Source: a virus
Virus record (IMG/VR): IMGVR_UViG_3300027788_001769
Location: 62,001 to 126,000 of that record
Strand: one strand, 5' to 3'
Length of the DNA stretch: 64,000 nucleotides
A program made the translations under genes and the position numbers. Shown piece by piece: positions 1 through 64,000 of the stretch; position 1 is the stretch's first letter, and every line of letters begins with the position of its first letter. A model generated the notes under the pieces. The model was not told the origin of the DNA. It searched no databases and saw nothing but the letters and a program-made list of their open reading frames with translations.

Positions 1-1166
1 AATAAACATTCCGTAGTCCACCCACATTCCGGCCTTTGGGGTAAAACTTCATACGGGTGACCGTCTAGTTTCCAAAACCCTTGATAAAAACCCCCATATA
101 GTTCATTATAATAACCAGATGTTCCACTAACACTGACAATATTGTAATTATACTCGTTATTAGTGTATCCCGTTACCGCATGCATTTTAAACCTTCTATC
201 GTAATGTAATGGGTCGTATTTGTATTTGTCAGGCATACTTTTCCATAACTTTATAGTCTCTAATTTACACGGTGCGGTAATAACACCTATCTTAACATCG
301 GTCTTAGCTACAAAAGTTGATGAGCTCGAACTTAGGTATTCAGCCTTACTTAAAGTAACTTTGTAGACCCATCCTTCTGTGTAGGGTTGGGAAGTGGGTG
401 TCATAAACACACAACAAGAATCCAGGTGAAAATCACTACAGTCATCGTAATCCTCAAAATTATCGTTTACACTAATAGATGTACTATTTAATGTCCCACC
501 ACTATTTGGAAAGGTGAGTCCATTGGTTATGGTGTTAACTATTCCCGGTGTCCCAACCGACCAAGAACCAACAGTAAATTTCGTAGTACTACCAACGGTA
601 GTTCCAGTAATAAACCCACCAAACGAAGTACTTGCAGAAAAACCTGATAAACACAAATCACATGGTCCACCCTCAGACAACTCACCTATAGTCATACTAG
701 ATGGGTCGGTGGTATTGCCACTCATAAATCTAGTCAACCCATTATCTATACCAGTTAAACCAATATCACAAATAGATTCCACAAACGAACCTTTAGAACC
801 AAAACCTTTAGTTTCACATTTAAGGCACCTACAGTCCACATCGTGTTGGTTGGGTCTTGCCTCGTCCCAGTAAGATAAACTTAGAAGGGTATTGGTCGGA
901 ATATAGTCGTTACAGAATATTGTAGGTTGGTATGTCGTCCCTGTACTGTTAAGGTCCATATAGACCCCCAATTTATTTGACGGGAAATTCCCACCGGTAG
1001 ATGTAAATATTGCATTTCCGTTAACACCAATAATGTCATTAGAATATACAACTTCCCTATTATAGCCTCTTTCATCCGCGACTAAATAGAAGTCATGGTA
1101 AGAGCTAAAACTCAATTTTGCGTCTAATCTGTTGAAATAATAATTATTTAAATTCTGTGGTCCCAT
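1..1166 (-). CDS. Virion structural protein, 3' end cut by window edge
   Basis: Reading the minus strand from the ATG at 1166 gives an open frame of at least 388 codons that runs off the left edge, so the C-terminus is missing. The N-terminus is MGPQNLNNYYFNRLD. The product is rich in Gly, Ser, Thr and Asn, has Cys pairs (CRCLKC, then CDLC, then SCC) and near the edge carries FYQGFWKLDGHPYEVLP, a phrase I associate with virion proteins of large marine myophages (from memory, unverified). It resembles a baseplate or fibre-type protein. It diverges from the gene at 1217. Start choice: the motif TATTTATA lies only 4 nt upstream and no other ATG fits as well. The exact role is unknown. Confidence 0.7.
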   Translation of the reverse strand, partial: MGPQNLNNYYFNRLDAKLSFSSYHDFYLVADERGYNREVVYSNDIIGVNGNAIFTSTGGNFPSNKLGVYMDLNSTGTTYQPTIFCNDYIPTNTLLSLSYWDEARPNQHDVDCRCLKCETKGFGSKGSFVESICDIGLTGIDNGLTRFMSGNTTDPSSMTIGELSEGGPCDLCLSGFSASTSFGGFITGTTVGSTTKFTVGSWSVGTPGIVNTITNGLTFPNSGGTLNSTSISVNDNFEDYDDCSDFHLDSCCVFMTPTSQPYTEGWVYKVTLSKAEYLSSSSSTFVAKTDVKIGVITAPCKLETIKLWKSMPDKYKYDPLHYDRRFKMHAVTGYTNNEYNYNIVSVSGTSGYYNELYGGFYQGFWKLDGHPYEVLPQRPECGWTTECL

Positions 1167-1170
1167 AGTT

Positions 1171-1178
1171 TATAAATA
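1171..1178 (-). promoter_or_regulatory. Candidate late-gene element TATTTATA
   Basis: Read on the minus strand this is TATTTATA, 4 nt before the ATG at 1166. The same 8-mer or a one-base variant recurs just upstream of many virion genes here. It is the reverse complement of the T4 late promoter core TATAAATA. Function is inferred. Confidence 0.45.
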
Positions 1179-1195
1179 TTTATGTATGTGAATAA

Positions 1196-1203
1196 TATTT
1201 ATA
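1196..1203 (+). promoter_or_regulatory. Candidate late-gene element TATTTATA
   Basis: TATTTATA on the plus strand, 13 nt before the ATG at 1217 and followed by an A-rich leader (ATAAAAAGAAAAG). Together with the copy at 1171-1178 it forms a divergent pair in the 50-bp gap between two virion genes. Confidence 0.45.
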
Positions 1204-1216
1204 ATAAAAAGAAAAG

Positions 1217-1852
1217 ATGAAAAAGTTAAAACATAAAGGCTCGTGTGATGATGTTCATGAAGATATCACCCACGAAGAATGGGAGGAAGTACAACGCAAC
1301 CAAGAAGAGGAAGATTTAGATGAATTAGTTGACTTTGATGGTTCGCTTTTAAGTTCTAAAATACCATTAGGCATTAATAAAATGAACAAGGTTAGTAGAA
1401 GTACAACTGATGATGTTGTTAAGACTAGTAAACAGAAAGGTAATGGTTTTGGTTATTACTATAAAAGGTACTGGGGTGAAGCATATGTTGGTCCTGCCGT
1501 TGGTGAGGTGGAAGATTTTGATTTAATGACCGCTGACGAAGTTGTGGACGATTTAAAAGATAGGGGGTATTCTGACGATAAAGCTAAACACAAAGCTTCC
1601 GTAGATTACGGTAAAGATTTGGAGAATCCGGACAACGAAGAATTTTTAATTAAAGACAGTTCAAAACAAAAAATGAAAGACGTTTTAGAGGTCATAGTAA
1701 ATAAAAAAAATAAAGACAATGGTCTACAACCAGACAGTGAAGTAGACCTATATAGTGATAACCCAATCTTGCAAAAAATGGGTAAAAAATTTAAAGAAGC
1801 TTGTCAAGCTGACGGTATAAACCCAATAGATTACTTTAAAAACATTAGTTAA
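1217..1852 (+). CDS. Acidic hypothetical protein (virion-module neighbour)
   Basis: This 211-residue protein is not recognised. Residues about 10-42 are strongly acidic (runs such as EEWEEVQRNQEEEDLDEL), the middle holds aromatic YYYKRYW, and the C-terminal half is charged and helical-looking. It has no signal peptide or membrane segment. It starts a run of five tightly packed plus-strand genes (1217-3742) and is preceded by TATTTATA, so it is probably expressed late with the virion genes. It overlaps the next gene by one base (TAATG), which suggests translational coupling. Confidence 0.6.
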   Translation: MKKLKHKGSCDDVHEDITHEEWEEVQRNQEEEDLDELVDFDGSLLSSKIPLGINKMNKVSRSTTDDVVKTSKQKGNGFGYYYKRYWGEAYVGPAVGEVEDFDLMTADEVVDDLKDRGYSDDKAKHKASVDYGKDLENPDNEEFLIKDSSKQKMKDVLEVIVNKKNKDNGLQPDSEVDLYSDNPILQKMGKKFKEACQADGINPIDYFKNIS

Positions 1853-2295
1853 TGCCAGATATAAATTTAAAAGGTAAGGAGTTTAGAGTCCCAACAAAGT
1901 GTGTTGAGAAGATAAAGTTAGCGTTAAATAAGTTTACAGGTCCAAAAACAACTGAAGGTTACGAACGGGCAATTAATATCGTTAAAGAACCAAATATAAG
2001 TTTAGAACTCCTAAAAAAAATAAACAATTTTTTTAGGAATACGGAGGAAGGGTCTTGGCCTTACAAATTAACAGGTGGGGACTACGGTAAAAAAATATTT
2101 AGTAAGATGGAAGAACAAACTAGGAGTGGTGAGGCATCTAGTAAAAAAAATAAAATGAGAGGGGGGTTAGCTAATACTCACTACAAAGAACATGAAAAAA
2201 CTGGGTCAAACCCAACAAAAGTAAATGTACCCAACCCAAATGTGGATTTAACGGAACAAATAGATAAAATAAATCATATCATAAACTATTTATAA
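1852..2295 (+). CDS. Hypothetical protein
   Basis: A 147-residue basic protein of unknown function. The N-terminal half (to about residue 75) looks helical with many Lys; a short phrase WPYKLTGGDYGKKIF follows, and the C-terminal half is low-complexity and polar. The start ATG overlaps the preceding stop codon. It sits in the run of putative virion genes 1217-3742, so a structural or assembly role is possible, but nothing in the sequence identifies one. Confidence 0.55.
   Translation: MPDINLKGKEFRVPTKCVEKIKLALNKFTGPKTTEGYERAINIVKEPNISLELLKKINNFFRNTEEGSWPYKLTGGDYGKKIFSKMEEQTRSGEASSKKNKMRGGLANTHYKEHEKTGSNPTKVNVPNPNVDLTEQIDKINHIINYL
2287..2294 (+). promoter_or_regulatory. Candidate late-gene element TATTTATA
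   Basis: Exact TATTTATA overlapping the stop codon of the preceding gene and 12 nt before the ATG at 2307; the spacer is A-rich (AAATAAAAAGAA-like). Same motif and spacing as at other virion genes in the window. Confidence 0.4.
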
Positions 2296-2306
2296 AATAA
2301 AAAGAA

Positions 2307-2618
2307 ATGGCACAACAAGAACAAGCTGGTCAAAGACTAACAGATATCGCTCAAAGTGAAAGAGATAAACTTTTTCCTAGGAACACGTACGCTCCCGATA
2401 AAGACGTATATGGACCACAACATCCTAATGCTATGACTGATGGTGATGAAAAAGGAAGAGGAACGTCAAATTTTTTAGGTGTACATAACCAAGAAACTGG
2501 TACAAAAACTGATAATTTTACTAGGAAAGACTTAATTAAAGTTAATACTTTTAATTTTAAAGAACAGTATATTAGTGTATCTGACGACAATACTAACTCT
2601 GTAGGTCTTACACCTTAA
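2307..2618 (+). CDS. Small hypothetical virion-module protein
   Basis: A 103-residue hydrophilic protein, Asp/Asn/Thr rich, with no membrane segment and no recognised domain. The N-terminus (MAQQEQAGQRLTDIAQSERD) looks helical and the rest extended. It follows its own candidate late element and precedes the WYL-like gene at 2633. An unrecognised structural or assembly protein is the most that can be said. Confidence 0.5.
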   Translation: MAQQEQAGQRLTDIAQSERDKLFPRNTYAPDKDVYGPQHPNAMTDGDEKGRGTSNFLGVHNQETGTKTDNFTRKDLIKVNTFNFKEQYISVSDDNTNSVGLTP

Positions 2619-2632
2619 TAAAAAAAGTTATT

Positions 2633-3001
2633 GTGAAATTAAATGATACTTTAAAAACGTTATTATTGGAGGTCGCTAACAGAGACGACGCCTGCAAAAG
2701 TGTCAAAGGTAGATTTGTAACTAGTATTTATTATCAAGGTGACACTACTCTAGACCCAGGTTGGCGAACTATCGAACCAGTTGCTGCTGGTACTACTAAA
2801 AGAAATAACCCTGTTTTACGTGCATGGCAAAGAGAAGGTGCCTCAGACACCCCACAAAGAATTCCTGGGTGGAGATTTTTTAGATTAGATAGAATAACAA
2901 ATTTTGACCAAACACTAGATACTTTCGATGATGTTAGACCTAACTTTAATCCGAATGGCGATAAAAGCATGAACCAAGTATGGTGTATAGCAAAATTTTA
3001 A
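2633..3001 (+). CDS. WYL-like domain protein of the virion module
   Basis: A 122-residue protein starting at a GTG (no suitable in-frame ATG nearby). Residues about 22-90 follow the WYL-domain pattern: an early YYQGD strand, then W-R-T-I-E-P-V-A-A-G-T, N-N-P-V-L-R-A-W-Q, and GWRFFRLDRI. WYL domains usually bind nucleic acid or ligands in bacterial regulators. Here the domain stands alone, without a DNA-binding helix-turn-helix, among virion genes, and the C-terminal phrase FNPNGDKSMNQV follows. I infer a virion-associated use of the fold rather than a transcription factor; a regulatory role is not excluded. Confidence 0.5.
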   Translation: MKLNDTLKTLLLEVANRDDACKSVKGRFVTSIYYQGDTTLDPGWRTIEPVAAGTTKRNNPVLRAWQREGASDTPQRIPGWRFFRLDRITNFDQTLDTFDDVRPNFNPNGDKSMNQVWCIAKF

Positions 3002-3004
3002 AAT

Positions 3005-3742
3005 ATGGATTCTAATAAATTACAAAACTCATTATTAAACGCAAAGCGTTTTATGACTCATGACAAATTAAACTTATCTAAAGGTACAGTACAGTCAACA
3101 GACACTATGGATATGAGAGCGATGATGGACAAACAGGAGGGCAAAAAAAACCCAGTACAGGAATTTAAAACACCTAAGGCAACCTATAACATACCAGATG
3201 AACTTACAAGTGCACCATCAAGTGCACCACCCACTACTTCTGTTCCCAGACCAGTTAACATGAAACCGCACGCTGGATTAAATTCAGAAAGAATAAATAA
3301 ATCTAACTTACCAGATGACATTAAAAGACTTATGATTGAGAACCCTATTCAGGACCCAGCTGGTACTGGTGCTGTTCTATCTAACGACTTTATTGACAAG
3401 GTTAGTGAGAAGATGAATTCTGGTGAATTTAGTGTTGACCAAATGAGGTCCACTTCTAATAACAGTGTTTCAACACCCCCACCCCCACCAAACAATACAA
3501 CTTACTCAGAACCTAAACAAATAAATGACTCTTCACCTATACCATTAATTAACGAAGACTTTTCCACAGGATTAGATTATGGTTCATTAAAAAAAGTTAT
3601 AAAAGAATGTGTTAGAGAAGTAATCACTGAAAACGGTCTTCATATAGAAGAAAATAATATTAATGAGAATTTACAACTTCGTGTTGGTAACAAAATATTT
3701 TTAGGTAATATTAAAAAAGTTAAAACTGTTAAAAAGAAATAA
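3005..3742 (+). CDS. Pro/Ser-rich hypothetical virion protein
   Basis: A 245-residue protein with a disordered middle. It contains proline-rich stretches (APSSAPPTTSVPRP at about residue 70 and a PPPPP run near 160) and a helical C-terminal segment with KKVIKECVREVI. The modular helix-linker-helix layout is common in phage core or baseplate proteins, but no family is recognised. It is the last gene of the run 1217-3742 and is followed by a strong terminator at 3765-3792. Confidence 0.5.
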   Translation: MDSNKLQNSLLNAKRFMTHDKLNLSKGTVQSTDTMDMRAMMDKQEGKKNPVQEFKTPKATYNIPDELTSAPSSAPPTTSVPRPVNMKPHAGLNSERINKSNLPDDIKRLMIENPIQDPAGTGAVLSNDFIDKVSEKMNSGEFSVDQMRSTSNNSVSTPPPPPNNTTYSEPKQINDSSPIPLINEDFSTGLDYGSLKKVIKECVREVITENGLHIEENNINENLQLRVGNKIFLGNIKKVKTVKKK

Positions 3743-3764
3743 AAAAATTATAGGGTATTTTATC

Positions 3765-3792
3765 AAAAGGGGAGCATTGTCTCCCCTTTTTT
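3765..3792 (+). terminator. Rho-independent terminator
   Basis: Perfect 10-bp stem AAAAGGGGAG / CTCCCCTTTT (3765-3774 with 3781-3790), 6-nt loop CATTGT, then further T residues. It separates the virion genes from the sugar block that begins at 3845. Confidence 0.9.
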
Positions 3793-3817
3793 AATTGACT
3801 AATTCCATTATTCTTTG
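3787..3817 (+). promoter_or_regulatory. Weak host-type promoter candidate before sugar block
   Basis: Just after the terminator, TTTT (3787-3790) and TATTCTTTG (3809-3817) resemble the Bacteroidota -33 and -7 (TAnnTTTG) elements, with one extra base in the -7 box and an 18-bp spacer. Position is right for transcription of the gene at 3845. The match is imperfect. Confidence 0.25.
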
Positions 3818-3844
3818 TACTTTTTCATAAAAGAAATTAATTTT

Positions 3845-5068
3845 ATGGCTAAATACAAAATACTAGTAATACCGAGTGACAGAACCGGTGTTTCCAAATT
3901 CCGTTCAGTAGACCCACATTTATGTTTACAAAAATTATACCCTAAAGAGTTTTGGGTGGATATTGATTACGAACCTAAATTAGACAACCCAGAATGGTTA
4001 AAACAATACGATTTAATACACTACCACAGGAGTTTACATCCAGACTATAATTTAGCACAGAAATTTTCAGAAAAAATTAATAAGTTAGGTATTCCAGCAA
4101 TTATGGACCTGGACGATTATTGGTTACCCAATAAAGAACACCCTGCTTATATGTTAGTTAAAGGTAGAAAAATGGATGAATTAATCCTTGAGAATTTAAA
4201 AAGAGCTCAACACGTGACTACCACAACACCTATATTTGCCAAAGAAATAGAGAAATTTTGTAAAAGTGTGTTTGTTTTAGAAAATGCGATAGACCCAAAA
4301 GAAAAACAATTTATTCACAAACCAGAACCTAGTGATAGGGTTAGGGTTGGTTGGTTAGGTGGTTCATCACATATGGCAGATTTAGAAATTTTAAATGGTG
4401 TTTCACAGAAACTAACACCCTTTAAAGATGTATCACAATTTGTGCTGTGTGGTTTCGATACTCGTGGTAATGTAACCATGATTGACGAAAAAACCGGTAA
4501 ACAAACAACAAGGGACATAACACCTAAAGAATCAGTTTGGTTTAAGTACGAACAATTATTTACCGATAACCATAATTGGTTGACTGAAGAACAGAAAAAA
4601 GTTTTAATGAAATTTAAGTTTGGTGAAGAATATGTTGACACAGATACTTCCTATAGGAGAGTTTGGACCAAACCAATAACCACTTACGCTTCCAACTATA
4701 ATAAATTTGACATTAGTCTTGCACCACTTAAACACCATATGTTTAATAAAGTTAAGTCACAGTTAAAAGTTATTGAGGCTGGTTTCCATAAAAAAGCCCT
4801 TATAGCTCAGGATTTTGGTCCTTACCAAATAGATTGTATTAACGCATATGAAAGAGGTGGCACCATAAACGATAAGGGAAATGCTCTACTAGTTCCTGAA
4901 TCTAAAAATCACAAATTATGGTACCAACACATAAAAAGGTTAATCACCAACCCCGAATTAGTTAAAGATTTAGGTGAAAGATTATACGAGACGGTTCAGA
5001 AGTACCATATTGACCGAGTAACAGAAAGAAGGGCAGAAATATATAGAGAATTAATAAGAAAAGCATAA
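3845..5068 (+). CDS. GT-B glycosyltransferase (GT4-like)
   Basis: A 407-residue enzyme with the two-lobed GT-B pattern. It has an N-terminal lobe with LIHYHRSLHPDY and MDLDDYW, a linker with NAIDP, and a second lobe opening with VGWLGGSSHMADLE and closing with VIEAGFHKKALIAQDFG, the position of the acidic donor-binding residue in GT4 enzymes. It should transfer a sugar from a nucleotide donor; donor and acceptor are unknown. An ATG 30 nt upstream is in frame, but the ATG at 3845 (MAKYKILVIPS) starts directly at the first beta strand and is preferred. It opens the sugar block. Confidence 0.8.
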   Translation: MAKYKILVIPSDRTGVSKFRSVDPHLCLQKLYPKEFWVDIDYEPKLDNPEWLKQYDLIHYHRSLHPDYNLAQKFSEKINKLGIPAIMDLDDYWLPNKEHPAYMLVKGRKMDELILENLKRAQHVTTTTPIFAKEIEKFCKSVFVLENAIDPKEKQFIHKPEPSDRVRVGWLGGSSHMADLEILNGVSQKLTPFKDVSQFVLCGFDTRGNVTMIDEKTGKQTTRDITPKESVWFKYEQLFTDNHNWLTEEQKKVLMKFKFGEEYVDTDTSYRRVWTKPITTYASNYNKFDISLAPLKHHMFNKVKSQLKVIEAGFHKKALIAQDFGPYQIDCINAYERGGTINDKGNALLVPESKNHKLWYQHIKRLITNPELVKDLGERLYETVQKYHIDRVTERRAEIYRELIRKA

Positions 5069-5094
5069 ACAATTAAAAATTAAAAATTAAAAAA

Positions 5095-5526
5095 ATGGCA
5101 GAAGTAGTAATTAACGACAAAGTAAAGACCCACGAAGAGGGCAACCACATATATGTTGGAACCTATAAAGGGAAAAAATTCCGTACAAGTATGGAAGATA
5201 TGAATGAAGATAGAAAACTTGTTTACCAAGAAGGTGAGGAAAACTTTGACGAGGAGGAAAAGAAGGTAATATACCAACAGTTAGATGAAATGACCTATAT
5301 TAGACCTGACGAAAAAGGTGACGAAAATAGTGTAATCGTAGAAAAAGACTATGAAGACTGGTGGGCTTTTAAGTTTGAGTGTTATGGTTCTTATGGAGAA
5401 CACAAATTTGTAGTGTTAGAGGAAAGTGATGACAATGGTGGTGACGCTACTTTTGTGGAAGGTGAAGATAAATTTAGTGAAGAAGAACAAGAATTAATTT
5501 ACGAAGCAGTAAATGAATACATGTAA
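5095..5526 (+). CDS. Acidic hypothetical protein with internal duplication
   Basis: A 143-residue, very acidic protein of unknown function. Two segments resemble each other: about residues 42-67 (YQEGEENFDEEEKKVIYQQL) and about 118-142 (FVEGEDKFSEEEQELIYEAV), so the protein seems to consist of two copies of a roughly 70-residue unit. The leader before the ATG has three repeats of ATTAAAAA and no Shine-Dalgarno sequence. High acidity and small size are seen in DNA-mimic or inhibitor proteins, but that is speculation. Confidence 0.6.
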   Translation: MAEVVINDKVKTHEEGNHIYVGTYKGKKFRTSMEDMNEDRKLVYQEGEENFDEEEKKVIYQQLDEMTYIRPDEKGDENSVIVEKDYEDWWAFKFECYGSYGEHKFVVLEESDDNGGDATFVEGEDKFSEEEQELIYEAVNEYM

Positions 5527-5527
5527 C

Positions 5528-5776
5528 ATGACTAAATTACCAAAGTGGTTTACAGGAGAGTTATATGAAGAAGGTGGTATGGTTAGTAATAGATTTTCAG
5601 GTGAAGAATACCAACTAACATCAGAGGAACTATCAATGTATGATTTTATTATGGGCGCAACAATTATGATGGAAATGAATATAAAGTACGATACCCAAAT
5701 GATTGCCGACCTACGAAAAGGTCTGGAGTGGTTTAGAGAAAATAATAGTAAGGCCTATATGGTCTTATTAGATTAA
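5528..5776 (+). CDS. Small conserved-type phage protein
   Basis: An 82-residue acidic protein beginning MTKLPKWFTGELYEEGG, with LTSEELSMYDFIMGA in the middle and ending DLRKGLEWFRENNSKAYMV. The pattern matches my memory of a small protein found in many marine T4-like phages (unverified), with no known function. Start choice: an in-frame ATG at 5513 lies inside the preceding gene; the ATG at 5528, one base after that gene's stop, is preferred. Confidence 0.65.
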   Translation: MTKLPKWFTGELYEEGGMVSNRFSGEEYQLTSEELSMYDFIMGATIMMEMNIKYDTQMIADLRKGLEWFRENNSKAYMVLLD

Positions 5777-5882
5777 TTAAAAAAAGAATTTGATTTAGTG
5801 GTTAGATAATTGTATCATTATTCAGACATACCTAAAGAAACAATTTACTTTAGTAATAAATAAAAATTTATAAAAAATAAAA

Positions 5883-6062
5883 ATGGCAGTAGAAATCAAT
5901 ATTATAGAAAACGGACCTATCTTGGTCAAAGGAGAAACCACAGTAACAAAGGGTGGGGAAAAAGTAACAGTTAGTGAAAATTATGCGTTGTGTAGATGTG
6001 GGAAGAGTAAGGCCCAACCAATGTGTGATGGAACACATAAATCAGAAAATTTTAAAGGATAA
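5883..6062 (+). CDS. CDGSH iron-sulfur domain protein
   Basis: A complete 59-codon gene. The C-terminal half carries CRCGKSKAQPMCDGTH, an exact match to the CDGSH (zf-CDGSH, mitoNEET-type) signature C-x-C-x2-S-x3-P-x-C-D-G-[SAT]-H. Predicted [2Fe-2S] ligands are C37, C39, C48 and H52. Residues 1-34 form a beta-rich lead-in (VKGETTVTKGGEKVTV). Single-motif bacterial proteins of this size occur in cells as redox or Fe-S handling proteins; finding one among phage nucleic-acid genes is unusual. The A-rich leader (AAAAAATAAAA) contains no Shine-Dalgarno. It is followed after 4 nt by the gene at 6067. Its job in infection is unknown. Confidence 0.85.
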   Translation: MAVEINIIENGPILVKGETTVTKGGEKVTVSENYALCRCGKSKAQPMCDGTHKSENFKG

Positions 6063-6066
6063 ATAT

Positions 6067-6300
6067 ATGTACTATCAAGCAATCGTAGCATTCGAAACCG
6101 GGGCGTTAGACAGTGAAGGAACACCCAAAGTTAAAAAATTTAAATATATTGTAGAATCAGAATCAGTTTTTGAGGCTAACAAAAGACTATCTCATTATCT
6201 TTCAGAAGATACTAGAGATTCAGAAGTTATATCTGTCATTAAAGCACCTTATGAAGATATTTTACATCCGGAACTAACACCAAATTATTACAAACAATGA
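6067..6300 (+). CDS. Small hypothetical protein
   Basis: A 77-residue protein, MYYQAIVAFETGALDSEG..., with alternating hydrophobic strands, then a helix (VFEANKRLSHYLSED) and a final strand (EVISVIKAPYEDIL). The layout recalls the small DUF4494-type proteins of Bacteroidota but I am not certain. The frame is open further upstream to 5974, but that stretch overlaps the CDGSH gene in another frame; the ATG at 6067 is the natural start. It overlaps the exonuclease gene by 4 bases (ATGA). Confidence 0.6.
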   Translation: MYYQAIVAFETGALDSEGTPKVKKFKYIVESESVFEANKRLSHYLSEDTRDSEVISVIKAPYEDILHPELTPNYYKQ

Positions 6301-7001
6301 TTGACAACATAAACAAATTATTATTTCTAGATATAGAAACCGTAGGTCTTTATTATGACCTAGATGATTTACATCATCAGTCCCCACAACTACATAAGGT
6401 TTGGGAAGATAGTGGTTATGGGTATTTTAAAAGACAATACCCTGAGGATTCGGAATTAACAAGTGATGATATGTTTATGAAACGTGCTGGTCTTTTAGCA
6501 GAGTTTGGAAAAATAGTTTGTATCTCTGTTGGTTTTGTTTTAGAAAATGGGAATACTAAGTTGGATAGTTTTATTGGTACGGAAAAAGAAATATTATCTA
6601 ATTGTTCTACCCTTTTAAATAGGGTAGATAAATTAGGTTTTCTTATTTGTGGTCATAACGTAAAAAACTTTGACCTACCGTACATTGGGAAAAGGATGAC
6701 CATAAATGGAATCGCTGTTCCAGGTATTGTCCCTAACTATAAAATAAAACCTTGGGAGTCTAGGGTTTTAGACACTAAAGAAGTTTGGAACTTTAATTCT
6801 TACAGGGGATTATCTTCTTTAGAGTTAGTGTGTGCGTCTTTAGGGATTCCAAACCCAAAGGACAATGAGGTAAATGGGGCAAATCTCCATTCTTTTTACT
6901 ATGATGCTGAGTCAAGTGAAAAAGATAAAATAGAAAAGATTAAAAACTATTGTGAAAAAGATGTTCTTTCTTTAATACAATTTGTAAAAAAAATAAAGTA
7001 A
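6297..7001 (+). CDS. DEDDy-type 3'-5' exonuclease
   Basis: A 234-residue RNase H-fold exonuclease of the PolB-exonuclease-like kind (DNA_pol_B_exo2). Exo I is FLDIETVG (D12, E14), Exo II is CGHNVKNFDLPYIGKR (D126), and Exo III is NYCEKDVLSL, the Y-x3-D form (Y218, D222). All four metal-binding acids are present. There is no polymerase domain, so it probably trims 3' ends as a stand-alone enzyme in repair or replication. It lies next to dUTPase, in a nucleic-acid mini-cluster ahead of the sugar genes. Confidence 0.85.
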   Translation: MIDNINKLLFLDIETVGLYYDLDDLHHQSPQLHKVWEDSGYGYFKRQYPEDSELTSDDMFMKRAGLLAEFGKIVCISVGFVLENGNTKLDSFIGTEKEILSNCSTLLNRVDKLGFLICGHNVKNFDLPYIGKRMTINGIAVPGIVPNYKIKPWESRVLDTKEVWNFNSYRGLSSLELVCASLGIPNPKDNEVNGANLHSFYYDAESSEKDKIEKIKNYCEKDVLSLIQFVKKIK

Positions 7002-7003
7002 TA

Positions 7004-7633
7004 ATGAAAGATTTAATAAATAAATTAAAAGATTTACGGAACGTAGCTCAAACAATACAGTCTCTTGATGAGGGTAATATGCCAACACCAAAAGAACTAC
7101 AAAAAACTATGGAAGATACACTTGGTGTTAGTATTGAGGAATTGGATAATATGGACATTTCTTCAGCTTTTGAAGATAGTCAACCTAAGGTTGAGGTAAA
7201 ATTTATCAATAAGAGTACAAATCAAAACCCATCATACATCTATAAAGGGGATAGTGGTTTTGACTTTAGAGCTAATTTAAAAGAAACAATGGTAATAGAA
7301 CCTATGGGAAGAGCCCTGGTACCAACAGGTCTGTTTTTTGAAATTCCTTTTGGTTACGAATTACAGGTAAGACCTAAAAGTGGTTTGGCAATTAAGAAAG
7401 GGATAATGGTACTCAATACCCCAGGCACTGTAGATAGCAATTATAGAGGTGAGATACAAATAATTTTAATAAATTTAAGTAAGGAAGATTACATTATAGA
7501 GCATGGTGATAGAATAGCACAAGGTGTTGTATGCCCTATACTAAATAAAGATTGGTCTGTTATGTCAGAGGTGGATGTTTTATCTCCTTCTGATAGACAA
7601 GACGGTGCTTTTGGTAGTACAGGAATAAAATAA
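7004..7633 (+). CDS. dut: dUTP diphosphatase with N-terminal extension
   Basis: Trimeric-type dUTPase that hydrolyses dUTP to dUMP and keeps uracil out of DNA. All five motifs are visible: GDSGFDFRA (82-90), RPKSGLA (123-129), NTPGTVDSNYRGE (138-150, catalytic D144), EHGDRIAQGV (167-175) and the C-terminal arm DGAFGSTG (200-207). The core starts near residue 62; the first 60 residues are an acidic, helical extension not found in standard dUTPases of about 150 residues. The function of the extension is unknown. It follows the exonuclease gene by 2 bases. Confidence 0.93.
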   Translation: MKDLINKLKDLRNVAQTIQSLDEGNMPTPKELQKTMEDTLGVSIEELDNMDISSAFEDSQPKVEVKFINKSTNQNPSYIYKGDSGFDFRANLKETMVIEPMGRALVPTGLFFEIPFGYELQVRPKSGLAIKKGIMVLNTPGTVDSNYRGEIQIILINLSKEDYIIEHGDRIAQGVVCPILNKDWSVMSEVDVLSPSDRQDGAFGSTGIK

Positions 7634-7639
7634 AAAAAT

Positions 7640-8635
7640 ATGCAATCAAGAACAATATTAATTACCGGAGGAGCTGGATTTATAGGTAGTCACCTAGTAA
7701 AATTTTTAGTAAATAAATACCCACACTATAATTTACACATTATAGATAATTTAAATTATGCTGGTGATATAGATAATTTAAAAGAAGTGATAGACGATAT
7801 AACCTTTCACAAACAAGACATAACTGACAATAGGATGATTAGTAAATTATTTGAATTGTATTGTTACGATGGGGTTTTTCATTTAGCCGCTCAAACACAC
7901 GTAGATAACTCAATAAAAAACCCAAATGTCTTTATAGACACAAATATTATGGGTACTGTTAACATAATTAATTTATGTTTAGAACATAGTTGTAGGTTAT
8001 TAAGTGTTTCTACAGATGAAGTATATGGTAGTCTTCCTTTAAATGAGAAGTCTCACTTTTATGAATTTACTTGTTACAAACCTAATTCTCCCTACGCAGC
8101 TTCAAAAGCCTGTGCAGATTTGTTAACACTTTCTTACCATAAAACATACAATTTAAATTGTAATATAACTCACTGTTCAAATAACTTTGGACCACATCAA
8201 CACGACGAAAAATTCATACCAACGATAGTGAGGTCACTAGTGAATAATACCCCAATACCTTTATATGGTACTGGAGAAAATGTAAGAGACTGGTTAAGTG
8301 TTAAAGAACATGTGGACGCTTTAGATGTAGTATTTCATAATGGAAAATCTGGAGAAGAATATAATGTGGGTACCCATAACGAATTGTCAAACTACAAACT
8401 AGTCGAAAAAATATGTCAAATATACGATAGGATAAAAGAAATAGATGTCGATAACGATTCTAGAAGATTAATTAATTTTGTAAAGGATAGGGTTGGACAT
8501 GACGATAGATACGCAATTAATGCTGATAAATTAAAAAATAAATTAAGGTGGAAAGCAAAGACTGAGTTCCTAACCGAGTTAACTGAAACAGTTGAATTTT
8601 ACATAAATAAATATGAGTCTAACAGTAGCATTTAG
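7640..8635 (+). CDS. rfbB: dTDP-glucose 4,6-dehydratase (RmlB-like)
   Basis: A 331-residue extended SDR enzyme that converts dTDP-glucose to dTDP-4-keto-6-deoxyglucose. Evidence is the NAD-binding GGAGFIGSH at the N-terminus, IDNLNYAGDIDNL, HLAAQTHVDNSI, STDEVYGSL with the catalytic T-D-E, SPYAASKA (YxxxK), NVRDWLSVKEHVDAL and a C-terminal RVGHDDRYAINADKL; all are family landmarks. Length is normal. No RmlA thymidylyltransferase is in the window, so dTDP-glucose is presumably supplied by the host or by a gene outside. It overlaps the next gene by 23 bases. Confidence 0.92.
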   Translation: MQSRTILITGGAGFIGSHLVKFLVNKYPHYNLHIIDNLNYAGDIDNLKEVIDDITFHKQDITDNRMISKLFELYCYDGVFHLAAQTHVDNSIKNPNVFIDTNIMGTVNIINLCLEHSCRLLSVSTDEVYGSLPLNEKSHFYEFTCYKPNSPYAASKACADLLTLSYHKTYNLNCNITHCSNNFGPHQHDEKFIPTIVRSLVNNTPIPLYGTGENVRDWLSVKEHVDALDVVFHNGKSGEEYNVGTHNELSNYKLVEKICQIYDRIKEIDVDNDSRRLINFVKDRVGHDDRYAINADKLKNKLRWKAKTEFLTELTETVEFYINKYESNSSI

Positions 8636-10133
8636 TACAAGAAGAATAAACTCTTCTTATGTACAACACATTAAAAAAACTTGTGGGGTTAAGAACCTGG
8701 AGATACTCCCTTTTGAGAATCCAGACGGTACTTCACTTACAGAGATATATAATAAAGCTTTATCCCAAGCAAAAAATGACGTAGTGGTTTTATGTCATGA
8801 CGACATATCTTTTAATGCCAAGGGTTGGGGTAGAAAATTACTAGATAGGTACAATGAATCAGATTATGGTATTTTAGGTGTGGCAGGGACCACCCACATG
8901 GCTTCTACTGGTAGGTGGTGGCAAGACACCACAAAAATGGTGGGTAGGGTTAGTCATACTCACGAAGGTAAAACTTGGGTAAATTCTTATAGTTCCACCT
9001 TCCCTAAACAAATACTAAAAGTATGTTGTCTAGACGGTGTGTTCTTTTCTTGCCATAAAAAACGAATAGTAAATAACTTCGATGAGGGAGTAGAAGGGTT
9101 TCACTTTTACGATGTAGACTTTTGTTTTTCTAATTTCATTTCTGGTGTTAAGTTGGGTGTGGTTTTTGACGTAAAAATAACACATAAATCTATAGGTCAG
9201 ACTAATGATGAGTGGGAAGAAAATAGGAAGAATTTTGTTAAGAAGTTTTCTGTCAACCCAAAAACTAAGGAACCATTATTACCGACTTACGTTAAACCTG
9301 AAATAAAATTTACTGAAGTTAAAAAATCACTTAAAGACACACCTAAAGTAGAGTTAATTATACCTAACAAAAATAATTTTAAATTACTTAAAGGTTGTAT
9401 AGATTCGATAATTAATATTTCAACCTACGAAAACTATAAAATTACAGTTGCAGACACCGGTAGTGATGAAGACAATTTAAAACAAATAAGAGAATACTGC
9501 AATGAAAATAAAGTAAAACTTATAGAGTTTGAATTTTATCACTTTGCCGGGACAAATAATGATGTGGTTAAAAATCATTGTGATAAAGATACCGAATTAT
9601 TACTTTTTTGTAATAACGACATAGAACTAATAAATGACGCCATAACTGAAATGGTTAATCTTTATGTTAAAAATAAAAAAACTTGTGGTACTGTGGGTGC
9701 TAGACTTCACTTTGAAGACAACACAATCCAACATGGAGGAATTATGTTAATGGGACAACCACAAAAAGATGGTCAAATGCAGATTGGTTTGTCACATCAA
9801 GGACTTAGGTCTTCCTACAACTACCCAATTAGTAATTTAATAGATACTTTAGGAAATACCGGAGCTTTTTTATTAATAAAAAGGTCTCTTTTTGAAGAGA
9901 TTGGGATGTTTAACGAACAATACTCGGACTGCTTAGAGGACGTTGAACTTAACATGGAATGTATAGTAAGGGGTAGAAAAAATATGTTTGCCGGTAACGC
10001 GGTAGCTTATCATTTTGAGAGTAGGACTAGAAAAAGTGAAGGGGCAATTAAACCTGAAGATTTTAATCACCTTATGAAGTTTGTGAACGAAAACAATAAA
10101 AAATTAATAAAGTACATAAAATTAAGACAATAA
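8613..10133 (+). CDS. Two-domain GT-A glycosyltransferase
   Basis: A 506-residue protein made of two GT2-like domains. Domain 1 (about 1-225) has VVLCHDDISF as its acidic donor site and CLDGVFFSCHKKR. Domain 2 (about 240-480) begins with VELIIPNKNNFKLL, has LLFCNNDIEL as its DxD-like site and GNTGAFLLIKRSLFEEIGMF near the acceptor-side helix. Bifunctional enzymes of this build often add two sugars in turn; substrates cannot be read from sequence. It overlaps rfbB by 23 bases and abuts the next gene. Confidence 0.82.
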   Translation: MSLTVAFSTRRINSSYVQHIKKTCGVKNLEILPFENPDGTSLTEIYNKALSQAKNDVVVLCHDDISFNAKGWGRKLLDRYNESDYGILGVAGTTHMASTGRWWQDTTKMVGRVSHTHEGKTWVNSYSSTFPKQILKVCCLDGVFFSCHKKRIVNNFDEGVEGFHFYDVDFCFSNFISGVKLGVVFDVKITHKSIGQTNDEWEENRKNFVKKFSVNPKTKEPLLPTYVKPEIKFTEVKKSLKDTPKVELIIPNKNNFKLLKGCIDSIINISTYENYKITVADTGSDEDNLKQIREYCNENKVKLIEFEFYHFAGTNNDVVKNHCDKDTELLLFCNNDIELINDAITEMVNLYVKNKKTCGTVGARLHFEDNTIQHGGIMLMGQPQKDGQMQIGLSHQGLRSSYNYPISNLIDTLGNTGAFLLIKRSLFEEIGMFNEQYSDCLEDVELNMECIVRGRKNMFAGNAVAYHFESRTRKSEGAIKPEDFNHLMKFVNENNKKLIKYIKLRQ

Positions 10134-10904
10134 ATGAAATTAGGAATATCTTACAACGTATTTGATGGTGAAGAACTGTTAGAACAATCCATACTCTGTA
10201 TCAGGGACCAAGTTGACTTCATATCAGTGGTTTACCAAGAAGACTCTAACTTTGGCAATCCATGTGACCCAAACCTAATACCACTTTTAAACTCATTAAA
10301 AGAAAGGGGTTTGGTTGACGAATTATTCGCTTATAGACCAAAGGTAACTCAAGGAGGACATTTCAATGAGTCCATGAAACGTAACCTTGGTTTGTTTTTA
10401 TCTGAAGGAGCGAAATGTACTCACCACATGTCTATGGATACTGACGAGTATTACGATAAAGAACAATTTAAGTTTATGTGTAAAACTATTGAGGAAGGCA
10501 ATTATGATTCCGCCGCCTGTCAACTAATCACATACTATAAAAACACGGAGTATCGATTAGACCCTATGGAGGACTATTACGTTTCACTAATATATAAAAT
10601 AGCCCCAGGAAAAACTTTTGTCGGGTGTCCGTTTCCAGTACTAGTAGACCCAACCAGAAGAATGGTTGCTGGAAACTGTAAAATATTTACTCGAGAAGAA
10701 ATTGAAATGCATCACTTAAGTTATGTTAGAAATAACATTAGAACTAAACTAACTAACTCATCCGCAAGTCCTAATTTTAAAAACATTGACAAATTGGTAA
10801 ATTATTTTAATAATTGGGAGTACGGTAAACAAGCTTTAATGGGTGGTGCTCCTGATAAGTTTTACGACATAAAAAAAATAGAGGACAAATTTAACATAAA
10901 ATAA
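10134..10904 (+). CDS. GT-A fold glycosyltransferase-like protein
   Basis: A 256-residue protein with a GT2-like start (MKLGISYNVFDGEELLEQSI) and a DxD-type metal site in HMSMDTDEYYD. The C-terminal half (HHLSYVRNNIRTKL) is polar with few hydrophobic residues. It fits the large group of small GT-A enzymes found in polysaccharide and virion glycosylation clusters. No donor or acceptor can be inferred. It starts directly after the stop of the two-domain transferase. Confidence 0.7.
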   Translation: MKLGISYNVFDGEELLEQSILCIRDQVDFISVVYQEDSNFGNPCDPNLIPLLNSLKERGLVDELFAYRPKVTQGGHFNESMKRNLGLFLSEGAKCTHHMSMDTDEYYDKEQFKFMCKTIEEGNYDSAACQLITYYKNTEYRLDPMEDYYVSLIYKIAPGKTFVGCPFPVLVDPTRRMVAGNCKIFTREEIEMHHLSYVRNNIRTKLTNSSASPNFKNIDKLVNYFNNWEYGKQALMGGAPDKFYDIKKIEDKFNIK

Positions 10905-10905
10905 A

Positions 10906-11982
10906 ATGAAAACAGTAGTAACAGTAACAGGTATTAGGCCAGACTTTATTAGAATGTCTGAAATTTTTAAAAAATTAGATAAAGAATTTAATCACATTTT
11001 AATACATACTGGGCAACATTACGATGATTTATTGTCTGGTATATTTTTTGATGAGTTAGAGATAAGGAAACCGGACTATAACTTAACCATAGGTGGTCCA
11101 GGTAAGGAACACTTCCACCAGACAGCTGACCTTTCTGTTAGTCTTATAGAATTATTTAGAGAAAAGAAAATCAACCCATCTATTATATTATTTTTAGGTG
11201 ATTCTAACTCAGTGGTTTCTGCAGTTGCCCTTAAAAAAGAGGGATATAAGATTGGACATATAGAGGCTGGAATGCGTTCAGGAGATAAGAGAATGTTAGA
11301 AGAGGTAAATAGAATGGTCTGTGATACTTGTAGTGATTTATTATTTGTTTACCACGAAAACTACAGAAAAAAATTAGAGAAAGAAAATATTATAGATGGA
11401 GTACACGTTGTTGGGAACACTATTGTAGAAGTAGCAAACAAACTTATTAAAAATAATAAGAATTTTACAATAAGACCCACTAATAACCACATCATCCTAG
11501 ATGTTCACCGACCAGAAAACTTCAACTACCCTCATAGACTAAAGAACGTAATTGAGTTTACTAAATGGATAAGTTCTGTTTATAGATTACCAGTTATTAT
11601 GTTAGAATTTGGTAGGGCCAAAAATAAAATAGAGGAGTTTGGTATAGATTTGGGTGACATAGAGGTAGTTCCTTTAATGTCCTATAAAGATTATATGAGT
11701 TCAGTTTATAATTCTAAATTCATTATTTCTGATTCTGGAACCGCACAAGAGGAACCTGCTATTTTAGGCACTCCTGTATTGGTTCCTAGAGGTTATACTG
11801 AAAGACCAGAATCAGTAGAATATAATTGTTCTATGATGATTGATGTGGAAGAGTCTTGGGGTGAGGATTGGTATGACAGTCTGAAATGGTTACAACACGA
11901 AACTAAACACATTGATGATGCTTGGCTTGGGGACGGGACAACGTCGACTAAAATAATAGAGACACTTAAGAATTCACTTTAA
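10906..11982 (+). CDS. wecB: UDP-N-acetylglucosamine 2-epimerase
   Basis: A 358-residue non-hydrolysing epimerase (WecB/MnaA family) that interconverts UDP-GlcNAc and UDP-ManNAc. Landmarks are TGIRPDFIRM at the N-terminus, HTGQHYDD, LGDSNSVVSAV, HIEAGMRSGD with catalytic acids, DVHRPENF, and SDSGTAQEEPAILGTPVLV in the C-terminal lobe. Length is close to the usual 375. With the UDP-sugar dehydrogenase at 21083 it could supply UDP-ManNAc uronic acid, a common surface-polysaccharide sugar. It overlaps the next gene by one base. Confidence 0.9.
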   Translation: MKTVVTVTGIRPDFIRMSEIFKKLDKEFNHILIHTGQHYDDLLSGIFFDELEIRKPDYNLTIGGPGKEHFHQTADLSVSLIELFREKKINPSIILFLGDSNSVVSAVALKKEGYKIGHIEAGMRSGDKRMLEEVNRMVCDTCSDLLFVYHENYRKKLEKENIIDGVHVVGNTIVEVANKLIKNNKNFTIRPTNNHIILDVHRPENFNYPHRLKNVIEFTKWISSVYRLPVIMLEFGRAKNKIEEFGIDLGDIEVVPLMSYKDYMSSVYNSKFIISDSGTAQEEPAILGTPVLVPRGYTERPESVEYNCSMMIDVEESWGEDWYDSLKWLQHETKHIDDAWLGDGTTSTKIIETLKNSL

Positions 11983-12794
11983 TGAAAAAATTATCCATAG
12001 TAACAGCATACTACAATAGAAAGGAATTGTTTATTAGGACTTTAAAAACAATTAACAATTCTAAGTACGCTAAGGATATTGAAGTTATAGTTGTAGATGA
12101 CGGTTCTAGGGAGGAGGAACGATTAGAGGACTTATTAGGTACCTTTAATTTTGATTTTAAAGTTATTCGACTTAACCCTGAGAATAAATGGTACTATAAC
12201 CCTTCAGTTCCTTTTAATGTAGGGATTAAAGCAGCTACTGGTAAATTAACCATGTTACAAAATCCAGAATGTTTACATGTTGGGGATTTAGTCAGTACTG
12301 CTATAGAAAATATTAAAGATAGTGACTATTTTTCTTTTGGGTGTTATTCGTTAACTGAAGACATAACAGAAAGATTTGGTACGATAAATTTTAACTCTGA
12401 TAAATGGTTAGAAAAAATTAATTTGTGTTTAACTCCAATTAAACAGGGACCAGTAGAATGTGATGGGTGTGATGGGTGGTACAACCATAGTAGGTTTAGA
12501 CCTGTAGCTTACCACTTTTGTTCGGTGATACCAACAAAACACATACAAGAAATGGGTGGATTTGATGAAAGATACGCTAAAGGTATAGCGTTTGATGATA
12601 ATGAAATATTACTAAGGATTAGAAGAAAGGGTTTAACTGTTAATGTGGTAGATTCTCCTTTCGTAGTTCACCAACATCACTATAGTGAGTTTAATTGGGC
12701 TGGTGTTAACAATACCCAAGAATTACTAGACAAAAATAAAAAACTTTTTAACGAGGTAACTTTAAAAGAGACTGGTTGGAAAATAGTTAACTAA
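11982..12794 (+). CDS. GT2 family glycosyltransferase
   Basis: A 270-residue GT-A enzyme. The N-terminal nucleotide-binding strand is KLSIVTAYYNRKELF, followed by VIVVDDGSREEER. A mid-region acidic site (LQNPECLHVGD) and an acceptor-side segment with EMGGFDERYAKGIAFDDNE follow, as in chondroitin-polymerase-like GT2 enzymes. Cys-rich ECDGCDGW is an oddity near residue 160. Substrate unknown. The start codon overlaps the wecB stop. Confidence 0.8.
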   Translation: MKKLSIVTAYYNRKELFIRTLKTINNSKYAKDIEVIVVDDGSREEERLEDLLGTFNFDFKVIRLNPENKWYYNPSVPFNVGIKAATGKLTMLQNPECLHVGDLVSTAIENIKDSDYFSFGCYSLTEDITERFGTINFNSDKWLEKINLCLTPIKQGPVECDGCDGWYNHSRFRPVAYHFCSVIPTKHIQEMGGFDERYAKGIAFDDNEILLRIRRKGLTVNVVDSPFVVHQHHYSEFNWAGVNNTQELLDKNKKLFNEVTLKETGWKIVN

Positions 12795-12841
12795 GCATTT
12801 AAAAAGTGTTTTATTGTAACTATAATTAACAAAAACAAAAT

Positions 12842-13633
12842 ATGAAAATAATAGCTTTTACACAATTAAGAAATGAATTAACAAAAGGTAATTTAGAAAA
12901 CTGGTTTAAATGTACCGAACCTTGTGATTATAGATATATATTTGACCAAGACTCCACTGATGGGAGTAAAGAATATTATAAAAAATTCGACAATACAGTG
13001 GTTATAGAATCACCAACGAATAGATTTAAAGAAGAACTAATCTGCAAACAAGAATTAATGGATAAACTTTTAATCGAACACCCTGACGTGGATTGGGTTT
13101 TATGGTTAGATGGTGACCTACTTTTAGATGGTAGATTATTAGATAATAACGGACAAAACTTACGTGGGTTATGTGATGCTGGAATGCAACAAGGAATTGA
13201 GGCTTTTTTCTTTGGTCATTATAATTTATGGAGAAGTGATATCCACTATAGGTTAGACGAAGGTTACCATGGGTTACATGGCCAATGGTGTCCGTTATGG
13301 AGAAACACTGGTAGATTAAAGTTTGATTGTACCCCTGGATTACACAAACCACAATATCCGTTAACATTTAGAAAAGTTGCGAATTCAGGGTTTAATGTAG
13401 TACATAGAGGTTTTGCGACTGATTCACAAATTATAACAAAATACGACACCTATAAAGGTTTTGGTCAAAAAGGTTGGGACTTAGATAGGTTGTTAGATGA
13501 AAAAACTTTAGATGTTACTCCACTAGAGGACGGTATATTGCCTTCTTGGTTTAATAAAACAGACATTGTGGACCCTAGAGAAAAGAAAAAAATAATAAAA
13601 CTTTATGAAGAAAAACAAAAAACAAATGACTAA
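12842..13633 (+). CDS. GT-A fold glycosyltransferase-like protein
   Basis: A 263-residue protein with GT2-like beginnings ([25 protein letters not shown]) and a clear DxD site [10 protein letters not shown]. The C-terminal part is rich in Trp, Gly and His ([11 protein letters not shown]). It is preceded by a 47-nt AT-rich gap with an A-rich leader and no Shine-Dalgarno. It overlaps the start of gmd. Probably a sugar transferase of the same cluster; the substrate is unknown. Confidence 0.7.
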
Positions 13634-14591
13634 AAAAAGAGCTTTAATAACGGGAATTAGTGGGATGGATGGTAGTCATTTAGCTGATTTTTTACTGGAA
13701 AAAGGATATGAAGTATTTGGGGTTGAGAGAAGAGCTTCAACTAAAAATGTTAGAAACACGTCACACATACTAGATAAAGTTAATTTTTTAATGGGTGACT
13801 TATCGGACCAAAATTCACTTTTGAGATGTCTGAATGAATCCCAACCTGACGAAGTATATAATTTAGCGGCTCAATCATTTGTAGGTGAGAGTTGGAATAC
13901 TCCGGAACAAACAAGTGAGGTCACTGGTCTAGGTGTGTTAAGGATGTTAGAGGCGATAAGAATGTACGATAAACCAGTTAAATTTTATCAAGCTAGTAGT
14001 TCAGAAATGTTTGGTAGGATGTCTGAAAATCCAGCTACAGAAAATACCCCTTTCTACCCTAGAAGTCCTTATGGTGTTGCAAAATTATATGGTCATTGGA
14101 TAACTAAAAACTATAGAGAATCATACGATATGTTTAATTGTAGTGGAATTCTTTTTAACCACGAAAGTGAAAGAAGAGGGCATGAATTTGTAACTAGAAA
14201 AATAACTGATGGTGTTGCAAAAATTAAACTGGGATTAGCAGATAAAATAACCTTAGGTAATTTAGACTCATTAAGGGACTGGGGTTACGCTCCTGATTAT
14301 GTTGAGGCTATGTGGTTAATGATGCAACAAGAAACTCCAGATGATTATGTTATTGCAACTGGTGAATCTTATTCTATTAGAGAATTTTTAGATGTGGCTT
14401 TTAAACATATTGGAATTAATGATTGGAGTAAGTATGTAGACCAAGACCCTAGATTTATGAGACCAGCAGAAGTAGATTATTTAAAAGGTGACTCTACTAA
14501 AGCCGAGAATGAATTAGGTTGGAGAAGAAAAACTAGTTTTAAAGAATTAGTTATTAAAATGGTGGATAATGATTTAAATCTTTTAAAATGA
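13626..14591 (+). CDS. gmd: GDP-mannose 4,6-dehydratase
   Basis: A 321-residue SDR enzyme converting GDP-mannose to GDP-4-keto-6-deoxymannose, the precursor of GDP-fucose, GDP-rhamnose, GDP-perosamine and GDP-colitose. Landmarks are [16 protein letters not shown] (NADP site), [20 protein letters not shown] (YxxxK), the diagnostic [16 protein letters not shown], and [19 protein letters not shown]. It is slightly short for the family. Start choice: an in-frame ATG at 13605 would overlap the previous gene by 29 bases; the ATG at 13626 ([10 protein letters not shown]) starts at the first strand and overlaps by 8. It overlaps the next gene by 4 bases. Confidence 0.93.
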
Positions 14592-15475
14592 AAATAAACA
14601 TTGTAACCGTAACTAGTGGTTGGATTCTACAAAAAATATCTGAAAGGACAGCTAAAGCTTGTAATGAAAGTATAGATGGGTATACCATGACTGTATCTCA
14701 TGAGGCTGACCCAGATGCTGATGTAAATTATTATGCGGACTTACAAAATTGTTATCACGGACAAAAAACAAAAATGGATATAGCGTATTTTACTCACGCT
14801 GATATGCACAGTAAGGATTGGTTACATAACCTTCTTACGACTACAAATTCCTACAAAAATTTAGATGGTATTGTTAGTATGAATAAAAGATATACAGACA
14901 TGTTAACTTCTATGGGTTGGAGTGAGGACCACATAGACACCATTACTCCTGGTGAGACAAAAGATATGTTTCCTTTAAAGAAAATAAAAATAGGTGTTGT
15001 GTCTAGAGGTGGTTACCCTGGATACGGACAACAATTTATGGAAAAGATGTTAGAAACCTACAACTTTGACAACTTTAAATTAAGGTTTTTAGGTAATGGG
15101 TGGGATAATTTAAAACCTATAGCTACAAAAAATAATATTGATTTGAAGTTAACTGGGGATGCTGACTACAGTGTGTACCCAAATTTTTATCAAGAAATAG
15201 ATTACTTGTTAATACCTGGATTATGGACTGCTGGACCAATATCCTTTCAAGAATCTTTAAGTACTGGTACTCCAGTGATTTCAGCTGACGTTGGGTTTGC
15301 CGGGTATGAGTTAGAGCCAGACCATATCTTCCCAGCAAACGACGTTAATGCTTTATCTAAAATTTTAGATAAAGTACAAGAACCTCTATTAAAAAGAAGA
15401 GGACAAGTAGAGAACATGACTTGGTTGAACTACGCAACTGATTTAATAAAATTTATAAATAAAATAAAAAAATGA
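14588..15475 (+). CDS. GT-B glycosyltransferase (short, GT4-like)
   Basis: A 295-residue protein with a C-terminal lobe typical of GT4. It has [12 protein letters not shown] after a linker, [11 protein letters not shown], and a donor-binding [17 protein letters not shown] whose Glu fits the conserved acidic residue. The N-terminal lobe is short (about 130 residues). It likely transfers a sugar in the same pathway. It is coupled by 4-base overlaps to gmd upstream and to the DegT-family gene downstream. Confidence 0.78.
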
Positions 15476-16623
15476 TTTATCTAACTAACGATACAATAGA
15501 CAATAAAGATATTGATTCTTTAATTGAGTGGTTAAAGACTTACCCACGATTAACAAAAGGACCTTTAACAAAAGAGTTCGAAGAAAAATGGTCTAAATGG
15601 TTAGGAACCAAATATTCAGTATATTGTAATTCTGGTTCCTCAGCTAATTTACTAATGTTATACGCACTAATACGCTCTAACACTTTAAAAAATAAAAAAG
15701 TGGTTATTCCTGGGTTATGTTGGGCTACTGACTTAGCACCTGCATTACAGCTTGAGTTTGAACCATTACTTTGTGATGTTTCATTAGATAATTTAGCTGT
15801 TGATGTTGATGAATTGGAAAAAATATTTAAGAAGGAGTCACCATCTGTGTTCCTATGTGTGTCAATACTAGGGTTTTCACCTGATTTAAAGACAATTAAA
15901 GAGCTTTGTGAAAAATATGATGTGATACTACTAGAAGATAATTGTGAGTCTTTAGGTACTGAGTTTGATGGGGTTAAGATTGGGAACTTCGGTTTGATGT
16001 CCTCTTATTCTATGTATTTTGGTCACCACATATCAACGATAGAAGGTGGTATGGTATGTACTGACGATAAAGAAATATATGACATACTTTTAAGTATTAG
16101 AAGTCATGGTTGGGATAGAGATTGGGATAAACAAAAACAGGAGGAGGTTAGAGAACAACATAACGTTACGGACTTTAACTCATTATATACATTTTACCAC
16201 CCAGGATTTAATCTAAGAGCTACTGACCTACAGGCGTACCTAGGTTTAGGTCAATTAGATAAATTAGATTACATTTGTAAAAAAAGAGAGGAAAACTTCC
16301 AAAAATTCCAGGAAGGAATAAAGAATGATTTTTGGAAACCTAACCCTCTGGATAACACATTTACTTCTAGTTTTTGTTACCCTGTAATACATCCTAAACG
16401 AAATGAGATTATCGAAGCTTTGATTGAAAACGAAATTGAGGTTCGTCCTTTAGTTTGTGGAACAATGGGTAAACAACCGTTTTATACTGAAAATTTTGGT
16501 ATTACGGAACTAGCCAATTGTGACGTTATTGACAGACATGGGTTATACGTTCCAAACAACCCTAGTTTAACGGATGATGAAATACAATTAATAATAGACA
16601 CAATTAATAAAGTTATAAAATAA
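15472..16623 (+). CDS. DegT/ColD-like PLP sugar dehydratase
   Basis: A 383-residue fold-type I PLP enzyme of the DegT/DnrJ/EryC1 family. It has CNSGSSANLLML, VIPGLCWATD, LLEDNCESLGTEFDG and HPGFNLRATDLQAYLGLGQL, all family landmarks. At the site where sugar aminotransferases carry the PLP-binding lysine, this protein has SYSMYFGHHISTIEGG, so histidine replaces lysine. That change is known from ColD (GDP-4-keto-6-deoxymannose 3-dehydratase) and the related CDP-sugar E1 enzyme, which remove the C3 hydroxyl rather than transaminate. With gmd nearby, a ColD-like role making a 3,6-dideoxy sugar is the best reading. An aminotransferase role is unlikely without the lysine. Confidence 0.82.
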   Translation: MIYLTNDTIDNKDIDSLIEWLKTYPRLTKGPLTKEFEEKWSKWLGTKYSVYCNSGSSANLLMLYALIRSNTLKNKKVVIPGLCWATDLAPALQLEFEPLLCDVSLDNLAVDVDELEKIFKKESPSVFLCVSILGFSPDLKTIKELCEKYDVILLEDNCESLGTEFDGVKIGNFGLMSSYSMYFGHHISTIEGGMVCTDDKEIYDILLSIRSHGWDRDWDKQKQEEVREQHNVTDFNSLYTFYHPGFNLRATDLQAYLGLGQLDKLDYICKKREENFQKFQEGIKNDFWKPNPLDNTFTSSFCYPVIHPKRNEIIEALIENEIEVRPLVCGTMGKQPFYTENFGITELANCDVIDRHGLYVPNNPSLTDDEIQLIIDTINKVIK

Positions 16624-17438
16624 TGAAATTCACTTACTATACAATTATAGGTAAAGACCTAGGACTACTACAAGGCCACATAAATAATATAAAAACTTAC
16701 GCTGGTTTTGATAAATTAGAGTGTGAAAAAGAACTAATCGTTATAATATATAGGAACAGTAAAATCCCTGAAAAAATAACACAATCCTTATTAAACTATT
16801 GTAAAGACCAAAATATTCGTACTGAGATATATGACGAACCTACTGACGTTTTTATTGAGAATCTTTATGCTTGTTGGAATTTAGGGTATCAAATTTCTGA
16901 CGAGGGATATGTTTTTAGAGGTGGTTCAGACCAAGTGTTTTCTAGAGATAGTTTTGTGTCCCTTTATAATGAGGCGGAAAATCTAAGAAAAGAAAATAAA
17001 AGTAAATTTATATTACAAGCCAATACAATCGAGAACGCTACTAGACTCAGACAAATAGGTGCTATTAGTAGACACTTTGCTTTAGATTTAGGTGCTACTT
17101 TTCATGAATTTAATTACGGTGGATTTGAGGATTTTTGTAATAGAATGAATACAGGTATTGCGGAAAACATATTAACAATAGAGGATTGTCTTAAGTACTG
17201 GGGAAAACCAACAAAATTAAACACGTCACTAGGTAACATTGACAGGACTGATGGTTGTTCTTGGTTAATGACCAAACAGGATTGGGTTGACCATGGCCCT
17301 TTACCACATATAGAAAATTGGATAACTGGTGATGTTGTAATACACGATAGAATGCAAACAGCTGGTTATGAAAATTATTTAGTTAAGGATTGCATAACTT
17401 ACCACTTTGTAAGGGGAGAAAGTATAGACGTACAGTAA
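16623..17438 (+). CDS. GT-A fold glycosyltransferase-like protein
   Basis: A 271-residue protein beginning MKFTYYTIIGKDLGLLQGH, with YACWNLGYQISDEGYVFRGGSDQVFS in the central region where GT2 enzymes have their acidic donor site. The C-terminal part has SWLMTKQDWVDHGPLPH and an aromatic tail. It fits a divergent GT-A transferase; no substrate can be assigned. One-base overlaps on both sides show tight packing. Confidence 0.65.
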   Translation: MKFTYYTIIGKDLGLLQGHINNIKTYAGFDKLECEKELIVIIYRNSKIPEKITQSLLNYCKDQNIRTEIYDEPTDVFIENLYACWNLGYQISDEGYVFRGGSDQVFSRDSFVSLYNEAENLRKENKSKFILQANTIENATRLRQIGAISRHFALDLGATFHEFNYGGFEDFCNRMNTGIAENILTIEDCLKYWGKPTKLNTSLGNIDRTDGCSWLMTKQDWVDHGPLPHIENWITGDVVIHDRMQTAGYENYLVKDCITYHFVRGESIDVQ

Positions 17439-18178
17439 TGGATTTTACAATAACTTTCCCATGTAGAAATAGAGTTAAAATGGCAAATAAGGCCATACAA
17501 ACTTTTTTAGAAAGTTGTGATTACACAATATTAATTATAGACGACAATAGTGATTCACCTGACGATGAATACATTAAATCCGATAGAGTTAAAGTGATTT
17601 ACAATAAGTACAAAAGTGGTTTAGTTAGTATGTGGAATCAGGCATTAAGAGAAATAGATACGGAATATGTCATTATTGGTTGTGATAAAATTAGAGTCAC
17701 AAATAACGACATATTAAGGATTGAAAATAAGTTGAAAGAGGGTTATTCTTGTGTTGCTACTTACTTACTAGGTATTTTTGGTTTTAGTAAGGAACTAACT
17801 ACTAGGGTTGGGTTTTTTGATGAGGGGTATGAAGTTAACGGGTTTGAGGACACTGATTGGATGAACAAACTTTTTATTAATAATTTATCCTTATATGTGA
17901 GTACGGAAACAGAATACCTAAATACTGGAACGAGTTGGGGTCCGGCGAACATGAAAAACTCCCAATATTACAGGAGTAAGTGGAACGAAGATTTTGGTAA
18001 CAACCAAATAATACAATTAAAAAAAGATATTAACTATAATGACATTAATATCTTTAAAGGACAATATGAAAATAAAAATTATTTAGATTGGTCTAGTAGT
18101 GAATTAAAAGCAGAAAACATAAACAATTATTACAATAATAAAAAAGGAGTAAAAAATATTTTAAATGGAAATTTATAA
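17438..18178 (+). CDS. GT2 family glycosyltransferase
   Basis: A 246-residue GT-A protein. It has FTITFPCRNRVKMANKAI as the first strand and helix, LIIDDNSDSPDDE, then VIIGCDKIRVTNND at the metal site, and VGFFDEGYEVNGFEDTDW, the acceptor-side ED motif common in GT2. Start choice: the frame is open upstream to 17390, but the ATG at 17438, overlapping the preceding stop by one base, starts exactly at the first strand. Substrate unknown. Confidence 0.78.
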   Translation: MDFTITFPCRNRVKMANKAIQTFLESCDYTILIIDDNSDSPDDEYIKSDRVKVIYNKYKSGLVSMWNQALREIDTEYVIIGCDKIRVTNNDILRIENKLKEGYSCVATYLLGIFGFSKELTTRVGFFDEGYEVNGFEDTDWMNKLFINNLSLYVSTETEYLNTGTSWGPANMKNSQYYRSKWNEDFGNNQIIQLKKDINYNDINIFKGQYENKNYLDWSSSELKAENINNYYNNKKGVKNILNGNL

Positions 18179-19412
18179 AGTTAGAAAAAAATGTGCTGTG
18201 TGTGATAACACAGAGTTAAAATCAATTATGGAATACGGTTTAGTTCCATTAGCTGGAGATTTTCCAGCAAAATCAGAAATAGACAACGATAGGAAATTTA
18301 ATCTTAATGTTCAATTTTGTGAAAAGTGTACACTATTACAAACAGATAGTATTATTGATGCAGATGCATTATTTAAAGATTACCGTTATATGTCTTCTAT
18401 TGGGTTAAGTGGTCACTTTACAAGTGTAGCTAAATTGATTAAAGAACGGTTTAACCCAAGTAAAGTATTGGAGATAGGGTCTAACGATGGTGTCTTACTA
18501 AAACCTCTAAAAGATTTAGGAATAGATTGTTTAGGTATGGAACCAGCTGTTAACATCTCCCAAGTCGCTAAAGATAAAGGGTGTAACGTTATTAACGATT
18601 ATTTTAATGAAAAAGCTGTAGACAAGTACGATTTAGAGTCTAAGTTTGATGTCGCTGTTTCTAATAATTGTTTTGCTCATATAGATGACATAAAATCAAT
18701 TGTTAAAGGAGTTAAGAAAGCTTTAAAACCAGGTGGTAAATTTATTGTGGAGGTACACTACGTTAAAAACTTAATAGAACAACTTCAGTACGATAACATT
18801 TACCATGAACACTTATACTACTACTCTTTAACTGCATTAAATAATTTATTTAATCAGTTTGATATGACTATAATTGATTTTGATGAAATACCTATCCATT
18901 CAGGTAGTATTAGGGTTGTGGTTGAGAATAGTTTTACAGCTCACCCAGTAAAAGTGATTAAGAGATTGGATGACGAAAAAGAATGGGGTATAACATCTAT
19001 AGATTGGTTAAATAATTTTGGTGACGATGTTAGAAAACATATTTCAGTTATAAAAGAAACTTTATCACAATTAAAAAGTGAAGGACATAAAATATGTGGT
19101 TATGGTGCGTCTGGTAGAGCAAACATGATTTGTAATTTAGCTGACATAACACCAGATATTGTAGATTACATTGTGGATGAATCCCCAGAAAGAGCAGGAA
19201 GGTTAATTGCTGGTACACACGTACCCATCGTAAATAAAGAACATTTAGACAACGATAAAGTAAAACCTGACTACATTATGATTTTTGCCTGGAATTTTTC
19301 TAAGATGATAATAGATAAACTGGAGGGTAATGGTTACAAGTACATTATCGCTTTCCCAACTATGAAAGTAGTAGAAGGATATGAGGAATTAGAAGATTTT
19401 ATTAGTATATAA
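18165..19412 (+). CDS. NDP-sugar C-methyltransferase
   Basis: A 415-residue protein with the three-part build of TylC3/NovU-type sugar C-methyltransferases. There is an N-terminal zinc domain (CAVCDN near residue 10 and FCEKC near 56), a central SAM-binding domain with VLEIGSNDGVLLKPL and a C-terminal domain with ICGYGASGRANMICNL and VDESPERAG. These enzymes methylate carbon 3 or 5 of an NDP-4-keto-6-deoxy sugar, so substrates could come from the RmlB-like or gmd pathway here. The product would be a branched sugar. Length matches the family. It overlaps its upstream neighbour by 14 bases. Confidence 0.88.
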   Translation: MEIYKVRKKCAVCDNTELKSIMEYGLVPLAGDFPAKSEIDNDRKFNLNVQFCEKCTLLQTDSIIDADALFKDYRYMSSIGLSGHFTSVAKLIKERFNPSKVLEIGSNDGVLLKPLKDLGIDCLGMEPAVNISQVAKDKGCNVINDYFNEKAVDKYDLESKFDVAVSNNCFAHIDDIKSIVKGVKKALKPGGKFIVEVHYVKNLIEQLQYDNIYHEHLYYYSLTALNNLFNQFDMTIIDFDEIPIHSGSIRVVVENSFTAHPVKVIKRLDDEKEWGITSIDWLNNFGDDVRKHISVIKETLSQLKSEGHKICGYGASGRANMICNLADITPDIVDYIVDESPERAGRLIAGTHVPIVNKEHLDNDKVKPDYIMIFAWNFSKMIIDKLEGNGYKYIIAFPTMKVVEGYEELEDFISI

Positions 19413-20185
19413 TGGATGTTACAGCGTACATAATGGGTATCTCACCACCACAAAGATTATTGTGGTTAAAAAATACAATAGATTACTTGGATTCCCAAGA
19501 ATTCCCATTTAAGAAAAAAATAGTGTCTATAGACGAAATTAATAATCATAAAGTACAAGAAGATTTAATTAAGTACTTTGAGGATAAGGGATGGGATGTG
19601 CTAATTGATTCACATAAAAGTAGAATATTAAGTATGGACCGAGCATTCAAACTTATAGACACCGAACTAATGTTTTATAACGAAGACGATGTAATGGCAA
19701 AAATGCCTAAATATAAAGATGTAAAAAATGTATTTGAAAACAGAATAAACGGAAGAGAGTGTGGGATGTTATCTATGACATTAGGTGGTACACAATATGA
19801 TGCAGCGTCTGGTAATATAGGAGATTTAAAATATATGGAAGAAAACACAATTCTTGTAAATGAAGAATATAGAATTTTTCGTAGGATGGAAGAATTTAAA
19901 AATCCTTGGTTCTTTGAGTTCCCTGGTCTATTCGTAAAAACAGACTTGTTTAAAGATTGTCATAATAAGACTAAGGGAAGAAATATGCAAATTGAGCAAG
20001 GATTAACGATGTCCTATTTAATGAGTCAATATGATAAAAAATATTTTAAAGCTTCTGTCGCAAAGAAAAATGCTTTACATACACTGTTAAAGGATGGTGC
20101 CAAAGTAAATAGCCATTGTAGATTATTAACTAACTTAGACCCGGACCAAGGAAATAGTCCTTTAGGTGGAAATCATTATTATTAG
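19412..20185 (+). CDS. Putative GT-A glycosyltransferase
   Basis: A 257-residue protein of weakly recognisable type. The start, MDVTAYIMGISPPQRLLWL, and the acidic MFYNEDDVMAKM near residue 95 fit a GT-A fold with a DxD-like site, and SCHKT-type motifs are absent. The C-terminus is Gly/Asn/His rich. The neighbours are methyltransferases on both sides. I regard it as a likely transferase with unknown substrate. Confidence 0.55.
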   Translation: MDVTAYIMGISPPQRLLWLKNTIDYLDSQEFPFKKKIVSIDEINNHKVQEDLIKYFEDKGWDVLIDSHKSRILSMDRAFKLIDTELMFYNEDDVMAKMPKYKDVKNVFENRINGRECGMLSMTLGGTQYDAASGNIGDLKYMEENTILVNEEYRIFRRMEEFKNPWFFEFPGLFVKTDLFKDCHNKTKGRNMQIEQGLTMSYLMSQYDKKYFKASVAKKNALHTLLKDGAKVNSHCRLLTNLDPDQGNSPLGGNHYY

Positions 20186-20187
20186 AT

Positions 20188-21006
20188 ATGAAGGAGATTT
20201 TAGAAGATAAGTTTGATTTAAAGTTTAATGGTAAAATAAATCCGTTTAAGTACTTTTTCGGTCATGTGATTAGTACTATAGAAACTGAAGATTCTTTAGA
20301 CAAGTACGCGAAACATAATTTTAATGGAATGCACTCCATGTCTAATCCAGGTAAAGCTAGACACACAATAGGGTTGTTAAATGAATTAAATTATAAAGGA
20401 AAAAAACATATTGACATTGGAGCTAGTAGAGGAGTTTTGGTTAAGCTTTTACAAAATGAAGGATATGAAAGTTATGGTTTAGACGGGTGTAGATATGGTT
20501 TAGATAAGAAAAACGGGTTAGACATTTCTATGGAAAATTATGTTGTTTGTGACATAACTAAATTTGATTTTAGAGTGTTAGATTTAAAAAAATACTTTGA
20601 TGTGTCTACTGCTTTTGAGATTACAGAACACATACACGAAAAAGACATTAAAACTTTTTACGATAATGTTTCCTACATCTCTAAAGAACACATATGTTCT
20701 ATCCATACTGGTGGAGTAGACTCAACTATGGGACATACTACTAACCACCATAATGTTAAATCTACTGAATGGTGGTTGGAGTTTTTGTCTAATTACGGGA
20801 CCGTGGAATTAGTTCCTGAGTTTAACAAACCTATACCAGCGGATATTAAAATTTCAGAAGGCACACAGTCAACTGAAGAACGTATTATGAAAACTTATAG
20901 GGATTTACTTGCGAAACATGGAATACCAGAAATGGCGGCTGGACAAGTTATGATGGGAGCTGGTGTATGGGGTGAATCAGAATTTGTTAAAGTAGTATTT
21001 AAATAA
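20188..21006 (+). CDS. SAM-dependent methyltransferase
   Basis: A 272-residue class I methyltransferase. The SAM-binding motif I is KHIDIGASRGVLVKLLQ, the acidic strand-2 end is YGLDGC, and the strand-4 region is VSTAFEITEHIHEKD, as in the Methyltransf_23 type. The remainder (STMGHTTNHHNVKSTEWW) has several His that may bind substrate or metal. It probably O-methylates a sugar or glycan in this cluster; another acceptor is possible. It follows the preceding gene by 2 bases and is followed by a 76-nt AT-rich gap. Confidence 0.78.
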   Translation: MKEILEDKFDLKFNGKINPFKYFFGHVISTIETEDSLDKYAKHNFNGMHSMSNPGKARHTIGLLNELNYKGKKHIDIGASRGVLVKLLQNEGYESYGLDGCRYGLDKKNGLDISMENYVVCDITKFDFRVLDLKKYFDVSTAFEITEHIHEKDIKTFYDNVSYISKEHICSIHTGGVDSTMGHTTNHHNVKSTEWWLEFLSNYGTVELVPEFNKPIPADIKISEGTQSTEERIMKTYRDLLAKHGIPEMAAGQVMMGAGVWGESEFVKVVFK

Positions 21007-21082
21007 CATAAACATTTTCGTATCATAAAGTTAGTATAAGTTACTATAAAGTGATAAGAATAAAAAATAAATAAATTAAGAA

Positions 21083-21874
21083 ATGAAAATAGGAATTATA
21101 GGTGTAGGAATTATAGGTGGAGCGTGTAAGTATGGTTTTGAAAAATTAGGACATAAAGTAATTTGTCATGACATAGCATTAGATACTAACATTGAGGATG
21201 TTTTAGATACACAGATTACTTACATTTGTGTACCTACCCCTTCAGATGAAGATGGGTCTTGTAACACCTCTATTGTTGAAAGTGTGGTGCATGAATTACA
21301 CGGGTTAGGGTATTCTGGTATAGTAGCCATTAAATCTACAGTTAAACCTACCACAACAGAAAAATTAATAAAAGAAACTGGTATGGAAATTTGTTTTGTA
21401 CCTGAATTCTTAAGAGAAAGATGTTCTATTTCAGATTTTACTGAAAACCATGACTTATTGGCTATAGGGACCTATTCACAGACAACTTATGAAATGGTAA
21501 AGTTATGTCATGGTAATTACCCCAAAAACCATTCACACCTAACACCAACAGAGGCAGAACTTCTAAAATATTATTCAAATGTAATTAACGCGTTAAAGGT
21601 TGTTTTTGCAAATGAAATGTATGAAATTTGTAAAACTGTAGGGGCAGATTACACACAAATAAAAGAAACATTTATTAAACGAGGCACAACAAAAGACTTG
21701 TATTTAGATGTTAACGATAACTTTAGGGGATACGCTGGTATGTGTTTACCTAAGGACACTAAAGCTCTAGATTCTTTTGTTAAAGAATTGGGGTTGGACT
21801 TAAAACTTTTTGAAACTATGGAAAGTGAAAATAATAAATTTAAAAAGACCGTTTTTAGCGGCATGAGACTTTAA
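21083..21874 (+). CDS. Short UDP-sugar 6-dehydrogenase
   Basis: A 263-residue member of the UDP-glucose/GDP-mannose dehydrogenase family, which oxidises C6 to give a uronic acid in two NAD-dependent steps. It has the NAD-binding GIIGVGIIGGACKYGF, ICVPTPSDEDGS, FVPEFLRERCSISDF, the Lys/Asn helix YYSNVINALKVVFANE and the catalytic cysteine in YAGMCLPKDTKAL. Standard enzymes are 400-450 residues and add a C-terminal UDP-binding domain; that domain is absent here and the frame ends cleanly. The next gene is a separate SDR enzyme. With wecB at 10906 a UDP-ManNAc dehydrogenase role is plausible, UDP-glucose the alternative. Confidence 0.82.
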   Translation: MKIGIIGVGIIGGACKYGFEKLGHKVICHDIALDTNIEDVLDTQITYICVPTPSDEDGSCNTSIVESVVHELHGLGYSGIVAIKSTVKPTTTEKLIKETGMEICFVPEFLRERCSISDFTENHDLLAIGTYSQTTYEMVKLCHGNYPKNHSHLTPTEAELLKYYSNVINALKVVFANEMYEICKTVGADYTQIKETFIKRGTTKDLYLDVNDNFRGYAGMCLPKDTKALDSFVKELGLDLKLFETMESENNKFKKTVFSGMRL

Positions 21875-21878
21875 AACT

Positions 21879-22892
21879 ATGAAAATTTTATTAACTGGAA
21901 GCCAAGGATTTATTGGCAGTTACATATGTAACGAATTATTAAAAGAGGGACATCAAGTTGTTGGTGTTGATAATTACTCTAAATATGGTCACGTGGTAAG
22001 ACCACATGATAACCATAAGAACTTTAAATTATATGAAGTAGATGTTTTAAGTGATGAGTTTAATTCTGTGGTGGATGAAGAAAAACCAAACCAGATTATT
22101 GCTGGGGCAGCTATGATTGGTGGAATTTCGTATTTCCATAAATTCGCTTATGATTTATTAGCTACGAATGAAAGGATATTAGCTCAAACATTTGATGCGG
22201 CAATTAAAGGTCATCAGGCCGGTTGGTTAGATAGGATAGTGGTACTTTCAAGTTCTATGGTGTTTGAGGAGACTACGGTTTACCCAACACCTGAAGATGA
22301 AGTAACTAAGTGCCCACCGCCATCATCAACTTACGGATTCCAAAAATTAGCAGTGGAGTACTTCGCTAAAGGAGCTAATGAACAGTATGATTTACCTTAC
22401 ACAATAATACGACCTTTTAATTGTGTTGGTGTTGGTGAGGAGGACTCAATTACTGAACATGCAGTAACAAGTGGAAACATAAAACTTATGATGTCACACG
22501 TTTTACCTGATTTAATCAATAAAATATTAAAAGGACAAGACCCTTTACACGTTTTAGGGTGTGGTGACCAGGTTAGGTGTTACACTAATGGTAAAGATTT
22601 AGCTAGAGGAATTAGAATGGCTATGGAATCAGAAAAAGCTATAAATAATGATTTTAACATATCAACCTCACAAGCTACCAGTGTTCTAGAGTTGGCAGAA
22701 GTAATATGGGGAATTCTAAAACCAGACACCAAATTTAACTATACCTGTGAAACTGGTTATAAATATGACGTACAAAAAAGAGTACCAAATACAGATAAAG
22801 CAAAAGAAATTTTAGGTTTTGAAGCTACAATAGGTTTAGAAGAATCTGTTAGAGAAGTTGTTGAATATATGGTAAAAAAAGAGCACGCATAG
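21879..22892 (+). CDS. NAD-dependent sugar epimerase/dehydratase
   Basis: A 337-residue extended SDR enzyme. The cofactor site is LLTGSQGFIGSYICNEL, the active site SSSMVFE and STYGFQKLAVEYF (YxxxK), and the substrate loop holds IRPFNCVGVGEED. Closest in character to GalE/UDP-glucuronate decarboxylase-type enzymes. Because it follows the UDP-sugar dehydrogenase by 4 bases, it may act on its uronic acid product. The precise reaction cannot be fixed from sequence. Confidence 0.82.
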   Translation: MKILLTGSQGFIGSYICNELLKEGHQVVGVDNYSKYGHVVRPHDNHKNFKLYEVDVLSDEFNSVVDEEKPNQIIAGAAMIGGISYFHKFAYDLLATNERILAQTFDAAIKGHQAGWLDRIVVLSSSMVFEETTVYPTPEDEVTKCPPPSSTYGFQKLAVEYFAKGANEQYDLPYTIIRPFNCVGVGEEDSITEHAVTSGNIKLMMSHVLPDLINKILKGQDPLHVLGCGDQVRCYTNGKDLARGIRMAMESEKAINNDFNISTSQATSVLELAEVIWGILKPDTKFNYTCETGYKYDVQKRVPNTDKAKEILGFEATIGLEESVREVVEYMVKKEHA

Positions 22893-22893
22893 A

Positions 22894-23670
22894 ATGATTA
22901 AAGATTTCACACTTATATGGTCCTTTAGAAATAGATATGAACTTTTAGAACGTTCAATACTAACTGCTCATCAAACATGCCCTAAATGGGTTAACTTTTG
23001 TTTAGTAGATGCAGATTCATCAGAAGATACTATTAAGTCTCTTAGAACCTTTTTAAATACCTTAGAAGGGAGAAAAATTAGAGTGTGTGAGTCTTCATAT
23101 AGAAGTAGTTTAGCTGAAGCTTGGAATTTAGGTATGATGTTGGCATCTACACGATATGTGATTTTTGCTAGTTCAGACATAGAGTTTTTAAAAGAGGAAT
23201 GGTTTAGTGAGCTTTACAGTAATATTGGTGAGGGAATGGAGTATGTTATGTTAGAAAATCATTCGGTTTTTGCGTTAGATAAAAATGTGATTCCAAAAAT
23301 GGGTTGGTTTGATGAAGGTTTTAAAATAGGTCCACATTTCGATACAGATTTTATGGTACGTGGTTCCGAACATGGTGTAAAAATGAGGGTACTCTACCCA
23401 AAGGAAATTCTTTATAGTCATAACGCTTCTGATGATGAATCCACTAAGTCACATCAAGACATTGACGTGAAAGAAAGACAAAAAATGGACTTACCAGATA
23501 GACTACCTATGAATGACCCCTTTAATGAAAATTATTTTAAAGAAAAATGGATGTCAGCCTGGAATGGTTGGTCTGAGGGTGTACACCCACCTAACCACAT
23601 CAATCAAGCAAAAAGAATGATAGAAGAAAAAGACCCTCATCCACTATACTCCAAAAAGTACATTTACTAA
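22894..23670 (+). CDS. GT2-like glycosyltransferase
   Basis: A 258-residue GT-A protein. It starts with FTLIWSFRNRYELLERSI, has CLVDADSSEDT and then VIFASSDIEFLKEEW at the metal site, followed by KMGWFDEGFKIGPHFDTDF, the acceptor-side segment of GT2 enzymes. The C-terminal 60 residues are polar. It begins one base after the preceding stop. Substrate unknown. Confidence 0.75.
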   Translation: MIKDFTLIWSFRNRYELLERSILTAHQTCPKWVNFCLVDADSSEDTIKSLRTFLNTLEGRKIRVCESSYRSSLAEAWNLGMMLASTRYVIFASSDIEFLKEEWFSELYSNIGEGMEYVMLENHSVFALDKNVIPKMGWFDEGFKIGPHFDTDFMVRGSEHGVKMRVLYPKEILYSHNASDDESTKSHQDIDVKERQKMDLPDRLPMNDPFNENYFKEKWMSAWNGWSEGVHPPNHINQAKRMIEEKDPHPLYSKKYIY

Positions 23671-23704
23671 CTTATAAAAATTAGATATTATTAAAAAAAA
23701 AGAT

Positions 23705-24061
23705 ATGATAGGAACAGAACTAGACAAATACATTCAACAAAAAGTAAAAGAAGTTTTGGACAATAATAAATTTCCAGAATATGATGATATCCATAGTGAT
23801 ACTTTTTCAGAATTAATAGACAAATTAACAATAGTCCATATCAGATTATGGTACTTAGAAGACGCGACTAATGAAGAAACAGACCCAAATAAGGTAGCAG
23901 AATTAAAAAGAAAGGCGGACATTACTTTTAAAGAAAAACGTCCTATGCTAGTAAAGTCATTAGATAAAATGATTGTAAATTTATGTAATGGCAAATTTAA
24001 CCCAACAGTAGAAAATCCTAAATTATATAAAGGATATAAAGAAGAAAATGAAACTAAGTAA
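23705..24061 (+). CDS. Small helical protein, paralogue of the 25016 gene
   Basis: A 118-residue helical protein with FSELIDKLTIVHIRLWYLED at about residues 35-54 and a C-terminal NPTVENPKLYKGYK. The protein at 25016 has the same layout (GELVDRLSIVNFKLYKLKD and FNPEVKKYG), so the two are paralogues lying either side of the GDP-fucose-synthase-like gene. I recall such ELIDKLSIV proteins next to glycosyltransferases, but no function is known to me. It overlaps the next gene by 14 bases. Confidence 0.65.
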   Translation: MIGTELDKYIQQKVKEVLDNNKFPEYDDIHSDTFSELIDKLTIVHIRLWYLEDATNEETDPNKVAELKRKADITFKEKRPMLVKSLDKMIVNLCNGKFNPTVENPKLYKGYKEENETK

Positions 24062-25019
24062 AGATTCAAAAATATATGTCGCTGGACATAGTGGTTTTTT
24101 GGGTAGTAGATTATACAAGAAATTAATCACTGATGGATACACTAAAGTTTATGCTTTTGATAGAAATGAACTAGACCTTACAAGTCAGGCTGACACTTTA
24201 AATCTATTTAAAGAACATGGTTTTGATTTTCTTTTTATTTGTGCCGCTAAATGTGGTGGCCTACAAGCCAATTTAGATGACCCATACGGTCACTTAATGG
24301 ATAATTTAGAAATACAAAATAGTTTAATAGAAGCATCCATTAAAACAAAAGTTAAAAAAGTTTTATTTATAGGTTCAAACTGTATTTATCCAAAAAATGC
24401 TGAACAACCATTTAAAGAAGAGTGTATGCTAGAGTCACCAGTGGAACCTACAAACGAAGGGTATTCCTTAGCTAAAATCGCTGGTTTAAAATTATGTGAA
24501 TATGCTAATAGACTATACGGTAAAAACCACAATAAAGACTTACATTTAACTAGATTTATTTCTTTAATACCTTGTAACATTTATGGGCCACAGGATGATT
24601 TTGATTTACATAATTCACATGTTATGGCTGCACTAGTTAGAAAATTTGTAGAAGCAACAGAACTAAACTCAAGTAAAGTAGAATTATGGGGTAATGGAAA
24701 TACTAGAAGAGAATTTTTGTATGTTGACGATTTAGTAGATTCTATGATTTGGTCTATGTCTAATTTAGAGTACACTGAAAAGTTTTTAAACGTTGGGTCT
24801 GGAATTGATGTGGACATTTTAACATTATCTAATATTATTAAAGATGTGTGTGGGTTTAAGGGTGAAATAGAGTGTGACCTTTCTAAACCCATGGGAATGG
24901 AAAGAAAATGTTTAGATGTGACAAAAATAAACCATCTTGGTTGGTCTACAAAAACTGACCTAAGACAAGGAATTAAAAATACTGTAGAGTATTATAAAAC
25001 AATTAGTAGTAAGTTATGA
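24048..25019 (+). CDS. fcl: GDP-fucose synthase-like epimerase-reductase
   Basis: A 323-residue SDR enzyme of the Fcl/GMER family, which epimerises and reduces GDP-4-keto-6-deoxymannose. It has KIYVAGHSGFLGSRL, CAAKCGGLQANLDDP, the active-site FIGSNCIYPKNAEQP and GYSLAKIAGLKLCEYA (YxxxK), and IPCNIYGPQDDFD. GDP-colitose reductase (ColC) belongs to the same family, so with the ColD-like gene at 15472 the product might be GDP-colitose rather than GDP-fucose. Gmd is at 13626, so the pathway pieces are in one transcription unit. It is interleaved with two small paralogous genes. Confidence 0.88.
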   Translation: MKLSKDSKIYVAGHSGFLGSRLYKKLITDGYTKVYAFDRNELDLTSQADTLNLFKEHGFDFLFICAAKCGGLQANLDDPYGHLMDNLEIQNSLIEASIKTKVKKVLFIGSNCIYPKNAEQPFKEECMLESPVEPTNEGYSLAKIAGLKLCEYANRLYGKNHNKDLHLTRFISLIPCNIYGPQDDFDLHNSHVMAALVRKFVEATELNSSKVELWGNGNTRREFLYVDDLVDSMIWSMSNLEYTEKFLNVGSGIDVDILTLSNIIKDVCGFKGEIECDLSKPMGMERKCLDVTKINHLGWSTKTDLRQGIKNTVEYYKTISSKL

Positions 25020-25366
25020 AAATAAGTGATAATATAGAAAATACCATTTTAAATTCTATAGATAACTATGACCAAAGTTATACCTTAGGTAACCCTTTTG
25101 AGGAGTTAATGTCTATGGGTGAATTAGTCGATAGGTTGTCTATTGTTAATTTTAAATTGTATAAATTAAAAGATGAAGTTATGTTACGACCTTCTGATGA
25201 AGAGTTTAAATCTTGGGCATCAGTAGAAGACGTTAAATTAGTTAGAGAAAGAGCTAGATTAAAAAAATGTATAGATGAAAAAGTAATCTCTATGTTTACA
25301 AGATATAAAAGTGGGGATGTCAGTGCTGGTTTTAACCCAGAAGTAAAAAAATATGGAAATGAATAA
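25016..25366 (+). CDS. Small helical protein, paralogue of the 23705 gene
   Basis: A 116-residue helical protein with MGELVDRLSIVNFKLYKLKD at about residues 34-54 and SAGFNPEVKKYGNE at the C-terminus. It matches the protein at 23705 in motif order and length although overall identity looks low. It overlaps the fcl-like gene by 4 bases and the next epimerase gene by 14. Function unknown; a partner of the sugar enzymes is possible from position alone. Confidence 0.65.
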   Translation: MKISDNIENTILNSIDNYDQSYTLGNPFEELMSMGELVDRLSIVNFKLYKLKDEVMLRPSDEEFKSWASVEDVKLVRERARLKKCIDEKVISMFTRYKSGDVSAGFNPEVKKYGNE

Positions 25367-26315
25367 AAAAGTATTAGTTGTAGGTGGTGCAGGTTATATA
25401 GGTGGGTTGACTAGTGATACATTAATTAGAAATGGTCACGATGTAACCATATACGATAATTTATTATATGAAAATAGATACCTAAAAGACATTAAATTTA
25501 TACATGGTGATATAAGAGACTATAAAAAATTAACTAAGGTATCAGAGGATTTTGATGTCATTGTTTTAATGGCGGCTTTGGTTGGTGACCCAGCCTGTAG
25601 TGTAGACCAAGAATTAACAGAAGTCATAAACTACAAATCAATTAAAAAAGCATGTGAAAGTATTCCCTTAGATAAACACGTTGTGTTTATGTCCACATGT
25701 TCGGTATATGGAGCACAAGATGGTATTTTAGATGAAAGTAGTGAAACAAACCCACTATCTTCTTATGCTAGCACAAAATTAAAGTCTGAAAAATACGTAA
25801 CCAAAAGAGGTGGGACTATCTTTAGATTAGGCACTGTTTTTGGTTTAGGTGACACTTACAGTAGGTTAAGAATGGATTTGGTAGTTAATGTGTTAACTAT
25901 GAAAGCCTTAAAATACGGAAAAATAAATATTAACGGTGGTGAACAGTGGAGACCAATTATTTCAGTTATTGACATAGCTGAATATATAACTGAAGCATGT
26001 GAAAAAGAGTACGATGGAATCTATGTTTTATCCAAAGAAAACGTTATTATAAAACAGTTAGGGGAACGAGTAGCTAAATTAATACCTAACACAGAAATAA
26101 ATTATAGTAAAATATCTTTTCAAGATGCTAGAAACTATAAAGTAGATAATAGTAAATCACTTAGTACCTTCACTTACCAACCAAGGATAACTGTTGAGGA
26201 CGAAGTGGGACGAATGGTTAAGATGTTTGAGGAGTCTAGGATAAAAGACCCTGAAGACTTAGTTTACCATAATGGTGGTTACTTAACTGAATTAAGAAAA
26301 ACAAAAACTTTTTAA
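25353..26315 (+). CDS. NAD-dependent epimerase/dehydratase
   Basis: A 320-residue extended SDR protein. Cofactor site VVGGAGYIGGLTSDTL, then VLMAALVGDPACSVD, active-site MSTCSVYGAQDG and SSYASTKLKSEKY (YxxxK), and WRPIISVIDIAEYI. A sugar-nucleotide is the likely substrate; UDP- or dTDP-sugar specificity cannot be told. Two in-frame ATGs lie 6 bases apart at the start (MEMNKKV); the first is used here. It is followed directly by the RmlC-like cupin. Confidence 0.8.
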   Translation: MEMNKKVLVVGGAGYIGGLTSDTLIRNGHDVTIYDNLLYENRYLKDIKFIHGDIRDYKKLTKVSEDFDVIVLMAALVGDPACSVDQELTEVINYKSIKKACESIPLDKHVVFMSTCSVYGAQDGILDESSETNPLSSYASTKLKSEKYVTKRGGTIFRLGTVFGLGDTYSRLRMDLVVNVLTMKALKYGKININGGEQWRPIISVIDIAEYITEACEKEYDGIYVLSKENVIIKQLGERVAKLIPNTEINYSKISFQDARNYKVDNSKSLSTFTYQPRITVEDEVGRMVKMFEESRIKDPEDLVYHNGGYLTELRKTKTF

Positions 26316-26735
26316 ATGAAAGATTCAAAAATAATAGGTGGTGGTGTAGTTGTTGACGATAGGGGTTCTGTATCCTTTGTAAACGAGTTTGACTTTGGTG
26401 GGGTTAAAAGATTCTATCAAGTGGAAAATCACAGAAGTGGTTTTATTAGAGCATGGCATGGACATAAACATGAAGGAAAATATGTTTACGTGACCCAAGG
26501 TAGTGCATTAGTAGGTGTAGTAAATATGGATACCGAAAAAATAGAAAAATTTGTGTTGAGTTCTAAAACACCTAAGATTCTATGGATTCCACCTGGACAC
26601 GCTAATGGATTTAAAAATCTTGAAAAGGACACTAAAATTATTTTCTATTCTACCTCTACTCTTGAAGAAAGTATGGGTGACGATATAAGGTTTGAATATG
26701 ATAAATGGAATATTTGGGATGAAGAATATAGATAA
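26316..26735 (+). CDS. RmlC-like sugar 3,5-epimerase (cupin)
   Basis: A 139-residue cupin related to dTDP-4-dehydrorhamnose 3,5-epimerase. It has DDRGSVSFVNEFDFGGVKRF, the His-rich active-site strand FIRAWHGHKHEGKYV, and ILWIPPGHANGF. RmlC itself is about 180 residues; this shorter version resembles WxcM/FdtA-type isomerases and compact RmlC homologues. It would epimerise or isomerise a 4-keto-6-deoxy sugar, perhaps from the RmlB-like enzyme, before the reductase at 26737. Which positions it acts on is not known. Confidence 0.78.
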   Translation: MKDSKIIGGGVVVDDRGSVSFVNEFDFGGVKRFYQVENHRSGFIRAWHGHKHEGKYVYVTQGSALVGVVNMDTEKIEKFVLSSKTPKILWIPPGHANGFKNLEKDTKIIFYSTSTLEESMGDDIRFEYDKWNIWDEEYR

Positions 26736-26736
26736 A

Positions 26737-27540
26737 ATGAAAGTATTTGTTTTGGGCTCTTCTGGAATGTTAGGTAGATATGTCTCAAAGTACCTATCTA
26801 ACTATTATAACGTTATTAATGTTGGTAGGAATGAATTAGACGCTTCTGACATGTGTGGACTATCTTTTTCTACTTTTTTTAAGAATGTATCTGAAGGTGA
26901 TGTCCTAATAAATTGTATGGGTACCATAAAACCCAGAGTAGACGAATTAGGGATTCAAAACGCTTTAACAGTTAACTCCCTATTTCCACATAAATTAGCT
27001 GATAGTTGTGAACAATATGGGGTAAGAATGATACACCCAACAACAGACTGTGTTTTTACTGGGGATAAAGGTGGATACACTGAAGATGATGAACATGATA
27101 TTACAGACATATATGGTAGAACTAAATCGTTAGGTGAACCTAACAATTGTACTTTAATTAGAACTTCTATAATAGGTGAGGAAATATCCACCTCTAGGTC
27201 TCTGGTTGAGTGGGTAAAATCTGAAAAAGGTAATCACATATTTGGATATACTAACCATTACTGGAACGGCATTACTTGTTTACAATTTGCTAAAATTTGT
27301 ACCGAAATGATTAGTAATGATTTATTTTGGACCGGTTGCAGACACATATTCTCCCCAACACCATTTACCAAAAAAGAATTAGTAGAGACTATAAGTAAAC
27401 ACTACGAACTAAACATAAAAGTAACAGCTAAAGATACTTATAAAAAATGTGACAGGACCCTATCAACAAAACTAGATATCGTTATTGAGGTACCTGAACT
27501 AGATAAACAAATAAGTGAAATGAAAAATTTTATATTATGA
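26737..27540 (+). CDS. RmlD-like sugar reductase
   Basis: A 267-residue SDR of the dTDP-4-dehydrorhamnose reductase family. It begins FVLGSSGMLGRYVSKYL, has NCMGTIKPRVDEL and TTDCVFTGDKGGY, and ends its active site with IYGRTKSLGEPN (YxxxK). It would reduce the 4-keto group made by the preceding enzymes. Start choice: the frame is open 45 bases further upstream inside the cupin gene, but the ATG at 26737, directly after the cupin stop, starts at the first strand. It overlaps phoH by 4 bases. Confidence 0.83.
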   Translation: MKVFVLGSSGMLGRYVSKYLSNYYNVINVGRNELDASDMCGLSFSTFFKNVSEGDVLINCMGTIKPRVDELGIQNALTVNSLFPHKLADSCEQYGVRMIHPTTDCVFTGDKGGYTEDDEHDITDIYGRTKSLGEPNNCTLIRTSIIGEEISTSRSLVEWVKSEKGNHIFGYTNHYWNGITCLQFAKICTEMISNDLFWTGCRHIFSPTPFTKKELVETISKHYELNIKVTAKDTYKKCDRTLSTKLDIVIEVPELDKQISEMKNFIL

Positions 27541-28202
27541 TGGCAAAAAACAATTTGGACAAGGCCGCACCAAAAGGGGCAGTTAGATTTTCGATAACTT
27601 TATCGGAAGAACAAAAAAAAGCAAAAGCACAAATTTTAAATCACCCTTACAACTTTGTTGTTGGTAGGGCCGGTAGTGGTAAGACGCTACTAGCTGTTCA
27701 AGTTGCACTGGATATGTTTTTTAAGAAACAAATTAATAGTATTATTATTACTAGACCAACAATATCAACTGAAGACAATGGTTTTTTACCTGGTTCTGAA
27801 CGTGAAAAGATGGAACCGTGGTTAGTACCAATTAGAAGTAATATGAGAAAGGTTTATAATAAACCGGACATATTAGAAAAAATGGAGAGTAGTGAGTCTA
27901 TTGAATTGGTTTCATTGGCTCATTTTAGAGGTAGAACATTTGAGAATGCTGTTGTAATAGTTGACGAATTTCAAAACCTAACAAAAGGGCAATTAGCTAT
28001 GGCTATTGGTAGGTTGGGTAAAAATTCTACGTTAATATTTACCGGGGATTCATACCAGGTAGACCTAAAGGATAAAAATTATTCAGCTATCCACGATTTA
28101 TCAAAAATACAAAACTCAGACTACGTATTTAAAGTGGTTTTAAATGATAGTCATAGGCATGAATCCATAAAAGAATTATTAGAATTATTAAATGGATACT
28201 AA
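27537..28202 (+). CDS. phoH: PhoH-like ATPase
   Basis: A 221-residue P-loop protein of the PhoH family, common in large phages of marine bacteria. Walker A is VGRAGSGKTLLAV (42-54), Walker B VVIVDEFQNL (139-148), and ITRPTISTEDNGFLPGS between them is a family landmark. Proposed roles include RNA metabolism or phosphate stress, but the phage function is unsettled. It overlaps the reductase gene upstream by 4 bases (ATGATGG gives two possible starts) and the HAD-like gene downstream by 11. Confidence 0.9.
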   Translation: MMAKNNLDKAAPKGAVRFSITLSEEQKKAKAQILNHPYNFVVGRAGSGKTLLAVQVALDMFFKKQINSIIITRPTISTEDNGFLPGSEREKMEPWLVPIRSNMRKVYNKPDILEKMESSESIELVSLAHFRGRTFENAVVIVDEFQNLTKGQLAMAIGRLGKNSTLIFTGDSYQVDLKDKNYSAIHDLSKIQNSDYVFKVVLNDSHRHESIKELLELLNGY

Positions 28203-28767
28203 AAACATGAAAAGAATTTCTATAAGTATTACTGGTGTCTTAAGAGATATTACAAGTAAATTAATAACTTTAAATAACAAATACAACGAAAGGGAGTTTG
28301 AAGGTGAGTTACCCGATTTAGACTTAGTTAAACATTTAGAGTTTGACTCTGAGGAAGATTTAATTAATTTTATGTATGTGGAATGTCCCCTACAACTTTT
28401 TGGGTACTCTAACGAATTAGAGGAAGGGTCTTTCTACAATTTAAATGAGTTTTACAAAAAATTTAGAGACGAATATGAGATTGTTTTAGTTTCTGAGGAA
28501 ATAGAGAAATCCAAACCAGCTACTCTAGTTTTTCTAGCAAAACATGGTTCGTTAATTGACCGTATAGAATTTTACCCCCTTAATAAATCTGATAAGGTTT
28601 GGGACAAAACGGATATATTTGTTACTAGTGAAGAATTAATATTAAATAAAAAACCAAGTGATAAGACTTCAATAAAATTCAAAAATAAGTATAATAAGGA
28701 TATAAAAAGTGATTTTACAATAAAATCCATAAAGAATCTATCAAAATTAATAGATGAAAATAAATAG
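28192..28767 (+). CDS. HAD-like protein with degenerate active site
   Basis: A 191-residue protein. The N-terminal ISISITGVLRDITSKLI lies where 5'-nucleotidase-type HAD enzymes carry D-x-D-G-V-L-x-D; the two catalytic Asp residues appear replaced by Ser and Thr. Later parts (YEIVLVSEEIEKSKPATLVF, then FVTSEELIL) fit the HAD core. I infer a HAD-fold relative that has probably lost phosphatase activity; the alternative is an unrelated fold. A second in-frame ATG at 28207 is a possible start. It lies between phoH and a small hypothetical gene. Confidence 0.5.
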   Translation: MDTKNMKRISISITGVLRDITSKLITLNNKYNEREFEGELPDLDLVKHLEFDSEEDLINFMYVECPLQLFGYSNELEEGSFYNLNEFYKKFRDEYEIVLVSEEIEKSKPATLVFLAKHGSLIDRIEFYPLNKSDKVWDKTDIFVTSEELILNKKPSDKTSIKFKNKYNKDIKSDFTIKSIKNLSKLIDENK

Positions 28768-29065
28768 AAAAGTATTTAATAATAGTTTAAAGAACTTACA
28801 ATTAGATTGTGGTGGAGCAAAAATGACAGTAGATGTACAAGCATTTTTAAACTTAGTCACAATTAACGATAAAGATGAGGAAAATAAATTTGAAATTAAC
28901 GCTCCAAAATATGAGATATATAGACTTATGTTGGAGGTTGTTTTAAGCCACAGTGAAGAGATGGATAACGCTATTAGTTATTTAGCTCTAGAAAAAAAGG
29001 GGTTTGATTTTAAATTAGCGTTTAATACCCTTATCGAAAATAATGTTTTAAAAGAAATAGAATAA
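28754..29065 (+). CDS. Small hypothetical protein
   Basis: A 103-residue helical protein, mixed charge, with no recognised domain, membrane segment or signal peptide. Its start overlaps the upstream gene by 14 bases, and it is followed after 2 bases by the glycosyltransferase at 29068. Nothing in the sequence suggests a function. Confidence 0.5.
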   Translation: MKINRKVFNNSLKNLQLDCGGAKMTVDVQAFLNLVTINDKDEENKFEINAPKYEIYRLMLEVVLSHSEEMDNAISYLALEKKGFDFKLAFNTLIENNVLKEIE

Positions 29066-29067
29066 AA

Positions 29068-30156
29068 ATGAAAGACGAAGAAAAAATTAAAAATTTAGAG
29101 GAATCTCTAAAATTAGTAAAATCCAAAAAAAGTAAAATTTACTTTTTAACACAGGACACACAAGGTGTTCCTAAAGCATCAGTTGCTGTCATTTATGAAT
29201 ACGTTAAGTTATTAAATGATGCTGGTTATGATGCGTCAATCCTACACGAAAAAGACAATTATAAATTTACTGGAGATGAAAACAGTATGGGTCTTTCTGA
29301 CTGGTTAGGTGAGGAGTACTCATCATTACCACATTCGTCTATCGAAAGCCAACAACTTAAGGTTGGGCCTTCTGATTTCCTAATTGTACCTGAGATGTAT
29401 TCTCATGTTATGGAACAAACTGGTGAGATGTTTTGTACTAAAATAGTACTATGTCAATCTTATGATTACATATTCGAAATGTTACAGCCTGGAGCAAGTT
29501 GGGTTAATTTTGGATTTAATAGAGTAATAACAACATCTAGAATTTCTGGTGAGTATATTAGAGGAATGTTCCCTGGAGCAGAAGTATCTATTATACCTAA
29601 CGCTATTTCAGATAAATTTTCTAAGAGTGACTCTCTACAACCACCTGTTATGTTGATACATACTAGGGAACCTAGAGACACTATGAAAATTGTTAAATCT
29701 TTTTACACTAAGTACCCACAATTTAGATGGATAACATTTAGAGATATGAGAGGAATGTCTACGGATGATTTTGCTAATAATATGAAAGAAGCCTGTGGAG
29801 CTGTATGGGTTGATGATATTTCTGGATTTGGTACTTTCCCACTAGAGTGTATGAAATCAGGTGTTCCAGTAATAGGTAAAATACCTAACTTAAAACCAGA
29901 ATGGTTAGAAGAGGACAATGGTTTTTGGACTTACGATTTTAACTCTATGGTAGATGTTATTAACGCTTTTGTTAAAACTTGGTTGGAGGATTCAGTACCT
30001 GAAACTTTATATGAAAAAATGGATGAAACAGTAGCAAAATATGATAGCACAACTCAAAGCGAAATGTTATTAGAGTATTTTGGTTCACTTTTCCAGGAAA
30101 AAGAAACTGACATATCAAATGCTTTGAATAAATTTACAGAAAAAGAAGAAAAATAA
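29068..30156 (+). CDS. GT-B glycosyltransferase
   Basis: A 362-residue GT-B protein with an acidic helical N-terminus and tail. The N-terminal lobe has KIYFLTQDTQGVPKASVAV; the C-terminal lobe opens with MLIHTREPRDTMKIV and has DISGFGTFPLECMKSGVPVI, the acidic donor-site region of GT4-like enzymes. Donor and acceptor unknown. The following gene is another transferase, then the late sigma factor, so this is the tail of the sugar block. Confidence 0.75.
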   Translation: MKDEEKIKNLEESLKLVKSKKSKIYFLTQDTQGVPKASVAVIYEYVKLLNDAGYDASILHEKDNYKFTGDENSMGLSDWLGEEYSSLPHSSIESQQLKVGPSDFLIVPEMYSHVMEQTGEMFCTKIVLCQSYDYIFEMLQPGASWVNFGFNRVITTSRISGEYIRGMFPGAEVSIIPNAISDKFSKSDSLQPPVMLIHTREPRDTMKIVKSFYTKYPQFRWITFRDMRGMSTDDFANNMKEACGAVWVDDISGFGTFPLECMKSGVPVIGKIPNLKPEWLEEDNGFWTYDFNSMVDVINAFVKTWLEDSVPETLYEKMDETVAKYDSTTQSEMLLEYFGSLFQEKETDISNALNKFTEKEEK

Positions 30157-30157
30157 A

Positions 30158-30949
30158 ATGAATACTATTAGTACAATTATACCAATTAACGAAATGACCC
30201 CTCAATTAGAAGAGTATTTCGGTAAAGCTTTAGAAAGCATTAAAACACAAAAAGTTCCAGTAGATAAAACTTACCTAGTACACACACCACAAGTAAAAGA
30301 CTTTTTAGAAAATTACGACTTCGGTGGTCTAGAAGTTACTTTAGTAGAAAATACAGGAGACAGTCAATTTACTTCACAAATTAATGTGGGTGTAGAAAGT
30401 ATTACCACTGACTGGTTTACAATTCTAGAAATAGACGATGAATTTTCTAACATATGGATAGACAACTTTAAAAAATACGCTAAATCTTATGATGACGTGG
30501 AAGCATTTCTACCAATCGTAGTGGATGTTAATGAAGAAGGTGAATTTTTAAATTTCACTAACGAAGCTGTATGGGCAATGAATTTTAGTGATAAAATGGG
30601 TTACCTAGATAATGGATGCTTATTAAAATACCAAAATTTCCAAACAAGTGGTATCGCATTTAAAAAATCCTCTTTTGAAGAAGTGGGTGGATTTAAACCA
30701 TCTATGAAATTAACATTTGTTTATGAGTTCTTACTAAGAGCTACGTATAACGATAAAAAAATTATGACGATACCTAGAGTAGGTTATAAACACACAAACA
30801 TGAGAGAAAACTCACTTTTTTGGAACTACCGAAACCTTGAACAGGAAATAGTAGTACCTGATGAAGCTAAGTTTTGGATTGATGCGGCTAAGAAAGAATA
30901 TTTTTTCACTACCGATAGAGGTATAAAATACGAGCCAAGTACTGACTAG
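30158..30949 (+). CDS. GT2-like glycosyltransferase next to sigma gene
   Basis: A 263-residue GT-A protein. It has STIIPINEMTPQLEEYF at the start, WFTILEIDDEFSNIW as the metal site and TSGIAFKKSSFEEVGGF on the acceptor side. It is the last sugar gene and its stop TAG shares a base with the GTG start of the sigma gene, so the two are probably translated together. Because it borders the virion module, a virion protein could be the acceptor; this is inference only. Confidence 0.72.
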   Translation: MNTISTIIPINEMTPQLEEYFGKALESIKTQKVPVDKTYLVHTPQVKDFLENYDFGGLEVTLVENTGDSQFTSQINVGVESITTDWFTILEIDDEFSNIWIDNFKKYAKSYDDVEAFLPIVVDVNEEGEFLNFTNEAVWAMNFSDKMGYLDNGCLLKYQNFQTSGIAFKKSSFEEVGGFKPSMKLTFVYEFLLRATYNDKKIMTIPRVGYKHTNMRENSLFWNYRNLEQEIVVPDEAKFWIDAAKKEYFFTTDRGIKYEPSTD

Positions 30950-31659
30950 TGACTGCTGAAACTAAAACTAAGAAGACCACATTTTATTTTGGACGCGAAC
31001 AAGAACATGCCGTGTGTATGTTCTTGACCGCGACCACTATGAATGAAAGAAATGATGTTTATAGAAAACACTTATACGCTCCAATAAATAAAATGATTGA
31101 CAGTATTATAAGACGTTATAAACTTTATAGAAAAGGTCAGGAGTTTAGGGATATTCATGCAGATACACTTTCATTTTTAATTACAAAAGCTGAAAAATTT
31201 AAACCTGAAAAAGGTAACAAGGCCTATTCGTATTTTGGTACCATTTGTAAAAATTATTTAATGGGCCAAATAATTAAAGACCAAAAACACACAAACAGAA
31301 CCCTCTCATACGAAGACATGTCTTCCAGTATAGAAGAACGTCCAGACCAAGTATATTATATAGACACAGAAGATGTAGATATAAACAAATTTATTAATCA
31401 ACTAGTTGATGAGATAGAAGAATTTATGTCTGTGACTAATCTTAATGAAAACGAAACAAAAATAGGGATGGCTTTAATAGAGATTTTCACTAACTATAAT
31501 GAGATATTTTTACATGGAGCGGGTAATAAATTTAATAAAAATTTAATTTTACTTTCTCTTAGAGAGATGACAAATCTAACTACAAAAGAGATTAGAAATT
31601 CACTTAAAAAATATAAAGTAATTTATAAATCCCTCTCAACGCAATTTCAAGACGAGTAA
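30949..31659 (+). CDS. 55: T4 gp55-like late sigma factor
   Basis: A 236-residue protein with a sigma-region-2-like core: FRDIHADTLSFLITKAEKF, then KPEKGNKAYSYFGTICKNYL and GQIIKDQKHTNRTLSYED, the same order as T4 gp55 (which is 185 residues). gp55 directs host RNA polymerase to late promoters with a TATAAATA core. Region 4 is not seen, as expected for gp55, though the C-terminal 90 residues are longer than in T4. It starts with GTG overlapping the upstream stop. Its likely targets are the TATTTATA elements before virion genes in this window. An ECF-type sigma is the alternative. Confidence 0.75.
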   Translation: MTAETKTKKTTFYFGREQEHAVCMFLTATTMNERNDVYRKHLYAPINKMIDSIIRRYKLYRKGQEFRDIHADTLSFLITKAEKFKPEKGNKAYSYFGTICKNYLMGQIIKDQKHTNRTLSYEDMSSSIEERPDQVYYIDTEDVDINKFINQLVDEIEEFMSVTNLNENETKIGMALIEIFTNYNEIFLHGAGNKFNKNLILLSLREMTNLTTKEIRNSLKKYKVIYKSLSTQFQDE

Positions 31660-31673
31660 AGTTTAGTTTCAAA

Positions 31674-31681
31674 TATTTATA
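31674..31681 (+). promoter_or_regulatory. Candidate late-gene element TATTTATA
   Basis: Exact TATTTATA, 19 nt before the ATG at 31701, at the head of the baseplate-type run 31701-35915. The spacer is A-rich. It lies just downstream of the late sigma gene. Confidence 0.5.
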
Positions 31682-31700
31682 GGTATAAAAATAACATACT

Positions 31701-32066
31701 ATGCCAAGACCAAAAAAGAAACAGATTACCTTTCAAAAAGAAAGTGCCCTTGCATTAATGCAAGAAGTATACAATGAATGCGTAGAACAAAGAAATACAG
31801 CTATACGGATACAGAATAAAATGTTAAGTTTTATGCAAGGACCAGAGGACTTACAGTTACTGGGACCTGTGATAAAAGAACAACAGAAAATTGTTGATTC
31901 TGCTATAGAAAAGAAAATACAATTAGCTAAAATACAAACCAATTTATTACAGAAACAACTTACTGAAACCACTAGTTTATCACTTAGTGTGGACGATAGA
32001 GAAGCTTTAAATGATATGATTAATAAAGGGGAGGTAAACTCTAGTGACAAACCTTACAAAATCTAA
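31701..32066 (+). CDS. Small coiled-coil hypothetical protein
   Basis: A 121-residue, strongly helical protein: basic start (MPRPKKKQITFQKE), then heptad-like helices (NKMLSFMQGPEDLQLLG, EKKIQLAKIQTNLLQKQL). A small-terminase or tail-assembly chaperone role can be imagined from size and coiled coil, but no motif supports it. It heads the late plus-strand virion run and overlaps the next gene by one base. Confidence 0.55.
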   Translation: MPRPKKKQITFQKESALALMQEVYNECVEQRNTAIRIQNKMLSFMQGPEDLQLLGPVIKEQQKIVDSAIEKKIQLAKIQTNLLQKQLTETTSLSLSVDDREALNDMINKGEVNSSDKPYKI

Positions 32067-34042
32067 TGGCTGAAAAGAAGAAAAAAAGAAACCTAATACA
32101 GGACACTAAAGACGCAAAAAAGAAAGGATTGTCTAAATTACAGAACTTCGGTAATGTAATAAAGGCAAAAAAAGACTTAGCTAAAGAAAATGCGTTAAAA
32201 AATGTAATGGGTTCTATAGATTCTATAAATGAAAAATCAAATAATTTAATAGAATATTTCTTAGACCTAATTAAGGTGGGTGGTGGTAATGAAAGTATTA
32301 CCAGGATACGTAAAAATCTAGTTAAAAAGTTAGGTAAATACGAACCAGAGGTAAAAGAAATTGTATTTGAGGAGATGGTCCAGTTTCTAAACTGTGATTT
32401 AAATTTTGTTATACCTTCAGCTAACGGTACCAACAATGGAAATTGTGTCTCTAGTGGTGGTGTTTCCACACCAGATTCTAATTTATTAAAAATACCAGTT
32501 AAAAGTATAGACCCGTTTGGTCTATTAAAAAACAGTCCACTATCCAACGTGGGTAAAGCTACTTACGAAAAGCAAGATATAATTAGTGGGTCGTTCCCAT
32601 TTTCAACAAATAAAGAATTATATGGGAGATTAGAGAATCCTAGTACCCAACAAGATTATTTTGGGTTTAGTGGTAGTAGACTTTTCACTATGGAATTTGA
32701 TGGACTTGATTCTTATTTAATTAGGCCTGTCGGAGTTGACAATACTTTTTCTGATAACAATATTTCGGATTTTAGTTGTGGTGGGGCTGAGAATGATAGG
32801 AAGGTAACAGATTTTTTGAGGGATTATTTTGATTCGGTTAAACTTTTTGAAAAACATAACTTTTTAGCTCAGATTTTTGAAGTTCTAATGGGGTCATTAA
32901 GTGTCCAGATTGATAGGAGTGGTACTGAAGTGGAATTAGATGGTAAGTTCGCTGAAATTATAAAACGTATTTTAGGTATGTGTGGAGATGATGAAGATGG
33001 TTCTGATGGTGGTGAAATAAGTACCTCTGCAACTGCTCACTTAACAGATACCTATGAAGGAGAAGAAGAAGATTTTTTTGCTTTTGGACCACAGGACTTA
33101 CTAAACTTAGAAGATGAAACAAGTTTGAAGGTTAAGGGGTTGTTGAGGTTTGCTAGTTGTGATAACATAGAAACTGGAATAAATATTGACCAATTAAATG
33201 AGGACATAAATGGAATTTTGTCCGAAAATAATGAAGGGATAATAGACATGAACCTAAACCAATCAATAGATAAAGCTGTTGAGAGTATGGGTAACGACGA
33301 CTTATCATTTAATTTACCAAATATAAAAGCGGATTTTGACGCTAACATCCTTAAGGAGTTACCTAAAATTTTATTAAACCTTATTTTAACACCTAAAGTT
33401 CTTCTACCAATAGCAATCGCTATGAAATCACAAGGTAATAGTTTTGATAACGATGACATTATGGATTTGGTTAAAAAATTCTTTAGATTAATTAAAAAAA
33501 TAGTAAGGAGATTATTTAAACTTATGATTGAAATACTTTTTGACGAAATAAAAAGAATAATATTGAAATTAATAGCTGAGATTATGAAAGAAATAATCAA
33601 AGAAAAATATTTAAAACAATTTGCTATAATACAAAATTTACTTAATTTATTAATGTTAGCTCTATCATTAATAGAAGATTTAGCCAATTGTAAATCTATA
33701 TTAAATAGTTTATTACAACTATTAAGGTTGCCGCCTCCTCCTGGTGGAATAAACATACCTAAACCACTTTTATTTGCAACTGCTAGTAGGCCAGGGTTTA
33801 GTGATACAAGAGCATTTCAAAACGTATTAGAAAATTTACAAGAGACAGGTTTTAATACTGCGGACCATGCTGACGGTTCACCAAACGCATCTGTTGTTAT
33901 GTTATATAACACCATAAAAGGTGTAGAAAAAGAAAGAAGTGAAAATAGTGTAGTAAAAATTGTAACCTACCCACAAAATGTTAAAAGCCCACAAGGGCCT
34001 GGAGTTACTGAAAGTGGAACAGGAACAGGACTAATAATTTAA
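32066..34042 (+). CDS. Large virion protein, probably baseplate
   Basis: A 658-residue protein with a basic helical N-terminus (AEKKKKRNLIQDTKDAKKKG), an acidic middle, and a remarkable very hydrophobic, helix-rich stretch (about residues 455-560) full of Ile, Leu and Lys, followed by PPPPGGIN and a polar C-terminus. The layout and position between the coiled-coil gene and an OB-fold protein suggest a baseplate or tail protein. No family is recognised. The hydrophobic stretch could be an amphipathic helical bundle or membrane-active region. Confidence 0.6.
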   Translation: MAEKKKKRNLIQDTKDAKKKGLSKLQNFGNVIKAKKDLAKENALKNVMGSIDSINEKSNNLIEYFLDLIKVGGGNESITRIRKNLVKKLGKYEPEVKEIVFEEMVQFLNCDLNFVIPSANGTNNGNCVSSGGVSTPDSNLLKIPVKSIDPFGLLKNSPLSNVGKATYEKQDIISGSFPFSTNKELYGRLENPSTQQDYFGFSGSRLFTMEFDGLDSYLIRPVGVDNTFSDNNISDFSCGGAENDRKVTDFLRDYFDSVKLFEKHNFLAQIFEVLMGSLSVQIDRSGTEVELDGKFAEIIKRILGMCGDDEDGSDGGEISTSATAHLTDTYEGEEEDFFAFGPQDLLNLEDETSLKVKGLLRFASCDNIETGINIDQLNEDINGILSENNEGIIDMNLNQSIDKAVESMGNDDLSFNLPNIKADFDANILKELPKILLNLILTPKVLLPIAIAMKSQGNSFDNDDIMDLVKKFFRLIKKIVRRLFKLMIEILFDEIKRIILKLIAEIMKEIIKEKYLKQFAIIQNLLNLLMLALSLIEDLANCKSILNSLLQLLRLPPPPGGINIPKPLLFATASRPGFSDTRAFQNVLENLQETGFNTADHADGSPNASVVMLYNTIKGVEKERSENSVVKIVTYPQNVKSPQGPGVTESGTGTGLII

Positions 34043-34045
34043 ATT

Positions 34046-34252
34046 ATGAATATAGAAAAAATAAAAAGTGTTTTAGAGAATTATAGTAAAGTATCTAATA
34101 AAGAGTTATCCGACGTAATGGTTTTTTTAAAGGGTAGGTTTGACGAGTCTAAAAATACCGTAATACAATTAACACATCAAATGGACGAGTTAGAAAGAGA
34201 TTATAATAGGTTAAATTCTGAACTTAAAAAAAGAGTAAGTACTAATGGCTAA
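34046..34252 (+). CDS. Small coiled-coil protein
   Basis: A 68-residue helical protein. About residues 30-62 have a heptad-like pattern (VIQLTHQMDELERDYNRL). It is sandwiched between two large baseplate-type genes, with an 8-base overlap downstream. It may be a small assembly partner of its neighbours; function unknown. Confidence 0.55.
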   Translation: MNIEKIKSVLENYSKVSNKELSDVMVFLKGRFDESKNTVIQLTHQMDELERDYNRLNSELKKRVSTNG

Positions 34253-35915
34253 AAATATTAAAATGATATTATTTGGGGTTTGTATAAACAGTGACGACCC
34301 TTTATTGGCCGCTAGAATTAGAGCTGTTACAGACGACAATTATTCTGGTAACAATCCTAAAGATTACGATATTGCTACATGTCAAAAAATAAGTCAAGGG
34401 AATAAAGATTTATACCCTAGGACAGAGGACGTATATTGGAGTAAGGATGACCCACATATTTGTGCTCCCTTACTTCCTTACTATATTAATGTTATTCCAG
34501 AGTCTAACGAAAATGTTAAAATATTCTTATATAGTTCAGAAAATGACAGTCAAAATAAAGAGTACTTAGGACCCACAATATCACAACCACACAAATTAAG
34601 TGGGGAAGCTTATGCTGATGGTAGACTTCATACGTCCAAAGGAACCAGAGTAGAAGCTGCTAGGGCAATAACCGACTCTTCAGTTTCGGAAGGTAGTTTT
34701 TCTTATCCAGGTTCTGTTAGTTTAGATGGTAGACATAATTCTGATGTTGTCTTGGGTAATAGACAAGTAGTCTTACGTTCCGGAAAATTTACACACAATA
34801 ACCAAAAACCAGAATTTCCAATATACAATGTAAAACAAAGTTTAATTCAGGTAGATAGTTTTGAGAAGGGATTAAATTTGATTCCAACAGAGGATAAAAA
34901 ATTAGAAGTTCAAGAAAGTAATGTAAATTATGTGGTAGAGTATGATATTTTAGATTTAGCTCCAGCAGATGGATTTTTTAATGGGAGTGTAACTTTATTT
35001 AAAGTAGAGTCATTACCAGACAAAGAAAAAATAACAACTAAAAATATGGGGTTAACGACACCTATTTTAACAGTTGCTACTCTTAAAGAAAGAGCTAGAG
35101 TTAGTTTTTTTAATCAAAGCTTTTCCGGTGTAACTACTTTGGTTAATTCATTTTTAGAGGAAGTGGACAATAGAAACGGTAAAAAACTAACTGACCCTAT
35201 AGGCATTAGTGGGTATGAGGGTTATTTAGGTACTGGTACTTTTATAAAGTCAGGAGAATATATAGATATCGGTTCTGCAGCACCCAATAACGAAGAAATA
35301 CTAGCTTTACACCCATTTTTCTTTAGACCTAGTAGTACACTAAGAAGACAATTAAATTCCAATGATACTTTAATACCTAACAGTCAAACCGCATCTAACG
35401 CTACTAAAGTAAAAGAAAAAATACGGTTAATTGGTGTTAATGGAAATCAGTACTGGGGACTTTCCTGGTCCAGAAACGAAAAGAATGTACCGACCAAAGA
35501 AATTACTAGAAAGTACGATAAAGAAAGTACTGAAACTAAAACACAAGGTGTTATTACCTTGTTAACAGATAAAATTGTTTTATATTCACACGATACCAGA
35601 ATCCCCAATGCCCCAAAAACCATTCCTTTAGTGGATAACACCAACATCCCATCAGCTAGAGAAAATTTAGGTATAGACCAAAAAACTTTAGTTACCTTGA
35701 TTGAAAAGGAAACTGAACCCCTGGTTAGAGGAGACCAATTAAAAAAAGCTTTGGAACGTATAGTGGATTTTTTAAAGTATCATGAACATAAAGAACCTGG
35801 TACCCCTACAGTGGATAAAACACAACACGGAGGAAAAGAAACTTGGGAATCTTTAGAGACAATGCTAAAAGAATTCGATAAAACTGTATTAAATAAAAAT
35901 ATAAGAATCAACTAG
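34245..35915 (+). CDS. Baseplate protein with gp5-like OB fold
   Basis: A 556-residue virion protein. The first 120 residues, INSDDPLLAARIRAV, then YWSKDDPHICAPLLPYYIN and VKIFLYSSENDSQNKEYLGP, follow the N-terminal OB-fold pattern of phage hub proteins such as T4 gp5 and gpV (DPLxxGRVRV, then ...P-L-x-P...). A lysozyme domain like that of gp5 is not evident. The middle is beta-rich and the last 100 residues are helical and charged (EPLVRGDQLKKALERIVDFL). I infer a hub or spike baseplate component. It is followed by a TATTTATT element and the next virion gene. Confidence 0.6.
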   Translation: MAKNIKMILFGVCINSDDPLLAARIRAVTDDNYSGNNPKDYDIATCQKISQGNKDLYPRTEDVYWSKDDPHICAPLLPYYINVIPESNENVKIFLYSSENDSQNKEYLGPTISQPHKLSGEAYADGRLHTSKGTRVEAARAITDSSVSEGSFSYPGSVSLDGRHNSDVVLGNRQVVLRSGKFTHNNQKPEFPIYNVKQSLIQVDSFEKGLNLIPTEDKKLEVQESNVNYVVEYDILDLAPADGFFNGSVTLFKVESLPDKEKITTKNMGLTTPILTVATLKERARVSFFNQSFSGVTTLVNSFLEEVDNRNGKKLTDPIGISGYEGYLGTGTFIKSGEYIDIGSAAPNNEEILALHPFFFRPSSTLRRQLNSNDTLIPNSQTASNATKVKEKIRLIGVNGNQYWGLSWSRNEKNVPTKEITRKYDKESTETKTQGVITLLTDKIVLYSHDTRIPNAPKTIPLVDNTNIPSARENLGIDQKTLVTLIEKETEPLVRGDQLKKALERIVDFLKYHEHKEPGTPTVDKTQHGGKETWESLETMLKEFDKTVLNKNIRIN

Positions 35916-35916
35916 A

Positions 35917-35924
35917 TATTTATT
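35917..35924 (+). promoter_or_regulatory. Candidate late-gene element TATTTATT
   Basis: CTAGATATTTATTAATAAAA ends 11 nt before the ATG at 35936. The same 20-base string precedes the minus-strand gene at 46218, which strengthens the case that it is a functional element rather than chance. Confidence 0.5.
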
Positions 35925-35935
35925 AATAAAAACTA

Positions 35936-37486
35936 ATGTCAGTACACAAATCATATTTTAAAAAAAACAATACTTTATTGTCTTATGACAGGACTAATAC
36001 CGCTAAAAACCCAGTAACTGAGGTGTATTATGGTGGTGGGTCATCTAGAAGGGATTGTAAATTTACAGGAATACCTACAGATATTTGTGTAAATCCGGAA
36101 GGAGTAGCCTTAACTGGTTACACATCTATTCGAATAAATAACGACTATAGTAGATTTATTTTTGATTTAGATATTACTGATTTAGAAAGTAAAATATCCG
36201 ATAAGACAATAATAACTGGTTCACATGGTTGTAATAATGCATCAGCTAAACACACATTAAGAATGGTTAACACTTCTTTCTTCGATGATGAGTTACTAAA
36301 CACTGTTACATCTAAGAATAAAAGAAGAGCTAGTTCATTTGATTTGGTTTTATTTAAAATACCGACTGGTACTACATGGAGTGAGGGTGTTGGTTATGAC
36401 TACACTAATATGTCAAGTGATTTTGTTGGTTTAGATGACAATTCTTTTTCTACTGTTCCCAGTAACTGGTACTCCGCTACCACTACTTCTTCGTGGCCAT
36501 GTTTGGGAATATATAATTACACAACTTGTGTCCCAGAAATTATAGCAACTCAGACTTTTGATAATGGTAATGAGAACATAGCATTTGACCTTACAAGTGA
36601 AATGAATGAGGTGTTGTCTGGTAGTAAAAATATGAGTGGGTATGGTGTTGCTTTTGTGGAACAATTAGAAAGGTTGACTGGTTTAACAGAAAGTTACTCC
36701 GTAGGTTTCTTCACTAAGTACACACAGACATTTTTTGAACCTTATCTTGAAACTAATTATGATGATTATATTTTAGATGATAGAGATTTTTTCTATGAAG
36801 GAAAAAGTAACTGTCTTTATTTATATGTGAATAAAGGTGGTGTACCAACAAATTTAGATAACTTTCCTACCGCACAAATCTACGATAACTCTGGTACGGT
36901 TTTATATACTATCACAGCATCCCAGGTAACGAAAGGTGTTTACTGTGCATGTTTTACCATAGCGTGTGACGAATATGTTGCTCCTTGTATGTTTAAAGAT
37001 AGGTGGTCTAATTTATCTATTAATGGAAATTGTCAATCTGACGTAACCAATAAAGTCACATTAAAATCTAACTCTGATTATTTTAATATAGGTACTAACG
37101 CTGGATTACCAAAACATTATGGGTATTCTATATCTGGAATTAAAATGGACGAAAAAATCGTAAATGGGGACATTAGAAAAGTTATAGTTTCTGCTAGACA
37201 ACAATATACCACTAATTTTCCAGTAGCTTTAGATTTAATACAGTATAGGATATACGTTAAACAAGGTACTACACAAGTAGAAACTCAAGAATGGACAAAA
37301 GTAAATATAGCTCACAACCAAAATTACTTTGTTGTTGACACAGGTGATATGGTACCCAATGAGTACTTTATAGATATTCAAGCCATATCTAATCTAGAAA
37401 AAAACACTTACTTTGAGACGGTAAAATTCCAAGTTGTAAATCAAGCTAACTATTTTGGCAATCCACCATCTGACTATAGACAATAA
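35936..37486 (+). CDS. Virion structural protein (tail or baseplate)
   Basis: A 516-residue beta-rich protein with scattered cysteines (RRDCKF, ICVNPEG, CACFTIACDEYVAPC). It begins MSVHKSYFKKNNTLLSYDRTN. A central phrase FFTKYTQTFFEPYLETNYDDY looks like the surface-strand region of phage adhesin or collar proteins. No catalytic motif. Position after the OB-fold protein and its own late element suggest a structural, possibly appendage role. The identity is not certain. Confidence 0.6.
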   Translation: MSVHKSYFKKNNTLLSYDRTNTAKNPVTEVYYGGGSSRRDCKFTGIPTDICVNPEGVALTGYTSIRINNDYSRFIFDLDITDLESKISDKTIITGSHGCNNASAKHTLRMVNTSFFDDELLNTVTSKNKRRASSFDLVLFKIPTGTTWSEGVGYDYTNMSSDFVGLDDNSFSTVPSNWYSATTTSSWPCLGIYNYTTCVPEIIATQTFDNGNENIAFDLTSEMNEVLSGSKNMSGYGVAFVEQLERLTGLTESYSVGFFTKYTQTFFEPYLETNYDDYILDDRDFFYEGKSNCLYLYVNKGGVPTNLDNFPTAQIYDNSGTVLYTITASQVTKGVYCACFTIACDEYVAPCMFKDRWSNLSINGNCQSDVTNKVTLKSNSDYFNIGTNAGLPKHYGYSISGIKMDEKIVNGDIRKVIVSARQQYTTNFPVALDLIQYRIYVKQGTTQVETQEWTKVNIAHNQNYFVVDTGDMVPNEYFIDIQAISNLEKNTYFETVKFQVVNQANYFGNPPSDYRQ

Positions 37487-37522
37487 TTTCACAATTATTT
37501 AACAATAACATAACATACTTTT

Positions 37523-37540
37523 AAGTAACATAAGTTACTT
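37523..37540. repeat. Inverted repeat AAGTAAC-ATAA-GTTACTT
   Basis: Seven-base arms AAGTAAC and GTTACTT separated by ATAA, just before the microprotein start at 37547. It could be an operator or a weak hairpin in the leader. A related sequence (ATAAGTTACT) also occurs in the 21007-21082 gap. Confidence 0.5.
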
Positions 37541-37546
37541 ATTAGT

Positions 37547-37630
37547 ATGGATACACTACAACCAAAAATAGACGTTAGCCCAATTATATACGTTATATTA
37601 ATGATTGCCGTATTCTGTCTTTCTATTTAG
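37547..37630 (+). CDS. 27-residue membrane microprotein (candidate)
   Basis: A small open frame ATG-TAG encodes 27 residues: a polar head (MDTLQPKIDVSP) followed by a hydrophobic stretch IIYVILMIAVFCLSI ending at the stop, enough for one membrane helix. It has no Shine-Dalgarno, but neither do most genes here. It lies in the otherwise gene-free 37487-37790 gap, between an inverted repeat (37523-37540) and the hairpins at 37637-37692. Coding status is unproven; a short frame can arise by chance. Confidence 0.4.
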   Translation: MDTLQPKIDVSPIIYVILMIAVFCLSI

Positions 37631-37636
37631 GGTGAC

Positions 37637-37692
37637 CCGATTAATCTTATTAATCGGTTCAAACCACACTCACTCCCTATGTTTGAACAACC
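37637..37692 (+). ncRNA. Structured intergenic segment (two overlapping hairpins)
   Basis: Hairpin A: CCGATTAAT / ATTAATCGG (37637-37645 with 37649-37657), 9-bp perfect stem, 3-nt loop. Hairpin B: GGTTCAAAC (37656-37664) with GTTTGAAC-a-ACC (37681-37692), a long stem with one bulge and a 16-nt loop. The two stems share GG at 37656-37657, so they compete at that step. No T-run follows, so it is not a simple terminator. A regulatory leader, small RNA or binding site is possible. Confidence 0.45.
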
Positions 37693-37755
37693 TAGTATTT
37701 CTCGGTAGTGTTCATTTAATTACTCTTTTTTTATGTAAAAAAAACCTAATTTAAC

Positions 37756-37786
37756 TTGGTGGAACCAATATATTTTATTATCTTTG
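37756..37786 (+). promoter_or_regulatory. Bacteroidota-type promoter (TTG-N20-TAnnTTTG)
   Basis: TTG at 37756-37758, a 20-bp spacer, then TATCTTTG at 37779-37786, a full match to the Bacteroidota -33/-7 consensus. Start of transcription would fall about 37790, so the mRNA would begin at or within a base or two of the ATG at 37791. It likely drives the operon 37791-40468. Confidence 0.75.
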
Positions 37787-37790
37787 TAGT

Positions 37791-38261
37791 ATGAAAAAAT
37801 TACCTATAAAAATACAACGAATAATAAAGAAAAAAACATTCAAATTAAATACTCTGGCAGGTAATCGTTCTTGGAGGGGTGGTTTAAAAATTGATTACCG
37901 TATAACAATGGTTAAAGCGGATGGTGAACACCAGGATTTTTGTACACCACTTACCAATAGCTATGCTCCTGTTACGGTAAATATAAAGGTTAAGGGTCAG
38001 GTAGAGACTAGAGGTGATATAGGTGTATATTCAAAAATACTAAGGGAAATTTCTGAAGTTACAAAAACAAAAATAAGTTACTGGGGTGGTTATGATACAA
38101 AATACGATTATGTTTGGGGTCGCCAAGTAAACAAAGCAGTTCGTAAAGAGATTCGTTATAGAGCAATTAATGATGTGGTAAACTTTCTAAAGTTAGTGGG
38201 CATACAAACTGAAAGATGGTCTGATGGGATTTCAATAGGTACCATAACATGGGAAAAATAA
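37791..38261 (+). CDS. Hypothetical protein from a leaderless-type start
   Basis: A 156-residue basic protein, probably the first gene of a host-promoter operon. It begins MKKLPIKIQRIIKKKTFK and has alternating strands (YRITMVKADGEHQDF, VTVNIKVKGQVETRGD) and a helical segment near the C-terminus. No known domain. Its promoter and translation start nearly coincide, so it may be translated from a leaderless message. Early expression is inferred from the host-type promoter. Function unknown. Confidence 0.65.
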   Translation: MKKLPIKIQRIIKKKTFKLNTLAGNRSWRGGLKIDYRITMVKADGEHQDFCTPLTNSYAPVTVNIKVKGQVETRGDIGVYSKILREISEVTKTKISYWGGYDTKYDYVWGRQVNKAVRKEIRYRAINDVVNFLKLVGIQTERWSDGISIGTITWEK

Positions 38262-38314
38262 ATAAATAAGATAAAAGAGAAAAGACCTACTCACTAATTA
38301 TAGGCGTTAAAGAG

Positions 38315-38842
38315 ATGGATAGATTAGATACGACAACAAGATTATTTATAGGATATTTAATATTCTTATCCCTTATATTGGGGTGTAGTGTGGTAAATGG
38401 ACAAGACACAACCGCCAGTGTTCACCAGCAAACACATAACTTAACCACCAACATGTTTGGTGTTGAGTTTGGGGCACCAATTATGGGTCGAGGTGTGGTC
38501 AATCCAAATGTCACAATACCACAAAGAATATCATCAGAATACCACATTGTTCATTATCTATCTGTAGGTTATTCATTTTTAGAGGAAAAAAAAGATGAGT
38601 ACCTATTTTCATACGGTATTGGAATACCATTAAAAGTATTGGATAAAGGAACTTTTTATGGGTATTTTATCGACGCTTATCACTACAGACCTGATTTAAT
38701 TGTTGTAGACCCCACTAAAAATAGAGACTTTAGACAAAGAAGAATTAGGATTGCGTATAGAACAAACAAGTTAGAGTTCTCAACAACTTACACATTGAGG
38801 TATTCGGTAATCTTAGGCATTTCATATTCATTTAACAAATAA
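38315..38842 (+). CDS. Secreted or lipoprotein with beta-barrel-like repeats
   Basis: A 175-residue protein with an N-terminal export signal: hydrophobic residues 10-23 (LFIGYLIFLSLILG), then C24 at a lipobox-like LILGC; cleavage at NGQ (30) is the alternative. The rest is amphipathic strands with aromatic girdles (YLFSYGIGIP, GTFYGYFIDAYHY, FSTTYTLRYSVILGISYSFNK), ending in an aromatic strand as outer-membrane beta barrels do. I infer an outer-membrane or periplasmic protein, possibly altering the infected cell surface. No family is recognised. It lies in the host-promoter operon. Confidence 0.6.
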   Translation: MDRLDTTTRLFIGYLIFLSLILGCSVVNGQDTTASVHQQTHNLTTNMFGVEFGAPIMGRGVVNPNVTIPQRISSEYHIVHYLSVGYSFLEEKKDEYLFSYGIGIPLKVLDKGTFYGYFIDAYHYRPDLIVVDPTKNRDFRQRRIRIAYRTNKLEFSTTYTLRYSVILGISYSFNK

Positions 38843-38847
38843 TAGTC

Positions 38848-39003
38848 ATGGGAGAGATAGACCAAATGTTAAAACAATGGATGCCAGTAAACACTGTTAT
38901 TAGGAAACAACTAAGAGAGTTAATCGTTAAAGAGATAGAAAAAGAAAGGACCAAAGAAAGGGTAAAAATATTAACCTGGGAACACCAATTAAAAAATAAA
39001 TAA
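38848..39003 (+). CDS. 51-residue charged helical protein
   Basis: An open frame of 51 codons between the secreted protein and the ligase, with 5- and 4-base gaps. The product (MGEIDQMLKQWMPV, then Lys/Glu-rich helix ELIVKEIEKERTKE) looks like one charged helix. Tight packing supports it as a real gene. Function unknown; it may be a partner of the neighbouring ligase. Confidence 0.6.
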   Translation: MGEIDQMLKQWMPVNTVIRKQLRELIVKEIEKERTKERVKILTWEHQLKNK

Positions 39004-39007
39004 TAAG

Positions 39008-40306
39008 ATGAATGATTTAAAAAGAATACGAGAATTTGTAAGTAGATTAAAATCCACTAACGCAACTAATAATAAGATTGATATTATTAAAGAGTATAAG
39101 GAAGACCAGGTTATTAAGGAGGTGTTAAAGTATACTTACTCACCATTCAAACAATATCACGTCACTAGTAAAAACTGTAAAAAGAATTCAGATTTAATAA
39201 AATACGGATACACCAACTTATTTTGTTTGTTACGTGACCTAAACAGTAGATTACTTACCGGACATGAAGCAATAAGCTATGTTAATGGTTATGTGGAAGC
39301 TAATAAGAAATATGAAGACCTTATCTATTGTGTGGTAGATAAAAACTTAAAGACAAGAACAGGAGCAGACCTAATAAACAAAGCAATACCTAAATGCGTA
39401 CCAACTTTTAAAGTAGCGTTAGCTAACTCTTATGATAAACAAAAGGGTAAAGTTAATTTTGACACACAAACATGGTTTGCCTCACATAAGTTAGATGGGG
39501 TTAGATGTTTAGCTATAGTAGACGACAACGGAGTGTGTAATTTCTTCTCAAGACAAGGTAAGACATTCGATACTTTAGATGTACTTAAAAATGAAATAGA
39601 GAGTCTAAACTTATGTAATATGGTATTTGATGGTGAAGTGTGTGTGGTTGATGAGAATGGAACAGAGGACTTCCAAGGTATCATGAAGGAAATTAAAAGA
39701 AAGGACCATACCATTGAAAATCCTAAATACAAAATATTTGATTACCTTATGTTGTCAGAGTTCGATACCCAAGTAAGTAAACGTAGTCTGAGTGATAGAT
39801 TAGGTAAGTTTAATATGGTATATAATACGTTCAACGAACAATTAAACTGTATTGACCTATTGGAACAATGGAAGGTAGAGTCCGAAGAGCATTTCCAAGA
39901 GTTAGCAGAACTGGCAACAAAGAATAACTGGGAAGGTTTAATCTTACGTAAAGATTGTGAGTATAAAGGTAAAAGAAGTAATGACCTTCTTAAGGTTAAA
40001 AAATTCTTTGACGAAGAGTATGTTGTAAAGTCTATAGAAACTTCTACACATAGAATTATTGTAGACGGATTAGAAGTTGAAGAAGAGATGTTAAGTAATG
40101 TTGTAATAGAACACAAAGGTTGTGATGTTGGTGTTGGTTCTGGTTTCGACCAATCAGAAAGAAGAAAATATTTCAAGAACCCAGAACTTATAATTGGTAA
40201 AACAATTACAGTACAATACTTTGAAGAGACACTTAACCAGGATGGTTGTCACTCATTAAGATTTCCAGTAGTAAAACATGTATATGAAAATGGAAGAAAT
40301 GTTTAA
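39008..40306 (+). CDS. ATP-dependent DNA ligase
   Basis: A 432-residue nucleotidyltransferase-type ligase that seals nicks. Motif I is SHKLDGVR (adenylated Lys K161), then FSRQGKTF, the motif III region FDGEVCVVDENG, motif IV EGLILRKDCEYKG, and motif V LLKVKKFFDEEYVVK. The C-terminal OB-fold is present. It has a 160-residue N-terminal region ahead of the catalytic core, as in T4-like ligases. It is in the operon with a host-type promoter and needs no NAD. RNA ligase is less likely from these motifs. Confidence 0.9.
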   Translation: MNDLKRIREFVSRLKSTNATNNKIDIIKEYKEDQVIKEVLKYTYSPFKQYHVTSKNCKKNSDLIKYGYTNLFCLLRDLNSRLLTGHEAISYVNGYVEANKKYEDLIYCVVDKNLKTRTGADLINKAIPKCVPTFKVALANSYDKQKGKVNFDTQTWFASHKLDGVRCLAIVDDNGVCNFFSRQGKTFDTLDVLKNEIESLNLCNMVFDGEVCVVDENGTEDFQGIMKEIKRKDHTIENPKYKIFDYLMLSEFDTQVSKRSLSDRLGKFNMVYNTFNEQLNCIDLLEQWKVESEEHFQELAELATKNNWEGLILRKDCEYKGKRSNDLLKVKKFFDEEYVVKSIETSTHRIIVDGLEVEEEMLSNVVIEHKGCDVGVGSGFDQSERRKYFKNPELIIGKTITVQYFEETLNQDGCHSLRFPVVKHVYENGRNV

Positions 40307-40321
40307 TAAAAAAATAAAAAT

Positions 40322-40468
40322 ATGAAAAAATTAACTAGTATAGATATAGTTTTAAGATTTGCGTTAGTGTTATTCACATTTATGTTGGTTATGTCCTTTA
40401 CTGGATGTGCCACAAGTGGAAGGACATATAATGTAGGTACCGGTGAATTACTACCTAAAACTAAATAA
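40322..40468 (+). CDS. Small lipoprotein
   Basis: A 48-codon gene with a type II signal peptide: basic start, hydrophobic FALVLFTFMLVMSF and the lipobox FTGC (C29), leaving a 20-residue mature tail ATSGRTYNVGTGELLPKTK. Such tiny lipoproteins include outer-membrane lysis proteins (o-spanins) and surface-exclusion proteins; neither role is shown. It is the last gene before the terminator at 40477-40505. Confidence 0.7.
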   Translation: MKKLTSIDIVLRFALVLFTFMLVMSFTGCATSGRTYNVGTGELLPKTK

Positions 40469-40476
40469 TAGCATAA

Positions 40477-40505
40477 AAAAAGAGGACGAATATCGTCCTC
40501 TTTTT
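40477..40505 (+). terminator. Bidirectional rho-independent terminator
   Basis: Stem AAAAAGAGGACGA / TCGTCCTCTTTTT (13 bp, loop ATA), with poly-A on the left and poly-T on the right, so it can end transcription from both sides. It separates the plus-strand operon from the convergent major capsid gene, whose stop is at 40527. Confidence 0.93.
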
Positions 40506-40526
40506 ATTAGTAATATACTTAACTTA

Positions 40527-42389
40527 TTATCTAAGTTCTTTGATATCGAAAGTTCTAACTCCATCAAGTTGGATAAATCCGTAGAATCTATTGTTAACCA
40601 TTTTCTTAGCGTATCTAGTCATGATACCTTTGATTGGTGCAAAGTTGAACGGGTTATACATTGTTGGTGTTAATTGTAATGGAACGTAAGGTGCGTATAC
40701 GTAACCAGTATCAAGTAAAGAAGTTCCTTTGTGTCCTACCAAACATCCGTTTGCTGGGAAGTAAGGGTCTCTATATACTGTATATCTACCACCTAAAGTA
40801 CCGATTTTTTCAATACCCATGTTATATTGGTCTTGGTCTGGAGAAGCGTTAGACACGTGGAAGTATTCTAAATCATCAAAGATTGCAGAAACTTCAGAAG
40901 AACAAACAATCCAGTTAGCCCCACCTCTCAACGTAGATTTGTGAATCTGTGCTGATAATTGGTTAATAGCTGTAATTAATGTTTGGTTCCAGTCTTTTTG
41001 AGTGTAAGGAGCTTGACCAGCTGCGAATCTCTTCCAACCGTTGTAGTCCCATCTCAATCTCCATGCTGCACCTTTTCTAAGGTCTAATAAAATTTCCCTG
41101 TCGATTTCAGCAGCAACTTCTTCAGAAAGTAAAGCTGTTAATTCAGCTTCAGCATCAATGTTGTGGAATGCAGAAACGTCTTGTGCTAATTCCGGTGACC
41201 ACTGAGCTCTTAATTTTCTTTCAGTAACAGAAACCGTTACAGAATCTAAATCAAAAGAAACTTCAGCAAGTTCCGTAGAGAATTCTAAATCTTCATATTG
41301 TCTCCATACTCCTGTAAATGTACCTGTGTTAGCGTTAAAAGCGTTACTACCAGCAACGATATCACTACCCATAAACCATCCACCCATGTAACCATCTGGT
41401 GAATCACAAGAAATACATGCTGGACATGAAGTATCTAATTCGATGTAAATTTCACCTGCAGTATCACAAAGATTATCGAACTTACCACCTGGAAGTGCGT
41501 TAGTTGTTTGAGTTCCGTAGTCTACAATACCTTTACCATATTTTTGAGTTACAACTCTAAATGGTATGTGAGTTTTGTTAGCTTCAACAGTTTTTGTAGT
41601 TGCCGTATTTGAACAACAGAAAATGTCGTCATTAGCAACAAAATAAAGTGAACCTAAGAATTCCTCAGTATCCATTTCATTACCACTTGGTCCAGATAAT
41701 TTACCAGCTCCTAATCCCCAGAAACCTCCAAGTTTAATGATAAGTCCTCTTACACCACCTTGGTTGTTAGAACCACAATTAGTGTTACCAGATACACCAG
41801 CACCGTTTTCTCCAAGTACCTCAACTAGTTCACCGTTATTGTTAGTGTTCCATGCTACAGATTTAGCAACACTTGTTACACCTGTATAAGCTCCTTTAGA
41901 CCTGTCCCATAGACCTTGTCCGTCTGCATAATATTGGTCATATAAGTCAACACTATCAAATTGAGTGTTTGAGTTACCAAATGCTCCACCTTGTGGATTA
42001 TAATGTCCTTCACCAGCTGCTAATGGTTCGTTACCTACTACACCAGCTCTTCTAGATGAAATTTTAGGTACAAAGTAGAACAATTTACCAATTGGTAAGT
42101 TCATAGCTTGTACAGAAACGATATCGTTTGCCAATAATTTAGAGAATACTCTCCTTACGATTGGAAATACTACAGTTTCAAAAGAACCTGACGCATCTGC
42201 CGATGTTGCTTCGTTTATTAAATGTGTTGCTTGATTTTCGTATAATTGAGCGATGTTCTCTCTAGTGTGACCTTTAAGTCCTTCTAGAAATCCTAACTTG
42301 TCCCATTTACCGATGGTATCTTCACGGATAACTTTAAGGTGTTTTAACCCAATGTTTCCGACCATACCTGATTCTAATAATGCTCCCAT
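40527..42389 (-). CDS. 23: Major capsid protein (T4 gp23-like)
   Basis: A 620-residue protein with the N-terminal pattern of gp23 family capsids: GKWDKLGFLEGLKGHTRENIAQLYENQA, then VVFPIVRRVFSKLLANDIV and PIGKLFYFVPKIS. The first 60 residues are a helical propeptide ending in HLINE|ATS, an I-x-E site of the type cut by the T4 gp21 protease, so the mature protein should start at residue 61. It is about 100 residues longer than T4 gp23. The last gene of the minus-strand module, following the scaffold by 34 bases, and it ends at the bidirectional terminator. Confidence 0.93.
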   Translation of the reverse strand: MGALLESGMVGNIGLKHLKVIREDTIGKWDKLGFLEGLKGHTRENIAQLYENQATHLINEATSADASGSFETVVFPIVRRVFSKLLANDIVSVQAMNLPIGKLFYFVPKISSRRAGVVGNEPLAAGEGHYNPQGGAFGNSNTQFDSVDLYDQYYADGQGLWDRSKGAYTGVTSVAKSVAWNTNNNGELVEVLGENGAGVSGNTNCGSNNQGGVRGLIIKLGGFWGLGAGKLSGPSGNEMDTEEFLGSLYFVANDDIFCCSNTATTKTVEANKTHIPFRVVTQKYGKGIVDYGTQTTNALPGGKFDNLCDTAGEIYIELDTSCPACISCDSPDGYMGGWFMGSDIVAGSNAFNANTGTFTGVWRQYEDLEFSTELAEVSFDLDSVTVSVTERKLRAQWSPELAQDVSAFHNIDAEAELTALLSEEVAAEIDREILLDLRKGAAWRLRWDYNGWKRFAAGQAPYTQKDWNQTLITAINQLSAQIHKSTLRGGANWIVCSSEVSAIFDDLEYFHVSNASPDQDQYNMGIEKIGTLGGRYTVYRDPYFPANGCLVGHKGTSLLDTGYVYAPYVPLQLTPTMYNPFNFAPIKGIMTRYAKKMVNNRFYGFIQLDGVRTFDIKELR

Positions 42390-42423
42390 AATTTGTTATT
42401 TTTTTTTTTGGTTGTTTATTTTA

Positions 42424-43773
42424 TTATAATTTAGCCATTATATCTTTCATTCTCGCAATTTGTGGATTAACATACGTTTTCGATTCAATCAAATTCGTAG
42501 AAGACCCCTTCTTTGGAGATTTAGAAATGGTTTTTTGAATTGATTCAGTAATAGACTTAGTCTTAACTGACAATTCACTGTTTAGCTGTTTGTAAAGACC
42601 TTTACTTTCATTTAAAGTCTCAACATTATCAAAACGTCTTAAAACATTAATTTTTTCTTGTTTTGACGTTGTATGTTCAGTAAATAATTTTGTAGAGTAA
42701 GCTAGATTAGCGTTAAACACAGCTACCTCATTAATTTTATCTCTAAACATCGTCAAAGCTTTTTTATAATCTTTGTTTTTGTTTTTATAATTTTGATTTT
42801 CATTTTTCAAAGACTCAAGAACTAATTCTTGTTTTTTTAATCTTTTATTTAAAGTTGCTACAGACTCTCTAAGGTTTCTATTATTAGTGACTGGTTTGTA
42901 TGATTGTCCCTTTGGTGCGTAACCATTAGAACCTCTTCTACCAAAACCTAAAGTACGAGATGCTTCTTTATAGTCTTTACGACTTCTAGATTCATCTCCT
43001 TTATTACCACCATATTTAGCTCTCTCAGAATAATCTCTTTTACTCCTGGATTCGTCTCCTTTGTTACCCCCGTATTTAGCTCTCTCAGAATAATCTCTTT
43101 TACTTCGAGATTCGTCTCCTTTGTTGCCTCCATACTTTGCTGTTTCAGAGTAATCTTTTTTACTTTTAGATTCGTCTCCTTTGTTTCCACCATAAGGTTG
43201 GTCTTCATCCATCTCAATTTCATAGATTGTTTCGTCGTCCATTTCTTCCATTTCCATGTCGTCCATTTCCATAACATCTATATCGTCATCCATAGTTTCC
43301 CCCATCTCCTCATCAGTTTCGTTCATTTCAACTCTGTATTCGGTACCCGCTTCTTGGTCTTCAATATTAATAGTGTTGTCATCTTGTGTGACAATAACAC
43401 CATCATCTGAACCCATAGCTTTGAATACTTTCATTACTTCGTCGTCTGATGCACCCGTTAAATCAAGAGTGTCTTCAAAGTCATCCATCATACCGATAGA
43501 TACCATTTCATCTTCTGAATCAGGTTCCCCAACTTCATCATCCATATCCAACATATCTTCTACGTCTTCCATGTCTAAATCTTCTAAGTCGTCAACCTCT
43601 TCTTCATCGTTTATTTCTAAATCTTCTACGTCTTCTTGTAGTGATTCTTTTACTAACTCCTCAATTTCTTGTTTCATAGTTGAAGCAAGTATTTCTTTTG
43701 CATTAGATTTAACAGCTTCTTCTAGCTGTTTAGCCTCTAGGAGGGCTTGTTCAAGAACTGAATTTTTTGCCAT
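42424..43773 (-). CDS. 22: Prohead scaffolding protein (T4 gp22-like)
   Basis: A 449-residue protein lying between the prohead protease and major capsid genes, exactly where T4 has gene 22. The N-terminal 200 residues are extremely acidic (runs of Asp, Glu and Met), then come four 20-residue repeats (see 42961-43200), then a basic, helical C-terminal 150 residues with coiled-coil character. Scaffold proteins of this type are cut to peptides by the gp21 protease; several L/I-x-E sites are present. Assignment rests on position and composition more than on similarity. Confidence 0.75.
   Translation of the reverse strand: MAKNSVLEQALLEAKQLEEAVKSNAKEILASTMKQEIEELVKESLQEDVEDLEINDEEEVDDLEDLDMEDVEDMLDMDDEVGEPDSEDEMVSIGMMDDFEDTLDLTGASDDEVMKVFKAMGSDDGVIVTQDDNTINIEDQEAGTEYRVEMNETDEEMGETMDDDIDVMEMDDMEMEEMDDETIYEIEMDEDQPYGGNKGDESKSKKDYSETAKYGGNKGDESRSKRDYSERAKYGGNKGDESRSKRDYSERAKYGGNKGDESRSRKDYKEASRTLGFGRRGSNGYAPKGQSYKPVTNNRNLRESVATLNKRLKKQELVLESLKNENQNYKNKNKDYKKALTMFRDKINEVAVFNANLAYSTKLFTEHTTSKQEKINVLRRFDNVETLNESKGLYKQLNSELSVKTKSITESIQKTISKSPKKGSSTNLIESKTYVNPQIARMKDIMAKL
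42961..43200 (-). repeat. Four tandem 60-bp coding repeats in the scaffold gene
   Basis: Four consecutive 60-bp units encode YGGNKGDESRSKRDYSERAK-type repeats (20 residues each). The amino-acid pattern (YGGNKGDES, then SKRDYSE) is nearly constant while third-codon bases differ between units, so selection on the protein rather than recent copying explains their upkeep. Confidence 0.9.
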
Positions 43774-43815
43774 ATTTTTTGTATTAGCTAATTTTTTCTG
43801 TGTTTATTATACTCC

Positions 43816-43823
43816 AATAAATA
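43816..43823 (-). promoter_or_regulatory. Candidate late-gene element TATTTATT
   Basis: TATTTATT on the minus strand, 42 nt before the scaffold ATG at 43773; a one-base variant of TATTTATA. It is further from the start codon than most copies. Confidence 0.3.
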
Positions 43824-43872
43824 TATTATTTAAGTAAAAAAGTCTTTTTATTATTTTATAAAAAAGAATTTT

Positions 43873-44586
43873 TTATAATCCGCTTAAATAACTATCGAGT
43901 TTATTCATTAATTTTAATGATGGGTTTAACATTTTTGATGTATTTTCTGAATTATCTGGTTCATCTAATGACTCATCGTATAACTCTTTTTCATCTAAAT
44001 CCTTAAATAAATATGCCCCTGGTGTGGAAGGGGACGAAACTAAATCAAAACAAATTAATTCAAAATCATCCTGTACCATATTTTTACCGTTTTCTTTCTT
44101 TAAAGACCCAACCCCTCTAGACGATATACCTAAGGTAACTCCACGTCTAAGTAAGTTTGCTGCGATATCCCCCATACAACTAATCACACCACTCTTATGG
44201 TAAGCTGGGGAAGTTAAAATTTCTATTTTACCCATTAGTGTTCCACCATCCCAAAAAGTCTCAGTAATTCTATGAGATGCCCTCTCAAGGTCCACTAAAG
44301 ATGATTCTGGGTGATTTAACTCTGAAAGAGCTCTTCCTTGTTTTATAAGGTCTTGATATCTATCTACCTCCCTTTTTAATATCTCTTCTGGGTAAACTCT
44401 ACCATTTCTATTTTCCACACCTGATTTTTGAAGTATAGCATAAAAATTAATAGGCCCTTCTTGGACAACATCCCCCTTCATTTCTCTTATTATTTTTTTA
44501 TTCCTACTTTCTGAAGGGGAGATATGACCGGCATCATACTCAATTAATAATCCTGTCCCTAAATTGCCTGGTTTTACTATATTCAT
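43873..44586 (-). CDS. 21: Prohead core protease (T4 gp21-like)
   Basis: A 237-residue serine protease of the T4 gp21 type (family S78-like), which cuts scaffold and capsid proteins after L/I-x-E. Catalytic-site candidates: His in SELNHPESS, Ser in LGISSRGVG, and an acidic residue in ICFDLVSSPST. It has FYAILQKSGVENRNGRVYP before the His, as in the family. Start choice: the frame is open to a TTG at 44661, but ATG 44586 (MNIVKPGN) has TATTTATA 15 nt upstream and starts where the family starts. It is followed by the scaffold gene. Confidence 0.9.
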   Translation of the reverse strand: MNIVKPGNLGTGLLIEYDAGHISPSESRNKKIIREMKGDVVQEGPINFYAILQKSGVENRNGRVYPEEILKREVDRYQDLIKQGRALSELNHPESSLVDLERASHRITETFWDGGTLMGKIEILTSPAYHKSGVISCMGDIAANLLRRGVTLGISSRGVGSLKKENGKNMVQDDFELICFDLVSSPSTPGAYLFKDLDEKELYDESLDEPDNSENTSKMLNPSLKLMNKLDSYLSGL

Positions 44587-44601
44587 ATCTTGTGGTTTTA
44601 T

Positions 44602-44609
44602 TATAAATA
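44602..44609 (-). promoter_or_regulatory. Candidate late-gene element TATTTATA
   Basis: Exact TATTTATA, 15 nt before the protease ATG at 44586 and downstream of the terminator at 44660-44687, so a new transcript likely starts here for the protease-scaffold-capsid operon. Confidence 0.5.
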
Positions 44610-44659
44610 CAATTCTACCAAGAAAACACACACACAATCCCACGTATAAATTTTTAAGC

Positions 44660-44687
44660 AAAAAAAAAGCCTAGTTAAAGACTTTTT
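44660..44687 (-). terminator. Rho-independent terminator (minus strand)
   Basis: On the minus strand AAAAAGTC-loop-GGCTTTTT forms an 8-bp stem with one G-U pair, followed by a run of T (complement of A at 44660-44668). It lies after the gene ending at 44719 and before the protease promoter element. Confidence 0.7.
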
Positions 44688-44718
44688 ATTTTAAGGAATA
44701 AGTTTATGTAATTTTTAT

Positions 44719-45156
44719 TTATTTTGTTTTTGTAAAATGAAATTCTGAACTATCTTTAAATATATCAGTAAGTAAATTACTAGTGATATTTGTTACGTTC
44801 CCCATGACCTCCACTGACTTGATACTGTATGGTTGGGTTAGGAATAAAGTTACCTCACAATTCATATAACTTTTTTTACCTGTTTTAATTCCACTAGTCC
44901 TAATGTCTAAATCTATTATATTTTTATTTTTAGTAAAAACTTCTGGATTTATGGATTTGGTTGCAGAAGACACTATTTTTCTTTTTAAAGACCTAACCTT
45001 CCTATCCCAAAAAGAAATGTCGTCATCTTCAATTAATGGTGAAAACCAAGAAGATATATTTATGAACACCGACTTAGGGTTCTTAGTGTCAACACTACCA
45101 TAGTAGGTTTTAAAGTTTGAGTCTATATTGAATTTTACTTGTTTTCCGGCTTTCAT
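44719..45156 (-). CDS. Hypothetical protein of the head module
   Basis: A 145-residue protein with mixed strands (VKFNIDSNFKTYYGSVDT, then CEVTLFLTQPYSIKSVEV). No domain is recognised. It lies between the holin-like gene and the protease, in the position where T4 has small prohead core genes, but composition does not match an acidic core protein. The leader TATAAAATATTTAAAT is AT-rich; its promoter is uncertain. Confidence 0.5.
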   Translation of the reverse strand: MKAGKQVKFNIDSNFKTYYGSVDTKNPKSVFINISSWFSPLIEDDDISFWDRKVRSLKRKIVSSATKSINPEVFTKNKNIIDLDIRTSGIKTGKKSYMNCEVTLFLTQPYSIKSVEVMGNVTNITSNLLTDIFKDSSEFHFTKTK

Positions 45157-45208
45157 ATTTAAATATTTTATACTTAAATGTAATACTTTTTAACAGTAAT
45201 GTCAAAGA

Positions 45209-45499
45209 TTATATATCTTCTTCTTCGTAGTCGTATTCGTGTGTAACAGTTGTGTGCGTAGGTTCTGGTTCTTCCTCTATAACTGTGTCAGTTTTAGGTG
45301 AGAAATTTTCTGCTGCCGTAAACCCTAGACCAGCCATTACAATCCATTGCATAGATTGGAATAAATTCTCTTCTATTGTGAAATCCCAGAATAAATTTGC
45401 TGTATAACCTATTAACATAAACAATAAACAAATAAAGGTAACAAATCTCTTACTAGAAACCTTACCTTCACTACTTAACATATTTTTGAAAAAATCCAT
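45209..45499 (-). CDS. Holin-like membrane protein
   Basis: A 96-residue membrane protein with two hydrophobic segments (about 18-37, RFVTFICLLFMLIGYTANLF; and 48-62, MQWIVMAGLGFTAAE) and a short acidic, Thr-rich tail (EEEPEPTHTTVT). The size and two-helix plan fit small phage holins or holin-like proteins of Bacteroidota phages. No endolysin is next to it, so its lytic role is unproven. It follows the gene at 45505 by 5 bases. Confidence 0.55.
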   Translation of the reverse strand: MDFFKNMLSSEGKVSSKRFVTFICLLFMLIGYTANLFWDFTIEENLFQSMQWIVMAGLGFTAAENFSPKTDTVIEEEPEPTHTTVTHEYDYEEEDI

Positions 45500-45504
45500 A
45501 ATTT

Positions 45505-46218
45505 TTATTTTAATTCTTCTTTAAGTTTATCTAATTTATATAGTGAAACACCGTCAAGATTTTGACTATCAATTTGACTGATGACAGAGTTTAGTTTACT
45601 TAACATTTCTTTATCTTCACTTGATTCTTTTAGAGAATTTAGTTTCTCCACTACTTCTTTTTTAGAAATGTCAAACTCAGACTTAAGGGTTTTTTTATTT
45701 ATGCCCATATATTTCTTTAAATCTTTTTTGTCTTCTTCACTTAGAGACTCATATTTTTTATTAAATTTTGTGGTAGCTAAAGTACTTAGTATCGATGTTG
45801 ATACGGTTTCGGTTATTTTAAAACCAGTTTCCTCTCTTGTTAAATGTTCAATTAACTTACGTTTGTTTAGTATATTTTTTTCTAGAGACATTACAGACTC
45901 ATTAAAAATTAAACTATCTAGTTTTGAGTAAATTTTATTTAAAAAGCTTTCACTTAATTCTTTAATTACAGGAATTCTTAAATTTTTCTTTTTACTCTTT
46001 AAAGTATTAATAACAGTGTTAAGGTATTCCTCCGCTAATTTTTTATCGTCAAATCTTTTATTCTCTATTTCACCGTATAGAACAAAAAATTCTCGTGCTA
46101 TTTTATTTTCTCGTAACCCACCCATTAAGTTATGGAAAGATTCTTTAAATAATTTTTTGTTAGTAGCGTATGAACTAACTAATGTTGTAGTTATTGATTG
46201 TTTGTATTTACCGAACAT
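45505..46218 (-). CDS. Helical hypothetical protein (prohead core candidate)
   Basis: A 237-residue, almost wholly helical, Lys/Glu/Ser-rich protein. It begins MFGKYKQSITTTLVSSYATN and has no beta or membrane segments. In T4 the genes between portal and protease are prohead core proteins 67 and 68; this gene stands in that place. Identity by sequence is not visible. The TATTTATT element at 46233-46240 precedes it. Confidence 0.5.
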   Translation of the reverse strand: MFGKYKQSITTTLVSSYATNKKLFKESFHNLMGGLRENKIAREFFVLYGEIENKRFDDKKLAEEYLNTVINTLKSKKKNLRIPVIKELSESFLNKIYSKLDSLIFNESVMSLEKNILNKRKLIEHLTREETGFKITETVSTSILSTLATTKFNKKYESLSEEDKKDLKKYMGINKKTLKSEFDISKKEVVEKLNSLKESSEDKEMLSKLNSVISQIDSQNLDGVSLYKLDKLKEELK

Positions 46219-46232
46219 AGTGATATTTTATT

Positions 46233-46240
46233 AATAAATA
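46233..46240 (-). promoter_or_regulatory. Candidate late-gene element TATTTATT
   Basis: On the minus strand CTAGATATTTATTAATAAAA ends 10-11 nt before the ATG at 46218, the same 20-base string as upstream of 35936. It lies just after the portal gene stop. Confidence 0.5.
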
Positions 46241-46241
46241 T

Positions 46242-48044
46242 CTAGTCTTTAAGTAAATCTTCTAATTTTTTACTTACTTCACTTAGAGTATTACCACCCT
46301 TAACAATATATGCACTATTATTGTTATTTTTACTCTCCAATATTAAAGGTAATTTAGATTTATCTATAGATGCGGTTTGTAAGTCAGGTAAGTCACCTTC
46401 TTCTGGTGGTGTTTCATCCATACCTGTTTCTAACCCAGTGTCTGAAGGACTTTCTATCTCACCACCAGCTGCGGCTGCCTCGGCACCATCATCATCTGGT
46501 GCGTCACCATATAATTTATCTATGTTAGCAAATAATCCAGTAGATTTTATTATCGTTGATGTTTGGTTTAATTCTTCACCAACAGCTTTCTCAATTCTTT
46601 GTTGTTGTAAGTCTAACTTTATTTCTTCATCTGAAAAACCTAATACGTTCTTTTTAGCCCATGTTGCTGAAACAGGTAATATTCCACTACCCGAGTCAGT
46701 AGTTGCATCTCTGTAAAGCGTTATCTTTTCTTTCCACGCCTCAATCTTTAACAACTCCGATTGTGTGGATGGGTTGGTTAAACCAAGAGTAAAGTTTTCT
46801 AATTCATCTTCAAAACCTAACATATATAAATGAATGATAGCTATTTTGTTTAGTTCTTGTACCATAGATTTTTGTATTCTATTAATACTTCTAGCGAATC
46901 TAATATCTTGTATTGCCAAATTTTTCCCCTCACCAACCACATCTTCAAACCCTAAAAAAGCCTTAGGTATTCTCAGCGCAGCTAAAAGTTTTTTCTGAAT
47001 ATACTCTATATCGGCTATTTCACTTAGATTTTGAGCTCCTGGTAAGGTATCTATCGGGTTTGGTGAGTTAGGGTCTCTAACTGGTATAAAATAGTCTTGG
47101 TCAACAGCCATTTGATTATACCTTAAATCCACATTACCAGTATCGTTATCAACAATAGGGTCCCTTTTAAATTTATTGGCAATTCTTTGTACATATGGTT
47201 CAACATCCTTATCATCCATATTACCCACATACACTTTAAATACTCTTCTTTCAGGTGCTCTAGAAGTTCTATAAATTAACATTGCGTCTTCCGCTAAAAG
47301 TAATTGTTTCCATATACGTCTACATTTCTCTAACATGGAAGTACCATAAGGCAATCTTCTATCGTCAGATAAAATTCTAAAGTGAGCAACTTCCCAAGTA
47401 TTAAATTCCATATCCTTAGGTTTCCAAGCAAACTTTACCTCTCTCTCTTCGTCTGTTTGGTCTGTCCTATACTGAACCACTTTAGTTCCTTTCTCAACTC
47501 TTTCAATCTCTATATTAACTAACTGACTTGCACCCACAATACCTTTCTTAGGGTCTAATTTTAAATAAACAAAATTATCACCATACTTACACGTATTACG
47601 AGTCCACATAGGTAGATTAGTTTCTATGTCTAAAATATTGTTAAATAAATCACCTAAAATACTTTTTATCCTTTTAGATTCTGAGTATATGTTTAACATA
47701 AAACCTCTTTCACCTATAGTACAACATTCTTCAGCCATTATATCTAAAGCAGCCGAAATTTCTGGTGTAAATTCCATTGATTCGTAATCGTAATATGAAG
47801 CCATTCTTGTTGGTTCGTAATAAACAGCTTGGGAGTATAAATTACTTTCTACCTTAGACCACTGGTCTTTTAAATATGTGGCTTGTTGCCCTTGTAATTT
47901 TTCTGATTCATATTCTTTTTTATCTTTAGTCCTTAAAAGTTGTTTTTTGTCAAAAGCATAGGATTTAGAATCGGGAGCTGGTGCTCCAGCTGCCCCAAAT
48001 AGTTGGGTTAGTCTTTGAAATACTGTTAAATTGTTTTGTGCCAT
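46242..48044 (-). CDS. 20: Portal protein (T4 gp20-like)
   Basis: A 600-residue portal protein that forms the dodecameric ring at the head vertex. Landmarks: YYDYESMEFTPEISAALDIMAEE, MLNIYSESKRIKSIL, WEVAHFRILSDDRRLPYGTSML, RAPERRVFKVYVGNMDD and PGAQNLSEIADIEYIQKKLL, all typical of gp20 homologues. It is about 75 residues longer than T4 gp20, with an acidic, Pro/Gly-rich C-terminal tail. It follows a small gene after the terminase, so the packaging genes are together. The start ATG is preceded by an A-rich leader. Confidence 0.95.
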   Translation of the reverse strand: MAQNNLTVFQRLTQLFGAAGAPAPDSKSYAFDKKQLLRTKDKKEYESEKLQGQQATYLKDQWSKVESNLYSQAVYYEPTRMASYYDYESMEFTPEISAALDIMAEECCTIGERGFMLNIYSESKRIKSILGDLFNNILDIETNLPMWTRNTCKYGDNFVYLKLDPKKGIVGASQLVNIEIERVEKGTKVVQYRTDQTDEEREVKFAWKPKDMEFNTWEVAHFRILSDDRRLPYGTSMLEKCRRIWKQLLLAEDAMLIYRTSRAPERRVFKVYVGNMDDKDVEPYVQRIANKFKRDPIVDNDTGNVDLRYNQMAVDQDYFIPVRDPNSPNPIDTLPGAQNLSEIADIEYIQKKLLAALRIPKAFLGFEDVVGEGKNLAIQDIRFARSINRIQKSMVQELNKIAIIHLYMLGFEDELENFTLGLTNPSTQSELLKIEAWKEKITLYRDATTDSGSGILPVSATWAKKNVLGFSDEEIKLDLQQQRIEKAVGEELNQTSTIIKSTGLFANIDKLYGDAPDDDGAEAAAAGGEIESPSDTGLETGMDETPPEEGDLPDLQTASIDKSKLPLILESKNNNNSAYIVKGGNTLSEVSKKLEDLLKD

Positions 48045-48082
48045 TTTCTAAATATAAACTTTATATGTTATTTGTCAACCTA

Positions 48083-48376
48083 TTAGTCAACATACTCACA
48101 CCTTACATATGCTGGAACTACCGTTGGTTCACATTGTCCACCCCACACGTAAGTCACACAATTGTCCACTGTTTTCCCTTCACAGGTTTCACAACAATTT
48201 TTTATAGTTTTTAACGCGGCCTTTTGAGCTTTAGATGTAAAGTCAGGTTCAAAAGGTCTCCACGCGTAGACTGTCTGATATAGAGCTTGTCTTAGTAGTT
48301 TTCCAGATTTTTTTCTGGTTCCACCCCAACTAGGTCCAAAATTACTAATACTATCACTTTTTCTTGCTAATGCCAT
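48083..48376 (-). CDS. Small cysteine-rich hypothetical protein
   Basis: A 97-residue protein between the terminase and portal genes. The N-terminal half is basic (RKSDSISNFGPSWGGTRKKSG); the C-terminal half has NCCETCEGKTVDNC and further Cys. Four to seven cysteines may bind zinc or form disulfides. No family is recognised. In T4 the tail sheath and tube genes occupy this interval; they are absent here. Confidence 0.55.
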   Translation of the reverse strand: MALARKSDSISNFGPSWGGTRKKSGKLLRQALYQTVYAWRPFEPDFTSKAQKAALKTIKNCCETCEGKTVDNCVTYVWGGQCEPTVVPAYVRCEYVD

Positions 48377-48380
48377 AATT

Positions 48381-50096
48381 CTATTTTAATCCACTTAACA
48401 ACCATAAATAGTCTTTAGGGTTGTTTGAGTTAGGTGGTAATCCTTGTGCTGATACTCTTCCCGGTGAAAATACCGGTTTATTGTCGTTTCTAAATTTATT
48501 TTCGTCTGTTGACCAAGCATCTAACATAGCTTTTGTCTGTTCTACACTATTCTTTAATTGTGTAAATGAGTTTTGGGCTATATACAAAGCCATAGCTATT
48601 GACATGATAAGGTCATCATGGGCTCCCTTCATATGGTCTGGTCTTCCATTTATGTAGACAAAAGTTTTAAACTCATTAAACAGTCTCCTAGAGCGAATTT
48701 TAAATCCAGTCCTTAGTTGTTCCTCTAAAGCTTGTACTATCTGTACTCTTTTATTGTTAAAATTTAAACCTGGGGTTTTCTCTGATTGATTGAACTTCCA
48801 AGTCTCAGTAGATTTAACACCTTCATAATATAAATCTTTATAACCCAACTCCAACATTTTTCTAGAAGTAGCTACCCCCATACCACCAGTAATATCTATA
48901 ACCACAAAGCAACTATATTTAACAGCCCATTTATGAGCTAACTCTGCCGCTATATCTGGTGGTACTTTACCTAAATACTCAGCTACCTGTTCTCCCTCGT
49001 CAAAATCAATAATAACAAAACCAGTAGAATCTTCACTATCACCTCTAGAAACATCTATACCCATAATGTATTTATGTCCTTCTACGGGTGGTTTCCAAAT
49101 CCATACACTATTACCCAACCATTTTTCTGTAGGTTCCCTAATGTCTTTTTCAATAGTGTCTAATGTTTCCGTAGGTATTACATTATCCCCAGAACCTAAA
49201 AAAGCACACTCTAACTCCTGTGATATTTTCCGTCTATCAAACTTTAGTTTTTTAGCCATCTCCTCAAACCAGTAAGAACATGGTTTATACCCTTTCTCTA
49301 TTAATAATTCATAAGTGTCAGGTTTTACAGTTTTTAATACTTCGCTTTCATTGTACTCATCTCTATTAAGTAAAAAATGTACAATGTCTTTAGTTTTAAC
49401 AAAATATAGGTCTTCGGTAAATCTTGGGTCTCTGTACCAAACTAACCTACTAATTTTAAAATTATTTAATTCTCTAATGGATTGGTCAAACACTTCATAA
49501 TATATAGAATCAAAACCGTTAGGTGTTGATATCACTATTACTTTACCACCAGTAGCTAAAGACGCCATACATGCTGCCCATAAATCTTGACCCGTCTCTA
49601 TGTAGGCTGCCTCATCAAAAATTAATATGGTTGGGGTGTATCCCCTTAGTGCATCGACTGAAGTTGCCACCGCTTTTACCTCAGAACCATTATTTAACCT
49701 ATAGTGTTTTTGTGAATTTTTATCCTTGTCAAATCCAACACTTAACCAGTCTGGCCATTGACGAAGGAACCCTTTAATTTTATTTGCCATTTCTGACGCA
49801 GTATCCAACTTATTAGCCAAAACCAATATCTTTTCTGGTTTATCCTTAGAAGCAAATTGTAGTTTTTTTGAAATCCAAGCTGCTGTTGCTGTTGATACCC
49901 CAGCTTGTCTATATTTTAGAACTATATTGTCGTTATATTCTTCATAATCCTCAATCATTGTTACCTGTTCAGGAAACAATTTAAAAGGAACATAAGAACT
50001 TTTGGTGTTGTCGTAAGTTTCTAAATATGTTTCTAATGCATATGGGGTATCCCCCACACATTTTACATATTCTTTTACTAATTCTTCTCTAGTCAT
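48381..50096 (-). CDS. 17: Terminase large subunit (T4 gp17-like)
   Basis: A 571-residue packaging ATPase-nuclease. The Q-motif is FPEQVTMI; the Walker A is RQAGVST (63-69), the lysine-lacking version common in T4-like terminases; Walker B is TILIFDEAAYIE. The nuclease half has MGIDVSRGDSEDSTG and a late KGAHDDLIMSIAMAL acidic site. It cuts and pumps the DNA into the prohead through the portal. It is preceded by TATTTATA and follows a structural gene block. Confidence 0.95.
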   Translation of the reverse strand: MTREELVKEYVKCVGDTPYALETYLETYDNTKSSYVPFKLFPEQVTMIEDYEEYNDNIVLKYRQAGVSTATAAWISKKLQFASKDKPEKILVLANKLDTASEMANKIKGFLRQWPDWLSVGFDKDKNSQKHYRLNNGSEVKAVATSVDALRGYTPTILIFDEAAYIETGQDLWAACMASLATGGKVIVISTPNGFDSIYYEVFDQSIRELNNFKISRLVWYRDPRFTEDLYFVKTKDIVHFLLNRDEYNESEVLKTVKPDTYELLIEKGYKPCSYWFEEMAKKLKFDRRKISQELECAFLGSGDNVIPTETLDTIEKDIREPTEKWLGNSVWIWKPPVEGHKYIMGIDVSRGDSEDSTGFVIIDFDEGEQVAEYLGKVPPDIAAELAHKWAVKYSCFVVIDITGGMGVATSRKMLELGYKDLYYEGVKSTETWKFNQSEKTPGLNFNNKRVQIVQALEEQLRTGFKIRSRRLFNEFKTFVYINGRPDHMKGAHDDLIMSIAMALYIAQNSFTQLKNSVEQTKAMLDAWSTDENKFRNDNKPVFSPGRVSAQGLPPNSNNPKDYLWLLSGLK

Positions 50097-50100
50097 ATAC

Positions 50101-50108
50101 TATAAATA
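50101..50108 (-). promoter_or_regulatory. Candidate late-gene element TATTTATA
   Basis: Exact TATTTATA on the minus strand, 4 nt before the terminase ATG at 50096. The very short spacing to the start codon is like that at 1171-1178. Confidence 0.45.
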
Positions 50109-50130
50109 TCGACAGAGTTATTATGGGATG

Positions 50131-51489
50131 TTATTTGGATTGACTTTTTAAGAATTTTACTTCTTGTGGTGTTAATGCGTCCATTCCTTGTGTGAATATT
50201 TTATCTAATACACCATCCATATCTAATTCTACATCTGATGTAGTCGTAGTAGGTGATTCTGGCACTTCTGGTTCTGAAACATCATCTGGGTAAGTTTCTT
50301 CATAATCAGATTGACCCATTTCTTTTATAATGTCACCAACTATTCTTTTTAACTCATCCCTACCTCTATCCGAATCACTTAAAACATCCTTAGTTAACCT
50401 AAACATTTCTTTTGCGTCCATACGAGCAAATTCACTAAATAGGTAGTTTTGTACCTCTCTTTTATCGTCTTGCATTAAATCATGTGGGTAAGCTTCTCTA
50501 AATTTTTCCCATATTACAGGACCTAAACGTAAATCCCAAATTTCAGCAGTTAAAGTATCCTCAGAATCCATAACCATTTGAGCTTGTCTAGGGTCGTCAG
50601 GTAGTCCTTGGGTTGCTAATACCTCCATAACTCCTTTTATTAATTCGTGTACCAAAACTGGAAAAGTTATTCCTTGTGCTTTAACTGTAGGTGGGTCTGT
50701 ATCTGGGTCAACCTCTTCTTTACCAGCCATCCCTTGTCCACTTTGTGCCATCATCATTGTAGTTTCATCCGGCATAATCCAATAAACTAAATCATTCACT
50801 GACATCATTATACCGTATAAATTAATTAAATCTGGGTCTATATTATTTAATTCTTCGTTAACCATATGAAACATGTAGTGTCCTTTTTTAGAAGCTCCTT
50901 GGATTAGTTGGTTTAGAAATCTTCTTTTTTCTTTCTCAATGTCAAAATCCTCAAATTCTTCCATAGCTTCTTCTTCTGAATCTTGTTTTTGTTCTTGTTC
51001 TTGTTCACCACCACCCTGCATTCCACTCATGTCAATCTCACCCATCCCCACAATTTTTGCGTCAAATTGTAAAACGTCGTCTGGTATTGCCATATCTTCC
51101 TTAACAATTCTTACAGCTAAATCTTCTAATTGTTGTTTATTTTGTGCTTCTATTTGGAATATTCTTTGTACTGATGCCATTAACATTTGTTGTAATTGAC
51201 CAAATGAACCTGGTGTAACATTCTCTATCCCAGTATAATGTTTTACCTTATCAACAACGTCTCTAAATCTTTTAGATGCCACCAACTCCTCAAATGTATT
51301 TGGCACACCACTAGGGTCCACACTGGGGTAAGCTTCACTACCAGCACCAGGAAATTCACCACGTTCTAATTTACCTTGTAGGGTAGGGTCCATTCTTTCT
51401 GGGTTATCACCATAATCAATAGGGGCTTCATTCATAGAATAAGATAACTTATCCAATTGTTCCTTAGTTATTAATATATCTTTTTTCAT
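50131..51489 (-). CDS. Acidic head/core-type hypothetical protein
   Basis: A 452-residue acidic protein. It starts MKKDILITKEQLDKLSY, has a low-complexity Glu/Gln stretch (GGEQEQEQKQDSEEEAMEEF), a more ordered middle (FPVLVHELIKGVMEVLATQGLP, IWEKFREAYPHDL) and an acidic Pro/Thr tail ending DALTPQEVKFLKSQSK. Its position between terminase and the other acidic proteins suggests a head assembly or core function. No family is recognised. It overlaps the upstream gene by one base. Confidence 0.6.
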   Translation of the reverse strand: MKKDILITKEQLDKLSYSMNEAPIDYGDNPERMDPTLQGKLERGEFPGAGSEAYPSVDPSGVPNTFEELVASKRFRDVVDKVKHYTGIENVTPGSFGQLQQMLMASVQRIFQIEAQNKQQLEDLAVRIVKEDMAIPDDVLQFDAKIVGMGEIDMSGMQGGGEQEQEQKQDSEEEAMEEFEDFDIEKEKRRFLNQLIQGASKKGHYMFHMVNEELNNIDPDLINLYGIMMSVNDLVYWIMPDETTMMMAQSGQGMAGKEEVDPDTDPPTVKAQGITFPVLVHELIKGVMEVLATQGLPDDPRQAQMVMDSEDTLTAEIWDLRLGPVIWEKFREAYPHDLMQDDKREVQNYLFSEFARMDAKEMFRLTKDVLSDSDRGRDELKRIVGDIIKEMGQSDYEETYPDDVSEPEVPESPTTTTSDVELDMDGVLDKIFTQGMDALTPQEVKFLKSQSK

Positions 51490-52706
51490 TATTTTTTATA
51501 CGCCTTTGGTTTGGGTTTATGTTTTGGTTGGTATGGTGATTTTCTACCTGGTTTTTTAGGTGTTTTTAAAGGTGTTGTTGTTGGTTTGGTTGTTGGTTCC
51601 GGCATAGTCAGTGGAGTATCCGCTGAGAATAAACTATCAAAATCTAACCATGATGGCAACTCCAAAGCCGCATCTTCAACATCAGGGTCAGTTACCGTTT
51701 CTAACCCAACGTCCATAGTCTTCATTTCTTTTATAGTCGTTATTAAATCTTTTTTAGACATTTGTGGTCTTTCATATTTTTCTACTAGATTAAGTAACCA
51801 GTTTTCCACCATATTTTTATCCATTGACTCGGATTTTTCAGTAGGTAATTCATCTGCATTTGGTGTGTTGGTGTAATCTTCTATAGCTGTCAGTGTCATT
51901 GATTTTGCTGCTTTTAAAACTGCGTCATTGTTACGTCCATCACCACATTTTGTATATTTACTTGTTTTACAACTTTTTACTAAGTTATAAAAATTATATT
52001 GTTTTTTGGATACAGCTATTTCCAATAACTCTTTTTTAGTTATCGCTTCTGCTATATCACCATCGTTTTTATGTGAAGGACTATTTGGGTTGGAATCATC
52101 ATCCATTCCATCATCTGCCATATCATCAGCATCATGTGGAACCTCTTGTCCACTAAGTTTTTCTCCAGCTAATGCATTCATATTACTTTGTTCCTCTATA
52201 TCATCTTCATGTATCCCTGAACTATTTCCCATAGGTCCGTCTGATTGGTGTCCTTTTTCATTTGGGTTGGAAAACGAATATTTTGGTTCTGTAAACCCTA
52301 TAGCTTCTTCCATATCATATCCGTCATATGCTTGTCCACCTTCTGGACCAGGTGACTGGAACCCTTCAGCGTCTGGGTTAGTAAAAGAAGGGTCATCTAA
52401 ATACGCTGCGTTATCTGGGTCACCAAACATACCCTCTTCTAAATCATCTTCTAGAACATCCATCTCTTTACCTTCAGAATCTTTGTATTTTTTTGGTTCT
52501 GGGAACCTAGGGTCAGTTGTCCCTTCGTTAGTATCTACTGTGTTGGCTTTTTCTTGATTTATGTTAGCCATGTCCTGTTCGTATCTTTTTTGTATCTCTA
52601 ACTGTTTTTTTAATATGTCTGATTTACTATCTTCTTCACCCAATAACCTACTGGAAAGAGTTAACAGTTGTTTATCAGTAAATTCTAAAAGGGTACTTAG
52701 TTGCAT
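51489..52706 (-). CDS. Acidic Pro-rich head-module protein
   Basis: A 405-residue protein of low complexity. The N-terminal part is helical, the middle very acidic with repeated short phrases (SDGPMGNSSG, FSNPNEKG), and the C-terminus is a basic Pro/Lys/Thr tail (TKPTTTPLKTPKKPGRKSPY). Start choice: the frame is open to 52769 inside the upstream gene, but TATTTATA at 52729-52736 lies 22 nt before the ATG at 52706 (MQLSTLLEFT), which I prefer. Probably a prohead core or assembly protein; identity unknown. Confidence 0.6.
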   Translation of the reverse strand: MQLSTLLEFTDKQLLTLSSRLLGEEDSKSDILKKQLEIQKRYEQDMANINQEKANTVDTNEGTTDPRFPEPKKYKDSEGKEMDVLEDDLEEGMFGDPDNAAYLDDPSFTNPDAEGFQSPGPEGGQAYDGYDMEEAIGFTEPKYSFSNPNEKGHQSDGPMGNSSGIHEDDIEEQSNMNALAGEKLSGQEVPHDADDMADDGMDDDSNPNSPSHKNDGDIAEAITKKELLEIAVSKKQYNFYNLVKSCKTSKYTKCGDGRNNDAVLKAAKSMTLTAIEDYTNTPNADELPTEKSESMDKNMVENWLLNLVEKYERPQMSKKDLITTIKEMKTMDVGLETVTDPDVEDAALELPSWLDFDSLFSADTPLTMPEPTTKPTTTPLKTPKKPGRKSPYQPKHKPKPKAYKK

Positions 52707-52728
52707 TCCTTTATTTGTGAGTTTATTA

Positions 52729-52736
52729 TATAAATA
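52729..52736 (-). promoter_or_regulatory. Candidate late-gene element TATTTATA
   Basis: Exact TATTTATA on the minus strand, 22 nt before ATG 52706, in the gap just after the gene ending at 52741. It decides the start of the downstream gene. Confidence 0.45.
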
Positions 52737-52740
52737 AAGT

Positions 52741-53151
52741 CTATCTATTTTTAAGTTCTGTTTTTTCATTGTATTCTAAAATTAAATCTCTAATGTATAA
52801 TTTATCGTCCACCATTTGCTTAGTATCACCAAATTTAAATACCAATCTTTTCTCTATACTAACATCTAAATCTTCTTCTATCTCTTTTTCCCAAGCTAAA
52901 GCTACAACATCATCTATAGAATCTACAAAAGAAAAGTAGTCGGACTCCTGGACTAGTGAAAACTCTAGACCTTGCTTACTTAGAATACCTACATTGTTAA
53001 CATATTCTACATCAGGTGGTTGTGGTTTTCCATTTGCTGGACTACTATCCCATTCTTCACCCCATACATCAGTATCTGAAGAAAAAATGAACTCGTAAAC
53101 GTAATTCCCTTTGAAATTAGGTCCGAGTTCATTTACATAAACCAATTTCAT
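52741..53151 (-). CDS. Hypothetical protein of the head module
   Basis: A 136-residue protein beginning MKLVYVNELGPNFKGNYVYEF, then FSSDTDVWGEEWDSSPANG and later DYFSFVDSIDDVVALAWEKE. It matches a conserved small protein I remember from marine T4-like phages next to acidic core genes (unverified). It has a compact, mixed alpha-beta look and no membrane segment. It starts one base after the stop of the preceding gene. Function unknown. Confidence 0.6.
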   Translation of the reverse strand: MKLVYVNELGPNFKGNYVYEFIFSSDTDVWGEEWDSSPANGKPQPPDVEYVNNVGILSKQGLEFSLVQESDYFSFVDSIDDVVALAWEKEIEEDLDVSIEKRLVFKFGDTKQMVDDKLYIRDLILEYNEKTELKNR

Positions 53152-53152
53152 C

Positions 53153-54571
53153 CTACTTAATAATTTTTCCTTTTGCTGTTATTTGTACTACTTTGTTGTT
53201 TTCTTGTAAAACGATGTCACCTCTTTTATTTTGTCCTATTGGGCGAAATCCAGAATTTTCTTTAAGGAAACTTTTTACTAACACTTCTTGTTCGTAAGTC
53301 CTAAAAGATTCTTTTAAAGTTTTTTTTGACCTATTTTCTTTAATGTGTTGTTTTTTAAGTTGTTTTTTAAGTTGTTTTCTAACCAAATTTACATCACTAC
53401 TTTCTTTTAATTCACTATTTGTGTACTTAAAGTATTTTTTTAATGATTTATTAATTTTTTCTGGTCTTGATTCATTAAAGATGTCTTCTATGTCACTAAC
53501 AACATCCTCAACTTCACTTGAATCCATAGTATTTACCATCGCATCAACTTCTTCTTCACCATCGTCCTCACTTAAATGTTTTTCAGTGAATTTTTCAGCA
53601 CCTGCAGTCATAGCAGCTCCCGCAGCAATTTTAGCTAAATTAGCCCACATTTCTTGGGTGTCCTGTTCTCCTCTATGTGCTGTTGTTTCCTCCAGTTCCA
53701 TATCCTCATCCTCAAAGTCCATACCTTCATCTTCAAAGTCCATATCTTCACCACCAAAATCTAATTCCTCTTCACCACTTATGTCAACATCAAACTCACC
53801 GTCTTCACTATATTCCATGTCTTCTTCACTTTCTAACTTATCCACTATATCCTCAACGTCCTCACTAGTTAGTTGATTTGTGTCAACAGCTGAAATAATA
53901 GAGTTAATTACGTATTTTATCATATCCGCATCTAAATCTTCTTCAAACTCTCTTAATTTCTGACCTAATTTCCCAGTTAACTTTTGTATTGTTTTGGTGG
54001 GGTCTTCAAACTTTTTATCAGCATCCATATCAGCATCCATATCGATATCAACATCCATCTCTTCTTCCCCTCCAGTGTCCATATCTAAATCTAAGTCTTC
54101 TTCGGAATCTAAATCTAAATCCATGTCATCACCTTCTTCTTCTGTATCTAAGGTAAAATCCATTTCTTCCTCTTCTGTTTCAGGTTCAGGCGTGTTTAAC
54201 ACATACTTTTTTTGTTCCCCAATTAAAGGATTAGAGTTACCACCATTAAATTCCTCGTTAATAGGTTTAAATATTAAGTTTAATTTTTTTAACGCTTTAG
54301 CGTAAGATGAAAAAGTTTGTTGTTTACTATTTTGCATACCATTTAGATAATCTAAAGAATCTAAATCTTTTCCTCTTTTTATTATATAATTAGAATTCTC
54401 CTGTATAATAGCGTATGTATTACCATCATGAGATTGTTTGCTATAAGCAACGGTTTTATAACTCTTAGGTGAAACTTCTTGTCTATCACCAAAAGTAGCT
54501 ATTTCCATAATTCTTTTTAGTTTTTGATTTAATGGAAGTTTTTCACTTCCCACTGGTTTTAAGTCTGCCAT
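53153..54571 (-). CDS. Very acidic core-type protein
   Basis: A 472-residue protein. About residues 130-320 are dominated by Asp, Glu and Met with repeated units (DLDSEEDLDLDMD, MDFEDEGMDFEDED). The C-terminal 130 residues are basic and helical with KKQLKKQLKKQHIKE, ending in a beta-type tail (RPIGQNKRGDIVLQENNKVV). Acid core plus basic end is the plan of prohead scaffolding proteins, and it lies among head genes. There are many L/I-x-E cut sites. Probably a core protein removed or cut during maturation. Confidence 0.6.
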   Translation of the reverse strand: MADLKPVGSEKLPLNQKLKRIMEIATFGDRQEVSPKSYKTVAYSKQSHDGNTYAIIQENSNYIIKRGKDLDSLDYLNGMQNSKQQTFSSYAKALKKLNLIFKPINEEFNGGNSNPLIGEQKKYVLNTPEPETEEEEMDFTLDTEEEGDDMDLDLDSEEDLDLDMDTGGEEEMDVDIDMDADMDADKKFEDPTKTIQKLTGKLGQKLREFEEDLDADMIKYVINSIISAVDTNQLTSEDVEDIVDKLESEEDMEYSEDGEFDVDISGEEELDFGGEDMDFEDEGMDFEDEDMELEETTAHRGEQDTQEMWANLAKIAAGAAMTAGAEKFTEKHLSEDDGEEEVDAMVNTMDSSEVEDVVSDIEDIFNESRPEKINKSLKKYFKYTNSELKESSDVNLVRKQLKKQLKKQHIKENRSKKTLKESFRTYEQEVLVKSFLKENSGFRPIGQNKRGDIVLQENNKVVQITAKGKIIK

Positions 54572-54598
54572 TTTATTTTTTGTTTTTTCTAATTTATT

Positions 54599-55039
54599 TT
54601 AATTTCTTAGTCCTTGTATCCCTAACCTATAATATGTAGTATCTGGGTCACTTCTATGATTTACTGGACGAACTCCCCCAGAATTACCTCCCAATCCACT
54701 ACCACCATCACCACCGATAAAAGTATCACCACTATAGTTATACGCTATACTTTGACTTGGGTATGCAAAAGCACTTAGTGGGTCACTACAGTCGTGACAA
54801 CTACAAATAAAACACGCGTTAGTGAGAGTACCTGATATGGTGGAAATGCCAACATCTAACGTACCACCATCTATCAACCCTATGGTTGCACCGTTAACAA
54901 CTAAACTAGAAACAACACCACTTGCTAGTATACTATGACAAGTTGTACCGGTCAATGTACCATCTGATGTAAGGTATGGTTGAATTGCTACCCCACAATA
55001 TAATTTATCACCACCATGAATTCCTGCGTAATCTGACAT
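54599..55039 (-). CDS. Small Gly/Ser-rich virion protein
   Basis: A 146-residue protein with a beta-rich, glycine- and serine-rich character (GATIGLIDGGTLDVGISTISG), a cysteine cluster CFICSCHDCSDP, and a final YYRLGIQGLRN. It looks like a head-decoration or tail appendage protein. No domain is recognised. It has its own TATTTATA element. Confidence 0.55.
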   Translation of the reverse strand: MSDYAGIHGGDKLYCGVAIQPYLTSDGTLTGTTCHSILASGVVSSLVVNGATIGLIDGGTLDVGISTISGTLTNACFICSCHDCSDPLSAFAYPSQSIAYNYSGDTFIGGDGGSGLGGNSGGVRPVNHRSDPDTTYYRLGIQGLRN

Positions 55040-55058
55040 ATTTTTTGTTTTATTTATC

Positions 55059-55066
55059 TATAAATA
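55059..55066 (-). promoter_or_regulatory. Candidate late-gene element TATTTATA
   Basis: Exact TATTTATA on the minus strand, 19 nt before the ATG at 55039, followed by an A-rich spacer (GATAAATAAAACAAAAAAT). Confidence 0.5.
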
Positions 55067-55093
55067 TTATGTATAGTAGAAAACCACCCATAA

Positions 55094-55861
55094 TTAATCC
55101 AAACTTAGCTCAACATCTATAAGTTTATTTTTTAGTTTAAATAGTTTTTTTAAATAACCGCTCCTTCTTAAAAATTTAAAAGCTAAATTTTCGTATGAAA
55201 ACTCACCACCTTTTTCTAAGCCACAAGACCTAAATCTCTTTACTCTTTTTTTAACTCTGTCTATCATTTCTAAAATATCAGAAGGTGGTAACTCATACGC
55301 TTTAGTATATAAATCATCTATAATCTCCATCCACCCTTTTGATTTTTCAAGTACTTTTTTAAAGTCTACTTCTGTAACTTCCAACTTCTCTGGTTCCACC
55401 AACCACTTATTAAATAGTACCGAATAAACCCCAGAAGAAAAATGTAGTTCCGAAGGGTCTTGAGCGTACACCTCAACCTCATAACCTTTAATGTTAACAT
55501 CATGAGTAGAGTTCCATAAATTTTTTTTAGTGTTTAAAAGATTTTTAACTAAATTTTTATTTTCATCTACAGAGTTAAAATCTAAAATAAGGTGTAAGTC
55601 TATATCTGAAAATTCTGACCAATTATAATTAGATATACTACCTGTTATTGTAATATCATCTATGTCACAGTCTTTAGTGTCTACATCACACGCTAATCCG
55701 TCTAAGTTTATAAAATCTAAAAAATCATTAGTGACCAACAATAGTTTTTTTCTAATGTCTGGTCGCAAGGTAAATTCCCCATCTAACCCCCTAGTCCAAA
55801 TTTTAGGATTTAAATTATTTTTAACTTCAAAGCTTGAAAGTATTTTAGATGCAAGTGTCAT
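55094..55861 (-). CDS. Nucleotidyltransferase-fold protein
   Basis: A 255-residue protein with the polymerase-beta-type nucleotidyltransferase signature GSISNYNWSEFSDIDLHL (G-S, then D-x-D), whose two Asp residues should bind metal. It would transfer a nucleotide to an unknown target; tRNA, antibiotic and protein targets are all known in this superfamily. The rest is helical and basic. Start choice: an ATG at 55867 coincides with the TATTTATG element, so 55861 (MTLASKIL) is preferred. A small KTSC protein gene lies just upstream. Confidence 0.75.
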   Translation of the reverse strand: MTLASKILSSFEVKNNLNPKIWTRGLDGEFTLRPDIRKKLLLVTNDFLDFINLDGLACDVDTKDCDIDDITITGSISNYNWSEFSDIDLHLILDFNSVDENKNLVKNLLNTKKNLWNSTHDVNIKGYEVEVYAQDPSELHFSSGVYSVLFNKWLVEPEKLEVTEVDFKKVLEKSKGWMEIIDDLYTKAYELPPSDILEMIDRVKKRVKRFRSCGLEKGGEFSYENLAFKFLRRSGYLKKLFKLKNKLIDVELSLD

Positions 55862-55864
55862 AAA

Positions 55865-55872
55865 CATAAATA
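55865..55872 (-). promoter_or_regulatory. Candidate late-gene element TATTTATG
   Basis: TATTTATG on the minus strand, 3 nt before ATG 55861; a one-base variant of TATTTATA that overlaps the alternative ATG at 55867. Confidence 0.3.
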
Positions 55873-55897
55873 GTTTTAAAAAGTGCTTAGGTTGATA

Positions 55898-56146
55898 TTA
55901 GTTACCTAGTAATTTAAAGTCGTATTTTTTTGCTATTTTTGTACTAAAGTATTGTCCCTGACTTTTGGCTTTTCTGAATGATGCACACACATGGCTAGGA
56001 ACATCTAAGTATTCGTATTTTCTTCCACCATTAAATTCTATGATTAATTTTTTAGTGTCTGTTTCATAGATTGACGACTTAATGTTAGATGATTTATACT
56101 TGTTTATAATCTTTTCTTCTTGGTATATTTCTGATAGTACTCCCAT
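55898..56146 (-). CDS. KTSC-domain protein
   Basis: An 82-residue protein whose C-terminal 60 residues match the KTSC domain: IKSSIYETDTKKLIIEFNGG, then KYEYLDVPSHVCASFRKAKSQGQYF. KTSC proteins are small, widespread and of unsettled function, and often lie near nucleic-acid genes. It precedes the nucleotidyltransferase gene by 36 bases. TATAAATA/TATTTATA lies just upstream. Confidence 0.8.
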   Translation of the reverse strand: MGVLSEIYQEEKIINKYKSSNIKSSIYETDTKKLIIEFNGGRKYEYLDVPSHVCASFRKAKSQGQYFSTKIAKKYDFKLLGN

Positions 56147-56157
56147 TGTTTTTTATT

Positions 56158-56165
56158 TATAAATA
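56158..56165 (-). promoter_or_regulatory. Candidate late-gene element TATTTATA
   Basis: On the minus strand TATTTATAAATA starts 11 nt before the ATG at 56146, so both the motif and its reverse complement (T4 late TATAAATA) are present. It lies between this gene and the dnaK terminator. Confidence 0.5.
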
Positions 56166-56174
56166 ACTAGAAAT

Positions 56175-56198
56175 TAAAAAACCCCCATTTCTGGGGGC
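56175..56198 (-). terminator. dnaK terminator
   Basis: On the minus strand CCCCCA-GAAA-TGGGGG (6-bp GC-rich stem) followed by TTTTTTAA. It sits directly after the dnaK stop codon at 56206. Confidence 0.9.
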
Positions 56199-56205
56199 TT
56201 TATTT

Positions 56206-58065
56206 TTAAACTTCTTCGTATTCTACGTCAGTTATGTCTTCTTCAGACTCTTCACTAGTCTCACCAGTATCTGTATTCTCATACATTTTTTGAGATATGG
56301 ATTGCCATTTATTGTTAACTTCTTCTAACTGTTTATCAATCTCATCTAGATTCTTATCTGATATAGACGTTTTTAGTTGGGTGATGGACTCCATTAAACT
56401 TTCCTTATCACCTTCTTCGATTTTCTCACCTAACTCATTAATTTGTTTTTCTGTCTGGAAAACCATTGCGTCAGCCTCATTTAACTTATCAATTCCGTCT
56501 TTCTTTTTTTTGTCTTCCTCAGCATTACTTTCAGCTTCATCTCTCATTTTTTGTATTTCCTCATCTGTTAAACTACTACCAGACTCAATTTTAATGTTTT
56601 GTATCTTACCAGTACCTTTATCCATTGCTTTAACATCTATAATTCCATTTGCGTCGATATCAAACGTAACCTCAATCTGTGGAATACCTCTAGAAGATGG
56701 TGGGATATCCGTTAGTTGGAACCTACCTAAACTTCTATTATCACTAGACATAGGTCTTTCACCCTGTAACACATGAATGTCCACAGATGGTTGGTTATCT
56801 ACTGCTGTAGAGAACACTTGTGATTTAGATGTCGGTATTGTGGTGTTAGACTCTATTAAATTAGTCATTACGCCACCCATTGTTTCTATACCTAAGGATA
56901 GTGGGGTAACGTCCAGTAGGAGTACATCAGTTACGTCCCCACCTAAAACACCACCTTGTATTGCTGCCCCCATCGCAACTACCTCATCTGGATTAACTCC
57001 TTTAGATGGTTTTTTGTTAAATAGTTTTTCTACAGCTTCTTGTATGATAGGAATTCTAGTTGAACCACCTACTAGGATGACCTCATCTATTTCACTTACT
57101 TTTAACTTAGCATCTTTTATTGCTTTTCTACAAGGGGTAAGACTTTTTTTAATTAAATCTCCCACCATAGACTCAAACTTAGCTCTAGTCAATTCCTTAA
57201 CTAAATGTTTTGGGCCTGTGTTATCCGCTGTTAGATAAGGTAAGTTAATTTCCGTTGTCATAGAATTAGATAACTCTACTTTTGCTTTTTCAGAAGCTTC
57301 TCTTAAACGTTGTAACGCTGCAGAGTCAGAAGAAAGGTCCATACCAGTATCTGTTTTAAATTCTTTTAATAACCACTCGATTATTTTTTCATCAAAGTTA
57401 TCACCACCTAAATGGGTATCCCCGTTAGTCGACTTAACTTCAAAAACTCCACCCCCAATCTCTAGTATTGAGATGTCAAAAGTACCCCCACCTAAATCAT
57501 ACACAGCTATTGTCTTATCTTCTTTACTATCTAAACCGTAAGCCAATGCAGCTGCAGTCGGTTCATTGATTATCCTTAACACGTTTAACCCAGCGATTTC
57601 ACCAGCTTCTTTTGTAGCATTTCTTTGTTCATCATTAAAGTATGCTGGTACTGTTATAACCGCATCTGTTACTTTAGACCCCAGATAGTCCTCAGCTGTC
57701 TTTTTTAAGTTTTGTAATATAACCGCAGATATTTCTTGTGGCACATACGTTTTATCCTCGACTATAATAGATACGGTACCGTTTGTACCTTTTTCTACTT
57801 TATAAGCCATTTTTTTTGCTTCTTTACTAATCTCACTATACTTACTACCTATAAATCTCTTTACTGAGTAAACAGTATTTTCAGGGTTAGTTACTGATTG
57901 TCTTTTTGCTGGGTCACCAACAGAACGGTCTCCTCCTTTAAAGGACACTATAGATGGTGTTGTTCTTTTTCCTTCCCCATTAACGATAATGTTAGGTACA
58001 CCCCCCTCCACTACTGAGACACATGAATTTGTGGTCCCCAAATCAATTCCAATAATTTTCTTCAT
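56206..58065 (-). CDS. dnaK: Hsp70 chaperone DnaK
   Basis: A 619-residue complete Hsp70. It has [68 protein letters not shown] and linker [10 protein letters not shown], and ends in the usual acidic tail [15 protein letters not shown]. It folds and remodels proteins using ATP, in cells with DnaJ and GrpE; neither is in the window, so host partners are probably used. A phage-encoded dnaK is unusual. It ends at a strong terminator and diverges from the Clp gene. Confidence 0.97.
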
Positions 58066-58130
58066 TTTTAATATTATTTTATTTTATTTTTATTATGTTT
58101 GTACTAATATACAACACTTATTGTAATATA

Positions 58131-58162
58131 CAAATAGTATACCATTACATTGAGAAAGTCAA
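58131..58162 (-). promoter_or_regulatory. Host-type promoter candidate for dnaK
   Basis: On the minus strand TTG (58162-58160), a 21-bp spacer, then ACTATTTG (58138-58131), close to the Bacteroidota TTG-N19-21-TAnnTTTG consensus with the first two bases of the -7 box differing. An A-rich leader of about 60 nt would follow. No TATTTATA is present. Confidence 0.45.
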
Positions 58163-58194
58163 CCTGTCATTAGTAGGTGACATTATGTCAGGGG

Positions 58195-58225
58195 TTGATT
58201 TTAAGTGGAATTAATTATAAATTTA
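58195..58225 (+). promoter_or_regulatory. Host-type promoter candidate for the Clp gene
   Basis: TTG at 58195-58197, a 20-bp spacer and TAAATTTA at 58218-58225 match the Bacteroidota -33/-7 pattern except for the last base (A for G). Transcription would start near 58230, about 9 nt before ATG 58239. Confidence 0.5.
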
Positions 58226-58238
58226 TAAAAAAAGAAAT

Positions 58239-60275
58239 ATGGAAGACCTATCTAACAATTTTTCAGAGTTTGAAAACAAAGACGAAAACAGAATGCCTAA
58301 AAAAGAAAAAACCGGTACCGCCTCAAAAACACCAATCCTAGATAACTTTTCTAGAGATTTAATTGTTCTTGCGGAAGAAGGTAAATTAGACCCAGTAGTG
58401 GGTAGAAAAGACGAAATAACTAGAATTGCTCAAATCCTTTCTAGACGTAAAAAAAATAACCCTATACTGATAGGTGAACCTGGATGTGGGAAAACTGCAT
58501 TAGTGGAGGGATTAGCTATGAGAATCCACAATGGAAAATGTCCAAGAAATTTATTGGATAAAAGAATAGTAGCTTTAGACTTAACATCTATAGTAGCAGG
58601 AACCAAATATAGAGGTCAGTTTGAGGAGAGAATGAAAGCTGTTTTAGATGAGTTATATGATAATCCAGACATTATAGTTTTTATAGACGAAATACATACC
58701 GTAGTTGGTACTGGTAACTCTTCTGGTTCTCTAGATGCTGCAAATATATTTAAACCAGCACTAGCAAGGGGTGAACTACAATGTGTAGGAGCAACAACCA
58801 TAGATGAATATAGAGAAAACATAGAATCAGATGGTGCTTTAGTTAGAAGGTTTCAGAAAGTGACGGTAGACCCAACATCTATAGAGGAAACATTACAAAT
58901 CCTTAAGAACATAAGAGACAAATATGAAGACCACCATAAGGTTAAATTTAGTGATAAATGCTTATCTATGTGTGTAAATCTAGCTGAAAGATACATTACA
59001 GATAGGGAATTCCCAGATAAAGCTATAGACATTTTAGATGAGGTAGGGGCAAAAGTTCAAGTGGAGATAGAGTACCCTAAGGAGATTGAGGACTTACGGA
59101 AAAAGATAAGTGACGTAAAAGAACAAAAAGTTAATGTTGTAAAAAACCAAGCTTTTGAACGTGCAGCGGAACTTAGGGATAAAGAAAAAAACCTAATAAC
59201 TAAATTAGAAGACACTAAACTAACTTGGGAGTCATCTTTAGAAGACACTAGAAGAGAAGTTACTGAAGATGATATTTTCAGTGTGGTTTCCCAAATGACT
59301 AAAATACCTTTAAAAAGACTAACTGATGATGAAAGTGAAAGTTTATTACAATTAGAAACTCTTTTAAATAAGTCAGTAGTGGGTCAACCACAAGCAATAA
59401 AAAAGATATCTAAAGCCATTAGAAGGAATAGGGTCGGTATTAGAGAACATAAGAAACCTATTGGAGCATTTATGTTCTTAGGGTCCACTGGAATTGGTAA
59501 GACATTATTGGCAAAAGCTATAGCAAAAGAAATTTTTGGGGACGAAAACAATTTAATTAGAGTGGATATGTCGGAATATAAAGAAAGATTTACCTCTTCC
59601 AGGCTAATAGGTTCACCTCCTGGATACGTTGGGTACAACCAAGGGGGACAACTAACTGAAGCTGTAAGAAAAAACCCTTACTCAGTTGTTCTACTTGATG
59701 AGATTGAGAAGGCTCATGAAAACATTTATGATTTACTATTACAAATATTAGATGAAGGCCATTTAACAGATGGTTTAGGTAGAAAGATTAATTTTAAAAA
59801 TACCTTAATAATAATGACTTCAAACGTGGGTAGTAGGCAACTACAGGACTTTGGTAGTGGTTTAGGGTTTATGACTAGTTCTAAACAAAGTCACGAAGAT
59901 GAGGAACAAAAAAACGTTATAACTAAGGCATTAAAAAATAAATTTAGTCCAGAGTTTTTAAACAGACTAGACGAAACTATAGTATTCAACCCTCTAGACC
60001 ATAAAAACATAAAAGAAATTGTTAAATTAGAGCTTGCTAACTTAAAAACAAGACTAGATGAAATGGGGTACAAATTTAAATTTGATGCTAGTGTAGTAAA
60101 TTATATTGCTGATGATGGGTTCGATGATAAGTTTGGGGCAAGACCAATAAAAAGAACAATACAAATAAAGATAGAGGATTATATATCTGAAGAAGTATTA
60201 AAAAGGAATATAGTTGTGGATAAATCCTATATGTTGTCTATACGTAAAAAGGACGGAAAAATTACTATAAAATAA
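58239..60275 (+). CDS. ClpC-like AAA+ unfoldase lacking the N-domain
   Basis: A 678-residue double-AAA+ Clp/Hsp100 protein. D1: GEPGCGKTALVEG (79-91) and VFIDEIHTVVG (147-157). A UVR-like segment, FERAAELRDKEKN (306-318), stands between the modules as in ClpC. D2: GSTGIGKTLLAK (415-426), VVLLDEIEKAH (483-493), and FSPEFLNRLD (569-578). At 541-544 the loop GLGF sits exactly where ClpA/ClpC carry the ClpP-binding LGF/IGF tripeptide, absent in ClpB. The Clp N-domain is missing. It may unfold proteins for the host ClpP; no clpP gene is seen in the window. Confidence 0.9.
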   Translation: MEDLSNNFSEFENKDENRMPKKEKTGTASKTPILDNFSRDLIVLAEEGKLDPVVGRKDEITRIAQILSRRKKNNPILIGEPGCGKTALVEGLAMRIHNGKCPRNLLDKRIVALDLTSIVAGTKYRGQFEERMKAVLDELYDNPDIIVFIDEIHTVVGTGNSSGSLDAANIFKPALARGELQCVGATTIDEYRENIESDGALVRRFQKVTVDPTSIEETLQILKNIRDKYEDHHKVKFSDKCLSMCVNLAERYITDREFPDKAIDILDEVGAKVQVEIEYPKEIEDLRKKISDVKEQKVNVVKNQAFERAAELRDKEKNLITKLEDTKLTWESSLEDTRREVTEDDIFSVVSQMTKIPLKRLTDDESESLLQLETLLNKSVVGQPQAIKKISKAIRRNRVGIREHKKPIGAFMFLGSTGIGKTLLAKAIAKEIFGDENNLIRVDMSEYKERFTSSRLIGSPPGYVGYNQGGQLTEAVRKNPYSVVLLDEIEKAHENIYDLLLQILDEGHLTDGLGRKINFKNTLIIMTSNVGSRQLQDFGSGLGFMTSSKQSHEDEEQKNVITKALKNKFSPEFLNRLDETIVFNPLDHKNIKEIVKLELANLKTRLDEMGYKFKFDASVVNYIADDGFDDKFGARPIKRTIQIKIEDYISEEVLKRNIVVDKSYMLSIRKKDGKITIK

Positions 60276-60289
60276 TATAACTTTTTACA

Positions 60290-61027
60290 TTAATAAGCAG
60301 GGCCAGGGCCTACTTGCCTACATGGTTGTACAGCTCTAATTCTACAATCAGCATCCAATTCTATACATTGGGAGTCTTTATCGTTTGAACATTCTGATGC
60401 ATAGGCTCTGTAATAACCTATAGCTGTTACTGGGTCACAAATACAACCACTAGAAATCCATAAATGGTCACCTGGTACTAAACTACCAGGTGTTCCATCT
60501 GTGTACTTTACGGTACAGGTTTCGTCAGAACATACACCTATACCACCATATACCTCTTCTGGTTGGTCTATTTCCCCACATCCTGTATATTGGTTATTGT
60601 ATTGACTGGTATTGATTGTCGCACACTCACTACTATTACATTGTGTAATTGCAACAATAACACCTCCAGAAACTTGGTAACAGTATTGACAATACTCGTC
60701 ATTACCACAATTTTGACCAGAATAATAACCGTTAGCTGCTGGTGTACAATTTTGGTCACTGTATAGGGCTTGTCCTACCACCAAGTTACAACCGGTACAA
60801 GGTGGTTTTATTTGTACAGACCAAAAATTTGTACATTCTGCAGCACATGCTATTGTACAGTTTTCTGAGTTTATGGATAATAAAAAAGGACCACAAGTAA
60901 AACAATTTTCAGTCACACAATCTTTAATTACGTCGTCTACGTTATAAGTGTGTGTTTGAGTGACCCCATTTACTGTTGATGCACTTGCACAATAGGGAAC
61001 TCCGTTAATGTTGTATATATCTGCCAT
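60290..61027 (-). CDS. Cysteine-rich virion-type protein
   Basis: A 245-residue protein with about 24 cysteines (about 10 percent), spread in short motifs such as DCVTENCFTC, NCTIACAAEC, and DEYCQYC. It is Gly/Thr/Asn rich and has no signal peptide or membrane segment. The density and spacing suggest disulfide- or metal-stabilised repeats, perhaps a virion appendage protein. It starts at the stop codon of the upstream fibre gene (one-base overlap), so the two are co-expressed. Confidence 0.6.
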   Translation of the reverse strand: MADIYNINGVPYCASASTVNGVTQTHTYNVDDVIKDCVTENCFTCGPFLLSINSENCTIACAAECTNFWSVQIKPPCTGCNLVVGQALYSDQNCTPAANGYYSGQNCGNDEYCQYCYQVSGGVIVAITQCNSSECATINTSQYNNQYTGCGEIDQPEEVYGGIGVCSDETCTVKYTDGTPGSLVPGDHLWISSGCICDPVTAIGYYRAYASECSNDKDSQCIELDADCRIRAVQPCRQVGPGPAY

Positions 61028-64000
61028 TATGCTATTTTAATAAATGTCCCGTCAGGGTTAAAGTACACTAGGTTAGAAGTTTCTGTCATATAACCTACCA
61101 CCCTAACATAACGATTTGATGCACTAGGTGCTGTTTCTGTTATTTGTCCTGCTGTTTGTGAGACATATAAAGGACCCCCAATAGACCAAGTAGTAACCCC
61201 GTCAGCTGTAGAGTTTAAAGCTGCAAACCCTCTTATTAGTATACCTAAAGAAGGAGAAGCACCTAACGAAACACCTAACATATTTCCTTGTTGTGAGGTC
61301 TCATCTGCGTCAGCAGGATACCATTTACCATTTCTTAACTGTACTAACATACCTGGAAGATAACCAGGCCCTGTTGTACCAAACCTAACAATTTCACCCC
61401 CAGCGGTACCCGCAGACATGGTGGAGAAAGTATTGTTATCGTGAACAACATCTAAAGTAGTTACTGGTGTTTGGTACGACGCTGTAAAGTTAGAGTTACT
61501 ACTTTGCATAAACTCTTTAGAAGCTACTCGTATTTTACCATTAACTTGTGCCGAGTCTAAATAAGTTGTACTTGGTGTGAATGCCGTCATGTCTACACCA
61601 CCTAAAATTGCTGAACTGTGTGCAATCGCGTGAGTGGTATGTCCAGAACCACCTAGGATATGACCATAATAATGTGAAGCTGTATCCGCTAAGATTAAGT
61701 TACCTCTACCGTTTAAGATAGAAGACTGATAACTGTGATTAGTTATTAAACCTGACGCTGGAGATATCGAGTTATCCCAACCATTTACAATAACTCCTTT
61801 TATTCCATTAACTATTGTATTGTTTTCTCCACCACCAATAAGTGACCATTTTTCATTTGATGTTATCCCAGAAATTAAATTCTTTTCACCACCAACAATT
61901 GAGGAGTGTTGACTTCCACCACCGGAACCTGTTACATTACCAGTAATTCTATTGTCACGCCCACCCCCTATAAAGGTAAACCAGTTTGTAGTACCTTTTA
62001 CTATTTCGTTTTTAAAACCACCTACGATTGTAGTGTAGGCTAAAGAATCACTAATACTATTATCTGAACCACCACCGATGAAACCATAACCAACATCACC
62101 TATCTTGTTCGTTGAACCACCAGCTATTACAGATGTGTACCCACTTATGCCATTATATCTTCCACCTCCAATGTTGTTATAAGAACCTCCAGCACCACCT
62201 GCAATGTTGTAACCTGAACTACTAGGGTTGACTGGTAGTTTAGGTATTATATTACCATTTCCTAAGTCATACCTATATGGGCTATCAGTAAATTCATTAC
62301 AAGTATTAGCTGTTAATGTAACACCATCACTAAGTAAGACGTTTAATATACATCCGTTTGTAAACGCTGACACAGCAAAGGTATCACCAGTCATTTGTAC
62401 ACTATTTGGGTCAGCCCAATAAGCGTCACCAACACTATTGATAGATTTTAATACCCTACCTGCTGCAGGGTTAGCGAAAGAACCTCTATATGTAAATGCT
62501 CTTGTACCATCTGTTGTGTCCGTATCAACATATAGACCTTTAATGTGGGTTGTTTGTGAACGACGTGCAAACATATCGTTTCCACCCATAACCACAGCTG
62601 ATTTAAACTCACCTGCTATAGTATTACCAGTACCATTAATGATTACAGAATAGTCAGGGACACCTTCAGTACCAGGTTGTTTACCAAATGGGAATATTCT
62701 ATTATCCCTACCATTTAACACACTAGAGTAGGTGGTACCACTAATGTAGTTGTTTTCTCCACCTCCTATAAATCCTTGTTCACTTCCTTGCCATAATATA
62801 TTTTGATAACCACCAACTATAGACGAGTGTAGGTTAATTTCTCCACCTAATCCACTAATGATTTTATTTCCGTGTCCTGCACCTATAAAGTTTTCTAGTG
62901 AACCATTAGTGGTTCCAGATATAGTATTTTGGAATCCTCCCCCAATAAAACTACGTCTACTACGTAATATAGTGTTTTCTTGACCACCAACAATTGAAGC
63001 GTCATGAGACTCTGTTAATATTTTATTTTGTTGCCCTGAACCTATAAATGATTTGTCTGAACTTTGTACACTATTAGTTGAACCACCAGCAATTGAGGTG
63101 TATTTTGAATTCTCTAAATAGTTAGAGAAACCGAACATCCAACTAGCATTATTCTGACCCATTCCAGCATCTTCACCGCTTCCTGTCACAGTGTTCATGT
63201 AGTTATAATTACCCCCGATTGCTGAATTATAACTAGCACCTGATATAGTGTTTAGGTCACCATTGATTATCCCGTTAGATGTTATTTTATTACTAGTAAG
63301 TCTATCATCAATACTATACACAATTAAGTTTCCTCTACCACCAGCTATATTGTGGTTTTGACCTTGTAAAACTCTATTTTTCCAGAAACTAGATTGTGGT
63401 GGTAGTTTTGGTCTAATAGATTCATTTGCTGTACCGTACTCGTAAGGACCTTCGGTAAACTGATTACAAGTATTAGCGGTTAATGTTGTTCCATCACTTA
63501 CATCTATATACAACGTACATCCACTAGTATAGGCTGAAATTGCATATGTGTCACCAGTTAAATCCACCCTCGGACCCTCTATGTCAGCCCAAACAGCGTC
63601 ACCCAAGTTATTCACAGATTTTAAGAACCTACCTGATTGTTCATTTGCCCAAGCACCGTGGTACCTGAATTTTCTATGTCCATTATGTGTGTCAGTGTCA
63701 ACATCTAGACCTTTCATGTATGTAGTTTGTGATAAGGTAGCCTGTATATCTACACCACCTAATATTACAGAAGCATCCGCCCAAGCAGATATAGTATTAC
63801 CTGAACCGTTAAGGATTGTCGGGTATTGTGTTTCTCTATGAACAACCCCCTCACCACCTAACTCGATACCACTTATAAAGTTTTGTTTACCATTATGGAT
63901 AGAAGCGTAAGTAGCTCCACTAATTTGATTTTTAAGTCCGTTCCCGATATGAGAATAGTAAGTTCTATCCCACACTCTATTATCTTCTCCATTTAAAATT
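61027..64000 (-). CDS. Long repeat-built fibre or spike protein, 5' end cut
   Basis: At least 991 codons, open to the right edge, so the N-terminus is missing. Most of the protein is many copies of a short beta motif (SFIGGGxxNxISG, SIVGGxxNxI) like the left-handed beta-roll of YadA-type trimeric adhesins. Two long segments also repeat, one centred near residue 130 and one near residue 525: SGRFLKSVNNLGDAVWAD and AGRVLKSINSVGDAYWAD, each followed by TLTANTCN. The C-terminal 130 residues differ (GKWYPADADETSQQGNMLGV) and end in NLVYFNPDGTFIKIA. A trimeric receptor-binding fibre or spike is the likely role. No chaperone domain is evident. Confidence 0.8.
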   Translation of the reverse strand, partial: ILNGEDNRVWDRTYYSHIGNGLKNQISGATYASIHNGKQNFISGIELGGEGVVHRETQYPTILNGSGNTISAWADASVILGGVDIQATLSQTTYMKGLDVDTDTHNGHRKFRYHGAWANEQSGRFLKSVNNLGDAVWADIEGPRVDLTGDTYAISAYTSGCTLYIDVSDGTTLTANTCNQFTEGPYEYGTANESIRPKLPPQSSFWKNRVLQGQNHNIAGGRGNLIVYSIDDRLTSNKITSNGIINGDLNTISGASYNSAIGGNYNYMNTVTGSGEDAGMGQNNASWMFGFSNYLENSKYTSIAGGSTNSVQSSDKSFIGSGQQNKILTESHDASIVGGQENTILRSRRSFIGGGFQNTISGTTNGSLENFIGAGHGNKIISGLGGEINLHSSIVGGYQNILWQGSEQGFIGGGENNYISGTTYSSVLNGRDNRIFPFGKQPGTEGVPDYSVIINGTGNTIAGEFKSAVVMGGNDMFARRSQTTHIKGLYVDTDTTDGTRAFTYRGSFANPAAGRVLKSINSVGDAYWADPNSVQMTGDTFAVSAFTNGCILNVLLSDGVTLTANTCNEFTDSPYRYDLGNGNIIPKLPVNPSSSGYNIAGGAGGSYNNIGGGRYNGISGYTSVIAGGSTNKIGDVGYGFIGGGSDNSISDSLAYTTIVGGFKNEIVKGTTNWFTFIGGGRDNRITGNVTGSGGGSQHSSIVGGEKNLISGITSNEKWSLIGGGENNTIVNGIKGVIVNGWDNSISPASGLITNHSYQSSILNGRGNLILADTASHYYGHILGGSGHTTHAIAHSSAILGGVDMTAFTPSTTYLDSAQVNGKIRVASKEFMQSSNSNFTASYQTPVTTLDVVHDNNTFSTMSAGTAGGEIVRFGTTGPGYLPGMLVQLRNGKWYPADADETSQQGNMLGVSLGASPSLGILIRGFAALNSTADGVTTWSIGGPLYVSQTAGQITETAPSASNRYVRVVGYMTETSNLVYFNPDGTFIKIA

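Follow-up and report, generated by a model that had tools for sequence, protein, structure and literature searches.

The probable promoter site and its surroundings

The window analyzed here is a 64,000-nt stretch of viral DNA (positions 62001-126000 of a 136,768-nt IMG/VR virus record), and the features discussed below are listed in Table 1. The virus encodes a gp23-type major capsid protein (PF07068 Gp23, E 4.4e-72; phrog_138, E 1.1e-66), as expected of a T4-like myovirus. In the window, searches for tRNAs and, at the gathering score, for Rfam families were negative.

An earlier note had described TTG-N20-TATCTTTG at 37756-37786, ending 4 nt before the ATG at 37791, as a perfect Bacteroidota promoter from which the message might begin at or beside the start codon. 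The letters and coordinates proved exact. The word "perfect" is justified for the −7 box, which agrees with the TAnnTTTG (TAHHTTTG) form of sigma-ABfr promoters, and for the short TTG element, but not for the classical −33 TTTG, as the site reads TTGG. A TTG at about 17-23 nt is accepted as the −33 element of sigma-ABfr promoters, and TTG-N20 agrees with this TTG-distance form, the full TTTG being absent in the window. TATCTTTG occurs as a single copy in the 64 kb when both strands are counted.

The 156-aa protein P0001 showed no Pfam or PHROGs match and no PDB fold match at E <= 0.001, and its AlphaFold model, built from 4 sequences, has a mean pLDDT of 66.5. A search of 50,697 phage records yielded no convincing relative of P0001, the one weak match having an E of 0.6. 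The DNA ligase gene, which is preceded by a 165-nt gap, may share the P0001 transcript.

A folded stretch with a T run separates the preceding gene from the promoter. The fold z-score was −3.03 for 37625-37745 and −0.48 (not significant) for the counterpart in the homologous locus L318, and the terminator scan listed none at 37637..37732; the stretch might, on this weak evidence, be the end of the upstream transcript. Right behind the upstream 516-aa gene lies a 27-codon frame, MDTLQPKIDVSPIIYVILMIAVFCLSI (37547-37630, plus strand), with a hydrophobic end. A similar frame occupies the matching position in L002, and the frame is possibly a real small membrane protein.

In a screen of all k-mers, the best-scoring word was TATTTATA, found 4-19 nt ahead of the start in 7 of the 70 window genes (0.55 expected). 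It corresponds to the T4 late box in reverse complement and may be a promoter element of a different class.

Table 1. Features at the promoter site, elsewhere in the window and elsewhere in the same virus record. Coordinates are those of the window, except in the last two rows, which use those of the record.
Feature	Position	Strand	Remark
Folded stretch with T run (37726-37732)	37637..37732	+	between preceding gene and promoter
−33 element TTG (TTGG at −35 to −32 from ATG)	37756..37758	+	exact in sequence
AT-rich spacer, 20 nt	37759..37778	+	
−7 element TATCTTTG	37779..37786	+	invariant in 4/4 family members
Discriminator TAGT (consensus TAnT)	37787..37790	+	
Predicted transcription start (A of ATG)	37791..37791	+	from F. 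johnsoniae 4-5 nt spacing and the 4-nt peak
P0001, 156-aa protein, function unassigned	37791..38261	+	156-codon frame; predicted leaderless gene
175-aa ORF	38315..38842	+	possibly same transcription unit as P0001, from position only; no family match
ATP-dependent DNA ligase	39008..40306	+	PHROG 114 E 1.6e-83; PF01068 E 3.5e-19
Gene starts preceded by TATTTATA	1217, 2307, 31701 (+); 44586, 50096, 55039, 56146 (−)		
Second leaderless cassette (predicted), TATATTTGTAATATG (L246)	135369-135383	−	outside the window; precedes 272-aa M42/M28-type peptidase
Two divergent leadered host-type promoters (L314, L315)	44843 (−), 44917 (+); span 44843-44924		upstream of a 145-aa frame (22 nt) and a 78-aa frame (47 nt)

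Conservation of the box and its distance from the ATG

A protein search of IMG/VR retrieved three homologues of P0001, in L318, L319 and L320 (59%, 44% and 36% identity, respectively); all were reached by protein, and the L320 contig also turned up in the motif scan. In all four family members, including the window, exactly 4 nt lie between TATCTTTG and the homologous ATG. Pairwise identity was complete in the box (48/48) and high in the next four bases (21/24), compared with 14/18 (78%) at the TTG positions and 68/108 (63%) in the spacer (−32 to −15), a pattern that bears out the promoter assignment of the earlier note. The −35 to −32 positions of the four members read TTGG, TTTG, TTTG and TTGG. 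The TTG spacing is N20 in two members and N19 in the other two, so that N20 in all homologues is wrong. The proteins begin with MKKLPI, MKKLPI, MKKIPI and MKRLPL, and the first codons show third-position changes (CCT/CCA, ATA/ATT/ATC and AAG/AAA). Because protein similarity sets in at the very first codon while third positions have changed, translation very likely begins at 37791.

The spacing between the box and the ATG was then counted in two collections of genes. Set A consisted of the protein-seeded phage loci L003-L150 with 1494 mechanically called genes. Set B, with 726 genes, consisted of motif-seeded viral loci with the seed sites removed; it was built from 80 of 89 IMG/VR motif stretches and was therefore chosen for carrying the cassette. 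The sets have some contigs in common (e.g., L072/L172 and L073/L163), and related contigs are not independent. The gene start was taken as the first ATG of a frame of at least 60 codons (at least 40 in the start-codon count).

TAHHTTTG was found exactly 4 nt before the ATG in 24 of the 1494 set-A genes. Distances of 0-3 nt gave 1, 1, 1 and 2 genes, distances of 5-9 nt gave 1, 1, 0, 0 and 0, and the far background was 0.63 per position, while three scrambled motifs at 4 nt gave 0, 0 and 1. Thirteen of the 24 sites belong to one gene family. In set B, the box was at 4 nt in 20 of 726 genes. The 45 distinct phage sites fall into 28 protein families, and when they were aligned by the ATG, the −33 element emerged (T at −35 in 40 sites and at −34 in 39), as did the discriminator (T at −4 in 36, A at −3 in 29 and T at −1 in 37). 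The start codon at 4 nt was ATG, GTG or TTG in 17, 1 and 1 cases in set A and in 24, 4 and 0 cases in set B; in a host sample, comprising 800 kb of one flavobacterial genome, the corresponding numbers were 5, 0 and 3, leaving an ATG preference unclear there.

Motif scans of larger collections were carried out with reversed motifs as controls. Exact IMG/VR scans with the TAGT discriminator returned 89 stretches with 4-nt spacing and 9 with 5-nt spacing; 80 of the 89 contained 81 sites, of which 68 open a frame of at least 50 codons or one running off the locus. In 14 virus records (2.48 Mb), TATMTTTGTANTATG was present 37 times and its reversed control once, and TATMTTTGTANTATA 13 times against 0, these 13 being counted as sequence matches. 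Three of these records had been chosen by motif (L208, L187 and L175), one is the window's own, and ten were reached by protein; the last ten hold 17 of the 37 TATMTTTGTANTATG matches in 1.67 Mb, with zero reversed matches. The looser pattern TAHHTTTG-N4-ATG gave only 77 matches against 42 reversed in 13 of these records, which counts against the cassette. TATMTTTGTANTATG was also found 17 times in 11 Bacteroidota-titled genomes (~30.5 Mb), each of which had been chosen for holding one site. As far as can be judged from sequence, a group of large uncultured phages uses the cassette TTkG-N~20-TATmTTTG-TAnT-ATG for different genes.

The motif without its position is another matter. In the window, the two-box pattern with up to 2 mismatches gave 37 matches against 42.75 expected from shuffles, and because there was no excess, mismatch-tolerant two-box scans were not used as evidence; neither were sigma-70-type sites, with 32 against 36.5 expected in 34000-42600. 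In the whole 136,768-nt record, the numbers of matches and reversed matches were 5 and 2 for TTG-N20-TAHHTTTG, 2 and 3 for TAHHTTTG-N4-ATG, and 6 and 13 for TATCTTTG. A first-order Markov simulation of upstream regions, on the other hand, predicted only 0.033 boxes at exactly 4 nt for the 70 genes of the window, or 0.0007 if TTG is included. The pattern by itself is thus not above chance, but its position is, and we judge the site to be real because it is conserved in the family and the 4-nt peak recurs phage-wide.

Individual families differ in how strictly the box is kept at 4 nt. In the 98-aa family, the homologues of which were reached by protein, it was present at this distance in 10 of 12. 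The SprT-like family (6/6), a lipoprotein-like family without a Pfam match (16/17), the M42/M28-type peptidase family (5/8) and the CAP-domain family (only 4/12) consist mostly of members fetched by motif, so these ratios are biased towards the box; the three misses among the peptidases are without a recognizable start where they were read and may be paralogues or misaligned. Several CAP members have the box followed by TAGTATAA or TACTATAA, with the start 21-32 nt past the box, which points to leaderless and leadered forms of one promoter kind. The 98-aa family, the lipoprotein family and the upstream 516-aa protein showed no relative among phage records at E 1e-5 in a protein search.

Predicted placement of the transcription start

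The G of the −7 box occupies −5 in F. johnsoniae, where 4 or 5 nt separate the box from the start in many promoters (PMC6847099). When this spacing is applied to the window, +1 is expected at 37791 or 37792. We favor 37791 because the distance is locked and A is favored at +1. The latter preference is seen in leadered promoters, which we defined as TTG plus box outside called genes with the next start 9-250 nt away, and of which we collected 56 distinct phage sites, some of them surely chance matches. Among the 56, position −4 is T in 49, −3 is A in 37 and −1 is T in 27; at +1, +2 and +3, the bases A, T and A occur in 34, 24 and 30 sites, respectively. Hence A is favored at the predicted start even outside a start codon, and leadered phage promoters tend to read TAnT followed by ATA where the leaderless ones read TAnT followed by ATG.

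These results uphold the suggestion that the message lacks a leader, which draws on the locked 4-nt distance, the prevalence of ATG over GTG and TTG in the phage sets and A at +1 of leadered promoters. The segment 37756-37790 very likely represents a promoter of the host (sigma-ABfr) type, and the gene at 37791 is very likely leaderless. Taken together, we consider it highly probable that 37756-37790 serves the primary Bacteroidota sigma factor (sigma-ABfr type) as a promoter with its predicted start at the first coding base, yielding a leaderless message. The sequence, its conservation, the locked distance, the enrichment and the similar initiator are computed results on which this reading draws.

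One could envision three alternatives. The first is that the promoter is real but that transcription leaves a leader of 1-3 nt, or starts within the AUG, and that the protein is translated from a leadered read-through message. A start 5 nt past the box, also common in F. johnsoniae, would place +1 on the U of AUG, and this counts against the leaderless reading, since either 4 or 5 nt is the reported spacing (PMC6847099). Moreover, a same-strand operon precedes the gene, and the A found here at −3 is favorable for leadered translation, too, in F. johnsoniae (PMC6847099). However, selection for a distance of exactly 4 nt and for ATG would then be unexpected, and A is the commonest +1 base in leadered promoters too. 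We regard this first alternative as improbable.

The second is that the promoter is real and the true protein start lies further downstream, the first codons being an untranslated leader. Hosts do prefer leaders, with a median of 24 nt in one study (PMC9723704) and 32 nt in another (PMC7366714). Against this, the protein similarity with its third-position changes begins at the first codon, and the phage peak is tied to ATGs that begin frames of at least 40 codons and have a stop codon shortly upstream, so that we give a downstream start little credence. Finally, AT-rich DNA might match a short consensus by chance, in keeping with two-box matches that equal shuffles and with a bare box that is unenriched in the window's record; this is very improbable in view of the conservation in 4/4 family members, the excess over the reversed control in whole virus records (37 to 1) and the accumulation of 24 genes at one distance over a background of 0.63.

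The leaderless reading must also be weighed against the transcriptomes of hosts, in which such messages are a minority: leaderless messages make up 5.5% in F. psychrophilum (PMC9723704); 5′ UTRs below 10 nt account for about 3.7% in B. thetaiotaomicron (PMC7366714); and in F. johnsoniae 13% are at most 10 nt, as derived from the 87% above 10 nt (PMC6847099). Their rarity in hosts counts against a leaderless message. We compared recognizable promoters in phages with those in the host sample, and, since the latter is a part of a single flavobacterial genome and set B was cassette-selected, the size of the difference is rough. Among promoters with TTG plus box within 60 nt of the start, 15 of 35 in set A and 15 of 39 in set B were leaderless, against 1 of 28 in the host (Fisher 3.3e-4 and 9.9e-4); within 250 nt, the fractions were 15/39, 15/56 and 1/32 (3.8e-4 and 7.9e-3). 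When only the box was required, again within 60 nt, they were 24/75, 20/69 and 6/120. Counted by protein family, there were 20 leaderless and 30 leadered cases in phages and 1 and 27 in the host (3.8e-4). The host sample does have the box at 4 nt in 4 of 363 genes, with none at 0-3 or 5-12 nt. Host-type promoters are thus leaderless more often in these phages than in one flavobacterial genome.

Relation to known systems and a proposed mechanism

The site resembles sigma-ABfr promoters (−33 TTTG, −7 TAnnTTTG) in its −7 box, its AT-rich spacer, the TTG about 20 nt upstream and the 4 nt separating box and presumed start (PMC6847099, PMC7366714). In F. johnsoniae the −33 element is weak (PMC6847099). 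The site differs from the sampled host promoters: of the 28 that have a start within 60 nt, 27 lie at distances other than 4 nt. Position −4 also differs: among 30 leadered host promoters, 15 have C there and 14 have T, but T is found in 49 of 56 phage leadered ones. A second likeness is to the TA-led leaderless genes of bacteria, which have a −10-type box about 12 nt upstream of the start codon, making the first base of the transcript that of the coding sequence as well, just as the box here begins 12 nt before the ATG; that survey sought a Pribnow-type box, whereas the box here is of the Bacteroidota type and lies in phages, and it names Bacteroidetes among the clades with many "atypical" genes (PMC3160421). 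Late promoters of phiKZ likewise have a motif, TATG, that overlaps the start site, but they are used by a phage-encoded polymerase that starts at the G of TATG, and we claim no membership in that class (PMC4666361).

Both this promoter type and leaderless phage mRNAs are already known. Lambda cI mRNA is leaderless, and the message predicted here would likewise be a phage message starting at AUG. Familiar examples of leaderless phage mRNAs are single genes, unlike the one cassette in 20 (TTG plus box) to 28 (box) gene families described here. Phage transcripts are often leaderless (PMC5312081), and work on the lambda repressor mRNA is cited for 70S binding of leaderless mRNA (PMC4611024). In the open-access literature searched, we found no report of one promoter-AUG cassette reused across 20-28 gene families of uncultured phages, nor of leaderless promoters in Bacteroidota phages.

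Initiation in Bacteroidota does not involve Shine-Dalgarno pairing. We propose that the host RNA polymerase would bind TTG and TATCTTTG and start at 37791, so that the message would have a 5′-AUG and be leader-free. A ribosome, thought to be the 70S form in E. coli, would then bind the 5′-terminal AUG together with initiator tRNA; this route is described as requiring the AUG itself and a 5′ phosphate, with a 70S start suggested (PMC4611024). The proposal presupposes that Bacteroidota ribosomes would translate leaderless messages efficiently. A host-type promoter would point to early or middle expression, and read-through from upstream could yield a leadered message of the same 156-aa gene. The polymerase, the start site, the translation route and the early timing are the parts of this scheme that we infer. 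A broader hypothesis, which we advance only tentatively and which is rather doubtful, is that large uncultured Bacteroidota phages possess a leaderless regulon, in which a portable promoter-initiator-AUG cassette, with the +3 base (ATG or ATA) deciding between leaderless and leadered forms, would mark a gene set translated by 5′-AUG recognition, perhaps at stages of infection in which the normal route of initiation is limited.

If a third or more of the recognizable host-type promoters are leaderless, these genes would be natural test messages for initiation by Bacteroidota ribosomes. The cassette would also offer a compact expression cassette for Bacteroidota and a signature by which phages of this kind, along with some of the genes they carry, could be recognized in metagenomes, and it fixes gene starts.

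The earlier note took the promoter as independent support for a Bacteroidota host. The whole composite motif was found in 31 bacterial and archaeal stretches, 24 of them titled Bacteroidota, in support of that view. The capsid is less decisive, its relatives being, in order of rank, a Microcystis phage, an uncultured phage and then Flavobacterium phages. The virus probably infects Bacteroidota, and the promoter is better evidence for such a host than the capsid. Two of the stretches, L271 from a Nitrososphaeraceae bin and L272 from a Bacteroidia bin, have an identical promoter and protein start; the archaeal-bin stretch is probably a mis-binned contig.

The notion that all Bacteroidota phages carry the cassette was rejected. 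In Flavobacterium phage immuto (MW353175, 1-150000 of 160 kb; L309-L311), the box was at 4 nt in 0 of 205 genes. Its host is Flavobacterium, yet there is no excess of TAHHTTTG before its starts, and its transcription may follow other signals. In phi38:1 and Calle_1, two of the 86 phage records with peptidase relatives, the start region differs, the peptidase homologues having a TTG start and lacking the box; the single TAHHTTTG-N4-ATG match in 50 kb of phi38:1 is off any listed frame. A small number of searches yielded no cultured phage with the cassette. The lack of it in these cultured phages weighs against the leaderless reading, as do the concentration of 13 set-A sites in one family, the low count in the CAP family and the unclear ATG preference in the host sample.

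In two of the set-A loci, L003 and L071, a second TAHHTTTG box (TATCTTTGTGG and TAACTTTGTAG, respectively) is located 31 nt upstream of the leaderless ATG, where it overlaps the −33 element. One possible interpretation is that these loci carry tandem promoters 27 nt apart.
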